Origin: a virus
Direction: 5' to 3' (one strand)
Length of the DNA stretch: 55,951 nucleotides
Virus record (IMG/VR): IMGVR_UViG_3300025828_000030
Coordinates: 1-55,951 of that record
The notes beneath the pieces are model-generated. The model worked only from the letters and a program-made list of their open reading frames with translations, was not told the origin of the DNA and ran no database searches. Below, one piece after another: positions 1-55,951 of the stretch. The position numbers and the translations under genes are program-made. Positions within the stretch are counted from its first letter, which is position 1; every line of letters begins with the position of its first letter.

Positions 1-655
1 TAGGTGGTATTCCTCTTACAGCTATTTCTTGTATACCAACTTCATTGGTAGTAATGATATAAGTTCTTGCACCTGTAAGTGTTTTTAATACCTCTGTTCC
101 AAATGAGCTTACATAACCGTCAGGTGTTTTAAGTAATAATGGTATTCTTCTAACCAAGTTATCTATATCAACCGGTGCACTAGCAATACCTTGGTTTGCT
201 TTTGCTTGTAATATATCTATATTCTGTATAACACCAAGTATAGGCATACCGCCAACATCATTACCTTTTATAACAGTGCCAGTGGTTTTAGGATACTCAC
301 CGTTTGCATTTTCAAACATAGCTAAGACAGATGGTATATATTCAAGAGTAGTGGCAAACACTTCATCACCACCCATGCGATCAGCTTGTGGAAAACCTAT
401 AACCCAACCCACACCTATAGCACCTTCATTTATTAAATCTACTTGTATTTGTGCAAGTGTCCTTCTAGGAAATGGCCAACCTCCTTGTTCTTCAATGTCT
501 TCTTCTGTAATGTTCAAGACAACAAAATTACCAGATGGCTCTGGCGTAGTAACAAAAGCGTCAAATACTTTGAGTTTTAGTATTTCAGTTGGAGTGCTTT
601 GAAATATAAGTGGCAGTGATAATACAACTAATATAGGAAAGATAAGTTTATTCAT
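1..655 (-). CDS. CHASE2 adenylate cyclase, N-terminal part (gene continues at 55825)
   Basis: This is the first 218 codons of a 594-residue protein whose remainder is at 55825-54695. It starts at ATG 655-653, which overlaps the FecR stop in an ATGA. The N-terminus is a hydrophobic anchor (residues 1-16, MNKLIFPILVVLSLPL). The rest is most of a CHASE2 domain: a GGWPFPRRTLAQ segment, DNLVRRIPLLLKTPDGY near residues 173-187, then RGIPP at the join. CHASE2 is an extracytoplasmic sensor domain found in front of three membrane helices and a cyclase, kinase or GGDEF output. The ligand is unknown. The phage origin and the position directly after FecR in a curli-like cassette are unusual. Confidence 0.93.
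   Translation of the reverse strand, partial: MNKLIFPILVVLSLPLIFQSTPTEILKLKVFDAFVTTPEPSGNFVVLNITEEDIEEQGGWPFPRRTLAQIQVDLINEGAIGVGWVIGFPQADRMGGDEVFATTLEYIPSVLAMFENANGEYPKTTGTVIKGNDVGGMPILGVIQNIDILQAKANQGIASAPVDIDNLVRRIPLLLKTPDGYVSSFGTEVLKTLTGARTYIITTNEVGIQEIAVRGIPP
2..127. repeat. Terminal direct repeat, left copy
   Basis: These 126 bases are identical to 55826-55951; base 1 (t) differs from base 55825 (c). The length is typical of the k-mer overlap left when an assembler opens a circular molecule. The reading frame of the cyclase gene continues exactly through the join. I read it as an assembly overlap, not as a biological terminal repeat, although a circularly permuted headful-packaged genome would give the same picture. 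Confidence 0.9.
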
Positions 656-1749
656 TTACTTTGAGTGATTGTAATAACACTATCACTTCCTCCGTTTACT
701 TTGATTGTATTAGAAACACCATCTTGTATCAAAATTACTGTGTAAGCGTTACTACCGTTTAAATCTAATCTTACGCTTTCGCTTACTTGTCTTCTAAGGC
801 TTATTACGTTTCCTGTAATTAAAGTAGTTATTTGTGTATCTGGATCATTACCTATTAAAGTACCAACTATTTGTGTGCTTGTAGCAAGTGCTAATTGATC
901 CTCTTCTTTTTCTACAGCAAGTGCATCTATTACATCTAACAAGTCTTCAAGAAAGTTTACATCTAGGTAATTTATATCTAGCTCAGTAAATTCTAGTTGG
1001 TCTTCGTCCAAAAAGTCTTCTGCTAAATAGTCAATATCTAAGTCGTTAAAATCAAGCAAGCTGTTGGTTTGTGTAATTGTTGTTTCTTCAACCATTATTT
1101 CTTCTTCTTTTGGCGGGCTAACAATCAGCATATTATCTATAAGATCTAGAGTAAGATCCAAAATTACAGGCTTTGTAGGAGATGATTCAAATACACTCAC
1201 AGTCGTTGCTTGATAAGGTTTATTAAGCAAAACAGAACCAGTAGCTGTTACAACCTCTATTTCACCACTAGATAAACCAAATTTATCAGGTAATAAAATG
1301 ATAAGACTACGGCCTAATTCATCCACAGTAGCTGTAAAGTCAGTGCCTCTTATCGCTATATTAGCAGTTGGTGTTTTAAGTTGTATGTTTTGCTTATCTA
1401 TTCTATTTAAGTTGCCTGTTATAAACCTAGCTGTACCTAAACCAAAGGTTAGAGCCATCTTAGACTTTGATGGATCTGGATCGTAAATATATTCGTCAAT
1501 AAGTAATTGTGAGTGTTCTGTAAGTTTTACAGTGGACTCATCAAGGAAGGTAATAGCCATCCTGCCATCTTTTGTTATAGCTTCATCATTGCTTTGTATA
1601 GCAAATTCTAAATTAGCTTCGTATGGCTTATCTCTTAGTATTTGTGCAGAACCTCTAAGCTCAGATATATCTCCTATATCAACAGCCTGTTGAGGTTCCC
1701 CCATCGTTTTGAGTGATACAAATATTACTATTAGAAGTAGTGCTTTCAA
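652..1749 (-). CDS. FecR-domain exported protein with C-terminal curlin-like repeats
   Basis: The 365-residue protein has a signal peptide (MKALLLIVIFVSLKTMG). A FecR domain covers about residues 25-180: a GRMAITFLDESTVKL segment, then IQLKTPTANIAIRGTDF, which is the classic FecR signature. Residues about 225-280 are very acidic, with repeats of the type LDIDYL, LDINYL, LDVNFL. The last 35 residues look like curlin repeats, with GSN, GVSN and GGSD turns at 332, 344 and 353 and a closing Q363. No sigma factor gene lies nearby, so it is probably not a FecI-type anti-sigma regulator. I infer a periplasmic or surface partner of the curlin gene just upstream, possibly a nucleator or a sensor ligand for CHASE2. 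It overlaps the curlin gene by 71 bp. Confidence 0.88.
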   Translation of the reverse strand: MKALLLIVIFVSLKTMGEPQQAVDIGDISELRGSAQILRDKPYEANLEFAIQSNDEAITKDGRMAITFLDESTVKLTEHSQLLIDEYIYDPDPSKSKMALTFGLGTARFITGNLNRIDKQNIQLKTPTANIAIRGTDFTATVDELGRSLIILLPDKFGLSSGEIEVVTATGSVLLNKPYQATTVSVFESSPTKPVILDLTLDLIDNMLIVSPPKEEEIMVEETTITQTNSLLDFNDLDIDYLAEDFLDEDQLEFTELDINYLDVNFLEDLLDVIDALAVEKEEDQLALATSTQIVGTLIGNDPDTQITTLITGNVISLRRQVSESVRLDLNGSNAYTVILIQDGVSNTIKVNGGSDSVITITQSK

Positions 1750-2410
1750 TTTTTAACCAATCCCTAGCCAATGTAGATGCTTGTATGATGTTAAAAGTGT
1801 TACTGCTACCATCAAGATCCATATAAAAATAACCAGAATCAGATGATGTAGTGCCTGCATAACCACTAGCAGTAAAATTCACCACGTTGGAACCACCATT
1901 TATATCTACATAATTAACAGCATTAGCATAGTCAATGTCAAAATCAAACTCGTTTGAACTACCTAAAATAGTCCAATCTAAATCTAAGTAAGATGAATCG
2001 GAGCTTTCAGCAATTTTTAAATCAAACTCATTGCTACTACCTGTTACGTCTACGTATAAGTTTACATAGTCTGAACTTATTAAGCCTGTGCTGTTAAGCA
2101 ATATATCCATAATATTACTATCACCATCAAACTCAAAGAACCCAGTAAAGTTGTCGCCATCGATAGCGTCTGATCTAAATAAGTTGCTTGAACCGATTTG
2201 ATTTATATCTAGCGTCATGCTGACACCATCAAGGTCAAGAGCAGTCATTGTTCCAGAAACAGCTTCCGTACCACCAATAAGGTTGGAACTACCTAGCTGT
2301 TCTAAGTCAATGGATGCACTATTTCCACTCTGGTCTATGTATATTTCATTGTCAGCTGCAACGTGAACAAAAGAAAAAACAAGAAATAAGCACGTAAGTT
2401 TATTCTTCAT
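1679..2410 (-). CDS. Curlin-repeat secreted fibre subunit candidate
   Basis: The 243-residue protein has a signal peptide (1-19, ending HVAA) and then a regular beta-strand/turn pattern. G-x-S-N turns occur at residues 40, 73, 96, 124, 150, 172/173 and 201. The first unit, IDQSGNSASIDLEQLGSSN, fits the curlin pattern (Q-x-G-x-x-N). Later units replace many Gln with Asp, giving an acidic protein (motifs such as YVDINGGSN and YMDLDGSSN). Cysteines sit at 231 and 243. It lies directly after csgG with an 11-bp overlap, as expected for a substrate of that channel. CsgA and CsgB are about 150 residues, so this one is longer and more divergent. A curli-like amyloid or a soluble beta-solenoid are both possible. 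Confidence 0.75.
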   Translation of the reverse strand: MKNKLTCLFLVFSFVHVAADNEIYIDQSGNSASIDLEQLGSSNLIGGTEAVSGTMTALDLDGVSMTLDINQIGSSNLFRSDAIDGDNFTGFFEFDGDSNIMDILLNSTGLISSDYVNLYVDVTGSSNEFDLKIAESSDSSYLDLDWTILGSSNEFDFDIDYANAVNYVDINGGSNVVNFTASGYAGTTSSDSGYFYMDLDGSSNTFNIIQASTLARDWLKIESTTSNSNICITQNDGGTSTGC

Positions 2411-3257
2411 TACTCGATTCTACTCCTACTTCTTCTGTTTGTAAAACCCAATACCCCTTGTCGAAACCCTGGTTTATTATCTCAAGAACACCACCCTCAA
2501 TAGCTTTCATTAACGCTATGGTAGACGATTCATTTCTAGCATTGCCTAGCTCTATCTCTACAAGCTCTGTGTCCATTTCAATAAATCTAAATACATCATT
2601 AGTTTTACCATAACTAAATATAGTTTTTTGACTAAGCACCTCTAATAAAACTTCTCCTGTAGCTACAGAAATCATGCGTAGACTTACAGTTATATTATCT
2701 TCTCTATACTGAACACTATTACCAATACCTAAATAACGAGCACCTGATCCACCAGATTCAAGGTTTGCTTCGTATGATATGACCGCACCTTCTATAAGTA
2801 TTCCTGCAAAGAGTAATGGTGCTAGTTGTTTTTTCTTTTCTTCTTCACTAGCAAACTGCTCTCTTGCTGATCTTATAAGCTGTCTTTCTTTAGTTAAATT
2901 ATCCAAACCAACTCTTTCTACAACTCTAAAAAACTGACCATTGCCAGCGTGTTTTAAGGCTCTTATAAGCAAAGCATTAGGTTGTTGAGTAATAGCTGTG
3001 CTAAATAAAGCGAATTCAGAGTTTGATTTACGTTGACCTGTTTGATCTGTAAAAGCCAAAGGATATACTGCAACAACGGGTCTAACTTTTGGTAAAGGTG
3101 CGTTTTTTAATTTATCGGATTGTAGCTCCTGGATAGAAACTATATTGTGTTGTTTAAACCTTTGCTCGTATGTATCTTCAAACTGATCAAATATAGAACA
3201 ACTAGAAAGTAAAAGAACCAATAGGCAAAGTAATCTCGGTGACGTTTCCATCAGCAT
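2400..3257 (-). CDS. csgG: CsgG-like curli secretion channel lipoprotein
   Basis: CsgG forms a nonameric outer-membrane pore that exports curlin subunits. The 285-residue product, close to the 277 of E. coli CsgG, has a lipoprotein signal with LLSSC (lipidation Cys20). It keeps the family landmarks: VRPVVAVYPLAFTDQTGQ, ALLIRALKHAG, FFRVVERVGLDNLTKERQ, a GGSGARYLGIG segment, the ITVSLRMISVATGEVL strand, TIFSYG and FRFIEMD, and IEGGVLEIINQGFDKGYW at the C-terminus. ATGs at 3257 and 3251 are both possible starts, and neither has a strong ribosome site. It overlaps csgF by 56 bp and the curlin gene by 11 bp, so the three are very likely co-translated. Confidence 0.95.
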   Translation of the reverse strand: MLMETSPRLLCLLVLLLSSCSIFDQFEDTYEQRFKQHNIVSIQELQSDKLKNAPLPKVRPVVAVYPLAFTDQTGQRKSNSEFALFSTAITQQPNALLIRALKHAGNGQFFRVVERVGLDNLTKERQLIRSAREQFASEEEKKKQLAPLLFAGILIEGAVISYEANLESGGSGARYLGIGNSVQYREDNITVSLRMISVATGEVLLEVLSQKTIFSYGKTNDVFRFIEMDTELVEIELGNARNESSTIALMKAIEGGVLEIINQGFDKGYWVLQTEEVGVESSNEE

Positions 3258-3714
3258 CGGTTATCCGTAATGTAATAAATTGTCCATCAGATGTATATTC
3301 TATAATATTACCTTCAAGTTCTATAGTACCTTCATTTTGTGGTGTTTCGCCAAATAAATTATCTACAAGCTGTCTTGATAATTGTGCATATATTCTAGAT
3401 TCAAGATTTCTTAAAAATCTAGCTAAAGTAGTATTTTCTTTATCTCTTTCTATTTGTTCTTGTAAAGCTTTTATTTCTTCTTTAATTGTAAGCTTTCTTG
3501 TGTATTGTTGGTTCTCTATTGTTAGATAATGACTTGATGTACCAACGCCACTAAAACTTGGTGACTTAAACTTATGTACTATTTGATCTGCTTTTATTTG
3601 TTGCACAAAAATACCACCAAACAATAAAATACCTATAATTGTTACAATTTTAATAACAGTATCCTTTTCGGCTTCTTCTTTTATTGCTTGTTCTCTAGTC
3701 TTTTCTTTGGTCAT
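3202..3714 (-). CDS. csgF: CsgF-like curli assembly protein
   Basis: CsgF binds the extracellular mouth of CsgG and helps nucleate curli. The 170-residue product shows KFKSPSFSGVG (compare FRNPNFGG in E. coli CsgF), then SRIYAQLSRQLVDNLFGE, then a C-terminal beta domain NIIEYTSDGQFITLRITDADG. It is longer than E. coli CsgF because of a charged helical insert (residues about 75-110, rich in E, K and Q) and an unusual N-terminus: 18 charged residues before the hydrophobic stretch IKIVTIIGILLFGGIFV, with KAD as a plausible cleavage site. It overlaps the holin-like gene upstream by 20 bp and csgG by 56 bp. Confidence 0.88.
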   Translation of the reverse strand: MTKEKTREQAIKEEAEKDTVIKIVTIIGILLFGGIFVQQIKADQIVHKFKSPSFSGVGTSSHYLTIENQQYTRKLTIKEEIKALQEQIERDKENTTLARFLRNLESRIYAQLSRQLVDNLFGETPQNEGTIELEGNIIEYTSDGQFITLRITDADGNVTEITLPIGSFTF

Positions 3715-4045
3715 CTCTATCTGCTTTTGCTATTTTAGTGCTATCTATTAATTGTGGCACACCTAATATTGTCTTAATTAGTGTGTCCTGGCGTATAATT
3801 TCATTATCTAAACTACGCACTCTATCTATCAAGGCTACTAAAATACCATGTTGTGAGTCAAGTTTTGTGCCTAGGCGTTCTTCTATGGCTGCTATCTGTG
3901 ATTCTACTTTTTCATCAACAGTGTCTAATTTAGCCTCCATACCGTCTACGATACGTATGACCAACTTGTAAATAAACCAACCAAGTCCAACAGCCGCAGC
4001 TATTGGAAAACCGACTTCTTGAATAACTGTAACTGCTGAATCCAC
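3695..4045 (-). CDS. Single-helix holin-like protein with coiled coil
   Basis: The 116-residue protein has one N-terminal membrane helix (VGFPIAAAVGLGWFIYKLVIRIV, residues about 11-33) followed by a charged coiled coil. This is the plan of BhlA/UviB-type phage holins and related membrane proteins. It starts with GTG at 4045, and the G of that codon is the last base of the TAG stop of the gene upstream. It stands just before csgF. Because spanins and endolysin lie on the far side of the curli cassette, a role in lysis is plausible, but it could instead be an inner-membrane partner of the secretion genes. Confidence 0.6.
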   Translation of the reverse strand: MDSAVTVIQEVGFPIAAAVGLGWFIYKLVIRIVDGMEAKLDTVDEKVESQIAAIEERLGTKLDSQHGILVALIDRVRSLDNEIIRQDTLIKTILGVPQLIDSTKIAKADRDDQRKD

Positions 4046-4839
4046 TATGCAGGAAAAGGTCTTTTTTCTATATAAATAAAATCTATAGCAGCAGATACCG
4101 CAAGATTTGCGTTTGAGCTACTAGCTATGGCTCTTACCTCTAAGTCAGTCTTTTCTGCAAACTTTATTGGATGTTTAAACTCTTGATGAATAATGTCTTG
4201 TGATAAAGCAAACTTATCCTTGACGTTAAAAACTCCGCCCTCTGGTCTTGCTACTAAGGATACTGTACCGTATTTATTAGCCACTTCAGTATTCATGCTA
4301 ATATCAACTTGATGTAAATAGGCGTTATAACCTCTAGGTACAGTCCAAAAACACATAAGCGTTTGATTATCACCTACAGCTATAGTGCCGTATTTATTAG
4401 CTGGTACGCCAGAACTTACTGTACCTGTACCTGCATATATAACTCCAGCGTTTTGACCACCAGATCCTGCTGTATCAACAACCATTCTAAATACTCTTAA
4501 AAAAGATTGAGTAGTATTAACTGCTGTTTGACCGTTCAAAGTAACGGATTCGCTTATCTCGTCATAGTTAGCATCAAGACCGTTAATAGTTATAGTCCTT
4601 GCACCAGTTCCTGCTGATGTATCATTTGCTGAAGAGCTAGATATTTTTAAAACTGTAGCGGAGGTTAAGTAACTATATAAACCACCTTCAGCCCATACGG
4701 TTTCTAAAGAATCGTCTATATCAGCATTAAAACCAAACTTAAATTGTGTTTTATGAAAAGCAACCTGCCCTCTTGATACTTGTAGTTCAAAAGGTTCTGT
4801 TGTGCCAACTCTAGATATTGATGAAACTTCTTGAGCCAT
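4045..4839 (-). CDS. Putative virion structural protein
   Basis: The 264-residue protein is mostly beta-strand and rich in Ser, Thr, Ala and Gly, with no signal peptide. Its start overlaps the stop of the nuclease gene (TAATG). The ANKYGTIAVG and ANKYGTVSLV segments suggest an internal duplication. The closing region DLEVRAIASSSNANLAVSAAIDFIYIEKR resembles small tail or fibre-associated proteins of marine phages. Its place between tail fibre and lysis genes fits a minor tail protein. The exact role is unknown. Confidence 0.7.
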   Translation of the reverse strand: MAQEVSSISRVGTTEPFELQVSRGQVAFHKTQFKFGFNADIDDSLETVWAEGGLYSYLTSATVLKISSSSANDTSAGTGARTITINGLDANYDEISESVTLNGQTAVNTTQSFLRVFRMVVDTAGSGGQNAGVIYAGTGTVSSGVPANKYGTIAVGDNQTLMCFWTVPRGYNAYLHQVDISMNTEVANKYGTVSLVARPEGGVFNVKDKFALSQDIIHQEFKHPIKFAEKTDLEVRAIASSSNANLAVSAAIDFIYIEKRPFPA

Positions 4840-5219
4840 TAATAATCACCCCAAACTTTAGTTTTAGTGCCACCATGATATTCAACTGCGTGACCTTCTT
4901 TGATAAGCATTTGGCATATATCTTTACCATCTTCAGTATATGGTATACCTAGTATGCGACCATACTTGCCTTTACCTAAAGATTTAATTTTAAATTTACC
5001 TGTGCAAAGTTCTTTGAGTCTTTCTTTTGCGGCTAGGCCTAATTTTTTTTCTGCTAAATCCCTGGTTCTTGACTCTGGTGTATCTATGCCGTGTAGACGA
5101 ACACGTTGTTTGTGTAGTTTTACGTCAAAGCCTAGATCGAGACAGCAATCAAAAGTATCACCGTCTACGATCCTTTCTAATGTTGCGTTATAAACAAACG
5201 CATCAGGAGATTTAGCCAC
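4839..5219 (-). CDS. Staphylococcal nuclease-like (thermonuclease) protein
   Basis: The 126-residue SNase-fold enzyme probably hydrolyses DNA or RNA with Ca2+. Visible family residues are the DGDTF loop, RVRLHGIDTPES (catalytic Arg, Asp and Glu) and KYGRILG (second catalytic Arg). It lacks a signal peptide, so it should act in the cytoplasm or be packaged. The start codon is GTG at 5219 and overlaps the stop of the 58-residue ORF upstream. SNase genes near tail and lysis genes are known in other phages. Host DNA breakdown and nucleotide recycling are the simplest roles. Confidence 0.9.
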   Translation of the reverse strand: MAKSPDAFVYNATLERIVDGDTFDCCLDLGFDVKLHKQRVRLHGIDTPESRTRDLAEKKLGLAAKERLKELCTGKFKIKSLGKGKYGRILGIPYTEDGKDICQMLIKEGHAVEYHGGTKTKVWGDY

Positions 5220-5388
5220 TGTTGTCAGTAAAGCTTTTCTTTTTCTTTACTCTTTTAGTGGTATATGCTTCGTTAACATTTGGTGTAGATTTATCATCTG
5301 CAACGTAATGTCCTTTTTTGTTCCTGGCTCTTACTTTTACTTTTTCGGTGCCAGTAACTTTATCCCATAATTTTGCAAAAATACCCAT
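5212..5388 (-). CDS. Small basic protein, 58 aa
   Basis: ATG at 5388 opens a 58-codon frame (MGIFAKLWDKVTGTEKVKVR...) with a Lys-rich C-terminus (TKRVKKKKSF) and a TAA at 5214-5212 inside the GTG-GCT-AAA start of the nuclease gene. Stop and start overlap, as do its neighbours, which supports a real gene. The first ten residues could form an amphipathic helix. No family recognised. Confidence 0.72.
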   Translation of the reverse strand: MGIFAKLWDKVTGTEKVKVRARNKKGHYVADDKSTPNVNEAYTTKRVKKKKSFTDNSG

Positions 5389-5389
5389 A

Positions 5390-5551
5390 CTAGTTACCCT
5401 TGTCTTTTGCTTTTAAAATGTTAAGAGCTAATAAATCTATAAATTTATACAGCTTACCAATCCAAGCATCATCTTTGGGTGTAGGAGTTGTTGCTGCAAC
5501 TATAGAAGCAACTGTGACAATAGTGGTTACCCACATAATTATATCTGCCAT
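5390..5551 (-). CDS. Small membrane protein, 53 aa, holin candidate
   Basis: The frame starts at ATG 5551, which shares one base with the TAA of the gene upstream. It encodes one membrane helix (IIMWVTTIVTVASIVAATT) and then TPKDDAWIGKLYKFIDLLALNILKAKDK. This pattern of a short helix, a TPxPKDD loop and an amphipathic tail is one I have seen in small proteins next to lysis genes of marine phages. Holin function is inferred from size and topology only. Confidence 0.7.
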   Translation of the reverse strand: MADIIMWVTTIVTVASIVAATTPTPKDDAWIGKLYKFIDLLALNILKAKDKGN

Positions 5552-5745
5552 TATTCATCTTCCTCTGGTTGTGGATCTTCTGTAAGATCCTGGGTTTCTT
5601 CTGGCTCAGCAAACTCTTTGAGTTGCTCAACCACCTCTTTTCTTAAAATAGCAACGCCTTCTAATTCATCACCATTCCAAGAACCTCTTTTAGTTGCTAC
5701 GTCAATAAGTTGTAACATACCTAATAAAAATTGTTTCTTCTCCAT
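5551..5745 (-). CDS. Small acidic protein, 64 aa
   Basis: The N-terminal half is helical (KKQFLLGMLQLIDVATKRG) and the C-terminus is a run of Glu, Asp and Pro. The leader AAAAAAGGAGAAAAAAATGG gives a clear ribosome site before ATG 5745. The stop is fused to the start of the next small membrane protein. No family recognised. Confidence 0.75.
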   Translation of the reverse strand: MEKKQFLLGMLQLIDVATKRGSWNGDELEGVAILRKEVVEQLKEFAEPEETQDLTEDPQPEEDE

Positions 5746-5774
5746 TTTTTTCTCCTTTTTTTATATTATTAAAA

Positions 5775-6122
5775 TTAACTACCTATAGTCTTAGTAACGC
5801 TTGTTGGTGTGATGATTTCAGCTATCTTTGCATCTAATACTGCTTTTTTTTCTGCAACATCATCAGCTCCAAAAACTCCTTCAACCCAGCTTTGTACGTC
5901 AGAAGCTGTCAAATCTGCAAAAGCTGTAAAGCTTGAAATGTCTGAAGTATCTAAATCACAAGTCCCGTATGAAGTAGCAGTAATGTTGTTGCCATCAGCA
6001 TCCTGATTAGCATCGTCTTCTGCTGTTAATCTCCAATGCACGTTATAAACAACGTCTGCATTACCATCTAGTGTTGGGTATGTATCAACTGTTGAAACGT
6101 TCCAAGTATAATTAATTGCCAT
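5775..6122 (-). CDS. Conserved marine-phage protein, 115 aa
   Basis: The protein begins MAINYTWNVSTVDTYPT and has a beta-rich N-terminal half (VVYNVHWRLTAEDD) and a helical C-terminal half. I recognise this opening from cyanophages and other ocean phages, where it is a hypothetical protein near tail genes. AGGAGA precedes the ATG. The function is unknown; a small structural or assembly role is possible. Confidence 0.75.
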   Translation of the reverse strand: MAINYTWNVSTVDTYPTLDGNADVVYNVHWRLTAEDDANQDADGNNITATSYGTCDLDTSDISSFTAFADLTASDVQSWVEGVFGADDVAEKKAVLDAKIAEIITPTSVTKTIGS

Positions 6123-6124
6123 TT

Positions 6125-6418
6125 TTATTCTCCTGTGTTTTCGTTAGCGTTTCTTTTTGCAGTTTTAACTGCGTCTGTCCAAACTGTTGAAGCTATGCCC
6201 TGAACCTCTGTAGACTCTCCTGATACGTCTGTATCTGTATGAGTCCAAGTATCGTCATCATTCTTTACAGAGCTTACACATTCTAATGCGTGTCTATGAA
6301 AAGACCTACTAAGCTCTACGCCATCTTCTTTGATGACTGTAGCTGTTCTTACTTGTATAGTTTTGTAGTCTCCTACAACTTCTATTTTATCTTCTATTAT
6401 TTCTTTTGTTATTGCCAT
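6125..6418 (-). CDS. Hypothetical protein, 97 aa
   Basis: I place the start at ATG 6418 (MAITKEIIEDKIEVVG) because AGGAGA stands seven bases upstream; the frame stays open to 6448 but without a ribosome site. The protein has a beta-rich N-terminus and a charged helical end, and resembles in size and opening (MAI) the gene that follows. Neighbours are tail genes. Function unknown. Confidence 0.78.
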   Translation of the reverse strand: MAITKEIIEDKIEVVGDYKTIQVRTATVIKEDGVELSRSFHRHALECVSSVKNDDDTWTHTDTDVSGESTEVQGIASTVWTDAVKTAKRNANENTGE

Positions 6419-6472
6419 TCTATTTTCTCCTTTGTCCGTACCTAGCATCCACTAGGTATATTAGTTAAATTG

Positions 6473-9169
6473 TTATGTTGTTGTATAAGTTCCTGCAATA
6501 TTAATATAGTTATCATTAGCACCAGTTTGTGCATCTGCAACTGCTATTGTTGTTGTGCCATCTCTATACAAATTAATATATGCTGATGTTTCATGTACTC
6601 TAGCTGAAGTAGGGTTGTTAGCAGCATTCCAATTTGAACCAAATGTTACAGAAACAGCAGTATATTGGTCAGTTCCTGCTCCTGATACAGTAGCGGGTGT
6701 AAAAGGTAATCCACCAATTACAACTCCACCTGAAGCTGAACCTGCTGTAATTGCATCTGTAACTACTGTTAATTGAAAATGCACTAAACGACCAACTTTA
6801 GTATAAGAACCACCTGTTCTTGCATCATAAGTAACGCTTGTAAAATCTGTACCATCAGTTGTTAATGTAGGAGTAAAACTACCTTCTTCATAATCGTCAA
6901 GAACATTACCACTTGCATAAGCATCAAATTTAATGCCTAAACCTGCACCCATTTTAATGCCGTCACCATCAGTGCTGAATCTTGAAGATGTTATATCGCC
7001 TGAAAGGTAGAGGTCTTTAAATCTAACACCTGAATTTCCTAAATCAACTGCTGCATCTCTACTAGCACCTGTTGTACTATTCCAAGGAGTAATATTATCT
7101 AAATCACCTGCAATTAAAAGACCAGCATCACCGCTTCCTATATTTAATCTTGAGCTATTAGTACCAATACTTCCAACTGTTGTGCCGTCTTTGCGGAAAT
7201 CTACAATAGTTCCATCGCCATTTTGTCTGTTGAGATACATTAAAGTTCTGTTGTTTGCAGAAAATTGAGATTCTCCTGTAGGCTCAAATACCATTCCATA
7301 TTCATCAGAACTATCATTATATAAAGTTGTATCAGTAGTACCCACCAACAAGTTGCCTGATGAGTCTATTCTCATGGCTTCATCTGTGTCTACAAAAAAT
7401 TGCATACTAGAACCACCTTGAGCATTACCACCATCAGCTCTTATTTGCAAAACTCCGTTAGCACTAACAAACTGTGAATATGTTGAAGGAGATGAAGAAT
7501 CAGTCATACGGAAATTACAAGTACCATTTTCACTAACTTGAAGATTTACACCAGGATTACTCGTTCCAATTCCAACGTTGCCTGATGAGTCTATGGTCAT
7601 GCGGTCTACGGCAGCATTAGAATCTCTGAAAGCTAACGCTGTTGAGCCTGTAGTATGTCCTCTAAATCCAATCGTGGCTTTCGTATCTTTCTCAATACGT
7701 ATATCGCCATTTTCAATATGAAGTTTTGCAACAGGCGAATCAGTTCCAATTCCAACGTTTCCTGATGAGTCTATACGCATGTGTTCTGAAGTACCGTCTC
7801 CAAAAGCTAGTTGTTCACCAAAGAATGTATTTAATTGCCATGTTGGATTTGCAACACTTAAATCAGAACATACAATTTGAAAGCCACCACCTCCGCCTGA
7901 TGATGTTCTAAAAAGCGATTGATTAGTACCAGAGCTTCCACCTGCTACATGTAAAGGAACACTAGGACTAGTCGTTCCGATTCCAAGCGATTCAGCACTA
8001 GCATCCCAGTATAGAGCTTGAGTTGTGCCTGTATCTTCGTAGAAGGAGATGTCTCCGTTTTGAGCAACTTTTAAATGATTAACACCATCGGTCGCTAAAT
8101 ATAAGTCAGCCGTGTCAATAGCTTTAGCATCTATAGTAAATGCGGCGGCAGAAGCTGCGCTGTTTCCACCACTTAATTTATATGAGCCTGTGCCTAATGT
8201 TCTAAAAGAAACACCTCTAGTGGCACTTCCTAAATCTGTATCACCATCAACAAAAAGCCCATCAAAAGTTGGAGTTCCTGCAACGTTTAAACCTGTAAGC
8301 GTACCAACACTTGTAATATTAGGTTGAGCTGCTGTAGCTAGTGTACCTGTTATGTTTCCTGAAGATTGTATAGTACCTGTAATGTTTATGTTACCTGTAC
8401 CTGTTATATCGCTTGAACTTAAACTTATATCTGTACCACCTGTAGTGTTACCATTAGCAAGGATCTCGGCTAATGTATCTACTGTTCCTACCTGGCTATC
8501 TACATAGGCTTTGATGGATTCAGAAGTAGCAACTGTTGTAGCTGATGCTGTACCAAATGTATCGTCATCAATAAAGTTTGCAATATTAATGCTGCCATCT
8601 GATAAAGTACCAAAAGTAACTGTGCCTGTTGTTGTAATAGCTGATGAGCCATTATCTATAGATCCAAAACCTGATGTAATTGATCCACCATTCAATGCAC
8701 CTACGCTTGTTATGTTGGTTTGTGCAGGATCTGTAACTTTTAAATTGATAAAAGCATCTACAATAGCCGCACCTGAACCTGCTCCGTCTGAATAAACTAC
8801 TTTTACGTCCCCGTTAGGTATAGTTACGTTTGACCCGCTACCCTGGGATATATTAATTGATTGAGATCCAGATGTTGCATTTTCTATAATCCAGATTTTT
8901 GATACGGTATTAGGTGCAATAGTAAGAGTTCTGGTTGCTGTTAAACTAGCACCAGAAGTTACTTTTAAATATAAACTTCTAGCTGGATCCGTTGCACCGT
9001 CAGCTATAGTTGTTGTTGCATCTGCATCTGAGCTGAATGAAGCCTCAGTACCGTAACTAAATGCTTCTGCTATTAACTCTAAATTTGTGTTTGTAGATGC
9101 CCCCCAAGTTCCTGACTCGTCGCCTGTGGCTATTTCTTTTAACCTTAAATCATTTACGTATGTTGCCAT
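6473..9169 (-). CDS. Tail fibre protein with MRIDSSGNVGIGT repeats
   Basis: The 898-residue protein is the likely receptor-binding fibre. Its N-terminus (MATYVNDLRLKEIATGDESGTWG) is a common virion-attachment head of marine phage fibres. The middle has several copies of (M)RIDSSGNVGIGT-x-SP, near residues 395, 465, 525 and 600, a repeat typical of long beta-structured fibres. The C-terminal region DYEEGSFTPTLTTDG...YTKVGRLV is a knob-type domain found at fibre ends. No peptidase_S74 chaperone is visible at the end. It is followed directly by the 97-, 115- and 64-residue small genes. Confidence 0.9.
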   Translation of the reverse strand: MATYVNDLRLKEIATGDESGTWGASTNTNLELIAEAFSYGTEASFSSDADATTTIADGATDPARSLYLKVTSGASLTATRTLTIAPNTVSKIWIIENATSGSQSINISQGSGSNVTIPNGDVKVVYSDGAGSGAAIVDAFINLKVTDPAQTNITSVGALNGGSITSGFGSIDNGSSAITTTGTVTFGTLSDGSINIANFIDDDTFGTASATTVATSESIKAYVDSQVGTVDTLAEILANGNTTGGTDISLSSSDITGTGNINITGTIQSSGNITGTLATAAQPNITSVGTLTGLNVAGTPTFDGLFVDGDTDLGSATRGVSFRTLGTGSYKLSGGNSAASAAAFTIDAKAIDTADLYLATDGVNHLKVAQNGDISFYEDTGTTQALYWDASAESLGIGTTSPSVPLHVAGGSSGTNQSLFRTSSGGGGGFQIVCSDLSVANPTWQLNTFFGEQLAFGDGTSEHMRIDSSGNVGIGTDSPVAKLHIENGDIRIEKDTKATIGFRGHTTGSTALAFRDSNAAVDRMTIDSSGNVGIGTSNPGVNLQVSENGTCNFRMTDSSSPSTYSQFVSANGVLQIRADGGNAQGGSSMQFFVDTDEAMRIDSSGNLLVGTTDTTLYNDSSDEYGMVFEPTGESQFSANNRTLMYLNRQNGDGTIVDFRKDGTTVGSIGTNSSRLNIGSGDAGLLIAGDLDNITPWNSTTGASRDAAVDLGNSGVRFKDLYLSGDITSSRFSTDGDGIKMGAGLGIKFDAYASGNVLDDYEEGSFTPTLTTDGTDFTSVTYDARTGGSYTKVGRLVHFQLTVVTDAITAGSASGGVVIGGLPFTPATVSGAGTDQYTAVSVTFGSNWNAANNPTSARVHETSAYINLYRDGTTTIAVADAQTGANDNYINIAGTYTTT

Positions 9170-9172
9170 ATT

Positions 9173-10132
9173 TTATGCTACCTCTTCCCAGTTTGGGGTC
9201 TGTGTTTCATTGTTTTCAGCAAAGGATGAACTTTGGTCAGTATTTATATTAGCATAATTTTTAGTTTGTGTTTTATTAATATCGCTAAAACCACTAGTTT
9301 GATCGTCTGTAATATTAGTGTAACTCCTGGTTTGTTTGTCATCTACTAGAGACCATATTAATACACTTCCAACCGATCCTGTGCTTTCTACTCCTATTGG
9401 TGATACGTTTGCTTTAGCTATTGTTGATGTTTCTCCAACTGATCCTGTTGCTGATTGACCTGAAATAGAGAAGGTAACTCCAAGAGCAACATTTACAGAA
9501 CCTATAGCACTTGTTCCGGCAACACCTGCAAGCGTTATATTTCCAACACCAGTAGGAGTTATGGTTCCAACAGATCCGGTTGCTTCTTGGCCTGTAGGAG
9601 TTACATTGGCTTTTGCTATAGTTGTAACGCTACCAACAGCACTTGTAGAAGAAAGACCAGTAACATTAACAACTTCATTGTGATGAACTATTACAGATCC
9701 TACGCTAGCTGTTGAACTTAAGCCTGCTACAGGAACATTAGCTTCACCATCTACATCAACTGATACAGCTCCAACAGTGCCTATTGCACCTTGTATTGTT
9801 GCTATTGCTTGAGCATTTACACCTACTACAGGTGCATTGGTTGTGCCGACTAGAGATGCTGGAGTAACATTAGCTTTAGCAACTGTAGAAAGTGTGCCTA
9901 AAGCACTTGTTGCAACTTGAGATGCTAGTGTTTGATTTGCCTTTGCTACAACTGATAGTGTGCCAAGAGCACTTGTAGCTGATTGTCCTGTTAGTGTTAC
10001 ATTAGCTTCTGCGTCTGTAGATACAGATCCTAAAGCACTTGTGGCTGCTAATCCTGATAATGTGACAGATACGGCATCAGAAGACCAACCTTCTGATCCC
10101 CAGGCACCACGACCCCATCCTGCATCAGGCAT
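9173..10132 (-). CDS. Repeat-rich tail structural protein
   Basis: The 319-residue protein starts MPDAGWGRGAWGSEGW, a Gly/Trp motif seen at the head of many phage tail proteins. Residues about 20-260 are some ten tandem units of roughly 22-26 residues on the pattern TGQSATSALGTLSVVAKANVT. The C-terminal 60 residues contain a different repeat, with Q-T/S-x-x-(Y/F) steps (DKQTRSYTNI, DDQTSGFSDI, KTQTKNYANI). Both suggest a fibrous or solenoid tail part. Copy number may vary between related phages. Confidence 0.82.
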   Translation of the reverse strand: MPDAGWGRGAWGSEGWSSDAVSVTLSGLAATSALGSVSTDAEANVTLTGQSATSALGTLSVVAKANQTLASQVATSALGTLSTVAKANVTPASLVGTTNAPVVGVNAQAIATIQGAIGTVGAVSVDVDGEANVPVAGLSSTASVGSVIVHHNEVVNVTGLSSTSAVGSVTTIAKANVTPTGQEATGSVGTITPTGVGNITLAGVAGTSAIGSVNVALGVTFSISGQSATGSVGETSTIAKANVSPIGVESTGSVGSVLIWSLVDDKQTRSYTNITDDQTSGFSDINKTQTKNYANINTDQSSSFAENNETQTPNWEEVA

Positions 10133-10136
10133 AAGC

Positions 10137-10565
10137 CTAAGCTATTCTTATAATAGCTGTAGCTGCTGCGGCTGCTGGAAAAACTATAGTAAAGTCACCT
10201 GCTGTAGAAGTTTTATCTCCTCCAAAGTCTATTGTTGCAACAGAAGCATTAGTTGCAGATGAGTTATAGATCATACAACCTCTAGCTGTAATAGTAGCTG
10301 TACCAAAAGTTAAATCAGCAAAGTCTGTAAAACCTGTTGTACCACTTGATGTTGGATCTACTCTTGTTAGAGCGTTTCCACCTGAAGTGTAATTTGTACC
10401 ACTTGCTTGTCCTGTAGTAGTAAATGCTGTTGTAGTAGCACCTAGGGTAGCCGAACTTGTATACAAAGCTAATTTAAAAGTACCGCCTCCAGAGTTTTTG
10501 AAGTTATGAACTCCTTCTAAAAGCTGTTTTTTAAAGCTAGTTGTTAGTGTTGATGTTATAGCCAT
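10137..10565 (-). CDS. Putative virion structural protein, 142 aa
   Basis: MAITSTLTTSFKKQLLEGVHNFKN is the usual start of a small beta-rich phage structural protein. The rest is Thr-, Ser- and Gly-rich (TFKLALYTSSATLGATTTAF) and ends in a hydrophobic strand (FTIVFPAAAAATAIIRIA). The context between neck and tail fibre genes suggests a tail accessory or decoration protein. Confidence 0.8.
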   Translation of the reverse strand: MAITSTLTTSFKKQLLEGVHNFKNSGGGTFKLALYTSSATLGATTTAFTTTGQASGTNYTSGGNALTRVDPTSSGTTGFTDFADLTFGTATITARGCMIYNSSATNASVATIDFGGDKTSTAGDFTIVFPAAAAATAIIRIA

Positions 10566-10566
10566 A

Positions 10567-10866
10567 TTATATCCTTTTTATTATATCAGCTAACTCAGCA
10601 TCACCAGATTTAACTAATTCTTGTACAAGAGTAGCTTTATAGGATTTTAACGCATTATTTATATAAATCAAACAAACCTTATAAATAAGTTCTTTATAGG
10701 CTCTAGCCTGCTCTTGTATATATGGATCGCTAGAGTCAGAAGAACTTACAATTTTTTCAGTAAGTCTCTCTGCCCAAAACTCAGGTGGGTGGCCGCCAAA
10801 ATTGGTAGTTTTAGCTTCTATAAGACCTAACCCAGGCATACCAGCTGGTGTTATTTCATCTACCAT
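10567..10866 (-). CDS. Hypothetical phage protein, 99 aa
   Basis: The first half contains GMPGLGLIEAKTTNFGGHPPEFWAERLTEKIV and the second half is helical with charged residues. It overlaps the preceding gene by 7 bp. It resembles small helical proteins of marine podophages whose function is unknown. Confidence 0.75.
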   Translation of the reverse strand: MVDEITPAGMPGLGLIEAKTTNFGGHPPEFWAERLTEKIVSSSDSSDPYIQEQARAYKELIYKVCLIYINNALKSYKATLVQELVKSGDAELADIIKRI

Positions 10867-11591
10867 TTTTTAGGTTCTACTGGTTTTAGGTGTGTATCGT
10901 GCCTATCAATTAGTACAGGTTCTTGTGTTTTTTTAACTATTTCAAGGTCATTTATTCTTTCTAGTTTAATACCCTCTTCATCGACTAAAATGATATATGG
11001 GTTTTTTAACCTGTGATAACCGTAAAGCTTTTGTTCTGCTGGAACATCTGTATCTAGCAAACCTGAGGTATGTGCTACCTCTACTTGCATACCTGCTGAT
11101 ATGCATTTAGATAGCCAAAACTCTACACAACCTCTACCTGCTTCAGCAAAATGTAAGTTGCCCTTGTAAGAAAAATCAACACCAAACATTTTAATATTTG
11201 CTACTTCATTCCAATAAGCAAAAGCTACAGCATAAGCCACAGTGTTATTTAGATAATGACAGTTTGAGTAATTAACCACTTCTTCTAGTGGATACTCAAC
11301 TAATCCTGGACATCTATCATCAAGCTCACAGGTGTATATTGGACCTGGATGTTCTTGTAACATTTTTTTCATGCTTTCTGTTTGACCACCAGCATCATCA
11401 GTATCTAAGAACCTGGATGCAGGATCCATCATAAACACTCTGTCGTGATAGATTACAGAACCAACACCATTAATTACCCAAACTTCATCAAAGTGGACTC
11501 CGTGTGATTTTGCAAGATTATAATCAAACCAGCTTTTACCCATGCCAACGATGGCAACTGATTTACCTTTCAGACTTTCAATTTTTTCCAT
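10860..11591 (-). CDS. Rossmann-like protein, DUF115/sialyltransferase-type fold candidate
   Basis: The 243-residue protein opens with a nucleotide-binding-like strand-loop KSVAIVGMGKSWFDY. It then has DEVWVINGVG, HDRVFMMDPAS, a central Cys-containing region and NIKMFGVDFSYKG. Similar modules occur in DUF115 proteins and in family 42-like glycosyltransferases, and related genes exist in other ocean phages. A role in sugar transfer or virion modification is a guess. It lies between neck and tail fibre genes and starts just after the 224-residue neck gene. Confidence 0.72.
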   Translation of the reverse strand: MEKIESLKGKSVAIVGMGKSWFDYNLAKSHGVHFDEVWVINGVGSVIYHDRVFMMDPASRFLDTDDAGGQTESMKKMLQEHPGPIYTCELDDRCPGLVEYPLEEVVNYSNCHYLNNTVAYAVAFAYWNEVANIKMFGVDFSYKGNLHFAEAGRGCVEFWLSKCISAGMQVEVAHTSGLLDTDVPAEQKLYGYHRLKNPYIILVDEEGIKLERINDLEIVKKTQEPVLIDRHDTHLKPVEPKKW

Positions 11592-11598
11592 GTATTTT

Positions 11599-12273
11599 TT
11601 ACGATACCGTTGACCTCAAAGAATCGTAACGGTATTCATCCCTCCTTCCGCGAGCTTCTGCAAGATTTTTCAATCTAGTTATTTCTAGTAAAAAGCGTTG
11701 CTCGTATTGCTGTTGCATATCGCTTTCACCCTTTAAAAATATATTAGCTTCCACTAATGAACCATATAATAAAGCATTTCTAGCGTTTTGTGAAAGCCAG
11801 GTTCCTGTAGTGTCAGTAACTAATGAATTTGGTTTGTAAAGATAATGTAATTCTACACTATAATCTTGATCTGGTACTGGGCTTACAATAAGCGTAGAAC
11901 CATTGTCAGACGCTGTAGAGAGTTCTTTATCAAAGTCTGCGTAATACAATGGTCTACCTCTTTCAGTAGCGTCTGTAGGGTCTACGGAGTATTCACGCAT
12001 AAAAGTAGTGTGTTTTTTGTCTAAATAATGATAATCACCATTACTATCAATAACAGCTAAAGAAAAAGACATTTGAAAGTCTGTTGGTGCTGTTAGATAA
12101 GTATTACCAGCAGTTAAAGAACCGGATACATTCTTACGGAAATAATCAAGCTGTATCAGTTCAAATATACGATCTTCAGCATTTTTAATAAAATCATCAA
12201 GAGTATTTACAAATGTAGTCTCTGAGTTCTCTACATAGTTTTGTATTAGTGTTTTTAACTCTGCTAATGTCAT
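11599..12273 (-). CDS. Neck/adaptor protein, phage adaptor type
   Basis: The 224-residue protein has N-terminal helices (LAELKTLIQNYVENSETTFVNTLDDFIKNAEDRI), a beta domain with APTDF and the SPVPDQDYSVELHYLYKP strand, and C-terminal helices rich in Glu and Arg. This matches phage adaptor proteins that join the portal to the tail hub. Its start overlaps the stop of the zinc ribbon gene by four bases (ATGA). Confidence 0.8.
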   Translation of the reverse strand: MTLAELKTLIQNYVENSETTFVNTLDDFIKNAEDRIFELIQLDYFRKNVSGSLTAGNTYLTAPTDFQMSFSLAVIDSNGDYHYLDKKHTTFMREYSVDPTDATERGRPLYYADFDKELSTASDNGSTLIVSPVPDQDYSVELHYLYKPNSLVTDTTGTWLSQNARNALLYGSLVEANIFLKGESDMQQQYEQRFLLEITRLKNLAEARGRRDEYRYDSLRSTVS

Positions 12274-12608
12274 GTAACTATTGTAACCTCACCTAGTTCA
12301 CCTGTCATCTTAGCAACTGTGAAGTTAGCAGGTAATGTTGCTGGATTCATAAAGTCTGGTTTGAATATATTAGAATTTACCACAACTACAAAACCTTCAC
12401 CTTCTTCCTGGTCGTTATTAGGTCTTGGTTTATATAACGCCTCTGGATCTGCTGTAGCTGTAAGTGGTTCTAATTGTGGATGTTTGGGTTCGTAGCACTC
12501 TGAACAAACTTTAGCACCATTCCATTCTTCTCTTAGTTCACTTAGTTTGTATTCAAACGCACATCTATCGCATAGAGCTCGTGCAAATTTACCAAGAGCG
12601 TATGCCAT
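12270..12608 (-). CDS. Zinc-ribbon phage protein, 112 aa
   Basis: Two cysteine pairs, CDRC near residue 13-16 and CSEC near 36-39, form a likely zinc ribbon. A Pro-rich linker (YKPRPNN) and a beta-strand tail follow (FVVVVNSNIFKPDF). It lies between two neck genes, so it may be a structural or assembly factor. Function unknown. Confidence 0.78.
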   Translation of the reverse strand: MAYALGKFARALCDRCAFEYKLSELREEWNGAKVCSECYEPKHPQLEPLTATADPEALYKPRPNNDQEEGEGFVVVVNSNIFKPDFMNPATLPANFTVAKMTGELGEVTIVT

Positions 12609-12609
12609 A

Positions 12610-13281
12610 CTATCTCATCCTTATATCTGGTCTAACCCTAAATGAAGCTCTGTCTTCATCTTGATCAGCAGCTCTACGGAACTCTTCTTCGTACATAGCT
12701 TTGAGTTGTGGCGTTAATTGTGGATTTTTCTTTAGTGATAAGTAATAAGCCAACCCTGCTACAAAACAAGGATAAAACCTAAATGGCATATCCATAGTAT
12801 TAGTTGCTTTGTCTGCATCATCCATTCTTACTAATTTATTAAACACTAATACATCAGTGCTGTTTTCAGGTGCAGGCCAGACCTTTAGAGCTGGTGTTGT
12901 TAATTTATCAAAGAAGAATTGTGATGGCCTGGCCTTTGTTTCTTTGTTTGGTATGTTGATATATTCAGATCTACTAATACGATTCATGCTTATATCAGTT
13001 TGTGTTTGGTTTACAGTTCTGCGTAAAACTACATCTAAGACATCAATAACATTAGAATTTAAAGAATAACTAGAAGTGCCTTCAGTAACAGTCTGTGTTG
13101 CTTGTTCTATTGTCCACTGGTTTAAACCACGATTAGCCCATTCAGCCAACATTAGATTTATAGACCTACGAGCTGTTTTTAAATCATAACCAGTTCTAAG
13201 TTCTAGTCCGCATCTTTCAAATGCTTCTTCTATAAACTCAGCTACATTTGGTTCAAAATCTGTGCTTCCTGATAATGCCAT
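12610..13281 (-). CDS. Tail accessory/head completion protein, P22 gp4-like
   Basis: The 223-residue protein shows the typical order of this family: FIEEAFERCGLELRTGYDLKTARRSINLMLAEWANRGLNQW at the N-terminus, then SSYSLNSNVIDVLDVVLRR, then PSQFFFDK and LKVWPAP, and a helical end rich in Asp and Arg. Such proteins bind under the portal and close the packaged head in short-tailed phages. Confidence 0.85.
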   Translation of the reverse strand: MALSGSTDFEPNVAEFIEEAFERCGLELRTGYDLKTARRSINLMLAEWANRGLNQWTIEQATQTVTEGTSSYSLNSNVIDVLDVVLRRTVNQTQTDISMNRISRSEYINIPNKETKARPSQFFFDKLTTPALKVWPAPENSTDVLVFNKLVRMDDADKATNTMDMPFRFYPCFVAGLAYYLSLKKNPQLTPQLKAMYEEEFRRAADQDEDRASFRVRPDIRMR

Positions 13282-13956
13282 TTATTCCTCGTATAGGTTA
13301 TTAAATGTAATTGCAGGGTCTAAATAGCTTTCATGACCTTCAGCAGAATGAACCCATTGTGAGGGTTTAAAGTCTGGAGGTCCTTCGCCTGTAACCCACA
13401 AAGCAGGACTTGTAGCCCTTACTCTGTTGTTTGGTAAAGCAACTAAGTTGCCTTTCCATTTACAATCTTCTGTTATATATAATACATGAGATTGCTTGTG
13501 TTGTGCAGAATCATCTGCAATATGTGAATTTGTATAGTCTACAGTAAATAAATATTTAGCTTTGTAAAAGTCAGAACCTATCTTTGCTAACCATGGTGAA
13601 GAACTAACTCTATCCATAACAACTACTGAATGATCTCTTGATTCACAATCCCAGGGTTGTACTAAATGATCTTCCATGGGTTGTGGGTAATCCTCCATAG
13701 GAATATCGGCTACAAGACCTTGTATAGGCATCCTAGCCCACATTGCACCACCATGTATATTACCTTCGTCCCAGTCTTCGCAGTTAGCTTCTTCGCCTGT
13801 AAAAACCACTTGAAAGCTTAGAGATCTATCAGGAATTGTATTTACAGCAATAGCTAACGCGTGCAAATATTCGTCATGATAGTTTTCGTGATTGTTAGTA
13901 AATTCCCTTCTCACCCAACATTTAAAATGGGGAATATTACTTATAAGATAAGCCAC
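13282..13956 (-). CDS. Conserved marine-phage protein, 224 aa
   Basis: The protein is rich in Trp, His, Asp and Glu (HFKCWVRREFTNNHENYHDEYLHALAIAVN, then GGAMWARMPIQGLVADIPMEDYP). I recall it as a conserved hypothetical between capsid and neck genes of ocean podophages. A head or neck structural role is likely from context only. Confidence 0.78.
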   Translation of the reverse strand: MAYLISNIPHFKCWVRREFTNNHENYHDEYLHALAIAVNTIPDRSLSFQVVFTGEEANCEDWDEGNIHGGAMWARMPIQGLVADIPMEDYPQPMEDHLVQPWDCESRDHSVVVMDRVSSSPWLAKIGSDFYKAKYLFTVDYTNSHIADDSAQHKQSHVLYITEDCKWKGNLVALPNNRVRATSPALWVTGEGPPDFKPSQWVHSAEGHESYLDPAITFNNLYEE

Positions 13957-13959
13957 TGG

Positions 13960-14115
13960 CTAACTATTATTCTGTCTTCTTCTGTTTGCGTTTCCAGCTA
14001 TTACAGATCCACCTTTAGACATTCTCATGATGCTTCCACCTTTTGATTTTCTCATAATGCTTCCGCCTTTAGACTTTTTCATCACTGAACTGCCTTTGCT
14101 ATTTTTATAACCCAT
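13960..14115 (-). CDS. 51-aa basic protein with tandem SKGGSIMR repeats
   Basis: ATG 14115 follows AGGAGAATATA and opens a 51-codon frame ending TAG at 13962-13960. Three near-identical units (KSKGGSIMR, KSKGGSIMR, MSKGGSVIA) follow one degenerate copy (NSKGSSVMK). The end is NANRRRQNN. The GG-x-(I/V)-M motif and the Arg-rich end resemble the C-termini of the next two basic proteins upstream in the operon. No known domain. Confidence 0.78.
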   Translation of the reverse strand: MGYKNSKGSSVMKKSKGGSIMRKSKGGSIMRMSKGGSVIAGNANRRRQNNS

Positions 14116-14124
14116 TATATTCTC

Positions 14125-14526
14125 CTAGCTAATTGTAGTTACTTTTCTACGGTTATTCATAACTTTACCACAGCCTTTAGCTATAAAACCACCGTTTTCC
14201 TTTTTGACTCTATTTTGTTTTGCCATAGCTTTCTCTATAGCTCTGCCTCTAGCCTCTTCGTATGAAGATAACTTGCCGTCTTTGTTTAAGTCTGCTTTGT
14301 TTTTATTCATAGGTCCTCCTCTGGACTTTTTTTCCCAACTAATTCTACCAGGACCTTTTTTCTTTTTTTTAGCATCTGTACATTGTGCTTTTGTAGGCCT
14401 GCAAGCCGGATATGGTCTTTTTGATTTTGTTGCTGATTTTCTGCCACATGGTTTGCCAGTTTTACAATCAATCCATCCTTTGCCTTTATTGCGTGAAAAC
14501 CATTTTTTTAACCCTTCTTCAGCCAT
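14125..14526 (-). CDS. Basic DUF5872-like protein with EF-hand-like loop
   Basis: The 133-residue Lys-rich protein has GLKKWFSRNKGKGWIDCKTGKPCGR, then a Cys-containing segment KRPYPACRPTKAQC and a Lys run, a pattern I associate with DUF5872. Residues about 82-93 (DLNKDGKLSSYE) form an EF-hand/dockerin-like calcium loop. The C-terminus, ENGGFIAKGCGKVMNNRRK, matches a motif in the neighbouring genes. Nucleic-acid binding or head packaging is plausible. Confidence 0.75.
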   Translation of the reverse strand: MAEEGLKKWFSRNKGKGWIDCKTGKPCGRKSATKSKRPYPACRPTKAQCTDAKKKKKGPGRISWEKKSRGGPMNKNKADLNKDGKLSSYEEARGRAIEKAMAKQNRVKKENGGFIAKGCGKVMNNRRKVTTIS

Positions 14527-14741
14527 TATCTTAATCTGTTTGACATAACAGCACCTTGTCCTCTAACAGTAACAAAGCCACCGTTTGCTTTTTTTTGTCT
14601 TGATTTATTACCCCAATTTTTTGCACCAACTTTTCTACATTTAACTAAAGCACCACTTGCGTATGCAGATGGCCATTTAGTATATCTAGATTTGACTTTA
14701 TGGTAACAAGCGTCTTTTTTAGTTTTAGATTTTTTTGCCAT
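14526..14741 (-). CDS. Basic DUF5872-like protein, 71 aa
   Basis: The protein is Lys/Arg-rich with two Cys (CYHKVKSRY, VKCRKVGAKNWG), a layout known from DUF5872 proteins of phages and large DNA viruses. It ends ANGGFVTVRGQGAVMSNRL, sharing the GGF-x-x-x-G-x-G-x-V-M-x-N-R tail of its neighbour. Its start follows the 101-residue basic gene with a spacing of one base or less. Confidence 0.78.
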   Translation of the reverse strand: MAKKSKTKKDACYHKVKSRYTKWPSAYASGALVKCRKVGAKNWGNKSRQKKANGGFVTVRGQGAVMSNRLR

Positions 14742-15047
14742 TTAACACTTCCATCTTCTTCTTGCTTGTCTAATTCTTGAATTAGGATTGTTTCTTGTTT
14801 TTTTAGAGCTACGTTTAAGTTGCCCTAAAGATCTAGCACAGTAGGCTTTACGTCTTTTTGCTGCTTTAGATCCTTTTTTAACTTTACCTGTAACAGCTCC
14901 TTTAAGTTTAGAGCCAGGATTTTTTCTTCTATGTTCTTTTATGCCCTTACGGGTCATTCCCGCCCCTTTTTTAGTGGGGCGGTAATTACCACCTTTACCT
15001 GTTGTTCTGGCTATAGGTTTTTGTCTTCTGCTTCTAGTAGTAGCCAT
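14742..15047 (-). CDS. Very basic Arg/Lys-rich protein, 101 aa
   Basis: About 40 percent of the residues are Lys or Arg (for example TRKGIKEHRRKNPGSK and SRIRQARRRWKC). There is no hydrophobic core of normal size, so it probably binds nucleic acid or acts as a polycation inside the head. It stands first in a group of four basic small proteins. No enzyme motif is visible. Confidence 0.78.
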   Translation of the reverse strand: MATTRSRRQKPIARTTGKGGNYRPTKKGAGMTRKGIKEHRRKNPGSKLKGAVTGKVKKGSKAAKRRKAYCARSLGQLKRSSKKTRNNPNSRIRQARRRWKC

Positions 15048-15050
15048 TCA

Positions 15051-15452
15051 TTAATAGTTTTTATTCAAAACTAAAATAATAGAGTATGTGTCTCCGCTTG
15101 AATGTCCCACAGTCGTAAAGTCAATATCACCAGTAACACCTGAACCAGCATTATTAGGTATAGCACTAAATAAATCATAATACTCATCACCTGTGCTATC
15201 TGATGGTAAACCAGTTAATAACACGTTAGATGTAGCATCAAATTCAATATTTACACCCATACCTCTTGTAGCCCAGTATATTCTAGCAACAGAAACAGAA
15301 GTACAAGACTCTCCTGCACTATTTGGTGTTAGTGCAGAAACGTCTACCTTTTTTACAGCCGATTCACCTGTACCATCAGATACATTGGTGAACTTCATAA
15401 CAGCAACTCTTTCACCGTCTTGAATTGTTTGTGATGTTACTGCATCTGCCAT
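15051..15452 (-). CDS. Putative virion structural protein, 133 aa
   Basis: The beta-rich protein (MADAVTSQTIQDGERVAVMKFTNVSDGTGES, then VARIYWATRGMGVNIEFDA) is of a type often found after the capsid gene in marine phages. It may decorate the capsid or tail. AGGAGT precedes the ATG. Confidence 0.8.
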   Translation of the reverse strand: MADAVTSQTIQDGERVAVMKFTNVSDGTGESAVKKVDVSALTPNSAGESCTSVSVARIYWATRGMGVNIEFDATSNVLLTGLPSDSTGDEYYDLFSAIPNNAGSGVTGDIDFTTVGHSSGDTYSIILVLNKNY

Positions 15453-15462
15453 AATCTACTCC

Positions 15463-15972
15463 TTACGCGTCAGCGAATGGTGTTACTAAAGTTCCAGAAC
15501 CAATTAATAATGAGTTATGGACTAAGTATGTTGCTGCATCTATAGCTGTTACTTGAACAACACTACCAACTATACCGCCTTTAGTTGTGCCATTTAATGT
15601 AATGACATCATTATCTGCACTTGGTACGAAAGCTTTTTCAACACCGTCATCTACGGCTGTAAACACAGCACCTTTAAACTTGTCAGTACCATCAGTTTTA
15701 ATATCAAGATCAGTAGCTGCTGTTTCTATATAGAAATAGAAAGAAGCACCAATGTTGTTTAACTGATTTGGATCTGTTGGATCATTTGGTGTTGTTGTAA
15801 CGATTGAAGGTAAAGTAAATTTACCATCTGCATCATTACATAATAATATTTTTCCAGCATGAGCATCAACAGTTAATGTTGTGTCTGCTGTCAGACTAAC
15901 AGTGCTGTTAACACCTGCTGTAATAAATCCTGCCAATGACTTGACTGGACCTGAGAATGTCGATTTTGCCAT
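15463..15972 (-). CDS. Putative head decoration or structural protein, 169 aa
   Basis: The protein starts MAKSTFSGPVKSLAGFITAG and is a beta-rich Thr/Val/Asp protein with no catalytic motif. A very strong ribosome site (AGGAGG) stands before the ATG. It is the first gene after the terminator that follows the major capsid protein, which suggests it is expressed at its own level. A capsid surface role is the best guess. Confidence 0.8.
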   Translation of the reverse strand: MAKSTFSGPVKSLAGFITAGVNSTVSLTADTTLTVDAHAGKILLCNDADGKFTLPSIVTTTPNDPTDPNQLNNIGASFYFYIETAATDLDIKTDGTDKFKGAVFTAVDDGVEKAFVPSADNDVITLNGTTKGGIVGSVVQVTAIDAATYLVHNSLLIGSGTLVTPFADA

Positions 15973-15993
15973 AATTTCCTCCTAAGGAAATAA

Positions 15994-16035
15994 GTTCTAC
16001 CGTCTTGGCTTGTCTGCTAGGTCAGTCTGTAGAAC
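15994..16035. other. Inverted repeat in 5' region of the decoration gene
   Basis: GTTCTAC (15994-16000) and GTAGAAC (16029-16035) form a perfect 7-bp inverted repeat with a 28-base spacer in the 175-bp gap between MCP and the next gene. It could be an operator or a leader hairpin. No clear promoter can be defined around it. Confidence 0.4.
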
Positions 16036-16069
16036 AAGTTAATAAACCCTAGAACTAAATCATATACCT

Positions 16070-16105
16070 TCTTTTAGAAAAAAGAAAGGGAGCCGAAGCT
16101 CCCTT
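16070..16105 (-). terminator. Rho-independent terminator after the major capsid gene
   Basis: On the minus strand an 8-bp stem (AAGGGAGC / GCTCCCTT) closes a TTCG tetraloop, followed by a U-rich tract (TTTCTTTTTTC). It stands about 40 bases after the MCP stop and probably limits transcription past the most highly expressed gene. Confidence 0.9.
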
Positions 16106-16147
16106 AAGAATTGTAGTTGAGTTAGAAACGCTACAATAAATCGTTCC

Positions 16148-17050
16148 TTAAGCCCCTTGAGAACCGTAAACGGCTCTGAAGTTTGAATAACCGAAGCTAT
16201 AACGCTCTCTAGCTTTATATCTCATATTACCTGTATCGAAGTCACCCTCTAATGATGTTGACATTGGAGATCTTTCGAAATACTTAAATCCATCTGGACA
16301 GTCAGTTTTAATGAAATACGCATCAGTATCTGTTAGATAGTTATTTACAACATATCCTTCAGGTAGCATACCAGTATTGTTTATAGAATTTATGTCATTG
16401 TCAGATGTGCCAACTCTACCTGGAGAGTTAAGTAATCTGTCAGCCACAAATACTAATTGTGGTGGAATAATGAGCTTTGCACCTTTAAGAGCAATGTTAA
16501 GACCTCTATCATCTGTTAATGTAGAGATATTAATTAATGCGTCTTCAAGTGAAGTTTCATTAAGATCCGCCATAGTGGTAGCTCTGTTTGCTAAAGTACC
16601 GCCTCCCCCTAGAGGGTGAGCAGTGTTAATTAAAGATACGCCATCGCCACCTGCTGTACTAAACGCGTTGTTTAGAACAGATGCTGCTTTGATCTGTTTG
16701 GTATTAGCCATAGATCTTGCTAATGCTTTAGTATATCTTGCTCCTAGCCTGTCATACAGGTTATCTTCAACAGCTTCTTCAGTTAAAGCGAATGCTAAAG
16801 CCACTGTTTCGTGGGTGTAACGAGATGTATAACCTTCGTTAGCTGTATCAAATCTGACACCACTACCTTCAGCTTTTACTTCCGCATTACCAAACCCTAC
16901 GATTAGAGTTTCTTCTTCAAACGCTCTATCAGAAGTTTCTGTTTCATAAATTTCTGTATGTTGAGCTTCGTATCTAGCATATTCCATGCCGAACAAAGCA
17001 TTCAAACCTGGCTCTAGTTCTTTCGCTAATTGCGATCTATTAATTGCCAT
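16148..17050 (-). CDS. Major capsid protein
   Basis: The 300-residue protein, near the usual size of a HK97-fold subunit, has MAINRSQLAKELEPGLNALFGMEYARYE, FEEETLIVGFGNAEVKAEG and YTHETVALAFALTEEAVEDN. A central region with NTAHPLGGGGTLAN and LIIPPQLVFVADRLL follows, then YFERSPMSTSLEGDFDTGNMRYKARERYSFGYSNFRAVYG at the end. This end is typical of capsid proteins of marine podophages and siphophages. It follows the scaffold and the 186-residue head protein and is followed by a strong terminator. Confidence 0.92.
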   Translation of the reverse strand: MAINRSQLAKELEPGLNALFGMEYARYEAQHTEIYETETSDRAFEEETLIVGFGNAEVKAEGSGVRFDTANEGYTSRYTHETVALAFALTEEAVEDNLYDRLGARYTKALARSMANTKQIKAASVLNNAFSTAGGDGVSLINTAHPLGGGGTLANRATTMADLNETSLEDALINISTLTDDRGLNIALKGAKLIIPPQLVFVADRLLNSPGRVGTSDNDINSINNTGMLPEGYVVNNYLTDTDAYFIKTDCPDGFKYFERSPMSTSLEGDFDTGNMRYKARERYSFGYSNFRAVYGSQGA

Positions 17051-17053
17051 TAT

Positions 17054-17614
17054 TTATACTCCTGTTGGATCGACATAAAAATGCTCATTAAATTTAACAA
17101 TCACATTCACGTTAGCTGAACCTGTTGTACTGTTATCTGGGTCACTCGAAAAGCCCATGATTCTGAACGTAGCAGTTGTAGCTGCTGTTGTTCCTGATAA
17201 TTCAACTGCTGACATACCAGTTTTGGTTGAGCCAGAAGTATAAGAAATATCAGCGTTCAAACCGACATCAGTTTGAGCTGGAGAACCTGCACTTTGAATT
17301 TCAAATACAGCATCAGGGTCATCTATTACGAATGCCTTAATATCAGACGATACAGTGCCATCAGGATAGTAAGAACTGAAAACAGTCTCACCCGCAGAGT
17401 TTGTAAAAGAACAACCTCTAAACACACCTAAAGCTTCATCACCAGCAGCAGCTACTAAAATAGTACCTGTGTTAGTCATTTTAACTAAATCGCCTGAAAA
17501 AATATTCCCAGAAGCACCTGAGGCAATTTCGTATTCTGTAGTACCGCCATTAGCAACACCAGAACCTAATTTGCCTACAACTCTTGCTCCAAACGGGGCA
17601 TTTTTGTTAGCCAT
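17054..17614 (-). CDS. Head protein upstream of MCP
   Basis: The 186-residue beta-rich protein starts MANKNAPFGARVVGKLGSGV and contains NIFSGDLVKMTNTGTILVA and DEALGVFRGCSFTNSAG. Proteins with this opening are found directly before MCP in many ocean phages and are probably head decoration or minor capsid proteins. Spacing to MCP is three bases. Confidence 0.83.
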   Translation of the reverse strand: MANKNAPFGARVVGKLGSGVANGGTTEYEIASGASGNIFSGDLVKMTNTGTILVAAAGDEALGVFRGCSFTNSAGETVFSSYYPDGTVSSDIKAFVIDDPDAVFEIQSAGSPAQTDVGLNADISYTSGSTKTGMSAVELSGTTAATTATFRIMGFSSDPDNSTTGSANVNVIVKFNEHFYVDPTGV

Positions 17615-17652
17615 AATAAGTCACCTTATATTTGTTATTAAAATTTTGATGA

Positions 17653-18138
17653 TCAACTACGTTGACCACCTCCAAAAGTTACTTTGCTTGACCTCTCCGG
17701 TTTTAAAATCGGTGAGTTAGGGTCAGACTCTCTAAGAAGATCATTGTCCACAGCATCTTGCTGGGTTTGAGCACGTGAAGCATAGTAGGAGTTTCTTTCT
17801 TCACGAGTTTCATTAGGAATCTTTGCCAAAAGCAAACCACCACGGGCTACTACTCCTGAATGTTTGCCTTCTTGTATAGAATCAAATTTGACCTGGAAAT
17901 TATCAGGTAACTCTTCTAATCTTACTAGGTCGAAACCTTCGCTTAATCTTGAAGTTACATTTTTCCTGTCTTCTTGACCTACATTTTCGGCTCTAATCCA
18001 CCTGTAGGTATAACCTTCAGGGGCAGGAGGAGCGTCCAACATTGATGGCGGGCTCCATGGTTTGCGAGCTTCTTTAGTAGCTCGAGTGTCGGCAGAACGT
18101 GGTGTTCTGTTTAAATTGTTGTTATCTTTTTCAGTCAT
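17653..18138 (-). CDS. Capsid-region protein, 161 aa
   Basis: The protein has a charged, probably disordered N-terminus, a Pro-rich linker (PWSPPSMLDAPPAPEGYTYRWIR) and a folded middle (ARGGLLLAKIP). It then has a helical region and a basic Gly tail (FGGGQRS). It sits between scaffold and head protein, as in related phages. A head assembly role is inferred from position. Confidence 0.75.
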   Translation of the reverse strand: MTEKDNNNLNRTPRSADTRATKEARKPWSPPSMLDAPPAPEGYTYRWIRAENVGQEDRKNVTSRLSEGFDLVRLEELPDNFQVKFDSIQEGKHSGVVARGGLLLAKIPNETREERNSYYASRAQTQQDAVDNDLLRESDPNSPILKPERSSKVTFGGGQRS

Positions 18139-18143
18139 AACTA

Positions 18144-19079
18144 TTACCTTTTAACATATTTTGCGTACTCTGTTAAGGGTACGTTTAATCTTTTTGCCAT
18201 TTGAACTTCTGCTGGCGACAACTTAACTTGTCTTTTTGAGCTGGTATTACCTGCTACTCTGCCTGCCGAAGCCACCTTTTGTTGAGGCTTCGATTTAGCA
18301 GAAGACTCTTCAAACTTGTGTGGAAATTCTTGTCGCAATCTTTTATCAACTTCAGAGTAATACTCATCTGTTTTAGGATCGTATCCTTCTGCAACAAGTT
18401 TTTGATCTATGGTAAAAGCAGCCAACGTCATAATTTCGTCTTCACCAAACCATTTATTGTTCTCTACCCATGTTTCTTGTTTTTCATCTAGCTTAGGTGG
18501 AGCTTGGTATTGTGGTGCAGGTTGTTGTACGTTTTGCTGTATGTTTGTTGGTTGTACTGGTTGTTGTTCTATTGCTGTTTTTGAAGAAACAATCTTGTTT
18601 TCCTCCACAGCAATCTTAGCTAAAACATCTTGTGCTTTTGCAACCTTTTCATAATCTTGGTTTTCATGTGCAGCTTTTAAAGCAGTCATAGCTTGTTGTT
18701 TTTGTGACTTTAACCTGTTTTCAGCTTCCATAAGATAGGATCTGTCAAGGTTAGAACTTCTTGTTCTAAGCTGTTCATTCTCGGCAGCAGTCCTTTTTGC
18801 ATACTCGTATGCAGACTCTTGGCCTCTTTCAGCTTCTCTTAGTTTTCTAGTAAGCGTATTAATTCTTTTTTGAACGCTTTTAGAATAATCTTCTAATTCG
18901 TCTTCTTTTTTTGCTTCAGGTGTATCAGATACATCTTCTATCTGTTCATCTGCTTCTTTGTCTTCAGACTCCATAGGAATCTTCGTTTGTGTTTTTGCTT
19001 CTTCAACAGGTTCTATTTCAACAATCTCTCCTTCTTCTACTTCTGTTTCTTCTACAACCTTTGCATTTTCTTCAGCCAT
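18144..19079 (-). CDS. Scaffolding protein
   Basis: The 311-residue protein has a very acidic N-terminus (KVVEETEVEEGEIVEIEPVEE). A long coiled coil follows (QKRINTLTRKLREAERGQESAYEYAKR), then a Gln/Pro-rich linker, and the protein ends in a basic helix-rich segment (LSPAEVQMAKRLNVPLTEYAKYVKR). This is the usual plan of an internal scaffold, in which the basic C-terminus binds the capsid protein. It lies upstream of MCP and downstream of the portal gene. Confidence 0.85.
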   Translation of the reverse strand: MAEENAKVVEETEVEEGEIVEIEPVEEAKTQTKIPMESEDKEADEQIEDVSDTPEAKKEDELEDYSKSVQKRINTLTRKLREAERGQESAYEYAKRTAAENEQLRTRSSNLDRSYLMEAENRLKSQKQQAMTALKAAHENQDYEKVAKAQDVLAKIAVEENKIVSSKTAIEQQPVQPTNIQQNVQQPAPQYQAPPKLDEKQETWVENNKWFGEDEIMTLAAFTIDQKLVAEGYDPKTDEYYSEVDKRLRQEFPHKFEESSAKSKPQQKVASAGRVAGNTSSKRQVKLSPAEVQMAKRLNVPLTEYAKYVKR

Positions 19080-19088
19080 TATTTCTCC

Positions 19089-19598
19089 TTATACTGCAAG
19101 AATATCGTCAGGATCTAAGATGGTAGCTATCACTTCATCATCGTTAATGATTCTGCATTCAGACTCATCACCAAGTTTGAAACGAGCACCAGCGTATCTG
19201 CCTATCAATACCCATTGTTTTTCCTGACACCAAGGATGATCAAACTTGCTTGCATCCTTGTAGCAATCAGGACCCATTTTTACTACATAGCCAACTACAG
19301 TAGCTAGAGATTCTCTATCTACAGTTGATTGAACTAAGTGGATTCCTCCTTCAGTAACTGCTTTACCTTTGTAAGGTAATATAAGTATCCGCCAACCTGT
19401 AGGCTGGGGCATACGATCTAAAAAAGATTTTTCTAAAAGTGTGGGGTCTAAAACCCTTGCTTGTTCTTTGACATAAGCAACATTTTCATTGCTTTCTTCG
19501 GTTTTTGTTTCTTCTTGTTGTTTTATCTCTTGTTGTTTCGCTTTTTGCTCTGCTTCAATCGATTTTGCAACATGATCAGGGATTTGTATCTTGCTCAT
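19089..19598 (-). CDS. GroES-like co-chaperonin domain protein
   Basis: After a Gln/Glu/Lys-rich helical N-terminus (residues 1-60), residues about 65-169 form a Cpn10 fold: PTGWRILILPYKGK, then TVVGYVVKMGPDCYKD, then CQEKQWVLIGRYAGARFKLGDESECRIINDDEVIATI. It could replace or modify host GroES to fold the phage capsid protein, as gp31 does in T4. It is encoded between portal and scaffold. The 60-residue N-terminal extension is not part of normal GroES. Confidence 0.85.
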   Translation of the reverse strand: MSKIQIPDHVAKSIEAEQKAKQQEIKQQEETKTEESNENVAYVKEQARVLDPTLLEKSFLDRMPQPTGWRILILPYKGKAVTEGGIHLVQSTVDRESLATVVGYVVKMGPDCYKDASKFDHPWCQEKQWVLIGRYAGARFKLGDESECRIINDDEVIATILDPDDILAV

Positions 19599-19782
19599 CT
19601 TGTTGTATTTTTCCTAGCAGTTCTCTAAATATATTTTCTGCATCAGCTAGAGAACTGTAACGCCCACGCAGATATTCATATTGAGAAAAGTCTTTACACC
19701 CTGCTAACATAGCATCTTTGGTGTCCTCTCTCCTGGCTTCAAGTTCTTTTAAAAACTTGTTAGCCAGCCAAACTGGATCCAT
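19576..19782 (-). CDS. Small helical protein, 68 aa
   Basis: MDPVWLANKFLKELEARREDTKDAML is an amphipathic helix, and the whole protein looks helical and charged. Similar 65-75 residue proteins occur next to the portal gene in marine phages. It overlaps the GroES-like gene by 23 bp and its start touches the stop of the gene upstream. Function unknown. Confidence 0.78.
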   Translation of the reverse strand: MDPVWLANKFLKELEARREDTKDAMLAGCKDFSQYEYLRGRYSSLADAENIFRELLGKIQQDEQDTNP

Positions 19783-19988
19783 TAATAGATGCCAGAAAAC
19801 TTGCCACCGAACTCGGCAGCACCCATACCTCTAGCTTTACCTTTGCCCATGCCAGGCTGAGGTTTAGTATTGGCTGAAAAAGTACCAGCTTTAGTTTTCA
19901 AAGATCCATTGCCTTTGTTGCTGTAGCTATTTTTGTTTTTCAAAACTTTGGGTGTTTTCTGTTGACTTATCTCTGTTCTTTTAATCAT
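19782..19988 (-). CDS. Small basic Gly-rich protein, 68 aa
   Basis: The protein is Lys-, Asn- and Gly-rich with the C-terminal block GMGKGKARGMGAAEFGGKFSG, a tail that recurs in small capsid-region proteins of ocean phages. It may bind DNA or capsid. No fold can be assigned. Confidence 0.72.
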   Translation of the reverse strand: MIKRTEISQQKTPKVLKNKNSYSNKGNGSLKTKAGTFSANTKPQPGMGKGKARGMGAAEFGGKFSGIY

Positions 19989-20027
19989 GTTTTTTATTAT
20001 GTTTATTTATTTTGCAATTTGCAAGTT

Positions 20028-22502
20028 TTAATTTTTATTTTGCATATCTAGCATTTTAAAACGTGCTTGTTGTTCTAGTCTTGCTCTAGCAGTTTCATCA
20101 CGTAAATCTGCTATATCTTCCATAGACTCTATTCTTTCTCTGTCAACATTAATACGTCTTTGTGCTTCCATTGCTTTACGTTTTTCTTCTTGTAAAAACT
20201 GTTGTTGTTCCATGGATAACTCTTGACCTTTGAGTGCAAGTTCTTGTTTTCTTATGGCTACTAATGGATCTTCATCACTTGGATCTTCTACCTGTTGACT
20301 GTATTGAGTAATAAGCTCTGCCATAATCGGTGCAGAGAACTGTGCCAATATATCACCTGCTTGTTGCACCATCTGTTGTGCTTCAGCAGGATTAGCCTGT
20401 TGAGCTTGCTGTTGTATTTGCTGGAACTGTTGCATAACCTCAGGTGGCATTTGTTGTTCGGCCATAGTATCTGCTTTCATTTGCAAATGTTGCATTATGT
20501 GTGAATGTATTAAAGCCTGGACCTGGGCGTTCATTTGCACAGGAGGTGTTTTTAACAAAGCGATATGCGTTGCTATATGTGCATCATGGTTCTGTTGACC
20601 AAAAGCTTGAGCTTGTTGGCCTAGTAATAACTTGTTGTTTTCAAAGCCAGCTTCTAATGGCGTAGGATCTTGTGGGGGTGGTGGTGTTAATATCTTCTCA
20701 ATATTATCTACACCAATAGCTGAGTACATTCTTTTGTATGCTTCATAAGTTCCATTAGGACCGTGCACCTCTGGATTAGATTGTACTAACTGCATCATTT
20801 CTTGAGCCATGGCAATGCGTTGAGATTGACTGAATATATCGGGGTTAGAGATGGGGAATATATCTATATTATCGTCAAAATCGGATAATTTTATCGCAGC
20901 ATTGCCACCAGCTACGGCATAAGGGTACTCAGGGGGGAGGTACTCCTTAAATACTTGTGCAAGTAACTTAAACTCTTTTTTCTGTGAATTATGCAATCTT
21001 TTGTGGATCGCACTTAAAACTTTAGTAGATCTTTCTAATAAAGCTAATGTTGTACCTACAGGTGCATTTGGATTGCCTTGACCTGTGTTAATTTCAGCAA
21101 TAGATGCAAACTTTTTACCACCGTCTACTAAAATACCTAAAAGGTTTAATAAAGTGCCACTAGGTTCTTTAAATGGTAGTGGTTGGATAGATTCTCTTAA
21201 TGATCCACCAGGAGCATCAACATCTCTAAACTCACCTGGTTGAATCGGTGTATCTTCATCTCTAATTCTTATACCTCTAGTTTTAAAACCAGCAGGTAAG
21301 TTAGCAAGAGTACCAGCGTCAATAAGCTGTCTTAGTATTGAGGTAGAAGCTTTAGATAAACCACCTATCATATGAGTTAAACCAAACCCATAAAAACCTA
21401 GTCCTGGTAAAAACTTAAAGTGGACAAAGTATTCAATCTTATTCTTCATAGGATCTTGTTCTTGGAAGTTTCTACGGATAGATAGTATTTCGTTAGATCC
21501 TGAGTCAATCGTTACGATATATGGAAGTTTTACACCTGTCAGCTCACCATTCTCATCTGTATCTTCGAAGCCATCTATGTCTAAATTACAATGAACCTCG
21601 TAAAGAATAGATACCTCTCCGTCATCGTAAGATGGCTCCATACCTGATAACTTGTTGATTTCTTCTTTAGCTTCAGAATACATATCAGGTTCTTCACCTG
21701 TATCTATATCTATCTTGCGGTAAAAACCAATAGCTTGAAGTTTTCTAACTTCGTTTTCTGGCATTTTGACTACGTTAGTAATTCTTGGGCAAGTCTCTAA
21801 GTCAGTTGTATAGTAAGGCACAATTAAATCTTCAGGTGCTACAAACTTAGATACAGCTCTACCTAAGGTTTCATCGTAGTAAATTTTCTTAAATGCAGAT
21901 CCTGCAAGTGGTAAGTAAAAGAGCATCTGATCTAATTCTTCATCAAACTCTTCCATCACATGAACAATTTGATAGTTCATAAAGTCTTTGACTCTTTGTG
22001 CTTGTTCTTCTACCGCAGTATCGTATGCACCAATAACTTGTGTTTTTACAGGTCCACCGGATGGTAATAATTCTTTGTATGCTTGTGCTTGGAAAGTTGT
22101 GACTGCTTCACCTAGTAACGGATGAATGACTCCAGATGCACCTTCAAAAGGCTCAGACCTTTCATCGTCAAACTTCATACCTAGATATTTCAGACCATCG
22201 GTGTAAGTCTTTTCCCAGTCTTCACGTGATGACTTGTCTCTATCAATACCGTCTACAAGTTCGTTAGCTATTCTTCCAAGATCTGAGTCGCTTAACATTT
22301 CAGCTAAGTTTTCGTTGAACCCTGTTTCCATGGGTTCTTGCATATCAGCTTCTAATATTGCACTGCCGTCTTCTTGCAACACAAAGTCTTCCATACCAGC
22401 TTCTTCAATTGCAGCTAATGCTACTTCCATTCCTTCATCACCTAAAGGCACTTGGTTTTCTTCGTTGAGAACTGTTGGATTAATTTCTTTATCTATCGCC
22501 AT
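20028..22502 (-). CDS. Portal protein, P22-like large type
   Basis: The 824-residue portal is the dodecameric channel for DNA packaging. Visible features are an acidic N-terminus, WEKTYTDGLKYLGMKFDDERSEPFEGASGVIHPLLGEAVTTFQAQAYKELLPSGGPVKT, and FVAPEDLIVPYYTTDLETCPRI. The clip/stem region HMIGGLSKASTSILRQLIDAGTLANLPAGFKTRG is followed by a C-terminal Gln-rich coiled coil (about residues 680-824), as expected for the long barrel of short-tailed phages. It overlaps TerL by one base, a normal packaging gene order. Confidence 0.92.
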   Translation of the reverse strand: MAIDKEINPTVLNEENQVPLGDEGMEVALAAIEEAGMEDFVLQEDGSAILEADMQEPMETGFNENLAEMLSDSDLGRIANELVDGIDRDKSSREDWEKTYTDGLKYLGMKFDDERSEPFEGASGVIHPLLGEAVTTFQAQAYKELLPSGGPVKTQVIGAYDTAVEEQAQRVKDFMNYQIVHVMEEFDEELDQMLFYLPLAGSAFKKIYYDETLGRAVSKFVAPEDLIVPYYTTDLETCPRITNVVKMPENEVRKLQAIGFYRKIDIDTGEEPDMYSEAKEEINKLSGMEPSYDDGEVSILYEVHCNLDIDGFEDTDENGELTGVKLPYIVTIDSGSNEILSIRRNFQEQDPMKNKIEYFVHFKFLPGLGFYGFGLTHMIGGLSKASTSILRQLIDAGTLANLPAGFKTRGIRIRDEDTPIQPGEFRDVDAPGGSLRESIQPLPFKEPSGTLLNLLGILVDGGKKFASIAEINTGQGNPNAPVGTTLALLERSTKVLSAIHKRLHNSQKKEFKLLAQVFKEYLPPEYPYAVAGGNAAIKLSDFDDNIDIFPISNPDIFSQSQRIAMAQEMMQLVQSNPEVHGPNGTYEAYKRMYSAIGVDNIEKILTPPPPQDPTPLEAGFENNKLLLGQQAQAFGQQNHDAHIATHIALLKTPPVQMNAQVQALIHSHIMQHLQMKADTMAEQQMPPEVMQQFQQIQQQAQQANPAEAQQMVQQAGDILAQFSAPIMAELITQYSQQVEDPSDEDPLVAIRKQELALKGQELSMEQQQFLQEEKRKAMEAQRRINVDRERIESMEDIADLRDETARARLEQQARFKMLDMQNKN

Positions 22503-23962
22503 TAGTAATATACCCTTCTAATCGGTGCTTTTTCCTCGTCCATATAATCATCATCCAGAGAAACTAAGCCACCCTCTCTAAATCTCATGAGGGCTTGAGT
22601 CATAGTATCACATAAATCATCATTTTTACCAAAAGGAAAAGACGCACATTCCTCAATCATTTCCTCAGCAAACTTACGTTCTGGTGCATAAACCAGGTTA
22701 GATTCAAATATAGGTGCAACCGAATGCATCCTGGTTGATTTATCGTGTCCTCTAGTTGGTGAATAATTCACAACAGGTATGCCGAGCCTTCTTAGTTCAT
22801 GAGTAAGGGGTGTACCAGAGGCTTTTGCCTCAATCAGTGTCATGTCCGGTTCCCAGTATTTATATTCGTTATAGGCTATACGTTTGAGTTCAGGAAAGTC
22901 CCATCTGCCTTTTTGTGCATCGAGCAAAATAATACAGTCCGGTGAATCAGGCGTTGGTCTAAAAATACCCCATGTGGATATAGCCGAGTAGTCAGCGTTC
23001 TCTTTTTTAGAAAAAGCCGTATCGTAGCTTTGAATGATATAGCTCACCGGTGGCATAGCTTCACTATCCCAGATGTTCCACCACTCACGCTTGATAATAG
23101 AACCTTCTTCTGAAGTAGGAGTCTGCATCCACTGTGCATTCCATTTCTGCACAGGTAGCGAGGCTTTTACTTTTTCTAGCTCAGATATTTCCCAGAACTC
23201 AGGCCATAAAGCATTGTTGGTTTCAGGAAAGATAGCAGGAAACTCTACAACTTCCCACTGATCAGCGTTATCTTCTTTCTGTGCGTCAAGCAGTTTTGCT
23301 GTCAAATCAATAGATGACCAACGTGTCATCACTAGAATAATAGCTCCACCTGGTTGCAAACGCTGTCTAGGTCCAGATGTGTACCATTCCCAACAAGATT
23401 CTAACGCACTAGGGCTCAAAGCGTCTTGTTCTGAATGTGGGTCGTCTATAATCAGCAGATCCGCACCACGACCTGTAATAGCACCACCGACACCAGCAGC
23501 GAAATACTCACCGCCTTTGTTCGTTTCCCAACGACCAGCAGATTTAGAATCAGCTTGCAGTTGTACTTCGGTAAAGATACGTTTATATCTGTCGGTATCC
23601 ATCATGTTTCTGACCTTACGACCAAACCTTACAGCTAGTTCGCCTGTGTGGGTGGTCTGCATAATCTTACGATTCGGCTGTTTACCCATGATCCAGGCAG
23701 GAAAATAGGTCGAACAAAACTCAGACTTGGTGTGTCTAGGTGGCATATTGACGATTAAACGGTTAATTTTGCCGTTTGCTACGTCTTCAAGCTTCTTTGC
23801 GAATATCTTGTGATGACGGCCACAAATGAACTCTGGCCACATATAATTAATGTATTCTAAGAAACTTTCTTGACATTTTGACTGTTTTTCAAGGGTTTGG
23901 AGGCGTTCTTTGAGAACCAGAGTTTCTTTTATCTCTTGATCCGATAAGTGTGCTAGGTTCAT
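22502..23962 (-). CDS. terL: Terminase large subunit
   Basis: The 486-residue ATPase-nuclease packages DNA. Walker A is the variant VNMPPRHTKSEF (residues about 73-84), Walker B is LLIIDDPHSE (about 172-181), and the coupling motif follows at MTRWS. The RNase H-like nuclease has YDTAFSKKENADYSA, LIEAKASG and DDLCDTMTQALMRF, with the three acidic positions present. The PPRH-KS family is common in podophages and marine phages. It overlaps the portal and the next gene by one and four bases. Confidence 0.95.
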   Translation of the reverse strand: MNLAHLSDQEIKETLVLKERLQTLEKQSKCQESFLEYINYMWPEFICGRHHKIFAKKLEDVANGKINRLIVNMPPRHTKSEFCSTYFPAWIMGKQPNRKIMQTTHTGELAVRFGRKVRNMMDTDRYKRIFTEVQLQADSKSAGRWETNKGGEYFAAGVGGAITGRGADLLIIDDPHSEQDALSPSALESCWEWYTSGPRQRLQPGGAIILVMTRWSSIDLTAKLLDAQKEDNADQWEVVEFPAIFPETNNALWPEFWEISELEKVKASLPVQKWNAQWMQTPTSEEGSIIKREWWNIWDSEAMPPVSYIIQSYDTAFSKKENADYSAISTWGIFRPTPDSPDCIILLDAQKGRWDFPELKRIAYNEYKYWEPDMTLIEAKASGTPLTHELRRLGIPVVNYSPTRGHDKSTRMHSVAPIFESNLVYAPERKFAEEMIEECASFPFGKNDDLCDTMTQALMRFREGGLVSLDDDYMDEEKAPIRRVYY

Positions 23963-26466
23963 AACTCAGCTAACATCCTGTCTATTTCTACAGGTCCACC
24001 TAGTTTGAAAGCGTCAATACCTTTATCTTTGATAGCTTCAACTAAATCATCAGTAAATTTAAGGTAAGTTCCATCGTATTCGCTATCTGTGCCCTCTACT
24101 TTAGAAATCATACCCTTTTGATTAGCTCTGTTTGGTATAAGTTCATCTAATATCTTTTGTATTTCTTTCTCACCGCTAGTGTATTGTTGTACGATTCTTG
24201 TTGGACTACCCTCAGTTTGTGCTTGTTTATTACCAATATGCACACCTTGTCTGCCTTTTCTGTAAGCATCAAGAACTCTGGCTCTTACAGGTAGCTTCAT
24301 ATACTTAGAATTACCGCCATCAAAGTATGGATCTATTTTCATGCCAAAGTCTTTAGCGTTAACACTAACAGCTTTCTTCAAAGCTTTAACACCGTCAGCT
24401 AATTCAAGCATGGTGCCTCCTTGTCCAGCTATATCATCAAAGTAAGCTTTAGCTAAGTCTGCTGGATTATTTGGAACATCAAAGTATTTTAGTCCTCCAG
24501 AACCATCTGGTGTATAAAATATCTCTTCTGTAGTTTTATCTAAAGATTCAGAGAAAGGTCTGCCTGTTATACGCTCTATATCTCTAGGTGTTATATCTAG
24601 CTTATCTATACCAAAACGCAACACATCTTCGTTCAGTGCGTCTGATATTTTATCTATGTCTACAGGAACGCCATCAGCAAGGGCTTTGTTTACTAGATCT
24701 ACTTGTTTGTTATAGTCTTTAAGCTTTTTAAGTACGGCTTTTTGTTGTGTTGGATCTACAAAACCACCTCTTGAGGCAGGTGATTTACCTAGTATTTTGT
24801 TTTGTATTTTGTTTATAGCAATACGTCTGTCGTATATTTCTTTAAGGACTGCACGTGTTTCTGCGTTGTCAGGATATATTTTATTAAGTTCTGTTCCAGG
24901 TGAGTTTAAAAAATAGAAATTTTCAGGAGTCATCTCTCTATATCCAGCCTTCCCTTTACCTTTTAAAGAATTACGGAATGCATCATCTGCAAACTCTGTG
25001 AATGAAAACTCTCTACCGTAATCATCACCTAATTTTTGTGACAAAGCGTAGAGTTCTCTATCGGGTGTAAAATACTTACCTGGTATTCTGTTAGCCAAAT
25101 CAGTGTCAGTAAATACTTTGAAAAGATCATCGCCTAAGAATTTTTTAACTTTGTCCATATCACCATTAACAAAAGCATCAACAAATTTAGGGTTTAAGTT
25201 TCTACCAAATGCTCCTGCTTGAGTGCTTGAACCCCCAAGCATTGTTTTCATTTCTTGGGCATAGCTAACACGTGCATTATTGATATTACGTAACTGTAGT
25301 GCATCTATGTTGCCAATCATGGATTTTGTGTCGTTAAACTCACGCACTTGTTTAGGCAAATAAGTATCAGCGACTTCTCCTTGGAAGTCTGATTGAACTC
25401 TGAAGATACTGTCTATTTGGTCGCCTTCTTTTAAATTTATCTCATCAAAAGCTTTTTGTATCTGTTTACCTTGGTCTATGTATTCTCTTGAAGTATCAAA
25501 GCCATAAACTAATTTGAATCTTGCAGCAGGATCGTTAGTGCCAACACCATCAAATACATAAGACTTGTTTGCGTCAGACATATCTGGATAAAGTAAATCT
25601 CTGTAATGATCTTTCTTACCTCTATATTCGCCTGAGCCTCTAACAAAATACACAGCTTGGCCTTGTGTTCTTTGTAAATCTCTATTAGCAAATCTAGTAT
25701 CAGGTGCTTCAAGGTTATCTTTTGGGACTCCACGCATTTGAATAGCATCTCTTTGCGATCTATCCATGTAATCGTCTAGGAACTCACGGGATACAGTTTT
25801 AGACCCTGCGGCTTCATTTAAGAACTTGGGATTGATTTCATTAGCCTCGTCTAGGATTCTTAGTAATCTAAGCTCTCCTTTAGGTATACCAGCGTCAACT
25901 AAACGCTTAACCCACTCTTCGGGTTTGAGGTTTTGAACTTTCTTACCCGGAGACTTAGGATGTAAGCCATTTACCCATTTTCTAGCTTTAGAGCCAAGTT
26001 TTATACGTGGTTGGCCTGTATTATAGGATATTTCATCTATACCTTTAGGTTGGAAAGGTTGTACTTCAGGGAGCTCAGGTTCTACTTTCTTAGGAGGTGC
26101 TGGTGGTAACTGCTCCTGTGTAGTGGGAGTAGGGGATTGTGGAGCATCTGCGGTTTTGCTTGCAGCTTTTACACCTCTAGCACCTCTAAGAAATCTAAAT
26201 AATGGTATTAAGCTTATGCCAGAAAGAGCAGCTAGGCCTGTATTTCCTGCCGCACCAAGGTAATCTTTGTCTTCTATGTTAGTTTTAGCCCTAGTACCAA
26301 ACTCTCCTACTTCATAGGCTGCAAGAACATCACCAACTCCAGGCGATATGCTAACGGCTATCTGGTCTACGACAGGTAAGTCTTCAAAAGTTCGGTAGGC
26401 TTCACGAATGTTGCCCTCAGCTATCTTGGAGCTTAGGTCTGAAAGTATCTCTTTTCTTTCAGCCAT
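23959..26466 (-). CDS. Large internal virion protein candidate, 835 aa
   Basis: The N-terminus has hydrophobic segments (VDQIAVSISPGVGDVLAAYEVG; GNTGLAALSGISLIPLFRFLRGARG) that could enter a membrane. A Pro-rich linker (residues about 105-135) and a long charged alpha/beta part follow. The last residues are FKLGGPVEIDRMLAEL, a short GG-V ending that I associate with marine phage internal proteins. It is encoded directly before TerL. Ejection of DNA is a possible role; an enzyme domain cannot be excluded because the middle is not recognised. Confidence 0.7.
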   Translation of the reverse strand: MAERKEILSDLSSKIAEGNIREAYRTFEDLPVVDQIAVSISPGVGDVLAAYEVGEFGTRAKTNIEDKDYLGAAGNTGLAALSGISLIPLFRFLRGARGVKAASKTADAPQSPTPTTQEQLPPAPPKKVEPELPEVQPFQPKGIDEISYNTGQPRIKLGSKARKWVNGLHPKSPGKKVQNLKPEEWVKRLVDAGIPKGELRLLRILDEANEINPKFLNEAAGSKTVSREFLDDYMDRSQRDAIQMRGVPKDNLEAPDTRFANRDLQRTQGQAVYFVRGSGEYRGKKDHYRDLLYPDMSDANKSYVFDGVGTNDPAARFKLVYGFDTSREYIDQGKQIQKAFDEINLKEGDQIDSIFRVQSDFQGEVADTYLPKQVREFNDTKSMIGNIDALQLRNINNARVSYAQEMKTMLGGSSTQAGAFGRNLNPKFVDAFVNGDMDKVKKFLGDDLFKVFTDTDLANRIPGKYFTPDRELYALSQKLGDDYGREFSFTEFADDAFRNSLKGKGKAGYREMTPENFYFLNSPGTELNKIYPDNAETRAVLKEIYDRRIAINKIQNKILGKSPASRGGFVDPTQQKAVLKKLKDYNKQVDLVNKALADGVPVDIDKISDALNEDVLRFGIDKLDITPRDIERITGRPFSESLDKTTEEIFYTPDGSGGLKYFDVPNNPADLAKAYFDDIAGQGGTMLELADGVKALKKAVSVNAKDFGMKIDPYFDGGNSKYMKLPVRARVLDAYRKGRQGVHIGNKQAQTEGSPTRIVQQYTSGEKEIQKILDELIPNRANQKGMISKVEGTDSEYDGTYLKFTDDLVEAIKDKGIDAFKLGGPVEIDRMLAEL

Positions 26467-26472
26467 AGCAGG

Positions 26473-26802
26473 CTATATGGATATATCGTCTAGTATTCTA
26501 GATATTTGATCTTGTTGTGGAACTTGTTGCATTTGTGAACCCATTGGACTTGTAGCTATTTGTGCATTTGCTCTTTGACCTTGAATAGCTATTTTTTGTT
26601 GTTGCAACTTATCTATTTCATTAGCTACGGCTTGAGCTCTATCAAACTCTTGATTACGAACTACCATGTCATATTCTTGCATGAGGTTGTTAATCATAGA
26701 ATCAATGGTAAACATTTGACCTTCAGGTGTTCTCATTTCAAATCTAGGCTCGTTGTCGGACATAGTTCTTCCAGACTCACCTAACATATCTCGCATATTC
26801 AT
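26473..26802 (-). CDS. Small helical protein, 109 aa
   Basis: The protein has MRTPEGQMFTIDSMINNLMQEYDMVVRNQEFDRAQAVANEIDKLQQQKIA, clearly alpha-helical, followed by a Gln/Met-rich tail. Its ATG touches the stop of the 89-residue gene upstream. It is probably a packaging or head assembly accessory. Unknown family. Confidence 0.72.
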   Translation of the reverse strand: MNMRDMLGESGRTMSDNEPRFEMRTPEGQMFTIDSMINNLMQEYDMVVRNQEFDRAQAVANEIDKLQQQKIAIQGQRANAQIATSPMGSQMQQVPQQDQISRILDDISI

Positions 26803-27071
26803 TAGATACCAAACATCTCCCTAGCCATCTGTAGTTCTTCCATAGTTACGCCAGCTTCTTTAAGAAAAGCCTGTATTTCTTCATCTGAGGCACCTTGAGA
26901 TACCATTTGTTGTAAAATATTTAATAATTGTATGAGGGCTTTCTTTGCCTCTTCTTGCTCAGAAACTGATATTTGATCTAATTCTTGTTGCATTTGACCA
27001 GCAGAATTTTGGGGGGCAGGAGTCCCTGGCATCATTACTGGGTCAACCTGCATATTCATGTCGTCATCCAT
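26802..27071 (-). CDS. Small Met/Gln-rich helical protein, 89 aa
   Basis: The protein has a Met/Pro-rich start (MDDDMNMQVDPVMMPGTPAPQ), then a helical body with EEAKKALIQLLNILQQMVSQGASDEEIQAFLKEAGVTMEELQMAREMFG, which resembles a small helix bundle. It is the first gene of the late block after the 27.1-27.3 kb gap. Function unknown. Confidence 0.72.
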   Translation of the reverse strand: MDDDMNMQVDPVMMPGTPAPQNSAGQMQQELDQISVSEQEEAKKALIQLLNILQQMVSQGASDEEIQAFLKEAGVTMEELQMAREMFGI

Positions 27072-27268
27072 AGAGAACCTCTTAGTTAAAATCCGATATT
27101 AACATAAAAAAACTAGGTATGACTAGCATTGTGCTACAAATGTATTTTGTTTGTGTTTGTTATTAACCTTGTGTGTGTATATATACCGTAGGTACCAATT
27201 TGTCCCCCCACCCCCCAAATAATAGGATCCGACTCCGATATTTGTGTATCTAAAAGAATCCTAGACAT
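27072..27268. other. Intergenic region upstream of late genes, probable promoter region
   Basis: No gene is visible. It holds a C-run (CCCCCCACCCCCC near 27205), a TATATATA stretch (27178-27185) and the block ACAAATGTATTTTGT (27135-27149). The late block 26802 and onward must start here or by readthrough of the terminator at 27269-27293. I cannot define one -35/-10 pair, so late transcription may need a phage factor. Confidence 0.45.
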
Positions 27269-27293
27269 AAAAAAAGGGAGCGTATTGCTCCCT
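27269..27293 (-). terminator. Rho-independent terminator of the small early genes
   Basis: On the minus strand the stem AGGGAGC / GCTCCCT with a five-base loop is followed by seven U residues. It stands just after the stop at 27317 and separates the early leftward operon from the late genes. Confidence 0.9.
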
Positions 27294-27316
27294 CATTCCT
27301 CCGACTATTTATTAGT

Positions 27317-27538
27317 TTAGTTCAACTCACCTTCATGAGTTAAAAGTTCTCCAACAGATACTCCGTCTCCATGTTGAATATTAGTTACAGCTTGAGATAA
27401 ATGTCTCATCTCAGCATGAACGCCACCTGCTTGGATGATGTGCATTCCATTGATGATTAGACTGTCACAGTTAGTCTCTATGGCTTTGCCAACAACCTGC
27501 GTGCCTGTTTCATCGTATAAGTTTATTTCTATCTTCAT
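27317..27538 (-). CDS. Hypothetical early protein, 73 aa
   Basis: AGGAGGTTAAT precedes ATG 27538, a strong ribosome site. The protein (MKIEINLYDETGTQVVGKAIETNCDSLIINGMHIIQ) looks like a small alpha/beta fold, and ends acidic. No family recognised. It is the last gene before the terminator. Confidence 0.72.
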   Translation of the reverse strand: MKIEINLYDETGTQVVGKAIETNCDSLIINGMHIIQAGGVHAEMRHLSQAVTNIQHGDGVSVGELLTHEGELN

Positions 27539-27589
27539 ATTAACCTCCTATTGGTTTTGTTTAAAAGATAATTCATTTTAAGTTATTAG

Positions 27590-27778
27590 TTACATTTTGT
27601 CTACTCTTTTATAGAACTTTCTTTTGCTGCCTAATTCATAGATGAACAACCCTTTCCTGGTCAGGTAGCCGGGCATCTTCCGGATAAATTCCTGGGCTTG
27701 TGTTTCGCACTCTTTCAAAGTAGAACCCCAAACCCGAGGTTTCCCGAGATGGCAGTACCCGACATACCCCAGCCTCAC
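27590..27778 (-). CDS. Hypothetical small protein, 62 aa
   Basis: The frame starts at a GTG (27778) and encodes MRLGYVGYCHLGKPRVWGSTLKECETQAQEFIRKMPGY..., with two Cys and a basic C-terminus. The base composition is more GC-rich than the neighbouring genes, as is the whole stretch to 29.1 kb. There is no good ribosome site, so the start is uncertain. Confidence 0.5.
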   Translation of the reverse strand: MRLGYVGYCHLGKPRVWGSTLKECETQAQEFIRKMPGYLTRKGLFIYELGSKRKFYKRVDKM

Positions 27779-27848
27779 CCGGCAGATCTCCAGGGCTTGT
27801 GTGTGTAAGGCTTATGTGCTGGCTGTAGGCCAGGACCAGGACTAATCA

Positions 27849-27917
27849 CTAGACCCGACCCGACAATAGGAACACCAGCACATACACGCCAATTGTTATT
27901 AAGAACAATGTATCCAT
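27849..27917 (-). CDS. Membrane micropeptide A, 22 aa
   Basis: ATG 27917-27915 directly follows the TGA (27920-27918) of the gene upstream and opens a 22-codon frame. After MD the peptide is almost wholly hydrophobic (TLFLITIGVYVLVFLLSG) and ends GRV. It aligns with the micropeptides at 30678 and 35698 (DT-L/M-F-L/I-I-T-I...Y-V-L/I). No annotation tool would normally call it. Likely a single inner-membrane helix translated by coupling. Confidence 0.55.
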   Translation of the reverse strand: MDTLFLITIGVYVLVFLLSGRV

Positions 27918-28076
27918 TCATTCTTCCGTATAACCGTCAAACCAAACCCCTTCCTCCCGGGTGTCGTCTCTCTGGCAATGCTCCTGAGCTTCTTCTAAGG
28001 TCAACCCAGTTTTAACTGTTTCGCGAGCTGGACCTGGAAACCCGTCCTCTTTATAAAATCTAATTATTTTGTACAC
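27918..28076 (-). CDS. Widespread small phage protein, 52 aa (WFDGYTEE ending)
   Basis: GTG 28076 with AGGAG seven bases upstream opens YKIIRFYKEDGFPGPARETVKTGLTLEEAQEHCQRDD...WFDGYTEE. I recognise the frame KxIRFY...TGLTLEEAQ-HC...WFDGYTEE from many unrelated phages. ATG 28078 in the other frame gives only four codons, so GTG is the start. Function unknown; it stands at the head of a short early operon. Confidence 0.82.
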   Translation of the reverse strand: MYKIIRFYKEDGFPGPARETVKTGLTLEEAQEHCQRDDTREEGVWFDGYTEE

Positions 28077-28102
28077 ATTACTTCTCCTGTAATTAAAAGC
28101 TT

Positions 28103-28131
28103 ATTGAATCACACTGTATACAAAATGTCAA
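28103..28131 (-). promoter_or_regulatory. Probable sigma70 promoter for the 52-aa gene operon
   Basis: The minus strand reads TTGACA (28131-28126), 17 bases, then TTCAAT (28108-28103). The -35 is perfect and the -10 weak. The spacer starts with TTTTGTATAC, close to the TTTGTATC element of the other early promoters. Confidence 0.5.
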
Positions 28132-28258
28132 CACCCTGCTCATCCAGGCCAGATCTACCCAGGCAGATCCAGATCCCCTGGTATTAGATCCTTGTGTCTG
28201 TAATATCTGTGTCTCTAGCTATGCTAGACCGAAAACCCGACAACCCGACTCCCGACAT

Positions 28259-28282
28259 AAAAAAACCCGACACTAGGTCGGG
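28259..28282 (-). terminator. Rho-independent terminator, CCCGAC stem
   Basis: The minus strand gives CCCGAC, loop CTAGT, GTCGGG and seven U residues. It follows the stop of the zinc-ribbon gene (28305). The stem is built from the same CCCGA unit that is repeated in the neighbouring intergenic DNA. Confidence 0.88.
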
Positions 28283-28304
28283 CTTCTCTCCTCTCATCTA
28301 TCTT

Positions 28305-28472
28305 TCACATAACTACCTCTCTCATAGTTTCAAAGTGTCTTGTGATATTAACACCAACTTCGTATTCACTTCCGCATGACTCACAATGCCATTCTTCTAC
28401 TTCGCCTGTAGCGATGTCTCTTTGATAACGTAATTCATCTTCATTACACTTGGGACAAACTTGCACACACAT
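28305..28472 (-). CDS. Zinc-ribbon protein, 55 aa
   Basis: ATG 28472 overlaps the TAA of the gene upstream (TAATG). The protein MCVQVCPKCNEDELRYQRDIATGEVEEWHCESCGSEYEV... carries CPKC and CESC pairs 21 residues apart, a compact zinc ribbon. It ends before the CCCGAC terminator. It may bind DNA or RNA polymerase; the target is unknown. Confidence 0.82.
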   Translation of the reverse strand: MCVQVCPKCNEDELRYQRDIATGEVEEWHCESCGSEYEVGVNITRHFETMREVVM

Positions 28473-28891
28473 TACTTAGCTACCTCATCAACAATAGCCA
28501 TGATGATTTCTTTGACTCTTGCTTGTGCGTTTGGCTCTAGCAATGCTATAGCTAACTTATCGCTTACTTGCCTCTTAACATTCCAATCATCTTTGTGCCA
28601 ATTCAACATATACTTACCATCATAGCTAAAAACACTACTAACATTATAAGCACCATTCTTGCTCATAGTATTGTAATTGGCTATATCTTCGTTTACTGAC
28701 TTCTCTCGTAGATTAAGTTCTTGGCAAAGTATGTCAATTTTTCTTTTCATCTTTCGTAGCTCATCAGTCTTCTTAACTAACGCTTTGTAGTCAGCAGACT
28801 TCTTAGCTTTTTCTATTTGCTTGTCAGCTTTCTCACTAACACCCTCCATAATCTGATTGACTATGGCTTCTTGTTCAAATTTTCTAATCAT
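28472..28891 (-). CDS. Early coiled-coil protein, 139 aa
   Basis: Residues 1-70 are a charged coiled coil (EKADKQIEKAKKSADYKALVKKTDELRKMKRKIDIL) and the C-terminal part is alpha/beta with YMLNWHKDDW. AGGAGAAGTAAT precedes the ATG, and a sigma70-type promoter lies 30 bases further up. It is the first gene of a leftward early operon with the zinc ribbon protein. Unknown function. Confidence 0.78.
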   Translation of the reverse strand: MIRKFEQEAIVNQIMEGVSEKADKQIEKAKKSADYKALVKKTDELRKMKRKIDILCQELNLREKSVNEDIANYNTMSKNGAYNVSSVFSYDGKYMLNWHKDDWNVKRQVSDKLAIALLEPNAQARVKEIIMAIVDEVAK

Positions 28892-28924
28892 ATTACTTCT
28901 CCTATAAAGTTAATTTGAGTCTTT

Positions 28925-28952
28925 AATATAACATAGTGGATACAAATTGCAA
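28925..28952 (-). promoter_or_regulatory. sigma70-like early promoter
   Basis: The minus strand reads TTGCAA (28952-28947), 16 bases, TATATT (28930-28925). TTTGTATCC fills the first half of the spacer. It points to the 139-residue gene. Confidence 0.65.
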
Positions 28953-29068
28953 CTCTTTATTAAAAGATGTTTTTTAGCTTACTCCAGCAGCCAGAACCCA
29001 GCCGGAAGATCCCAGCCAGGTATGTGTTATCCGGTGTGGATCTGTGTTATATTGTGTGTATAGTCTTT

Positions 29069-29117
29069 CCCGACCCGACCCGACCCGATTAGCCCGACAA
29101 CCCGACAGATAGCCCGA
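29069..29117. repeat. CCCGA repeat cluster
   Basis: The plus strand holds seven CCCGA units. Four are in perfect tandem with period 5 (29069-29088) and three are spaced (29093, 29101, 29113). Smaller clusters lie at 27733-27762, 27854-27863 and 28236-28270. The surrounding gap from 28953 to 29242 holds no convincing gene, and its left half is GC-rich (CCAGCAGCCAG type words). A binding site array or an origin element is possible. Confidence 0.7.
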
Positions 29118-29242
29118 CTGTAGCCTGTTTTTGTTTAGCTTTTTTATGGAGAGAGTGGACGAGAGAGGGGACAGATGCGATTAATCCCCAAAATCCCTCC
29201 ATATAAATCCATTCTATTATATAAATAAGATACATTTTGTTT

Positions 29243-29280
29243 ACTATAACTATTGACATTATGGATACAAATAGTATCAT
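29243..29280. promoter_or_regulatory. Overlapping divergent early promoters
   Basis: Plus strand: TTGACA (29253-29258), 16 bases, TATCAT (29275-29280), reading toward 29440. Minus strand: TTGTAT (29270-29265), 16 bases, TATAGT (29248-29243), reading toward 28.9 kb. The two face apart over the same 38 bases and share the GATACAA element (29264-29270), so a protein bound there could switch both. Confidence 0.65.
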
Positions 29281-29439
29281 TAATAGGTGAGGTTAGCACA
29301 TAGAAGAGGTAAGCTATTAAATTGATACCTGTACTCTACTTGGTCGCCAACGCTTTCGAGCAAGTCGCCGATAGTATCAAACGAGATTATAAACAAAGCC
29401 TCACACTTTATTAACCCTTAAACTTATAGGAGAGTAAAT
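29281..29439 (+). other. Structured 5' leader of the rightward early operon
   Basis: The 159-base leader has GTGAGG (29287-29292) complementary to CCTCAC (29399-29404), which would enclose a domain. Inside are two GTCGCC copies (29343, 29364) around a GCT-TTCG-AGC hairpin. No ORF is apparent. It may be a regulatory RNA leader; no known riboswitch was recognised. The ribosome site AGGAGAG stands before ATG 29440. Confidence 0.4.
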
Positions 29440-29874
29440 ATGGGAACGAGAAGTAATATCGCTTACGAGCAACCAAACGGAAACGTAATAGTGACTTATT
29501 GTCATTGGGACGGCTATCCAACCTACAATGGTCAAGTATTAAACGACCATTATAACAACCCCAAGAAAGCAGAAGAGATAGCCAATCAAGGTTATATCAG
29601 TTCGCTTAAACCAACAGTAAAAGAGTCAATAGAGGATAGGGCTAATCATGATGAACCTATGTTGTATAACTCTTTGAACGCTTATCTTATGGATATGAAT
29701 TGGGACATAGAATACGCTTACATCTATTCACACAATCAATGGTATTGTAATGACCATAATCTTATGAATGTCGACCCTGATACCTTTGAAATTGATAAGA
29801 GCAACACACTCAAAGCATCACACTTTGAACCTTTATGGTCTGTGCTTGTGAGACACCAAAAGGAGTCAGCATAA
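29440..29874 (+). CDS. Early protein of the MGTRSNI...WDGYP family, 144 aa
   Basis: The protein opens MGTRSNIAYEQPNGNVIVTYCHWDGYPTYNGQVL. The G(T)RS start and the W-DGYP motif are found in small proteins of many phages and plasmids. There is no transmembrane segment. It is the first gene of a rightward operon; the next ATG follows its TAA directly. Function unknown, host takeover is typical of the position. Confidence 0.82.
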   Translation: MGTRSNIAYEQPNGNVIVTYCHWDGYPTYNGQVLNDHYNNPKKAEEIANQGYISSLKPTVKESIEDRANHDEPMLYNSLNAYLMDMNWDIEYAYIYSHNQWYCNDHNLMNVDPDTFEIDKSNTLKASHFEPLWSVLVRHQKESA

Positions 29875-30255
29875 ATGGATAACCATAAACTTACATTTAG
29901 ATCTAATAAATCCCTAGTCAAATTGGCTAGGGAGACTCTCACTAACAGTAATTTTAAAATTGCTTATCGTGATAAATACACCACAGATAAATGCTTTTAC
30001 CTTGTCAAAGATGACGGCATATATCTTATGGAAGCATACGACACAACCAAGACACCTACAGAAAATGGAACTGTAGTCTATGCAAGTGGCTACAACCCCA
30101 AGTATAACGACAACGTATGGGAAGACTCATATCAAGTCAGTTCTGATGACTTTGCTGATAATATGTATTTTACTGATGAGCAGTTAGAACGCATTGCTAG
30201 TGGTGGAGATATAGAGATAACCATAACCCCTGATACATACGAGGTGAGAGCATGA
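29875..30255 (+). CDS. DUF3085-like protein, 126 aa
   Basis: Residues about 40-105 show CFYLVKDDGIYLMEAYD, TVVYASGYNPKYNDNVWED and SSDDFADNM, which match the DUF3085 pattern of a short beta domain. It starts immediately after the TAA of the previous gene and its TGA overlaps the next ATG. DUF3085 has no known activity and is typical of plasmids and phages. Confidence 0.78.
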   Translation: MDNHKLTFRSNKSLVKLARETLTNSNFKIAYRDKYTTDKCFYLVKDDGIYLMEAYDTTKTPTENGTVVYASGYNPKYNDNVWEDSYQVSSDDFADNMYFTDEQLERIASGGDIEITITPDTYEVRA

Positions 30256-30350
30256 GCAATATTGATAGAACCAAGATACCAAAACATTTACGCCACTTAT
30301 CCGAGTGGAGACTAAGAGCATTATTTTATTTATTTAGAGGGAGAGTTTAA
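30252..30350 (+). CDS. Small basic peptide, 32 aa
   Basis: ATG 30252 overlaps the TGA of the DUF3085 gene (ATGA). The frame reads MSNIDRTKIPKHLRHLSEWRLRALFYLFRGR, a basic amphipathic helix, and ends three bases before the next start. The tight packing supports translation. Unknown function. Confidence 0.6.
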   Translation: MSNIDRTKIPKHLRHLSEWRLRALFYLFRGRV

Positions 30351-30352
30351 CC

Positions 30353-30688
30353 ATGTCAACATATTACCGACCAACAACACCGATACCATTACGTGCAATC
30401 AAAATTAACAAGAATTTAAAAGAGCTTGGTTTTGAAGTCATAGAAGATGAGAACGGCACTTATTTTCATCTTGAGGGCAACTATATACATTATGCAGTTG
30501 ATAACCGTGAAAACGTCATTGATGTATTTAGATATGGTGGCAACAATGCTTCCAAAGTATTAGAACCTCTTGAGCATGAGTTTGAAGTTAATTTTATCTC
30601 CGAGTATGACGAGGAATATAACGACTATGCTGATGAAGATACAGGAGTCATTCGTATTCATATAGGAGATTTAGTCAATGACAGTTGA
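30353..30688 (+). CDS. Early acidic protein, 111 aa
   Basis: The protein (ALRAIKINKNLKELGFEVIEDENG type alpha/beta, then YIHYAVDNRENVIDVFRYGG) ends in a long acidic tract (YDEEYNDYADEDTG). AGAGGGAGAG is the ribosome site. Its 3' end overlaps micropeptide B. Unknown function. Confidence 0.75.
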   Translation: MSTYYRPTTPIPLRAIKINKNLKELGFEVIEDENGTYFHLEGNYIHYAVDNRENVIDVFRYGGNNASKVLEPLEHEFEVNFISEYDEEYNDYADEDTGVIRIHIGDLVNDS

Positions 30689-30752
30689 TACCATGTTCAT
30701 AATAACCATTGTATGCTACGTCATTGCATACATAGTCTCACAACCTGAATGA
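30678..30752 (+). CDS. Membrane micropeptide B, 24 aa
   Basis: ATG 30678 lies inside the end of the 111-residue gene, whose GGAGA (30664-30668) could serve as its ribosome site. After TVDT the peptide is a hydrophobic helix (MFIITIVCYVIAYIVS) ending QPE. Its TGA overlaps the next start. It aligns with micropeptide C (VC..IAY..SQ) and micropeptide A (DT-M/L-F-I/L-I-T-I). Confidence 0.6.
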   Translation: MTVDTMFIITIVCYVIAYIVSQPE

Positions 30753-30946
30753 GAAGATTTAACATTAAGATAATCTCATTTGACCCCGAGAAGTATGACT
30801 TGCAACGATACCAAAATATCGAGCAAGTCGGCTTCAAGGTAGGCTACTTAGTCTATGAAAATCAAAAACACACTCACACAGCTTGGTTTAAAAACCATAG
30901 ACAGCTTTTTAAACATTTAGATAAGTTCTTGAACAATCCAAACTAA
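30749..30946 (+). CDS. Hypothetical protein, 65 aa
   Basis: ATG 30749 overlaps the stop of micropeptide B. The protein, RRFNIKIISFDPEKYDLQRYQNIEQVGFKVGYLVYENQKHTHTAWFKNHRQLFKHLDKFLN, is a small basic alpha/beta protein. It is the last gene of the rightward operon. Unknown function. Confidence 0.7.
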   Translation: MRRFNIKIISFDPEKYDLQRYQNIEQVGFKVGYLVYENQKHTHTAWFKNHRQLFKHLDKFLNNPN

Positions 30947-31016
30947 TTTGCTATATTCGGGCTAAGGCATAGTCTGATTTAGGTATTACTTCTCAATCCC
31001 TCTCCACCCAATCTTG

Positions 31017-31169
31017 TTATGCCTTTTTATCTTTCTTACCCTCAGATACAACCTCATAGTGATTAACCTTGCCTTCTTTAATGGCCTTAGCAAAGAGTTT
31101 TTCTAGTTCTGGGTAAGTCTTGGCAATTAATTCTTCATCTGTGTATAAGACAGCTTTAATCCTGTTCAT
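31017..31169 (-). CDS. Small basic protein downstream of TerS, 50 aa
   Basis: ATG 31169 lies 13 bases before the end of the small terminase gene. The protein MNRIKAVLYTDEELIAKTYPELEKLFAKAIKEGKVNHYEVVSEGKKDKKA is helical and basic. Its place suggests a packaging accessory. Convergent with the rightward operon ending at 30946; no clear terminator is visible between them. Confidence 0.68.
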   Translation of the reverse strand: MNRIKAVLYTDEELIAKTYPELEKLFAKAIKEGKVNHYEVVSEGKKDKKA

Positions 31170-31785
31170 CTTTCTCAGTCCAACCTTCTTCCCATGCTTC
31201 TTCTTCCTCTAAATCAGTCTCTTGGTCTATTGCTTCTTGTTCTTTCTCCTGCTGATCTACCAGGGCTGGATCCGGCTCCGGTTCAGTCTTATCTTCCAGG
31301 ACCACGTTGCCCATGAGCTGAGATAACCTGGCTTCGACTTCCTCCCGACTCATTTGATCTACCTTACCGAACATTACCTCTTTACGATCTACAATAAGAC
31401 CCCCGACCTTTAACAAAGAGTTTTGAGCTGAGATAGCTGCATTAAATGATCCAGCCTCCATAGCCTTATCACGTATATCATAGAGATCCTGGACAGCCCT
31501 GTCATAGTTTAGCTCATACTTCTTCTTAGCCTCATTCATCAAATAGTTATACTCCTTACGAATCAAGGGCTTGTTCATGAGTTTGTTTGCTGCTTGTCTT
31601 GGGGAAGTGTATCCAGCTTTGTAGGCACACTCTACTAAAGATAGCCTGGGATTATTGACTGCTATCCAAATAAAGTTTCGTTGTCGTCTGTTGAGGGAGT
31701 TATCGAGGTTGCAATATTCAATGGGAGCTTCTTCTTCCGCAGATATGATAGGTTCATACTCTAGTTTATTTTTTCTATTTCCCAT
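31156..31785 (-). CDS. terS: Terminase small subunit
   Basis: The 209-residue protein has a Terminase_2-type DNA-binding N-terminus: LNRRQRNFIWIAVNNPRLSLVECAYKAGYTSPRQAANKLMNKPLIRKEYNYLM (helix-turn-helix). It then has a central helical oligomerisation part and a very acidic tail (ETDLEEEEAWEEGW). It recognises the packaging site. Unusually it is about 7 kb from the large subunit and inside the early region. Confidence 0.85.
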   Translation of the reverse strand: MGNRKNKLEYEPIISAEEEAPIEYCNLDNSLNRRQRNFIWIAVNNPRLSLVECAYKAGYTSPRQAANKLMNKPLIRKEYNYLMNEAKKKYELNYDRAVQDLYDIRDKAMEAGSFNAAISAQNSLLKVGGLIVDRKEVMFGKVDQMSREEVEARLSQLMGNVVLEDKTEPEPDPALVDQQEKEQEAIDQETDLEEEEAWEEGWTEKDEQD

Positions 31786-31861
31786 GTATGTTTCGCATAT
31801 TAGAGTTTGGCGTAAGCTTAATAATACTTACCCCCACTTTACCCTAAAGTGTATTGAGAGG

Positions 31862-32020
31862 ATACTTGAGAAGTATAGATCTAGTCAAGTATTTTATAAA
31901 TTATTTAGTAAGTTTTCTTCACTCTCTAATGACAAAAATGAAAAAAATACAATAATCGTCAAAAGCCCATTCTTATCACGTTTTTAGCTGTCAGACACTT
32001 TTGACAATAATTGACAATAA
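31862..32020. promoter_or_regulatory. Control region upstream of TerS with repeats
   Basis: Two perfect tandem copies of TTGACAATAA stand at 32001-32020, with a related ACAATAATCGTCAA near 31950. A perfect inverted repeat ATACTTGA (31862-31869) / TCAAGTAT (31885-31892) with a 15-base spacer contains the only plausible minus-strand -35 (TTGACT) for TerS; a -10 is weak. This is a good candidate for operators, iterons or a packaging site. No ORF is seen in 31786-32021. Confidence 0.55.
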
Positions 32021-32021
32021 T

Positions 32022-32261
32022 CTATTTTGGGACTGTTTTGTCAATATATTGAGCTAAAACCTCATCAACGAGCTTTGCAAGTTCTTTATCCTGGAACTCT
32101 AAACTTAGCTGTGCCAAGCAAAAACTGATGGTGGCCAAGGCAATGTTAAGTCTATCTTCGCCTCTATAAACCATGTTCTCAAACATACTATCTAAACGAC
32201 TAACGACTTCTTGTAGAGTGGGCTTACCCATTTTATCTTTAATCTCTACTATTTTTGCCAT
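32022..32261 (-). CDS. Hypothetical helical protein, 79 aa
   Basis: MAKIVEIKDKMGKPTLQEVVSRLDSMFENMVYRGEDRLNIALATISFCLAQLSLEF is helical throughout with no membrane segment. It stands between the methyltransferase operon and the TerS control region. Unknown function. Confidence 0.7.
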   Translation of the reverse strand: MAKIVEIKDKMGKPTLQEVVSRLDSMFENMVYRGEDRLNIALATISFCLAQLSLEFQDKELAKLVDEVLAQYIDKTVPK

Positions 32262-32293
32262 ATCGCATCATAACACGATATTTTAATAAATGG

Positions 32294-32479
32294 TTAATGC
32301 CTCTCCATGCGAGCTGGTATAACAACTTCCCAGTTGCATTGATCACAACAACGACCATTGTTTACAGGTTGTGCGTTATTACCTTGATCCCAAACCACCT
32401 CACCAACAGAATTACGCAATGGCTTGATATGTCCATTACAGATACTGCATCTTACCTTATCTAACTCAACTATCAGCAT
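32294..32479 (-). CDS. Zinc-ribbon protein, 61 aa
   Basis: Cysteine pairs CSIC (residues 11-14) and CCDQC (44-48) give a zinc ribbon; the insert contains VWDQGNNAQPVNNGR. ATG 32479 overlaps the end of the methyltransferase gene by 14 bp. Similar ribbon proteins accompany early phage genes. Function unknown. Confidence 0.78.
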   Translation of the reverse strand: MLIVELDKVRCSICNGHIKPLRNSVGEVVWDQGNNAQPVNNGRCCDQCNWEVVIPARMERH

Positions 32480-33659
32480 AATCCATCTCCTTTAATATGT
32501 GCTTGATAACCTCAACAGTCCAACCATTACCCAACATCTTGTATCTTTGCGTGTTTGATACATGGTTTGTATAGTTATCTGGAACTGTTTGCAGTCTTTC
32601 ACACTCTAAAGGCGTTAGTTTACGCCAATGCAGTTCATCAACACTGTCCCATTCATGTCTATCATAAGATCCTCTACCACCAGATCTAACTGTTTTAGAC
32701 TTAGATCTAATCTTAGATTCCTCTACTACAACACTATCTTTGCTTACTGTTGTAAGTGCGTTTGTCTTATTATCCTTTCGCAGTTCTAACATTTGTGTTG
32801 TTTTACCTGCAACTGAATCGCCAAATCTATCCATACGCTTACCATCTTTATCATAAGCTCTACCAACAATACGGCCACCAGTCACGACTTTCGGCTCACG
32901 ATTACCACCTTGGCAAGTGTTTACTGTAGGAGACTTACCATCTGGACTATAGACTCGTTTGAGTATGTCATGGCCATTTATGTCTGTAGCTGTTCCTATC
33001 TGCAATGGTTTATTTACTAACTGTCTTCGGTATTTATCTTTGTAATGATGTGGTTTTGCACCTGTTTTAGAGTAATTAGCATCAATACAATAGCTTTTGT
33101 CTCTATCACTATCGTAGTTATCTTCAAGAATATCTCTTAAAACTATGCCTTTATCCTCTGGTTGCTGTATTCCTGGAATGTTTGTCCAGTAATATCTTTG
33201 CCTTGACTGAGCAGATACAAGAGAACTGTTGATAAATATCGGCTCTATACCAAACATTATCTCTGGATAACATTCTGATACTTGCTCAGATATAACCTGT
33301 AAGTATTCTTTCTTCATTCTTACATTCTCTAATAAGAAATACTTTGGTTTGATTGCTTTGAGTAATCGTATGAACTCAAAGAACAATGCTGATCTAGGAT
33401 CATCAAAAGCAAGTTGTTTACCAGCAAAACTAAATCCCTGGCATGGTGAACCGGCAAGTATTAGATCTATGTCTTTGTAATCTTCTGGATCTAAGTCGCA
33501 AACATCTCCAACATGGATAGTATCTGGATAGTTTGCCTGTGCAACCTGGATAGCATACTTATCTATCTCACTTGCATAATATTTGTCTACAGGTATGCCA
33601 AGTTGATCCAATGCAATACGACCACAAGACATACCATCAAATAGACTTAGAACTTTCAC
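32466..33659 (-). CDS. dcm: DNA (cytosine-5) methyltransferase
   Basis: The 397-residue C5-methyltransferase has the family motifs in order: LSLFDGMSCGRIAL (I), LAGSPCQGFSFAGK (IV, catalytic Cys), LLENVRMK (VI), SRQRYYW (VIII), LTPLECERLQTVPDNYT (IX) and YKMLGNGWTVEVIKHI (X). A target recognition region lies between about 170 and 340. It starts with GTG at 33659 (GTGA overlap). No partner restriction enzyme is present, so it probably protects phage DNA from host enzymes or marks it. Confidence 0.93.
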   Translation of the reverse strand: MKVLSLFDGMSCGRIALDQLGIPVDKYYASEIDKYAIQVAQANYPDTIHVGDVCDLDPEDYKDIDLILAGSPCQGFSFAGKQLAFDDPRSALFFEFIRLLKAIKPKYFLLENVRMKKEYLQVISEQVSECYPEIMFGIEPIFINSSLVSAQSRQRYYWTNIPGIQQPEDKGIVLRDILEDNYDSDRDKSYCIDANYSKTGAKPHHYKDKYRRQLVNKPLQIGTATDINGHDILKRVYSPDGKSPTVNTCQGGNREPKVVTGGRIVGRAYDKDGKRMDRFGDSVAGKTTQMLELRKDNKTNALTTVSKDSVVVEESKIRSKSKTVRSGGRGSYDRHEWDSVDELHWRKLTPLECERLQTVPDNYTNHVSNTQRYKMLGNGWTVEVIKHILKEMDYADS

Positions 33660-33859
33660 AAGGCAGACTCTCTGCTGTTATCTTCGTCATAAAAGTTTAT
33701 AAGATCACCCTGCGGATCATAAGATTCCATACCTACATTTAATATATGGTATTTCTTGTATGCGGACAGCACTGAATCCACCTTTTTATTATTGTAATCA
33801 TCTACAGCTTGTTCATAAGATAGACGCATCATCATGTAAAGATTGTTTGATTTACTCAT
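33656..33859 (-). CDS. Hypothetical early protein, 67 aa
   Basis: I start it at ATG 33859 (MSKSNNLYMMMRLSYEQ), which has GAGAGG eight bases upstream; the frame is open to 33874. The acidic protein ends NFYDEDNSRESAL and overlaps the methyltransferase start. Unknown function. Confidence 0.7.
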   Translation of the reverse strand: MSKSNNLYMMMRLSYEQAVDDYNNKKVDSVLSAYKKYHILNVGMESYDPQGDLINFYDEDNSRESAL

Positions 33860-33913
33860 TATTTTACCTCTCAATGTTTCTTTTTGTGTAATTAATTGTT
33901 ACTCATTGTAGAC

Positions 33914-33941
33914 ATTATACATAAAATCAATTAAGATACAA
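33914..33941 (-). promoter_or_regulatory. sigma70 early promoter for the methyltransferase operon
   Basis: The minus strand reads TTGTAT (33941-33936), 16 bases, TATAAT (33919-33914), a perfect -10. The -35 is part of the GATACAA/TTGTATC element. The rightward operon at 33965 starts within 25 bases, so the site probably serves both directions. Confidence 0.7.
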
Positions 33942-33964
33942 ACATACATATTAAGGAGAAGTAT

Positions 33965-34171
33965 ATGGCTAAATTAGAAAAAGATATATCTAATAATGTG
34001 TCTGATGTTATAGATGAAATTATTAGTATTACCAACCCATCTAAGGAAGACTTAGAGAAACAAATAGAGCAAGATAAGATCAACTATCTTGTATGGCAAT
34101 GTGGTGTTGCTATCAAAGAACTACAAGAAGCAGTTGATGAATTAGCTAAATCAAACAAGGAGGCATCATGA
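33965..34171 (+). CDS. Hypothetical early protein, 68 aa
   Basis: AAGGAGAAGTAT precedes the ATG. The protein is charged and helical (KEDLEKQIEQDKINYLVWQCGVAIKELQEAVDELAK), a likely coiled coil. Its stop overlaps the next start by four bases. First gene of the recombination operon. Confidence 0.75.
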   Translation: MAKLEKDISNNVSDVIDEIISITNPSKEDLEKQIEQDKINYLVWQCGVAIKELQEAVDELAKSNKEAS

Positions 34172-34434
34172 GTAAACAAGAATACTATGAGGCTAACAAC
34201 GATTTAGCTTTTAACTTAACTGTTGATGCACTTGGTAAATATGCAACTAAGTGTAAGAAAGATGAGAAACGCAAAATGATGGATCCGATTCTTGGATCTT
34301 ATTTGTTAACACATCAATTAGCTTGTGCATTGTTATATAAAGCAGAAGGTTATGAACAAGAGCTTGTAGACATTATGCAAGAAGCAATTAAAGATGCTAA
34401 AGAAGTTGTCAAAAATTCAAGGAGTGTGCAATGA
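34168..34434 (+). CDS. Hypothetical early protein, 88 aa
   Basis: The protein is helical: YEANNDLAFNLTVDALGKYATKCKKDEKRKMMDPILGSYLLTHQLACALLYKAEGYEQELVDIMQEAIKDA. It overlaps both neighbours by four bases (ATGA). Probably a partner of the exonuclease that follows, by position only. Confidence 0.75.
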   Translation: MSKQEYYEANNDLAFNLTVDALGKYATKCKKDEKRKMMDPILGSYLLTHQLACALLYKAEGYEQELVDIMQEAIKDAKEVVKNSRSVQ

Positions 34435-35315
34435 GTGATGTAAAGCTACCAGATATGCTAGAGGATTATCCACATAAAAAGATTGGAGATGCTTTTTACT
34501 TTCCAAACCTGGATAACCAAACTTACCATAATGGACCTGGAATATCCTCGTCTAACATACGAAGATTCAGTCAGAGTCAGCTTCATGCTTTTGAAGAAGT
34601 AATAGAGCCAACACCTGCTATGAACTTTGGATCTGCTGCTCACTCTCTCATTGTTGAGGGAGAGGGTGCTTTCTTTACAGATGTCGTGACTATATCGGGA
34701 TCTCCATACACTAATACAAACAAAGCTTTAAAGAAAGAAAGTCTTGATAAAGGTTTGATTGTTATTAATGAAAAGGACAAAGATACCATATATAGCATGA
34801 ATAACAGCTTAGTAACGGAGGCGAGAGCTTATCTAAATCCAGATAAAGACTATCCCCAGGTTTTTGATTCACCCTACGAGGTGTCTATTTACTGGTATGA
34901 ACGAGGATTGCTATGTAAAACTAGAGCAGACGTGGTGCTGAATCCATTTCAAATGCCACAAGGAGAAAACTCTATTGTCCTTGTAGATTACAAAACTAGT
35001 AGCGATTGTTCTATTAGAGGATTTACTAATTCTGTTAGACGTTATTCTTACGACCTTCAAGCAGCTTGGTATAAACGTGGCTTTGAACAAGCAGGTTTTA
35101 AGGTGCATGACTTTGTTTTTGTAGCACAGGAAAAGAAAATACCTTATGCTAACAAAGTATTCAAAATGAACCATTCCGATATGGAAATAGGTTGGAACTT
35201 TCTTAGTGATCATTTAGAAGAATACAACAATGTTTTAAACGGTAAACCAGCTACTATATACAATAGTCCTAATGTTGTAGATATAGACACTGGTAATTTT
35301 TATAGAGAGGAATAA
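34431..35315 (+). CDS. RecE-like PDDEXK exonuclease
   Basis: The 294-residue nuclease shows SQLHAFEEV, PTPAMNFGSAAHSLIVEG, then RGLLCKTRADVVLN (metal Asp) and IVLVDYKTSSD (D-x-K). Next is RRYSYDLQAAWYKRGFEQAG, the C-terminal helix with the conserved Gln/Tyr. This is the RecE/DUF3799 type exonuclease that makes single-stranded DNA ends for recombination. Together with the Sak4-like ATPase it forms a phage recombination system. Confidence 0.88.
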   Translation: MSDVKLPDMLEDYPHKKIGDAFYFPNLDNQTYHNGPGISSSNIRRFSQSQLHAFEEVIEPTPAMNFGSAAHSLIVEGEGAFFTDVVTISGSPYTNTNKALKKESLDKGLIVINEKDKDTIYSMNNSLVTEARAYLNPDKDYPQVFDSPYEVSIYWYERGLLCKTRADVVLNPFQMPQGENSIVLVDYKTSSDCSIRGFTNSVRRYSYDLQAAWYKRGFEQAGFKVHDFVFVAQEKKIPYANKVFKMNHSDMEIGWNFLSDHLEEYNNVLNGKPATIYNSPNVVDIDTGNFYREE

Positions 35316-35319
35316 CACA

Positions 35320-35490
35320 ATGATAAAGAAGTTTTTTATCAAACTAGATAGATTTATTTATAAACACTGGAGCAGAACTGCCAGATCTATAATGCGTCTT
35401 TTTGGCATGAAGGTTGAACAAGACATAGACTGGTTGAATATGCACAACAATATGATGGAGGATGGAAAAAATGTTTCCAGAGATAGATAA
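35320..35490 (+). CDS. Small basic protein, 56 aa
   Basis: ATG 35320 opens MIKKFFIKLDRFIYKHWSRTARSIMRLFGMKVEQDIDWLNMHNNMMEDGKNVSRDR and closes with TAA at 35490. It follows the exonuclease stop by four bases and overlaps the DUF3310 gene. The first 30 residues form a basic amphipathic helix. Unknown function. Confidence 0.65.
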   Translation: MIKKFFIKLDRFIYKHWSRTARSIMRLFGMKVEQDIDWLNMHNNMMEDGKNVSRDR

Positions 35491-35701
35491 CGTAAACCAC
35501 CCGGCACATTATAATGCAGGTGGCGTGGAGTGTATTGAGGCAATTAAGTCTGCACTTACAAGAGAAGAGTTCCATGGATATTTAAAGGCCAATGCCATGA
35601 AATATATTTGGAGAGAAAATTACAAAGGCAAAAACATTGAAGATCTACAGAAAGCAGTCTGGTATCTCAATCGCTGTATTAAGGAATTGGAGGAGATGTG
35701 A
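35471..35701 (+). CDS. DUF3310 protein, 76 aa
   Basis: I start at ATG 35471 because GGAGG stands nine bases before it; an ATG at 35462 is too close to that site. The protein has NHPAHYNAGGVECIEAIKSALTREEFHGYLKANAMKYIWREN and KNIEDLQKAVWYLNRCI, the full DUF3310 pattern. Such proteins are common in phage replication regions; one proposal is a nucleotide kinase-like or MazG-like helper, unproven. Confidence 0.85.
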   Translation: MFPEIDNVNHPAHYNAGGVECIEAIKSALTREEFHGYLKANAMKYIWRENYKGKNIEDLQKAVWYLNRCIKELEEM

Positions 35702-35775
35702 TAGATCTAAATTTACTCATTGGGCTTACAGTGTGTCTCCTTATAGCATACGCTTTCTCCCAACAAGAACCATAA
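35698..35775 (+). CDS. Membrane micropeptide C, 25 aa
   Basis: GTG 35698 overlaps the TGA of DUF3310 and has AGGAG just upstream (35691-35695). The frame reads IDLNLLIGLTVCLLIAYAFS then QQEP and stops just before a terminator. It matches micropeptide B in TVC--IAY--SQ-EP spacing. A single membrane helix is clear. Confidence 0.62.
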   Translation: MIDLNLLIGLTVCLLIAYAFSQQEP

Positions 35776-35776
35776 G

Positions 35777-35805
35777 AAAAGGGGCATAAAGCCCCTTCTT
35801 TTTTT
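35777..35805 (+). terminator. Rho-independent terminator of the recombination operon
   Basis: Plus strand stem AAGGGGC / GCCCCTT with loop ATAAA, followed by CTTTTTTT. It begins two bases after the micropeptide stop. Confidence 0.9.
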
Positions 35806-35814
35806 GTGCCTACC

Positions 35815-36276
35815 TTAGAAAGGTGGGACAGCTTCTTTTGGTGGACTCATGTTAGCATCAGCTTCTGGCAAATATAATCTGATCTTAGTCTTCTTAGTAT
35901 TTACCACACCGTTGTCACCTTGGAACTGATCATCAATCTGTTCAGTTTTAAGTATGAGTCTTTTACCTACAAAGTCTGTATGACTTTCAGGATACTTCTT
36001 AAATCCAACAGCTTTCGTAAGCCTGGTGAATATCTCCGTGCTTATTCTTTTGTTGTCTTCATTAGTAGCCCATAGGTTATACCATTCGTTGTGGTCTTTG
36101 TATTTACCACCGTCTAGTTGAAATGTAACTTTCAACGTCCAATTACCAGCATTAGATTTATATTTATCTGTAGCAATAACTTGTGCGTTATGCTCTCCAT
36201 CTGGTGCAAGAGGTGTGCTGTTAGATGACAGCTCCTCTAAGTTATCAAAAAATTCTACATCACCAAAATCAGACAT
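35815..36276 (-). CDS. DUF669 protein, probable single-strand DNA binding partner
   Basis: The 153-residue protein begins MSDFGDVEFFDNLEELSSNSTPLAPDGEHNAQVIATDKYKS and has WTLKVTFQLDGGKYKDHNEWYNLWA, the DUF669 layout (an OB-like beta domain). DUF669 genes usually stand beside Sak4-like ATPases, as here (8-bp overlap), and are thought to be ssDNA-binding proteins. Confidence 0.82.
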   Translation of the reverse strand: MSDFGDVEFFDNLEELSSNSTPLAPDGEHNAQVIATDKYKSNAGNWTLKVTFQLDGGKYKDHNEWYNLWATNEDNKRISTEIFTRLTKAVGFKKYPESHTDFVGKRLILKTEQIDDQFQGDNGVVNTKKTKIRLYLPEADANMSPPKEAVPPF

Positions 36277-36991
36277 TCGTTTCTCCTATATTATTATTGG
36301 TTAATGAAAACCCTAACTTTTCAATTAAGGCACTTATATTAGGTTTCTCAAAATTATCAAGTTTACCACTTCGGTCTTTAGCTTTGTAGCCTTGTCCGTA
36401 TGCGGTTTGCAACCACCTAGTTTGCACATTCTTACCATCCTCATCTTGATCTTCAATGATGCGTAAAGCAAGAACTTCGTCAAAGAAATATGTTATTGAT
36501 TCGCCTAACTTAGTTCCCACCATCTTAGGTGCGTGTCTAAGAACACCATCATCATTAACCACATCTTCTTTACATAAAAATAATACGTGCATATTTAGAT
36601 CTCTAAAAGCACGCATTAAATTAGTAACGGATTCCTGAACATTACCATATGCCATACGTGGATCTTTACTACGAGACTTCTCCCATACCAATAAAATCTC
36701 ACTTATTTCGGATACTGAATCCAAAACAACTGTGTCATATTGTAATTGACCAGACTTAAGAGCATTATGAAGTTCCATTACTTCAGCAGCTTCTTTAACT
36801 TCTATAGCATCAACATTGCCTGCATCTCTAATAGAGAGCAGTCCAGCTTCAGCACTTATTACAAGAACTTTACCTGGAGCAGTTTTAGCTAGAGTTGTTT
36901 TACCCGCTCCGGCCATTCCATATACCAAGATTTTTGCACCTTGATCCTGGACCAGCTTTTGCGGAGATACAATTCTATTTGATAATTCCAT
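36269..36991 (-). CDS. Sak4-like RecA-fold ATPase
   Basis: The 240-residue ATPase has Walker A GMAGAGKTTLAK (residues about 26-37), Walker B YDTVVLDSVSEI (about 85-95) and a sensor segment HVLFLCKEDV. The size and the DUF669 partner point to a Sak4-type single-strand annealing protein or a related AAA_24 NTP-binding protein. With the exonuclease at 34431 it would recombine or repair replicating DNA. Confidence 0.85.
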   Translation of the reverse strand: MELSNRIVSPQKLVQDQGAKILVYGMAGAGKTTLAKTAPGKVLVISAEAGLLSIRDAGNVDAIEVKEAAEVMELHNALKSGQLQYDTVVLDSVSEISEILLVWEKSRSKDPRMAYGNVQESVTNLMRAFRDLNMHVLFLCKEDVVNDDGVLRHAPKMVGTKLGESITYFFDEVLALRIIEDQDEDGKNVQTRWLQTAYGQGYKAKDRSGKLDNFEKPNISALIEKLGFSLTNNNIGETNV

Positions 36992-37020
36992 TTCTCAATC
37001 TCCTTTAAATTAAAATTAAC

Positions 37021-37056
37021 TTGCATATTATATACTAGATAGATACAATATGTAAA
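37021..37056. promoter_or_regulatory. Divergent promoters between the ATPase and HTH genes
   Basis: Minus strand: TTTACA (37056-37051), 18 bases, TATAAT (37032-37027), toward the ATPase. Plus strand: TTGCAT (37021-37026), 17 bases, TACAAT (37044-37049), toward the HTH gene. The plus -10 is part of GATACAAT (37042-37049). Occupancy by one would exclude the other, which is typical of a switch controlled by the regulator encoded next door. Confidence 0.65.
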
Positions 37057-37090
37057 ACTTATTTTTACAATATGTTGACAAGGAGAAGTA

Positions 37091-37438
37091 ATGGACAATA
37101 TAGATAAAGAAACCCACACCTGGCAGGCTAATTATTATTTTAGGACAAAGACATTAGCAACAAGAAAACTTAAGGAATTTGAAACCATGGGAATAAAACC
37201 AAATCATACTGATAGAAAGGTTAAGAAGTATACCCTTAGAGATTACATTGAGTTCTTAGGACAGAAGGAAGCTGCAAAACAGTTTGGATGTTCTGAGGCT
37301 TCTTGCAAGTCTTGGAGGTATGGGTATCGACAACCGACAATAAACCAAGCAAAGCAAATCATACGAGCAACTGATGGTAGATTAGATTATGAGTCTATTT
37401 ATGGACCTATAGCTGAAATACTAGAAACAGAAGCTTAA
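37091..37438 (+). CDS. Helix-turn-helix regulator, 115 aa
   Basis: After a charged N-terminus, residues about 52-105 form an HTH: LRDYIEFLGQKEAAKQFGCSEASCKSWRYGYRQPTINQAKQIIRATDGRLDYESIYGP, of the Cro/YdaS-like type. AAGGAGAAGTA is its ribosome site. It may bind the divergent promoters upstream (GATACAA sites). Translationally linked to the primase gene (its TAA is followed by GTG at 37440). Confidence 0.8.
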   Translation: MDNIDKETHTWQANYYFRTKTLATRKLKEFETMGIKPNHTDRKVKKYTLRDYIEFLGQKEAAKQFGCSEASCKSWRYGYRQPTINQAKQIIRATDGRLDYESIYGPIAEILETEA

Positions 37439-37439
37439 T

Positions 37440-39560
37440 GTGTTTGAGCTAAATATAACTGAGGATAATTCTTCCTTAGAGCAAGCACTCGCCTATTATG
37501 ATGAAGGCTACAATGTTGTGCCCTTGCAAAGGTCAAACAAAAAGCCACCATCTTTTCTTGGTAGTTGGGAACAATATAAAGAAACACGGCCATCGAGAGA
37601 GTTAGTAGAGTCTTGGTTTAAAGGTAGAGACAACCTAGTCGTTGCACTAGTTTGTGGTAAGTTTGTCGTTGTAGACGCAGACTCACCAGAGGCTATGGAT
37701 TGGGTTGAGAAGAATCTACCAGCCTGTCCTTACAAAGTTATTACAGGTAAGGGTATGCACTATTACTACAATAACCCAGAGAACTATACGACTTTTGCTA
37801 CAAGAAGAACTGCTGAAACACCTATAGAACGCTTAATAGATATACGGGGTGTTGGCGGATTAATAATAGCACCATACAACAGACACGCTAATGGTCAGGT
37901 ATATAAGCCTGTAACCTTTCCAGATTGGAAGATCTATGACCATAGTGATTTGCCAGACTTTACAGAGGTTGAGTTTCAAAAAATAACTGGTGTTCCTAAA
38001 ACTGATACAGGTGTTCAAACTGCACCCTTCTCACTAGATGGTGTATTAGAAGGATCCAGGAACGATCAAGCTGCACGTATTGCAGGGTATCTTATATCTA
38101 AGAATGTAAACTTAGAGTTTGTTAGGATCTTTTTGCAAAACTGGAATACCAACAATAACCCACCCTTACCACAATCAGAGATAGATGGCGTAGTAGAAAG
38201 CGTCAAGAACACACACGATAGAAAGAATCAGTTAGCACCATTATTTACCCAAGTTACAGAAACCATACAAAAACCAAAAGATCTATTCAATCCTCCAGGC
38301 CTGCTTAAAGATATGTTTAAGTTTTGTGAAGAGATAGCACAAGTGCCACAGCCTGAACTATCACTTGTAGGTGCATTAGCCCTAGCTAGTGTTACCTGTG
38401 GACGTATCTATAGAACCAATATGAATAACTTTTCTTCTATGTATTTCATGGGTATCGCTAAGTCAGGTCAAGGTAAAGAAAATATAAAAACATTTGTAGA
38501 GTCAGTATTAAACGCATCTGATTATGAAAAGCTTGTTGTAGGTGATGGTTATACATCAAGTGGTGCTGTTCACTCGGTATTAAAGATGCGTCCAACACAG
38601 ATAACCATTATGGATGAATTTGGTAAAAGATTAGAGGCTATAAGTAATTCAGGTAATACCAATAAAGAGGATGGTATACAAACACTCATGGAAGCCTGGG
38701 GTCGTTGTCATGGCACATTAAGACCTGATAACTACTCTTTAATGAATGTTCAAGAACAATATAAAGAAATGATGATGAGCCGTGTTACCCATAAACCAGC
38801 TATAACATTGGTTGGCTTATCAGTTCCTAAAAACTTTTATAGTGCGTTAAATGGTGGCAGGATTGCAGACGGGTTCCTAAACCGCTTTGTAGTCGTTGAA
38901 TCAACTGAGCCAAGGAGAGTGGGTGAACTCAAAAGATTCAAATCGCCACCAACCTCTATAGTCAACTGGGTCAACTACATAAGAAGACCCAGAGGAACTA
39001 TGAGTGATTTATCTAGGGACAATGCAGAAATGGATCTAGATCAGATTGTATTAGACTTTGATAGGGAGTCTGAAGAAATACTACAAGACTTTGCAAGAGA
39101 AATAATTAAAAGACAAGATATATTAGAAAAAGATAACCTAGAGCCTCTTCTAAGCCGTTCTAAGGAGAAAGCAATGCGTTTATCGTTGTTATGCACTCTT
39201 GCCTCTAATGCTGACGCTAAGATGATTACAGGAGATGTAACAAAGTGGGCTGTAGACTTTATTAGATATTATGACCTGTTATTCATAGAAGCTTGTAGAG
39301 ATAAGGTGGCTAGTAGTGCAACTGAATCTAAGATCAAGCAAGTATTATCCTTTATTAGATCCAGGAATGGAGAGGGTATATCTAAACGTGAAGTAGATAG
39401 ACACGAACTATTCCGTAGTATGAAGTCTTATGAAGTCAAAGAAATTATTGAAAGACTTAAGAATGCAGGAGAGATACAAGAGGTTGAGATAAAGATAGGT
39501 GGTAAAGGAAGACCTGCTAAACGCTTTGTAGCTGTAGATCCAAACTTCTTTGCTGATTAA
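37440..39560 (+). CDS. Primase-polymerase fused to DUF3987 helicase-like ATPase
   Basis: The 706-residue protein starts with GTG. Residues about 12-170 are an AEP-type primase-polymerase: GYNVVPLQRSNKKPP, FVVVDADSPEAM (metal Asp pair), KVITGKGMHYYY, DIRGVGGLIIAP. A PriCT-like part follows (RNDQAARIAGYLISKN...PPLPQSEIDGVVESV). From about 285 a DUF3987 domain has GIAKSGQGKENI (Walker A-like) and ITIMDEFGKRLEAI (Walker B-like). The end is a winged helix. No DNA polymerase gene is present, so this protein probably initiates replication with host polymerase. Confidence 0.9.
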   Translation: MFELNITEDNSSLEQALAYYDEGYNVVPLQRSNKKPPSFLGSWEQYKETRPSRELVESWFKGRDNLVVALVCGKFVVVDADSPEAMDWVEKNLPACPYKVITGKGMHYYYNNPENYTTFATRRTAETPIERLIDIRGVGGLIIAPYNRHANGQVYKPVTFPDWKIYDHSDLPDFTEVEFQKITGVPKTDTGVQTAPFSLDGVLEGSRNDQAARIAGYLISKNVNLEFVRIFLQNWNTNNNPPLPQSEIDGVVESVKNTHDRKNQLAPLFTQVTETIQKPKDLFNPPGLLKDMFKFCEEIAQVPQPELSLVGALALASVTCGRIYRTNMNNFSSMYFMGIAKSGQGKENIKTFVESVLNASDYEKLVVGDGYTSSGAVHSVLKMRPTQITIMDEFGKRLEAISNSGNTNKEDGIQTLMEAWGRCHGTLRPDNYSLMNVQEQYKEMMMSRVTHKPAITLVGLSVPKNFYSALNGGRIADGFLNRFVVVESTEPRRVGELKRFKSPPTSIVNWVNYIRRPRGTMSDLSRDNAEMDLDQIVLDFDRESEEILQDFAREIIKRQDILEKDNLEPLLSRSKEKAMRLSLLCTLASNADAKMITGDVTKWAVDFIRYYDLLFIEACRDKVASSATESKIKQVLSFIRSRNGEGISKREVDRHELFRSMKSYEVKEIIERLKNAGEIQEVEIKIGGKGRPAKRFVAVDPNFFAD

Positions 39561-42500
39561 AGTATAGGTCTACCAGCTACCTGTTCTGCAAAATCTAATC
39601 TTTCTTGCGATAAAGGATCTGTCGGTGTCTGTGGTGTTTGCACTGGTGCTATCTGTGGTAGTCCTGGTTGTGTAATGAGTGGTGCTAATACTCTTTCTCT
39701 TAGTTCCTGGAATGTTGACGCACCTTCTTGTGTTGCACCAGATACATCATCACCTGTAATACCAACAGCCGTTGCACTAGCACCTAGTCCAGCATCAACT
39801 AATCCTGTTAGTTCTTCTGTAAATGGTACGAGTTCACCATCAATAAATCTTACACCTGCTTGTCTTGCTGCTGTATTAAATATCTTCATGGCTTGTGCTA
39901 TAGATCCTTGATCAGTTTTTGACATAAGACTTACAAAAGTTCTGTTAGTAAATAAAGCTCTTACAATAGCTAAACTAGTTAATATAGGTAAGGTAGATAA
40001 AGGATTAAATACAACACTAGCTGCAATACCTGCAGCAACAAGACCACCAGCTCCACCACTTCTACCAGATTCACCAATAGTTAATACGTCTATTTCTTTT
40101 TGGAAGTTACGCAAACCTTTTGCTATATCTCTGCCAAACATAGCTTCTAGTGTTTCATCACCGTATGAGTCTAGTGCAGTCTTAAGGTTTTGATGTTTAA
40201 ATAAATCAGTAATTTTACCTTTACCATTGAAGTCAATAGACTTAGATAAAAGCTTTTGCATACTAGCTTGTTGTATGTTGTTAAACACATCAGGGCTAAC
40301 TGTAGCTTTTAATCTTTCAATATTACCTGCTGAACCAGGTCTAAAGATACTATTAACTGTTTCTTCTATACCTCTTTCAGGTAATTGAGATATGGCTCTG
40401 TTTGCTTCAAACTTGGCTCTCTCGTCAGAGGCTTCAGCTAATTCTTTCAATCCTTTAATAAACGCCTGGCCTTGTTGATTTGCATTTAAACCTTGACTAG
40501 CATTCTTAGTAGTAAAGTCATTTACAAGGTTTTTAAGTGCTTGTGGTTTAAGATTTGGACTAATCATGTTTAATTGATCAATCGTTTCTTTTACAAGCTT
40601 GCCAGAGGTTTGACCTGTAGTTGAGTCGGTAAAAAGTGAGTCAAACTTACCAACATTTTCCATGTCAAACTTTTTAATCTGTCTTGCAAACTCTGTAAAG
40701 TTTACATCTGTTAAACCATCTTTTGTTGCACTTTGAAAAGCATCTGCAAAAAGTCTTTGTTTTAGTTGTGCTTTTAGTGCATTCTCTGTAGTTATAAATT
40801 TACCTGCATCATCTGTACTTGCTTTACCAATTCTCTGAAGATAAAGATCATATTCACGTAATGCTTCAAAAACATTATCAAGCTGTGTTTTAGTTCCTTT
40901 GAGTATTGCATCTGAATAAACTCTGTCTGCGTTAATAGATCCTTTCTTTGCATTGGATATAAGTTTTTCCATTTGCAAAGTATCAAAAGGTTGCATCCTT
41001 TCAAAATGTAGTTTATTTGCGTCTCTAAGGTCTGATACGGCTCTTTTAATTAAAATGTCGTCTTCAGGTCTAAGTCTTAAACCATCTCTTGCTAAAGCTT
41101 CTTTAATTAACTTTGTACCGTCTCTTTCTAGTTCCGTAAGTATACTGTCACCATTATTAAGACTTCTACCGTTTACCATATTGTAGTCATCAAGTGTTCT
41201 CATAACATCTGTAAGTAACTTTCTTTCATGGGATGTTCCAATAACTTCTGTAGTAAAGTCCCTAATATTACTAATATCGTTTCTTATTTCTTGTAAGCTT
41301 ATTCCAGGTCCATCACCATCTATTGCTTTTTGAGCTCTTGCTGCCATGTTTTTTAAGATGCCATCTAGTTGCTCTACTACACCACCAGATATTTCTTGAC
41401 CCGGTTGTTTAAGTTTCCAAAAGTTACCACTTTGTTTGTAAGATGCTACAAGATCTTCTGCGACTCTTACGTGCTTGAGAATTACATTGTTTATAGCTTT
41501 GTTGATAATTCTTGCTTTTGTTTGATCTGTTTCATTTTTAAGAGATCCCACTATTGGGTTGCCTCTACCATCAATCTCTATTTTATTAGGGCTAGCAATA
41601 TCTAAGAATTTTTTATCTACAGCTCTATATCTTTCACCACTTTCTCTTGTGACTGCACCTCTAGCCGCAGATAAAGTATCTTTGAGAGTTTCACCAAAGG
41701 CTTGTCTTGATGGTACTGTGCCATAGTTACTTACCTCTAATATATCTTCGCCTATATCACCAAGTAGTTTTTTAAGTGTGTTGGTTACTTCAGCTTCTTG
41801 TAATCTTAGTTTCTGTAGAGCAGCATTTACTTGTTCGTCTAATCCTGCTTTGGAAGATTGCGATATATAAGAATTTAGAGCCTCTCTTTCATTTTTAATA
41901 CCAGACAAAATGTTATCTAGTTCAGCTCTTAATACAGCTGCATTAGCTTTATCTCTGTTATTACCAAGAGTTTGTTCGGCAAATTGTTGATATTTACCTG
42001 GGAGCATTCTTTCTAATGTTTGCTGTGATGGTATGGCACCTTTAGAGTAACTGTAATCAAATCTTTTTACTTTGCCATCTTTAATCGCTTTCTTGATTTC
42101 TCTTTCAGTCGCTTCTCTTCCTAAGCTTTCATCTAATTTCTTAACATCGTTCCAACTTCTGTTTTTAGTTAGCTGATATACAATCCTTTGATTTTCAATA
42201 GGAGCACGTTTGCCTAAAAACATTCTGTATACTTTTGCAGGTATTTCACCTAGAACACCTTGGCCAACAGATCCAATAATAAATTCTTCTTTTAATAAGT
42301 CACTTACTTCATCTGCATCTTGAAGTTGAAAACCCTCTTGTGCATCAAGATATTCTTCAGCAGCTTTACCACCAGAAGAACCAACACCAGCTGCAAGAGT
42401 GTTAGCTAGTGGTTTTCTACCACCTAATAAAGATGTTAAAACTTTTAAAACTCTTGTTTGAGGCATGAATGCAGCTATAGTTCCTATAACAGGTCCAGCA

Positions 42501-42979
42501 ATGCCTGATAAATCTGCTAAATCTCCTGTTGCTAGGTTAAAATCTTTTTCATCTATAACTGTGTTTAAGTTGATGATAGAGCCATCTTGTAATCGCCTTT
42601 GTTGTACTGGTTGCCCTAATAACTCCAAACCATAAGGAGTGAGTGCTAGTTGCCCTTTAGTATTTCTTACATAACCTTGTGGACCCACGGCATTATCCAT
42701 GATGTCTTCTTGTTCAATAGGGGACTTGGTGCTTTGTATCTTTTCTAATAGATCATTAAGTATCTTGTTTTCTTCTTGCTCTGTTTCAGCTCTACCCAAT
42801 CTTTGTCTTAGTTCTTGTGCATTTACACCAGTTTCGTAGTCAAAGAAAAGCTCATCATAAAATGGCGATACAGCACCTTTAGCTATCTCTGCTCTAGCTT
42901 TCTTTCTTGCTTCATCCTCGTTTGATGCGTCTATAAGTTGAGAAACACCTGGAGCTATATTAACTCTAAACCTTGGCAT
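39557..42979 (-). CDS. Giant internal virion protein, 1140 aa
   Basis: The start MPRFRVNIAPGVSQLIDASNEDEARKKARAEI is a recurring head of marine phage ejection proteins. Hydrophobic glycine segments near residues 155-195 (LSGIAGPVIGTIAAFMPQ; LANTLAAGVGSSGG) and near 1000-1030 (AGGLVAAGIAASVVFNPLSTLPILTSLAIV) flank a long helical, charged middle. It probably enters the cell envelope with the DNA. Its stop overlaps that of the convergent primase gene. Confidence 0.82.
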   Translation of the reverse strand: MPRFRVNIAPGVSQLIDASNEDEARKKARAEIAKGAVSPFYDELFFDYETGVNAQELRQRLGRAETEQEENKILNDLLEKIQSTKSPIEQEDIMDNAVGPQGYVRNTKGQLALTPYGLELLGQPVQQRRLQDGSIINLNTVIDEKDFNLATGDLADLSGIAGPVIGTIAAFMPQTRVLKVLTSLLGGRKPLANTLAAGVGSSGGKAAEEYLDAQEGFQLQDADEVSDLLKEEFIIGSVGQGVLGEIPAKVYRMFLGKRAPIENQRIVYQLTKNRSWNDVKKLDESLGREATEREIKKAIKDGKVKRFDYSYSKGAIPSQQTLERMLPGKYQQFAEQTLGNNRDKANAAVLRAELDNILSGIKNEREALNSYISQSSKAGLDEQVNAALQKLRLQEAEVTNTLKKLLGDIGEDILEVSNYGTVPSRQAFGETLKDTLSAARGAVTRESGERYRAVDKKFLDIASPNKIEIDGRGNPIVGSLKNETDQTKARIINKAINNVILKHVRVAEDLVASYKQSGNFWKLKQPGQEISGGVVEQLDGILKNMAARAQKAIDGDGPGISLQEIRNDISNIRDFTTEVIGTSHERKLLTDVMRTLDDYNMVNGRSLNNGDSILTELERDGTKLIKEALARDGLRLRPEDDILIKRAVSDLRDANKLHFERMQPFDTLQMEKLISNAKKGSINADRVYSDAILKGTKTQLDNVFEALREYDLYLQRIGKASTDDAGKFITTENALKAQLKQRLFADAFQSATKDGLTDVNFTEFARQIKKFDMENVGKFDSLFTDSTTGQTSGKLVKETIDQLNMISPNLKPQALKNLVNDFTTKNASQGLNANQQGQAFIKGLKELAEASDERAKFEANRAISQLPERGIEETVNSIFRPGSAGNIERLKATVSPDVFNNIQQASMQKLLSKSIDFNGKGKITDLFKHQNLKTALDSYGDETLEAMFGRDIAKGLRNFQKEIDVLTIGESGRSGGAGGLVAAGIAASVVFNPLSTLPILTSLAIVRALFTNRTFVSLMSKTDQGSIAQAMKIFNTAARQAGVRFIDGELVPFTEELTGLVDAGLGASATAVGITGDDVSGATQEGASTFQELRERVLAPLITQPGLPQIAPVQTPQTPTDPLSQERLDFAEQVAGRPIL

Positions 42980-44949
42980 TATAAATCTATATCTATTACA
43001 GAGGAGTTACCTGTTACTCCTGATGTTGTACCAGTGACACCTTCAGCAGGTTGACCGCTTATGATTCTTAATATGCTTTCAAGATAAGGACTAAGTGCCT
43101 GTATACCCACTCCTTGATAAGAAGGATTTTGTATTATTGAATACTTACCTTCAATAATTCTTTTCTTGTCTTCGTTGTTTCTAATTAGGTTAGCCCTAGC
43201 ATTTGCCAGTTTTTTCCTAATTTCTTTAGGATCACCAGTTAAATCTAATTCACCAAATACCTTGTCTACTATTTCTCTATCTAAGTTAGATATGGTTCTA
43301 CCAGACTCATTAAGTATTTCTCTAATGCTTCTTTGTTTTACTTGGTCAATATAGTTTTGTATTTTTGTAGAATCACTAACATTTGTATCTGTTGCACCCA
43401 TGAATGCTTTTAGTTTATCTACACCTCTAACTGCGTATCCTGGTAGACCTGTAATAGGCACACCGTCTTTAATAGCAGCATCAAATAAATCTATAGCTGA
43501 GTTCATAATATCTATAGATGCTTCTGTACCTTCGTAATCTTTTACAGTTGTACTTATTTCAGTTATGTCTGTTTGTAATGCACCTAGCTCTGATGGTTTT
43601 AATCCTGTACCACTGCTACCTTGATTTTTAACTTTCTGTACAGCTATTGCCATAGCAAGATCTCTTTGATATTTTTTCTCTTCTTGCTCTTTGAGTAACT
43701 CTCTTGCAGTTCTTTCCTCTGCAGCTTTTGCAGCTCCAGTAGCAAGTCCTTCACCCATTTGTCCAGTAGCAACAAGTTGTCCACCAACATTTCTAATAAA
43801 GTCTAAGAATCTATCAGAGCCAAACAAACCAGTAGTTTCTTTTGGTACTACAGGTATTCTAGCTGTATTCCTAGTTTCTTCATCTTCTTCTGTGACTGTG
43901 GTATCTACTTTGATAAGGTCTGGTTTTTCTATTTCAAAAGTACCATCAAATTTAGCTTGTGTATCTGCTATGGTATCAGCCTCTGATCTATCTATATCTA
44001 TCTTCATTTCTGCTGGTAAAATTTCTTTGATAGCTTGAGTTATTTCATCATCTTGTTCTAGTCTGCCAGTTGGTAAAGGATCTCCAAATTCATCTCTACC
44101 TATTAAGGATTTTTCATATTCCATTCTTCTAGCTTCAAGATCAAAACCACCAACTGTTCCTGGTGCATAAACTTGTCCTAATGTTTCACTTTCTGTTTTA
44201 GGTACAAGAACAGGATCAGGCAATAAGTCTTTATCTGTTGGTATTTCGTCTACAGGTATAGGATCTACTGAAGCAACTTCAGGTTCTGGTGCTTTTATTT
44301 CCTTTATCTCATTAGAGAAGTCTTGTATGTCACCGACACCTGATCTTGATAAAACATCAATCAAAGTTTTTTGTGGTATACCTTGTCTTAACATACCACC
44401 CCTATCATAGACATCTAAGAGGTCATAATCACTTGCAGCACCAGTTATAGTCTCTGTGCTGAAAGGCATTCTTTCACCGCCAATACCACCTGGATAAATA
44501 TCACTTGGAGTAAATCCTTCTTCCATTCTTTTTTTACCACCTTCTCCTAAACCTAAACCAAGTTTATTGAAAAGGTTAATGCCACTTTCGACAGTTCCAA
44601 TGGCACCTTGGGTTAAAGCACCTCCAAGATCTCTAAATCCTGCTCTAGCTGTTAAGTAGTCAGGTAACTGTTGACCAAATTTAAACGTATTTGGATCAAC
44701 GCTAGAAATACCGCTTTGTTTCTCATAAACAATTTTCCTTAATATTTCCTGTGTGGCTGGGCTATAAGTAACATCGGGATTTTGTACGAAGCTTGTAATG
44801 GTAAAAGCATCTGATCTACTTAAATCATTGTAAAGTTTTTCTGGGTCAATAAAAGTTTTGGTATTATTAATTTTATCAATGAAGTAGTAACGATTATCTA
44901 CAGTAGCTTCTCCTCCAGCTTGAAACATTTTACGATTTAAAAAGTTCAT
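42979..44949 (-). CDS. Internal virion protein, 656 aa
   Basis: The protein is helix-rich, with an N-terminal head (MNFLNRKMFQAGG), a Gly-rich region (GALTQGAIGTVESGINLFNKLGLGLGEGG), a long disordered acidic/Pro part (about 225-360) and a helical end (SDSTKIQNYIDQVKQRSIREILNESGRTISNLDREIVDKVFG). The MFQAGGE opening occurs in other ocean phage virion proteins. An ejection or neck role is likely from position between two giant virion genes. Confidence 0.78.
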   Translation of the reverse strand: MNFLNRKMFQAGGEATVDNRYYFIDKINNTKTFIDPEKLYNDLSRSDAFTITSFVQNPDVTYSPATQEILRKIVYEKQSGISSVDPNTFKFGQQLPDYLTARAGFRDLGGALTQGAIGTVESGINLFNKLGLGLGEGGKKRMEEGFTPSDIYPGGIGGERMPFSTETITGAASDYDLLDVYDRGGMLRQGIPQKTLIDVLSRSGVGDIQDFSNEIKEIKAPEPEVASVDPIPVDEIPTDKDLLPDPVLVPKTESETLGQVYAPGTVGGFDLEARRMEYEKSLIGRDEFGDPLPTGRLEQDDEITQAIKEILPAEMKIDIDRSEADTIADTQAKFDGTFEIEKPDLIKVDTTVTEEDEETRNTARIPVVPKETTGLFGSDRFLDFIRNVGGQLVATGQMGEGLATGAAKAAEERTARELLKEQEEKKYQRDLAMAIAVQKVKNQGSSGTGLKPSELGALQTDITEISTTVKDYEGTEASIDIMNSAIDLFDAAIKDGVPITGLPGYAVRGVDKLKAFMGATDTNVSDSTKIQNYIDQVKQRSIREILNESGRTISNLDREIVDKVFGELDLTGDPKEIRKKLANARANLIRNNEDKKRIIEGKYSIIQNPSYQGVGIQALSPYLESILRIISGQPAEGVTGTTSGVTGNSSVIDIDL

Positions 44950-47900
44950 TATCCTTGTCCCTGCCTTGGAGCCAAAGCACCATAAGCACTAAATGCAGCA
45001 CCAAGTCCTGCAGCTGATGGATCTGTTGGTAATCCGTATTGTGAACCAATCTGTGTACTACCTTGTTGATAACCTGGTAACATTGAACCTATTTGACCTA
45101 GGACACCTAATGGTCTTTCTTGCTGTCGTAACATTTGCTGGTATATTCTTGATAAGCCAGTCTCAGCAATACCTCTGCCAACACCACCAAATCCAGCTAG
45201 CTCGCCTCTTTGACCAGCTCTAAGCCCTTCTTGAGTTGAACCTATACCACCTATTTGACTACCATATCCAGCTAGTTGTTGACCTAATTGTGATGCAGCA
45301 CTACCTCTACCTACACCAATGCCCATAAGTCCTTGTGCACCGGTTCTCTTAGCTGCTTGCTGTCTTGCAAACTCACTCATACCTGTGCTTTGTGCTTCAC
45401 TAAATCCTCTTTGTCTAATAGCACCTAATGCTTGTGCTAGGCCTTCACCTAAAGCTTCTTGACGTTCCATAGCACCTAACCTAGCTCTACTACCACCAAA
45501 AGCACCAGCACTTATCTCACGGGCTCTAGAAGCTATATCTTGCTTCTCACCTGCTTCCATGACATCTTGTATAGTTTTGTCTACTACTGCTTGTTCAAAC
45601 GGGTTATAGAACTGCTGTGTCATGCTTGGGTCATAAGCACCCATAGTATCTTTATATATCTCTTCAGCTTGTGTGTAATAAGGATCTTGTAGTTCTTCAG
45701 CACGTCTTGATTGTGCGATAGCTTGTTCTACTAAGTCTCTGTTTTGTTGTAAGAATGGTTCAAAGCCACCAAGACCAGCTACTGCTTGTTGTCTTGCTAA
45801 TAGCTCTAATGGTGTTAAGCCTGCTGTTTGTTGTAATGGTACGTCTTGACCAATAAGGTTAGCACCAGCTTGTTGTAGCTGTTGATAGAATCCTGGTTGA
45901 TCTGCTGTACCAAAGTATAAAGCTCTTACTAATGGATCAGTAAGATTTTCTTGTGATGTTTGACCAAGTAATACAGGATCCAATGCTCCCACAGGCATAG
46001 GTTGGGGTTGAACCTCACCATCCGCTGCAGACGGTGTAGGAGCAGTGGTAACTGGGTCAGTTGTTGGTGCTGGGTTTGCTATAAGACCAGCAGCAGGATT
46101 AGGTGGTGGATTGATGCCTTGGTTACCTCGAAATTGTAAACCTTCAATATTTGTTCTTGGATCTGATATTCCAATTCTGTCAAAATAATCTTTATCAAAA
46201 ACTTCTTGTCCTGTTGTTGCTACAAAATCATCTAATCTAGGATCTGATGGTCTGTCATCAATAAATAGTTGGTCGTCTCTTTTTGGTGGTAATAAGTCTG
46301 CTTTTGTAGGACCTGTTGGTGGAGTAATCATACCACCAGTTACTTGATCAAATCCTCTTTGTGGTGGTACAAAACGGTCAACATCAATACGGTCACGCAA
46401 GCTGCCAGGACCTTTATTTTCTATATTTTTTACAAAATCTGGAGGAGTTACACCTGCTGGACCGATAATTCTTCCATCTGGTCCACGAATCTCTGTTGGT
46501 CTTATGCCTGGACCAAATCCAAAGTCTTGTGGTGGTATTGGTCTTATTGGCACTGGTCCACCAGGAGGTAAAGCTGGACCACCTCTTACTGGTCTTGGAC
46601 CTTGTATCATGCTTTCTGGTTTTGTAACAGATAACACATTTTGTTGATAGCTTTCCATAGCTGCTGGATTTGCATCTAAATATTCTTTAAGACTGTTTCT
46701 ATATCTAATGTCTGTAGAAGATCCTGTTTTTTGTTCTCCTGTAATCGGGTCTATATACATTCTTATATCCATCGTTCCTATTTGTGGACGTTGTGGTGCA
46801 TCAGGAAAAGCAGCTCTAAAAGCATCACCACCAGCTCTTAGCTGGTTGCTGTATTCAGTTCTAGCATTTCTATCTGCTACAACACCTGGATCTTCTGTAA
46901 TTGGTGTTACTTGAGGCAGCCTACCACCACCAATACCTCCTATTGACATAGGTGGTTCGGGTCTTCTTATAGGTAATCTATCCATAGGCTCTATTGGTTG
47001 TGGTTCAGGTAAAGTATAATCGTTTTCAAGTGGTGATGGTTCTGGTTGAGCTGGTGTTTGTAATTCACTTAATCTTTGCTCAAGTTCCTGTAATCTGTTT
47101 TGTAAAACACTTGGATCAAAAGCAGGTATGTTTCTGCTCTCTAACGCAGTCAATCTTTTTTGTAAATTGCTTGGATCAAAAGGATTTGAAGGTTGTGGGA
47201 TATCTATACCACCTCTTATATCCTCTATAAGTTTCTGCCTATCAAATGCAGGGGGTGTTGGTAATTCACTTCTTATATCACGTAATAAAGACTCTCTATC
47301 AAACTCTGGTATCTTGATACCGCCTCTTATATCTTCTATAAGTTTTTCCCTATCAAAAGAAGGAGGTTTTGGTATATCAATACCGCTTCTTATATCTTTT
47401 ATTAGAGCATCTCTGTCAAACCTAGGTATGTCTATACCACTACGTATGTCTTTAATTAAAGCTTCTCTATCTATAGAAGGAGGTTTTGGTATGTCTATAC
47501 CAGACCTAATATCTTCAATAAGTGCATCTCTATCAAAAACGGGAGGCTTAGGCGATACATCTATGCTTCCTCGCATTTTATCTAAAATCTCTTTTTCAAA
47601 AGCTTCTTTGTCAAAAGTTGGTATATCTTCTTTTCTTGCAAACCCACTTAAATCAGGAGCTTTATACTCAGGCATTTGTATACCTTCTCTAGCTATAGAT
47701 AAAAAGTCTTCTCTAAAGTCTCTTGGATCAAATTTAGGTAGATCACCAGCAGTTAAAAACTTGCTTGTATCTATTTGTGGTAAATCTTCTAATCGTGCAA
47801 AACCAGATAAGTCTGGAGCTTTGTATTCAGGTATATTAAGGTTGTCCAATCTATCTCTTAAACCAGCAATTCCAGATTGTAAGTTAGACGGATCAAATGT

Positions 47901-49208
47901 AGGTATTTCTCTACCCTCAAGTGCTTGTAACCTATCTCTAAGAGCTGAATCATCAAATTGTGGAATATTGCCCAATAGATCTCTGTTTGCTTGTATCTGT
48001 TGTTGTAACTGTGAAGGATCAAATTGTGGAATGTTTGCTAATCTATCTTCTAAACCTGCAATACCAGCTTGTAGTTGTGAAGGATCAAAAGTTGGTATTT
48101 CTCTTCCCTCTAATGCTTTTAATCTATTTTGCAATGACGTGTCATCAAATGTAGGTATTTCTCTACCTTCTAAAGACGCAAGTCTTTCTCTTAAAGCAGA
48201 GTCGTCAAACTGTGGTATGTTGCCTAATAAATCTTTATTAGCTTGTATTTGTTGCTGTAAACCAGAAGGATCAAACTGCGGAATATTTGCGAGTCTTTCC
48301 TCTATGCCACCAATCTGTGATTGTAAGTTGCTTGGATCAAACTGAGGTATATTAGATATACGATCACTTAAGCCAGCAATACCGGCTTGTAATTCTGACG
48401 GATCAAATTGTGGAATGTTGCTTAATAATTGTTTATTAGCTTGTATTTGCTCTTGCAAACCACTTGGGTCGAACTGAGGTATGTTACTAAGCAAATCTTT
48501 GTTAGCTTGTATTTGTGATTGTAATCCGCTTGGGTCAAATTGAGGTATTTCTCTACCTTCTAAAGACGCAAGTCTTTCTCTTAAAGCTGAATCATCAAAC
48601 TGTGGTATGTTGCCTAATAAGTTTCTATTAGCCTCAATTTGAGATTGTAAATTACTAGGATCAAACGTAGGCATTTCTCTTCCTTCAAGAGCTGATAATC
48701 TATCTCTCAATGCAGAGTCATCATATCCAGGTATGTTACCAATGCTTCTATTTAATTCATCAAACCCAGTTGTATATCTGTCCTCAATGGCACCAATTCT
48801 ATCTTGCAATGCTCTGTCATCATACTGAGGTATATTGGAAATACGTTCACTTAAACCAGAAATACCAGCTTGTAATTGTGATGGATCAAAAGTAGGAATC
48901 TCTTTATTCTCAAGAGCTGATAATCTATCTCTTAATGCTGTATCGTCAAAACTTGGTAGGTTAGATATTCTATCTTCTAAACCGCCAATCTGAGATTGTA
49001 AATTGCTTGGGTCAAAACTTGGTATGTTAGATAATAAATTTTTGTTTGCATCTATTTGTGCTTGAAGACCTGATGGATCAAAAGTTTGACCACCGCCAAC
49101 ACCACCTATAGACATTTGATCTCTGCCTGTTTGTTTTACTGGCATGTAGCCTACTGGAGTCAATCTCATTAACTGACCATTAATGATTTTTGTATCTCCG
49201 TATTGCAT
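44949..49208 (-). CDS. Giant repetitive virion protein, 1419 aa
   Basis: Residues about 45-470 are some twenty units of about 22 residues on the pattern FDPS-x-LQ-x-QI...L-x-NIPQ. Residues about 505-680 are a second set of about 8-9 units on the pattern PPSFDREKLIEDIRGGIDIP. A Pro-rich part follows. Residues about 1050-1419 are an alpha-helical domain typical of marine phage ejection proteins (YNPFEQAVVDKTIQDVMEAG; GAFGGSRARLGAMERQE). Coiled-coil trimer or rod is likely. It ends with Gly/Gln-rich segments. Confidence 0.85.
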   Translation of the reverse strand: MQYGDTKIINGQLMRLTPVGYMPVKQTGRDQMSIGGVGGGQTFDPSGLQAQIDANKNLLSNIPSFDPSNLQSQIGGLEDRISNLPSFDDTALRDRLSALENKEIPTFDPSQLQAGISGLSERISNIPQYDDRALQDRIGAIEDRYTTGFDELNRSIGNIPGYDDSALRDRLSALEGREMPTFDPSNLQSQIEANRNLLGNIPQFDDSALRERLASLEGREIPQFDPSGLQSQIQANKDLLSNIPQFDPSGLQEQIQANKQLLSNIPQFDPSELQAGIAGLSDRISNIPQFDPSNLQSQIGGIEERLANIPQFDPSGLQQQIQANKDLLGNIPQFDDSALRERLASLEGREIPTFDDTSLQNRLKALEGREIPTFDPSQLQAGIAGLEDRLANIPQFDPSQLQQQIQANRDLLGNIPQFDDSALRDRLQALEGREIPTFDPSNLQSGIAGLRDRLDNLNIPEYKAPDLSGFARLEDLPQIDTSKFLTAGDLPKFDPRDFREDFLSIAREGIQMPEYKAPDLSGFARKEDIPTFDKEAFEKEILDKMRGSIDVSPKPPVFDRDALIEDIRSGIDIPKPPSIDREALIKDIRSGIDIPRFDRDALIKDIRSGIDIPKPPSFDREKLIEDIRGGIKIPEFDRESLLRDIRSELPTPPAFDRQKLIEDIRGGIDIPQPSNPFDPSNLQKRLTALESRNIPAFDPSVLQNRLQELEQRLSELQTPAQPEPSPLENDYTLPEPQPIEPMDRLPIRRPEPPMSIGGIGGGRLPQVTPITEDPGVVADRNARTEYSNQLRAGGDAFRAAFPDAPQRPQIGTMDIRMYIDPITGEQKTGSSTDIRYRNSLKEYLDANPAAMESYQQNVLSVTKPESMIQGPRPVRGGPALPPGGPVPIRPIPPQDFGFGPGIRPTEIRGPDGRIIGPAGVTPPDFVKNIENKGPGSLRDRIDVDRFVPPQRGFDQVTGGMITPPTGPTKADLLPPKRDDQLFIDDRPSDPRLDDFVATTGQEVFDKDYFDRIGISDPRTNIEGLQFRGNQGINPPPNPAAGLIANPAPTTDPVTTAPTPSAADGEVQPQPMPVGALDPVLLGQTSQENLTDPLVRALYFGTADQPGFYQQLQQAGANLIGQDVPLQQTAGLTPLELLARQQAVAGLGGFEPFLQQNRDLVEQAIAQSRRAEELQDPYYTQAEEIYKDTMGAYDPSMTQQFYNPFEQAVVDKTIQDVMEAGEKQDIASRAREISAGAFGGSRARLGAMERQEALGEGLAQALGAIRQRGFSEAQSTGMSEFARQQAAKRTGAQGLMGIGVGRGSAASQLGQQLAGYGSQIGGIGSTQEGLRAGQRGELAGFGGVGRGIAETGLSRIYQQMLRQQERPLGVLGQIGSMLPGYQQGSTQIGSQYGLPTDPSAAGLGAAFSAYGALAPRQGQG
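47168..47693 (-). repeat. Second tandem repeat set, FDRE-LIEDIRGGIDIP
   Basis: About eight to nine imperfect units of 50-75 bp encode (P)SFDRE-x-LI-x-DIR-x-GIDIPK. They share the PxFD opening with the first set, so both may derive from one ancestral unit. Confidence 0.8.
47798..49076 (-). repeat. Tandem FDPS-LQ-QI repeats within the 1419-aa protein
   Basis: About twenty imperfect units of roughly 60-70 bp encode the pattern FDP(S)-x-LQ-x-QI-x-x-x-x-x-L-x-NIP. A sub-type has FDDSALR-x-RL-x-x-LE-x-REIP. The two sub-types alternate irregularly, which points to duplication of pairs of units. Confidence 0.85.
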
Positions 49209-50512
49209 TAGGCTTGCCCTATCTTATTAAACTGCTCAAAAGTTTTCATAAGTTTATCCATGTTCTGAGCACCTTTTTGTCTGTCAGGTTTACCATTTGG
49301 TATAAGTTCTATGCCAGTTTCTGTTTTTGTTACTTTGAACCCACCTAAACCATTGTTTGCAGCAGATGTCATAACAAACTCACCATCGCTTAACATAGCA
49401 GGTATATCATCACTTGTGCCTGTTCCAGGACCAATGCTAGGACCACCACCACGCATATCTAACTCGTTAGCCATTGCAGATCTACCCATAGCAAATCTAG
49501 GTCGTTCTTGTAATCCACCCATAGCTGCTTGTTTTCTAATACCTAAGTCAAAGCCTGTAAACGTAGGAGCTGGCATTAGATCTGGTCTAACAGACTGTCT
49601 AATATCTCTCATGCCACCTTCTCTGTCTTTGTAGGATTCTTTAACTGCTTTACCATAAAGTCCTGCTAATCCCATGAGTGGCAACATACCGCCTAACCCA
49701 CCTCCGCTAGATTGACCTCCAAAAAAACTACCAAAAGGTGATCCCATTCCAGCATTAGCCATTTGTGTTAACTGTGCATATGCTTGTGGGTTTGCTGCAA
49801 TTTGTGCAGGTGTCATACTTGCCAATGCTTGTTGTGCTTGTTGGGCTGTTTGAGATGCAGTTATTTGTCCTGGTGTTCCACTGCCAAAACCAAATCTATT
49901 AGCTAAACCTTTTCCAGCAGCAGGTCCGCCTGCATAAGTAGATCCAGTTTTTCCAAACATACCACCAGCCAAAGGATTAGTTAATCCGCCCATAATCCCA
50001 CCAAAACCACCTGCTGTGCCACCTGCTATAGATGAAATACCAGGTATGCCAAGACCAGCAAGACCACTTGCTGCACTAGAAGCTAAACCACCTATACCGC
50101 TTGCAACACCACCTAAACCTGGTATTTTGCTTAAACCACTAACAACTCCTCCACCAAGCCCTCCAAGAACTCCACCTAAAGCTGTACCAACTCCAGGTAT
50201 AAATGCAGCAACTGGAGCTACTTTTTTAACTACTTTACCAATAGACTTAAATGTTTTCTTTAACCAACCAAACTCAGCCATACCCGTAATAGGGTTGATA
50301 GACATACCATCACCAACAGTATATTCGTTAGGATCAAGCCCTACTGCCATCATTTCTTTTTTAATTATTTCTTGCGTTTGTGGAGAGATAACTGGTGGGA
50401 CTACCATTTCTCCTGGTGCTACGTGGGCAAGCATAGTATCCTCTCCTCTTCCTAAACCTGCTATACCTTTACCTGAGTTGTCTATTCTATTCATGCTCAA
50501 ATCATTCCTCAT
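49208..50512 (-). CDS. Gly-rich internal virion protein, 434 aa
   Basis: The N-terminus has DTMLAHVAPGEMVVPP and the C-terminus has TSDDIPAMLSDGEFVMTSAA, a matched pair of motifs found in phage internal and tape-measure-like proteins. A basic amphipathic helix (WLKKTFKSIGKVVKKVAPVAAFIPG) leads into a long Gly/Ala-rich hydrophobic region (residues about 105-190) that could line a channel or insert in membrane. It overlaps the oxygenase gene by 11 bp. Confidence 0.78.
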   Translation of the reverse strand: MRNDLSMNRIDNSGKGIAGLGRGEDTMLAHVAPGEMVVPPVISPQTQEIIKKEMMAVGLDPNEYTVGDGMSINPITGMAEFGWLKKTFKSIGKVVKKVAPVAAFIPGVGTALGGVLGGLGGGVVSGLSKIPGLGGVASGIGGLASSAASGLAGLGIPGISSIAGGTAGGFGGIMGGLTNPLAGGMFGKTGSTYAGGPAAGKGLANRFGFGSGTPGQITASQTAQQAQQALASMTPAQIAANPQAYAQLTQMANAGMGSPFGSFFGGQSSGGGLGGMLPLMGLAGLYGKAVKESYKDREGGMRDIRQSVRPDLMPAPTFTGFDLGIRKQAAMGGLQERPRFAMGRSAMANELDMRGGGPSIGPGTGTSDDIPAMLSDGEFVMTSAANNGLGGFKVTKTETGIELIPNGKPDRQKGAQNMDKLMKTFEQFNKIGQA

Positions 50513-51209
50513 TACATTTTAACCAAAATACCAATAAGTATCTATCTCCTGATTCTACTGCAAGTCCCCTATGCATGTGAGTAAAACTCGGAAAAATTAG
50601 AGCGTGGCCTGTAGGTAATGGCTCAACTGTACCACGTTTTAAAAATTCAGTTCCGCCACCTTTGTACTTTCCAGTATTCAAAGGAACTACCATACTAATA
50701 TCAGCACTGACATCATGATGCCAAGCACCTTGTTTTTTATCCTTTAAATTATAGTTGGCTATTTGTATTGCACCTGTATCTACGTGCCTATTCCAAATAT
50801 TCAAAAATATAGGATTACCTATAGTATATATCGTTTGCATCAAAGATTGGTAGATTTGTGGGCAATTATCTTGAAAAGTTATTTCTGGTATTTGCCGTAA
50901 ATCATCCTCTTCTGGGTTAGGTTTAAAGCCATAATGTGCTTCTAAATTCTTCATTTCGTCTAATAATATTTTGCAAAACTTCTCTGAAAAGAAAGGAACG
51001 GTGTACACATCTTTTAATGGTTCTTTTATGATTTTGTCTAGTTTTGTTTTTTCTCTATTGACAGTTCCACTTTGTTCATAAAAATCTACGATTGGCTTGA
51101 TGGAGTCCTTTACAGCATTAAATGTATCTTTTTGTATGTACCAATCACTAGGATAGGCTAGTAGAATATTTTTTAGTTCGTATCCAAGTTGTTCTGCTGT
51201 ATTTATCAT
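50502..51209 (-). CDS. 2-oxoglutarate/Fe(II)-dependent oxygenase
   Basis: The 235-residue protein has a prolyl-hydroxylase-type fold: WHHDVSADISMVVPLN (H-x-D metal ligands), GGTEFLKRG, LPTGHALIFPSFTHMHRGLAVESGDRYLLVFW (third His and the Arg that binds 2-oxoglutarate). It probably hydroxylates a phage structural or host protein; collagen-like Gly-rich neighbours make a virion protein plausible. It lies within the tail gene cluster. Such enzymes are frequent in ocean phages. Confidence 0.88.
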   Translation of the reverse strand: MINTAEQLGYELKNILLAYPSDWYIQKDTFNAVKDSIKPIVDFYEQSGTVNREKTKLDKIIKEPLKDVYTVPFFSEKFCKILLDEMKNLEAHYGFKPNPEEDDLRQIPEITFQDNCPQIYQSLMQTIYTIGNPIFLNIWNRHVDTGAIQIANYNLKDKKQGAWHHDVSADISMVVPLNTGKYKGGGTEFLKRGTVEPLPTGHALIFPSFTHMHRGLAVESGDRYLLVFWLKCNEE

Positions 51210-51532
51210 AAAGTAATGGTTGTACTGCCTGCTATATTAATAGTAACCTTGCCAACACTTGATGTCATTTCAAAACCTTGTGATAGCGTTCTTTCGCCAA
51301 TATCTAACCATTTGTTTCCAGTATAAACTTGTAAAACGCCTACAGTGGTATTCCAAATGATACTACCATCATTAAACTTCAACGTATTTTTTTCAGGATC
51401 ACTTATCTGTCTTACGTTATCTAGATCTACTGCACCTAGATTAATCTCAAGTATTCTTACTAATCTGTTAAAAATATCAGATGTAACTTGCTCAGATGCG
51501 AGTGGTAGTTGAGTTTGTAAGAGTTTGCTCAT
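51206..51532 (-). CDS. Structural protein, 108 aa
   Basis: The protein has a helical start (MSKLLQTQLPLASEQVTSDIFNRLVRILEINLGAVD) and a beta-rich end with NDGSIIWNTTVGVLQVYTGNKW. It overlaps the oxygenase and hub genes by four bases each. A small tail or fibre attachment protein is likely. Confidence 0.78.
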   Translation of the reverse strand: MSKLLQTQLPLASEQVTSDIFNRLVRILEINLGAVDLDNVRQISDPEKNTLKFNDGSIIWNTTVGVLQVYTGNKWLDIGERTLSQGFEMTSSVGKVTINIAGSTTITL

Positions 51533-53397
51533 CTTCTACCATCAGGTTTTATATCTATGCGTGTTGCTCCTAATCTCCAACCAATACCAAGATTACCATC
51601 ATCAGTAGCATCATCGTTTGATTCAAATCTAAGTGCTATTTGTCTTGATCTGCTTCTTACATAAGCTTGTTGGGTGTTTGCACTTATTGCACTGGTTGAA
51701 TTGGTTGTAAGAGAATCGCCTGGGAAGTTTCTAGTTTTTAAAACTATATTTACATTACCTTGATTATCATCTTTTATAAATTTGTAATCAGGTATGATTC
51801 GTTTGATAAAGCTGAATTGTTCACCATCTCCAATATCCATGTCAGAACTTTCTATAAAGACGTTGGTCATTGGAGCACCATCAGCATCAAACCCTGTTTC
51901 TTGTCTATATAAATATCCATTATCAACAGCTCTTGGATAATTTACGATACCTGAATCAAGCCATGCTGTTCTTGATAGTTGGCCATAAAACCAAACTTGT
52001 TCTACATAGTTATATATGACATATCTATCTATCTCATCTGAGTCAGAAGAACAGTAAAACCAACCTACCTCGCTTTTATCTTTTATTGTAAAAGCATGAA
52101 TTTTAAATGATTGAATAAGGTTTATATCACCAAAAACATAATTATGGACAGAACATGGTAATGTTTGTACGCTACCATTATATGAATAAAAGTTGTTATA
52201 ACTCATCCAATAAACTCCACCAGGAGTCGTAACTGCTGCTTTTGGACCCACCAATCCAGTACCTTCATTTATTAGGTTTACACCAAAAGTAAAAGGCGGT
52301 CCTATAAACTGCATACTATATAAGGCTGTGTCAGTCCAAACTAATATTTCTTGTCTTGCTTTTACACCACCAATAATAGAAGAACCAGATGAAAGTCTAA
52401 GAGATCCTGCTGTATTAGTAGATAATGGTTCAAAATCTAAATCATTCTCTTGATCACTAAATGCAATGAGCATAGGATCAATCGCACCGGTTCTTGATGA
52501 ACCAGATATAGGATCAGCTCCTAAAACTATCAAGTGCCTATCTTTTTCTGAAGTAATTACTTGTAAACCTTTAGTTGGTACTAAATTTGCACCAGCAATA
52601 CTTGAAAGTTCTACAGCTCTTGTTGACAAACCATTGTTTTCAGTCCATTTGTAAATACCTGCATTCCTTTGGTTCATTATCAAATCTTCTCCAAAGTTGT
52701 CGTGTGTCCACAATCTAAGCTGGTTAGTGTCACTCAAAGCTGCTGTGCTACCAAAAGCACCTTGTCCCCATCCGTTTACACCCCAACCTGTACTAGGAAT
52801 ATAAACATCTAGACCTACATTTACTTGATAAGTACCTACTATAGAAGATCCTCCATTACCAGTGTCTGAAGAGTTAGCTGTTACAGTAGTGCCAGAGGTA
52901 TCTTTAGCTTCTATGGTGTAGCTATTTACGTTAACGATGGTTGTAATTTGGTATTCTTGATTTAAAACATCTGCTGTAATATTGCCACCTAAACTAACAG
53001 CACCTGAAAAAGTAACAAAATCATTTTTTACAGCTCCGTGTGCTGTGTCTGAAACAGTTATTGTAGCGTCACCATTTGACGCAGAGAATGTGACATCACC
53101 TGCTGCTGTAGTTGATCTTATAGGGGTAACATCATTAAAGGTACCACCAGATTCAATATAATATTTCCAAGTAGTTCCCAACCCTAAAAACTTTGTGCTT
53201 CCTAAAGAAATCCATGGATGTAAAGATCTAGTTGTACCTAGATAAGTATTAGAGGTAAGTTTTTGCCAACCTCCAAACTTTTCTGGTCTGCCTTTACGAA
53301 AACGCACCAGATTACAGTCAAACCAACCGCCTTCATTATCGTAAGCAGTTCCTTCTCTATTTATACCTGGCCTAAATGTAAGCTTCTGCAACGGCAT
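51529..53397 (-). CDS. Tail hub protein, P22 gp10-like
   Basis: The 622-residue protein begins MPLQKLTFRPGINREGTAYDNEGGWFDCNLVRFRKGRPEKFGGW, the typical start of this hub family of short-tailed phages. It then has a beta-propeller-like series (LRLWTHDNFGEDLIMNQRNAGIYKW; LIVLGADPISGSSRTGAIDPMLIAFSDQE). The C-terminus is a beta domain with RSRSRQIALRFES. It stands next to the endolysin gene and marks the phage as podovirus-like. Confidence 0.88.
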   Translation of the reverse strand: MPLQKLTFRPGINREGTAYDNEGGWFDCNLVRFRKGRPEKFGGWQKLTSNTYLGTTRSLHPWISLGSTKFLGLGTTWKYYIESGGTFNDVTPIRSTTAAGDVTFSASNGDATITVSDTAHGAVKNDFVTFSGAVSLGGNITADVLNQEYQITTIVNVNSYTIEAKDTSGTTVTANSSDTGNGGSSIVGTYQVNVGLDVYIPSTGWGVNGWGQGAFGSTAALSDTNQLRLWTHDNFGEDLIMNQRNAGIYKWTENNGLSTRAVELSSIAGANLVPTKGLQVITSEKDRHLIVLGADPISGSSRTGAIDPMLIAFSDQENDLDFEPLSTNTAGSLRLSSGSSIIGGVKARQEILVWTDTALYSMQFIGPPFTFGVNLINEGTGLVGPKAAVTTPGGVYWMSYNNFYSYNGSVQTLPCSVHNYVFGDINLIQSFKIHAFTIKDKSEVGWFYCSSDSDEIDRYVIYNYVEQVWFYGQLSRTAWLDSGIVNYPRAVDNGYLYRQETGFDADGAPMTNVFIESSDMDIGDGEQFSFIKRIIPDYKFIKDDNQGNVNIVLKTRNFPGDSLTTNSTSAISANTQQAYVRSRSRQIALRFESNDDATDDGNLGIGWRLGATRIDIKPDGRR

Positions 53398-53399
53398 GG

Positions 53400-53843
53400 T
53401 TATACCTCATGCCATTCTTTGTTTTCAAATAACAAAGATTCTGCTTCTCTTCTCCTTATTAAACCCTGCAAAACTTTTCCACCAGCTTTGTTCCACCTTT
53501 TAATTTGTGCAGGGACACCTTCATAATCTTTTGCATTAAGCACTTTAAGTAAAGTTGATGCTTTTAAATTTGCAGGTCCTAAGTTAAATACCCAGGAAAC
53601 AAGTGCATCAAACTGATTTTGTTCTAAATCTACTTCTACTAAATCATTAATATAGCCCTCATACTCTTTCATTTCGTGTAAGAGTAAATTATCAGCTTCT
53701 TCTTGTGTGATTGTGTCACCTTCTTTTACACCTTTAGTAGAACCATATCCTATAGTCCATACTCCTGCTGCACATTTGTAAGCTTCTAGCTCACAGCCCT
53801 CAAACTTTTTAATTAAAGCCAAACCTTCTTGTGATATATTCAT
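53400..53843 (-). CDS. Endolysin, GH24 lysozyme type
   Basis: I start at ATG 53843 (MNISQEGLALIKKFEG), which has GAGGAG upstream; the frame is open to 53906. The 147-residue muramidase has catalytic Glu in KKFEGCELEAY, then CAAGVWTIGYG, where Cys sits at the usual Asp position and Thr follows, as in many phage lysozymes. DALVSWVFNLG is the second helix. No signal or SAR segment is seen, so a holin must release it. Confidence 0.92.
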   Translation of the reverse strand: MNISQEGLALIKKFEGCELEAYKCAAGVWTIGYGSTKGVKEGDTITQEEADNLLLHEMKEYEGYINDLVEVDLEQNQFDALVSWVFNLGPANLKASTLLKVLNAKDYEGVPAQIKRWNKAGGKVLQGLIRRREAESLLFENKEWHEV

Positions 53844-53844
53844 A

Positions 53845-54216
53845 TTACTGCTCCTCTGTGGTTGTAGTAACCTTTTTATAATAGACAACAACTTCTTTAA
53901 GTTCATTTATATACCTTTTTAATTCTTGCATATTATACGCCATAAGCTCATAATCGGGCACAGACATAGCTAAGAATACCACTTGACCGTGTTCTTTCTC
54001 AACTCTTGCTAAAAATTCATCTAGATTTTTGTCTGAAACGACATACCAATAAGGATCTTTTAAATCTATCTCTCTTGGCATTATGGGTTGCACAATGGTT
54101 CTTTCTAGTGGCTTTGCTGTTACTTCTATCTGTTTAGTTGGTAGCAGACTGCAACTGCAAGCCATTATCAAGACTGTCGATATTACGGCTGTCTTCTTCA
54201 ATACTATCGAATACAT
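53845..54216 (-). CDS. Putative outer-membrane spanin (Rz1-like) lipoprotein
   Basis: The 123-residue protein has a lipoprotein-like signal (VISTVLIMACSCSLLP, Cys at about 20-22), then a Pro-containing segment (VQPIMPREIDLKDPYWYVV) and a helical end (YELMAYNMQELKRYINELKEVV). It overlaps the Rz-like gene by 83 bp, the usual Rz/Rz1 arrangement. The middle part resembles a T4-like marine phage protein of unknown role, so o-spanin is likely but not certain. Confidence 0.65.
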   Translation of the reverse strand: MYSIVLKKTAVISTVLIMACSCSLLPTKQIEVTAKPLERTIVQPIMPREIDLKDPYWYVVSDKNLDEFLARVEKEHGQVVFLAMSVPDYELMAYNMQELKRYINELKEVVVYYKKVTTTTEEQ

Positions 54217-54529
54217 CTTTAGTTCCTTTATTTACCCTAGGTTCTATTAAACCAGGTTTAGCTGCTGCTAACTTAGTTAAATTATGTCTTTTGAATATAT
54301 CAAGGTATCTTGACATTTCTTGTTGTATTTCTTGATTTTTGTTTTGTAATTCTAAAAGACTTGTTGTTTGTAGTTGAAAATCGTTTTGTAAACTTTGTAT
54401 TGCTTCTTCTTGCGTAGCTACAGCACCTTCTAATGCCATGTTATTAGCTGTAAGTGTTTTATTTTGGTTATATAAATAAAAAGTTATAAGAGACATAACT
54501 AAGATTATGCCAATTAAAACTTTGCTCAT
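54134..54529 (-). CDS. Putative inner-membrane spanin (Rz-like)
   Basis: The 131-residue protein has an N-terminal membrane anchor (VLIGIILVMSLITFYLY) and then a coiled coil (LEGAVATQEEAIQSLQNDFQLQTTSLLELQNKNQEIQQEMSRYLDIF), the layout of Rz-type i-spanins. The C-terminal part (RVNKGTKDVFDSIEED) is acidic. It overlaps its partner by 83 bp and the holin-like gene by 4 bp. Confidence 0.7.
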   Translation of the reverse strand: MSKVLIGIILVMSLITFYLYNQNKTLTANNMALEGAVATQEEAIQSLQNDFQLQTTSLLELQNKNQEIQQEMSRYLDIFKRHNLTKLAAAKPGLIEPRVNKGTKDVFDSIEEDSRNIDSLDNGLQLQSATN

Positions 54530-54708
54530 ACGAATCTAGATAAGACTACAGATAGCAGAATAAATGGATATACAGCCCATATCATGTTTTCAAGCTTATC
54601 AAAGCGTTTTGAACCATCATCTAACCTTTTTTCTATATTAGCGTATCTAATACTGCACTCTCTTTCATGTGCTTCGATTTTTGTTATTGCTTCCTTAGTT
54701 GTTGCCAT
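54526..54708 (-). CDS. XhlA-like holin candidate, 60 aa
   Basis: A charged coiled coil (EAHERECSIRYANIEKRLDDGSKRFDKLENM) is followed by one C-terminal membrane helix (IWAVYPFILLSVVLSRFV), the XhlA/hemolysin holin plan. It overlaps the end of the cyclase gene by 14 bp and precedes spanins and endolysin, which is a normal lysis gene order. Confidence 0.72.
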   Translation of the reverse strand: MATTKEAITKIEAHERECSIRYANIEKRLDDGSKRFDKLENMIWAVYPFILLSVVLSRFV

Positions 54709-55951
54709 GATCCTGCTTATGTTTTGTATATATTTTTAAAGGTTTTGTTTTGCCTTTTACCTTTATAGATTCTAGCACTTCTAGTTTATAACCACAAAAC
54801 TTTTCTGTTTCCTCTCCTATTAGCAAATCAACTCCTCTTTCTTTAGTGGCTGATTCTAATCTTGCAGCAACATTGACAGGATCACCTATTGCAGAATAAT
54901 CAAATCTAGTATCACTACCCATATTACCAACTATTGCAGTTCCTGTATTTATACCAACTCCTATAGCCACAGATGGCAAACCTTCAACCTCCAACTCATC
55001 ACTTACTTGTTTTACATTATTAATAAGCTCAAGAGCACATTCATAAGCTACTTGTTCATGGTGTAACATATCTATAGGTGCATTAAATATATACATACCA
55101 GCATCTCCAATAAATTTATCAATACAACCATTATATTTTTGTACTGCATTTACTTGAGCTGTAAGAACTCTATTCATAATGTAAGTAACTTCTTCTGGCT
55201 CAACTGATTCACTTAGTGCAGTAAACCCACGCAAATCTGTAAACATAAAAGTGCATCTTCTTTTCTCGCCACCTAGTTTTAACAAGTCAGGATTGTTTTG
55301 TAATTGTTTAACTTGTCTTGGATCTAGATAATGTTCAAACTGTTTTTTGATTTGTTGTCGCAATTTGTACTGTTTTCTGTAGTTTATGTAGAAAGCAATA
55401 GCTCCAGTAATGAATTGTGAGATAAAAGTCCATGAAAAATCTATTAAATACCCCTTTTGAACGCTAAAAGCTCCTGTAAAGGCCGTAGTAAAGAGCAAAA
55501 TAACAGCAAGACTTACGCCCTTAGTTATACCAAGATAATTAATTACAAGCCACGTCAGAGACACAAAAATTCCAAAAATTAATATTTCCAACGCAAGAGC
55601 AAAATCTGGAACAAATGGAGAGTTTTCTATCAATATTGACTCAGATAATGCAGCTTGAATCTTATGTGGTTCTAATAATCCAGTCGGTGTTGCAAGTTGA
55701 GGCATAACACCTGGAGCAGTTACACCAACAAATACAAACTTACCAGCAACATCCATTTCTTCTAATGTTGTTTGTGGTGTATCAACCCAACTAATCCATT
55801 TACGACCAAGGCTATCTGTTTTAACAGGTGGTATTCCTCTTACAGCTATTTCTTGTATACCAACTTCATTGGTAGTAATGATATAAGTTCTTGCACCTGT
55901 AAGTGTTTTTAATACCTCTGTTCCAAATGAGCTTACATAACCGTCAGGTGT
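54695..55951 (-). CDS. CHASE2 adenylate cyclase, C-terminal part
   Basis: This continues the gene that begins at 655; residues 219-594 are at 55825-54695. After the end of CHASE2 (MDVAGKFVFVGVTAPGVMP) come three membrane helices (about residues 293-317, 321-338, 346-365), then a class III cyclase domain (about 407-591). Metal Asp residues are in FTDLRGF (D415) and IGDAG (D459), the adenine-binding pair is Lys455 and Asp533 (SAIGDP), and the transition-state pair is Asn536 and Arg540 in NVAARLES. The Lys/Asp pair predicts ATP as substrate, so it should make cAMP inside the cell in response to an extracytoplasmic signal. Confidence 0.95.
   Translation of the reverse strand, partial: TPDGYVSSFGTEVLKTLTGARTYIITTNEVGIQEIAVRGIPPVKTDSLGRKWISWVDTPQTTLEEMDVAGKFVFVGVTAPGVMPQLATPTGLLEPHKIQAALSESILIENSPFVPDFALALEILIFGIFVSLTWLVINYLGITKGVSLAVILLFTTAFTGAFSVQKGYLIDFSWTFISQFITGAIAFYINYRKQYKLRQQIKKQFEHYLDPRQVKQLQNNPDLLKLGGEKRRCTFMFTDLRGFTALSESVEPEEVTYIMNRVLTAQVNAVQKYNGCIDKFIGDAGMYIFNAPIDMLHHEQVAYECALELINNVKQVSDELEVEGLPSVAIGVGINTGTAIVGNMGSDTRFDYSAIGDPVNVAARLESATKERGVDLLIGEETEKFCGYKLEVLESIKVKGKTKPLKIYTKHKQDHGNN
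55826..55951. repeat. Terminal direct repeat, right copy
   Basis: Identical to 2-127. Joining the two copies gives a circle of 55825 bp and an intact cyclase gene. Confidence 0.9.

Follow-up and report, generated by a model that had tools for sequence, protein, structure and literature searches.

The locus described here raises the question of why a podophage carries curli-type (type VIII) secretion genes together with a candidate substrate and a membrane cyclase, and what these genes do in the infected cell. The window analysed was the whole virus record IMGVR_UViG_3300025828_000030, a stretch of 55,951 nucleotides. The contig closes into a circle of 55,824 bp, as a 126-bp direct repeat stands at both ends in exact copies, with copy 1 at positions 2..127 and copy 2 at 55826-55951. 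The best TerL matches were those of 023Pt_psg01 (60%), HTVC027P (57%) and HTVC023P (56%), and the virion proteins matched as well. By its terminase and virion proteins the phage is classed, on sequence, as an HTVC023P-type podophage. The genome is that of a complete HTVC023P-related podophage, and its cassette is a new, complete member of an already known set.

Fusion of a bacterial curli operon to a phage contig during assembly would give a similar picture, and the sequence-only reading had named a chimera at 1-4 kb as one outcome that would undo it. Nothing in favour of such an artefact was found. The GC content of the cassette (34.5%) differed little from that of the rest of the genome (37.7%). 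Contig L004 (12,907 bp) was 99.99% identical over the cassette, the join of the circle, and the lysis and structural genes, and identical gene order was found in L005-L007 and many further contigs. In addition, the phage CsgG proteins formed a clade separate from five sampled bacterial CsgG proteins (support 100/99). The spanning contig L004 rules out a chimera, and the chance of an assembly artefact is negligible.

The cassette lies on the minus strand in the order HolL, CsgF, CsgG, curlin-like protein, FecR and CHASE2 cyclase. According to the ORF coordinates, csgF and csgG overlap by 56 nt, csgG and the curlin-like gene by 11 nt, the curlin-like gene and FecR by 71 nt, and FecR and the cyclase gene by 4 nt. 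Pfam cut-offs were exceeded by CsgF, CsgG, FecR and CHASE2. The five overlapping genes from CsgF to CHASE2 that had been proposed from the letters alone were thus all present on one strand. The range first given for them, 655-3714, omitted CHASE2; the catalytic domain of the cyclase is found at 54695-55825, near the far end of the window, and HolL likewise belongs to the unit.

The CsgF homologue (3202..3714, minus strand; Pfam CsgF E 6e-18) has the N-terminal peptide FKSPSF-G, the counterpart of the segment that enters the pore, and this peptide was kept throughout the viral family. No match to CsgF was found in PDB by phmmer, for which the protein is too divergent as a single query sequence. 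CsgG (2400..3257, minus strand) matched its Pfam profile over the full length (E 2e-46) and E. coli CsgG structures in PDB (E 5e-47), and its lipobox, LSSC, was retained by most homologues. Both profile checks of the CsgG/CsgF assignment therefore came out positive, and the type VIII features, a CsgG pore lipoprotein and a CsgF with a pore peptide, are present. No match to the CsgE profile (PF10627) was found anywhere in the genome, whereas the E. coli control was detected by the same search. The CsgE gate is typical of model curli operons but not universal, and is not essential according to PMC7029224.

The gene between CsgG and FecR (1679..2410, minus strand) encodes a secreted curlin-like protein of 243 aa with a net charge of about -30. 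Seven GxSN turns were counted in it, against a mean of 0.12 and a maximum of 3 across 20,000 shuffles. The AF2 model is a beta-solenoid (pLDDT 78, pTM 0.74). Its curlin-repeat nature, as first proposed, agrees with the turns and the solenoid, but the Curlin_rpt score (14.8 bits) was below the cut-off of 20.7. With the model as query, Foldseek found nothing at E 1e-3 and no specific curlin fold match, and VIA-align found only generic beta-helix or solenoid chains (Z 11-18). Because of the Curlin_rpt score below cut-off and the generic beta-helices among the best structural neighbours, amyloid assembly is only putative. From its repeats and its model, the protein is likely the fibre subunit and the CsgG substrate.

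Divergence of the fibre gene is discordant with that of the pore gene. The fibre protein was 46-53% identical to relatives whose CsgG identity was 80-89%; in L088 and L089 the relation was reversed, with fibre identity of 57-64% and CsgG identity of just 55-59%. These discordant identities would fit a fibre that masks the surface against superinfecting phages and that diverges through contests between phages. However, purifying selection acts on this gene in closely related pairs, and the mechanism overlaps with the explanation that we prefer. Masking of this kind is unlikely.

The FecR-domain protein (652..1749, minus strand; Pfam FecR E 9e-10) has, by hydropathy, a signal-like N-terminus without an internal TM stretch, and is predicted to be secreted. 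The layout of a FecR anti-sigma regulator, with a cytoplasmic N-tail and an internal TM helix, was not seen in this protein, in which only the signal-like N-terminus was found. A C-terminal tail of the ITITQ type is common to most homologues. Curlin-like repeats had been ascribed to the protein earlier; a few turns are there and are suggestive, but the comparison of profiles with the curlin-like protein by hhalign was not significant, and homology of the tail with that protein was rejected. The predicted structure was poor (pLDDT 36) and no reading was drawn from it.

These features bear on the proposal, made in PMC7029224 and in the text of PMC9599517, that the pore serves uptake of a scarce nutrient or cofactor during infection, with FecR and the cyclase in nutrient sensing. 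Since CsgE is absent, the pore may stay open. On the other hand, uptake leaves the always-present substrate and CsgF unexplained, and the FecR protein differs from the iron-citrate anti-sigma regulator in its signal-like N-terminus without an internal TM stretch. We consider this function improbable.

Because the contig is circular, the CHASE2 gene resumes at the opposite end of the window. The CHASE2 sensor part, comprising the N-terminal 218 aa, lies at 2..655 (Pfam CHASE2 E 9e-18), and the remainder, with the end of CHASE2, about three TM stretches and the class III domain, at 54695..55825 (Pfam Guanylate_cyc E 2e-19), both on the minus strand. Joined across the contig ends, as also in L004, they give a full-length CHASE2 class III membrane cyclase of 594 aa. 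PDB adenylate cyclases matched the cyclase domain (E 6e-33). The motif FTDLRGFT was found in 69/69 homologues, DKFIGD in 67/69 and GDPVNVAARL in at least 61/69. The two metal-binding Asp, the adenine-type Lys/Asp and the Asn-Arg pair of class III adenylyl cyclases were all present, and the phage protein is thus a predicted class III adenylyl cyclase in which the catalytic motifs are kept.

The nearest described parallel is CyaD1 of S. meliloti, which, in the published account as far as available, likewise combines CHASE2, TM stretches and a class III cyclase, lies near a FecR gene (smc02177 near cyaD1), and makes cAMP constitutively when CHASE2 is removed. It differs in that this account reports no curli genes alongside and in that no cNMP-binding partner encoded by the phages was found. 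Among 30 bacterial loci FecR adjoined a CHASE2 cyclase in three, in the same order in two. Most SAR11 genomes, with 147 of the order searched for cNMP binding, had neither a cAMP-binding domain nor a class III cyclase. A cNMP-binding domain exceeded the cut-off in 11/147 genomes in the looser search, the figure adopted here; a stricter search at E 1e-6 gave 2/147. The cAMP branch is therefore without an obvious receptor in the SAR11 order. A bolder account has a low probability. In it, a late extracellular-fibre and signalling unit would act in step with lysis, the phage would introduce a periplasm-sensing adenylate cyclase into a host lineage mostly devoid of class III cyclases and cAMP-binding domains, the cAMP would act through another receptor or outside the cell, and phages would swap the fibre gene among themselves.

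The first gene of the cassette, HolL (3695..4045, minus strand), encodes a 116-aa membrane protein with an N-terminal TM stretch and a coiled coil. Relatives have one or two copies, and within the phage collection HolL was restricted to csg-carrying phages. By position, HolL is apparently the gene labelled 'histidine kinase' (HK) in the text of PMC9599517. HisKA and HATPase_c gave no Pfam or NCBIfam match in HolL and no Pfam match in eight homologues; HolL, which precedes csgF, has no kinase domain. Similarity to holin-like profiles was weak (phrog_1296 E 0.04, phrog_4898 E 0.14, YvrJ E 0.085).

Directly after the cyclase gene lie, on the minus strand, an Rz-like inner-membrane spanin (54134..54529; phrog_739 E 5e-16), an Rz1-like lipoprotein spanin overlapping it (53845..54216; phrog_812 E 2e-11; lipobox-like IMAC) and an endolysin of the phage lysozyme type (53400..53906; Pfam Phage_lysozyme E 3e-51; phrog_7 E 1e-66). 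No lysozyme profile match was found near the homologous virion gene of the cassette-less HTVC023P, HTVC027P, 023Pt_psg01 and DSL-LC04. A holin and an M15 peptidase are annotated at the homologous site of DSL-LC04. The adjacency of cassette and lysis genes appears unreported in the text of PMC9599517, from which lysozyme, holin and spanin are absent.

A pore useful near lysis, the second function suggested in the sequence-only reading, agrees with this position. Of the 41 viral contigs long enough to show it, 30 had spanin and/or endolysin genes directly after the cassette, HolL is small with one TM stretch and resembles holins weakly, the CsgE gate is absent, and the authors of the Melnitz study favour a role in lysis timing on the grounds of missing substrate genes. 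However, the Melnitz record annotates two curlin repeat proteins, contrary to that argument. The cassettes of HTVC008M and Melnitz do not adjoin lysis genes, and in 11 of the 41 podophage-type contigs no recognised lysis gene followed the cyclase. The curlin-like substrate is always retained under purifying selection, and the outer membrane is already the target of the spanins. A pore serving lysis is rather unlikely.

Conservation was complete among viral loci with room: the substrate was present in 75/75, CsgF in 68/68, HolL and FecR each in 66/66 and the cyclase in 62/62. The full gene set is kept in every fetched viral contig of sufficient length and is under purifying selection. Median dN/dS was about 0.10 for CsgG, the curlin-like protein and FecR, 0.13 for CsgF and 0.19 for the cyclase, compared with 0.21 for the endolysin and 0.11 for one virion protein.

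The belief that no podovirus-type cassette including both a substrate and a cyclase had been reported proved wrong. Nine genomes of HTVC023P-type podophages with such a cassette are described in PMC9599517 (2022), where metatranscriptomes showed its expression, and the records of the SAR11 myophage HTVC008M and the OM43 myophage Melnitz annotate the full set. As far as its text describes it, the pelagiphage T8SS module shares with our cassette the HK-position gene, csgF, csgG, a csgA/B-like gene, FecR and the adenylate cyclase; the order csgF-csgG-csgA/B-FecR-(csgA/B)-cyclase is the one found here. The present genome lacks the second csgA/B-like gene, which is optional in that description, and its HK-position protein lacks kinase domains. 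HTVC008M and Melnitz have homologues of every gene in matching order, with two HolL copies, but differ in CsgG (43-44% identity) and in having an additional curlin-like gene inserted after FecR and ahead of the cyclase. No clumping was observed in Melnitz culture. Five alphaproteobacterial curli loci share CsgF and CsgG, with a detectable curlin-like protein in three, but neither FecR nor a CHASE2 cyclase nor HolL was matched in the surrounding 8 kb or so. MAG contigs assigned to Maricaulis, Neomarinimicrobiota, Flavobacteriaceae, Rhodobacteraceae and Pelagibacter were considered as bacterial donors. L088 and L094 were rejected because lysis, virion or terminase genes of phages occur on them too; the remaining cassette-bearing ones, most of which carry HolL, are doubtful.

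From the observed gene set, order, conservation, selection, catalytic motifs and pre-lysis position, we infer, with a probability of roughly 55%, that this pelagiphage-type curli cassette serves to export a fibre to the surface of the infected cell late in infection, alongside a periplasm-sensing cyclase. The acidic beta-solenoid protein would enter the periplasm through its signal peptide, leave by way of CsgG and its partner CsgF, and cover the infected cell with fibres or a coat. Display or release of a fibre had been proposed from the outset, and it is supported by the substrate, which is retained universally and is under purifying selection. The secreted FecR protein may serve in the periplasm or at the surface to adapt, anchor or nucleate, and would not be an anti-sigma regulator. 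Conditions in the periplasm would be sensed by the CHASE2 cyclase, possibly by way of FecR, whose gene adjoins that of such a cyclase in some bacteria, and the cyclase would then make cAMP. The cassette is probably expressed together with the lysis genes, and the likely benefit is therefore that, around burst time, neighbouring cells or debris are retained or competitors excluded. Against this reading stand the absence of CsgE, the Curlin_rpt score below cut-off, the non-significant match of the FecR tail, the lack of clumping with the related Melnitz phage and the scarcity of cNMP-binding domains in the SAR11 order.

The unit is kept without exception in the examined contigs of phages that infect abundant marine bacteria and have genomes of only about 56 kb, and its position ties a secretion system to phage lysis. 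As a recognisable cAMP receptor is nearly absent in SAR11, the current regulatory explanation is doubtful. If surface fibres form at the end of infection, the behaviour of virus-killed cells and their debris in the ocean would change.

The cassette is encoded on the minus strand and begins with a 116-aa membrane protein, HolL (gene call, 4045-3695), followed by csgF (3714-3202) and csgG (3257-2400), then by 2410-1679 for a curlin-like protein of 243 aa, 1749-652 for a FecR protein, and a CHASE2 gene that starts at 655. Pfam profiles confirmed CsgF (6e-18), CsgG (2e-46), FecR (9e-10) and CHASE2 (9e-18) as the sequence-only reading had claimed, and E. coli CsgG structures aligned with the window CsgG across most of its mature length. 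The curlin-repeat protein of that reading stood in part: seven GxSN turns and a beta-solenoid model support it, but the Curlin_rpt score of 14.8 bits fell below the cut-off of 20.7. The turns were spaced by 22-33 residues, and shuffled sequence gave a mean of 0.12 and a maximum of 3. Structure prediction of this protein, proposed in that reading, gave an all-beta solenoid (AlphaFold2, 31 sequences, pLDDT 78, pTM 0.74). VIA-align matches were beta-helix or solenoid proteins (Z 11-18), which shows the type of the predicted fold, not relationship.

An exact 126-bp repeat joins the ends of the window record (2-127 = 55826-55951), making it a complete circle of 55,824 bp. IMG/VR classes it as linear; a one-letter mismatch of its first base to the repeat may be the reason. 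When the circle was closed, the CHASE2 fragment (2-655) was in frame with 54695-55825, giving a 594-aa protein with CHASE2, about three transmembrane stretches and a class III cyclase domain. A bacterial-phage chimera, which would have overturned the earlier reading, is excluded because L004, a separate IMG/VR record (12,907 bp, 99.99% identical to the window), runs unbroken through the cassette, the join, the lysis genes and the structural genes. The cassette is real, under selection and phage-borne. Judged by its large terminase, closest to those of 023Pt_psg01, HTVC027P and HTVC023P (56-60%), and by one virion protein close to that of DSL-LC04, the phage is related to the HTVC023P-type podophages. 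A large gene (44949-49208) contains degenerate repeats at 47158-49091, with units of about 63-66 bp and multiples of that length.

An IMG/VR scan found 505 CsgG relatives. Among contigs with room in the best 80 of these, which speak for the closest relatives, CsgF was present in 68/68, HolL in 66/66, the curlin-like protein in 75/75 and, as sought next to csgG, FecR in 66/66 and the cyclase in 62/62, in a single gene order throughout. Median dN/dS was 0.10 for CsgG and the curlin-like protein, 0.09 for FecR, 0.13 for CsgF and 0.19 for the cyclase (endolysin, 0.21; virion protein, 0.11), for pairs with dS of 0.1-1.2; the values are rough, as the pairs are not independent and dS lies close to 1. 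Every part, including substrate and cyclase, appears from these sequences to be kept as a working protein. Relatives with CsgG 80-89% identical had fibre proteins just 46-53% identical; in L088 and L089 the fibre was 57-64% and CsgG 55-59% identical. The simplest reading of these identities is that the fibre gene was exchanged or diverged unevenly.

Cassette contigs L088, L089, L090, L091, L092, L093, L094 and L101 were binned into MAGs of Maricaulis, Neomarinimicrobiota, Flavobacteriaceae, Rhodobacteraceae and Pelagibacter. They look like mis-binned phage contigs, since phage genes for virion, lysis or terminase proteins are present in L088 and L094. A very short unannotated phage record with a CsgG gene, OR851715.1 (Salmonella phage S.Kent 1-2-1; 1,499 bp), is perhaps a bacterial fragment.

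The cassette is mostly described before. The whole set is present in the records of HTVC008M, a SAR11 myophage, and Melnitz, an OM43 methylophage; csgF/csgG were reported in pelagimyophages in 2020 (PMC7029224). PMC9599517 (2022) describes HK, csgF, csgG, csgA/B, FecR and adenylate cyclase in nine podophage genomes, often with a second csgA/B, as expressed and widespread, and proposes that they were passed on from myophages and ultimately from Alphaproteobacteria. The earlier reading's view that a podovirus-type cassette with substrate and cyclase was unreported is therefore out of date. For Melnitz a lysis role was proposed, argued from missing csgA/B (PMC9004378), whereas its record (MZ577098.1, 52015-54809) annotates two curlin repeat proteins.

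The cyclase is followed 3' by genes for an Rz-like spanin (phrog_739, 5e-16) and, overlapping it, an Rz1-like lipoprotein (phrog_812, 2e-11); an endolysin gene (phrog_7, 1e-66) comes next. Of 41 viral contigs that extend 2.5 kb or more beyond the cyclase, 30 had one or more of these spanin or endolysin genes starting within 4 kb, and in the other 11 none was recognised past the cyclase. HTVC008M and Melnitz carry the cassette away from their lysis genes. The podophage cassette thus tends toward the lysis region, yet is not bound to it. The words lysozyme, holin and spanin are absent from the accessible text of PMC9599517. HolL has a single hydrophobic stretch at its N-terminus plus a coiled coil; a profile search found no kinase domain in it, and its matches in the phage collection were in csg-carrying phages only. 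Its place in the gene order makes HolL the probable 'HK' of the literature, and in that case the label is unsupported. HolL may act like a holin, though support for this is weak. Another holin candidate is a 53-aa membrane protein (5390-5551) matching phrog_9685 and phrog_402, both families of unknown function.

The FecR protein does not resemble the iron-citrate anti-sigma regulator, because it has a signal-like N-terminus and hydropathy found no internal transmembrane stretch. Most homologues end in an ITITQ-type motif, possibly a curlin-like repeat, although profile comparison of the tail with the curlin-like protein gave no significant match. FecR adjoins a CHASE2 cyclase in 3/30 bacterial loci, and in S. 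meliloti a FecR gene is located close to cyaD1. Around csgG at five alphaproteobacterial loci, neither FecR nor cyclase nor HolL gave a match. Judged from these few loci, the phage cassette may thus combine two bacterial units.

Catalytic motifs of the window cyclase (54695-55825 + 2-655) are intact. In most SAR11, however, no receptor is visible through which cAMP could regulate curli as published: among 147 genomes of unstated completeness in the order to which the Pelagibacter MAG G004 belongs, 11 had a cNMP-binding domain above cut-off, one receptor fold among others. Except in G004, nearly all lay in a single protein, about 870 aa long, that has two of these domains. Only G004, via its phage contig, had a class III cyclase or CsgG of the cassette type. 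HTVC008M, a phage of SAR11, carries such a cyclase, and most SAR11 genomes show neither a cNMP-binding domain nor a class III cyclase; no cNMP-binding domain was found encoded by the window, HTVC008M or Melnitz.

The analysis establishes the anatomy of the cassette, its conservation, selection on it, its motifs and its position; from these we infer export and assembly of the fibre, the role of FecR, the timing and a benefit. In the best reading, the infected cell would export a surface fibre late in infection, FecR would act as a partner in the periplasm or at the surface, and the cyclase would serve as a sensor.
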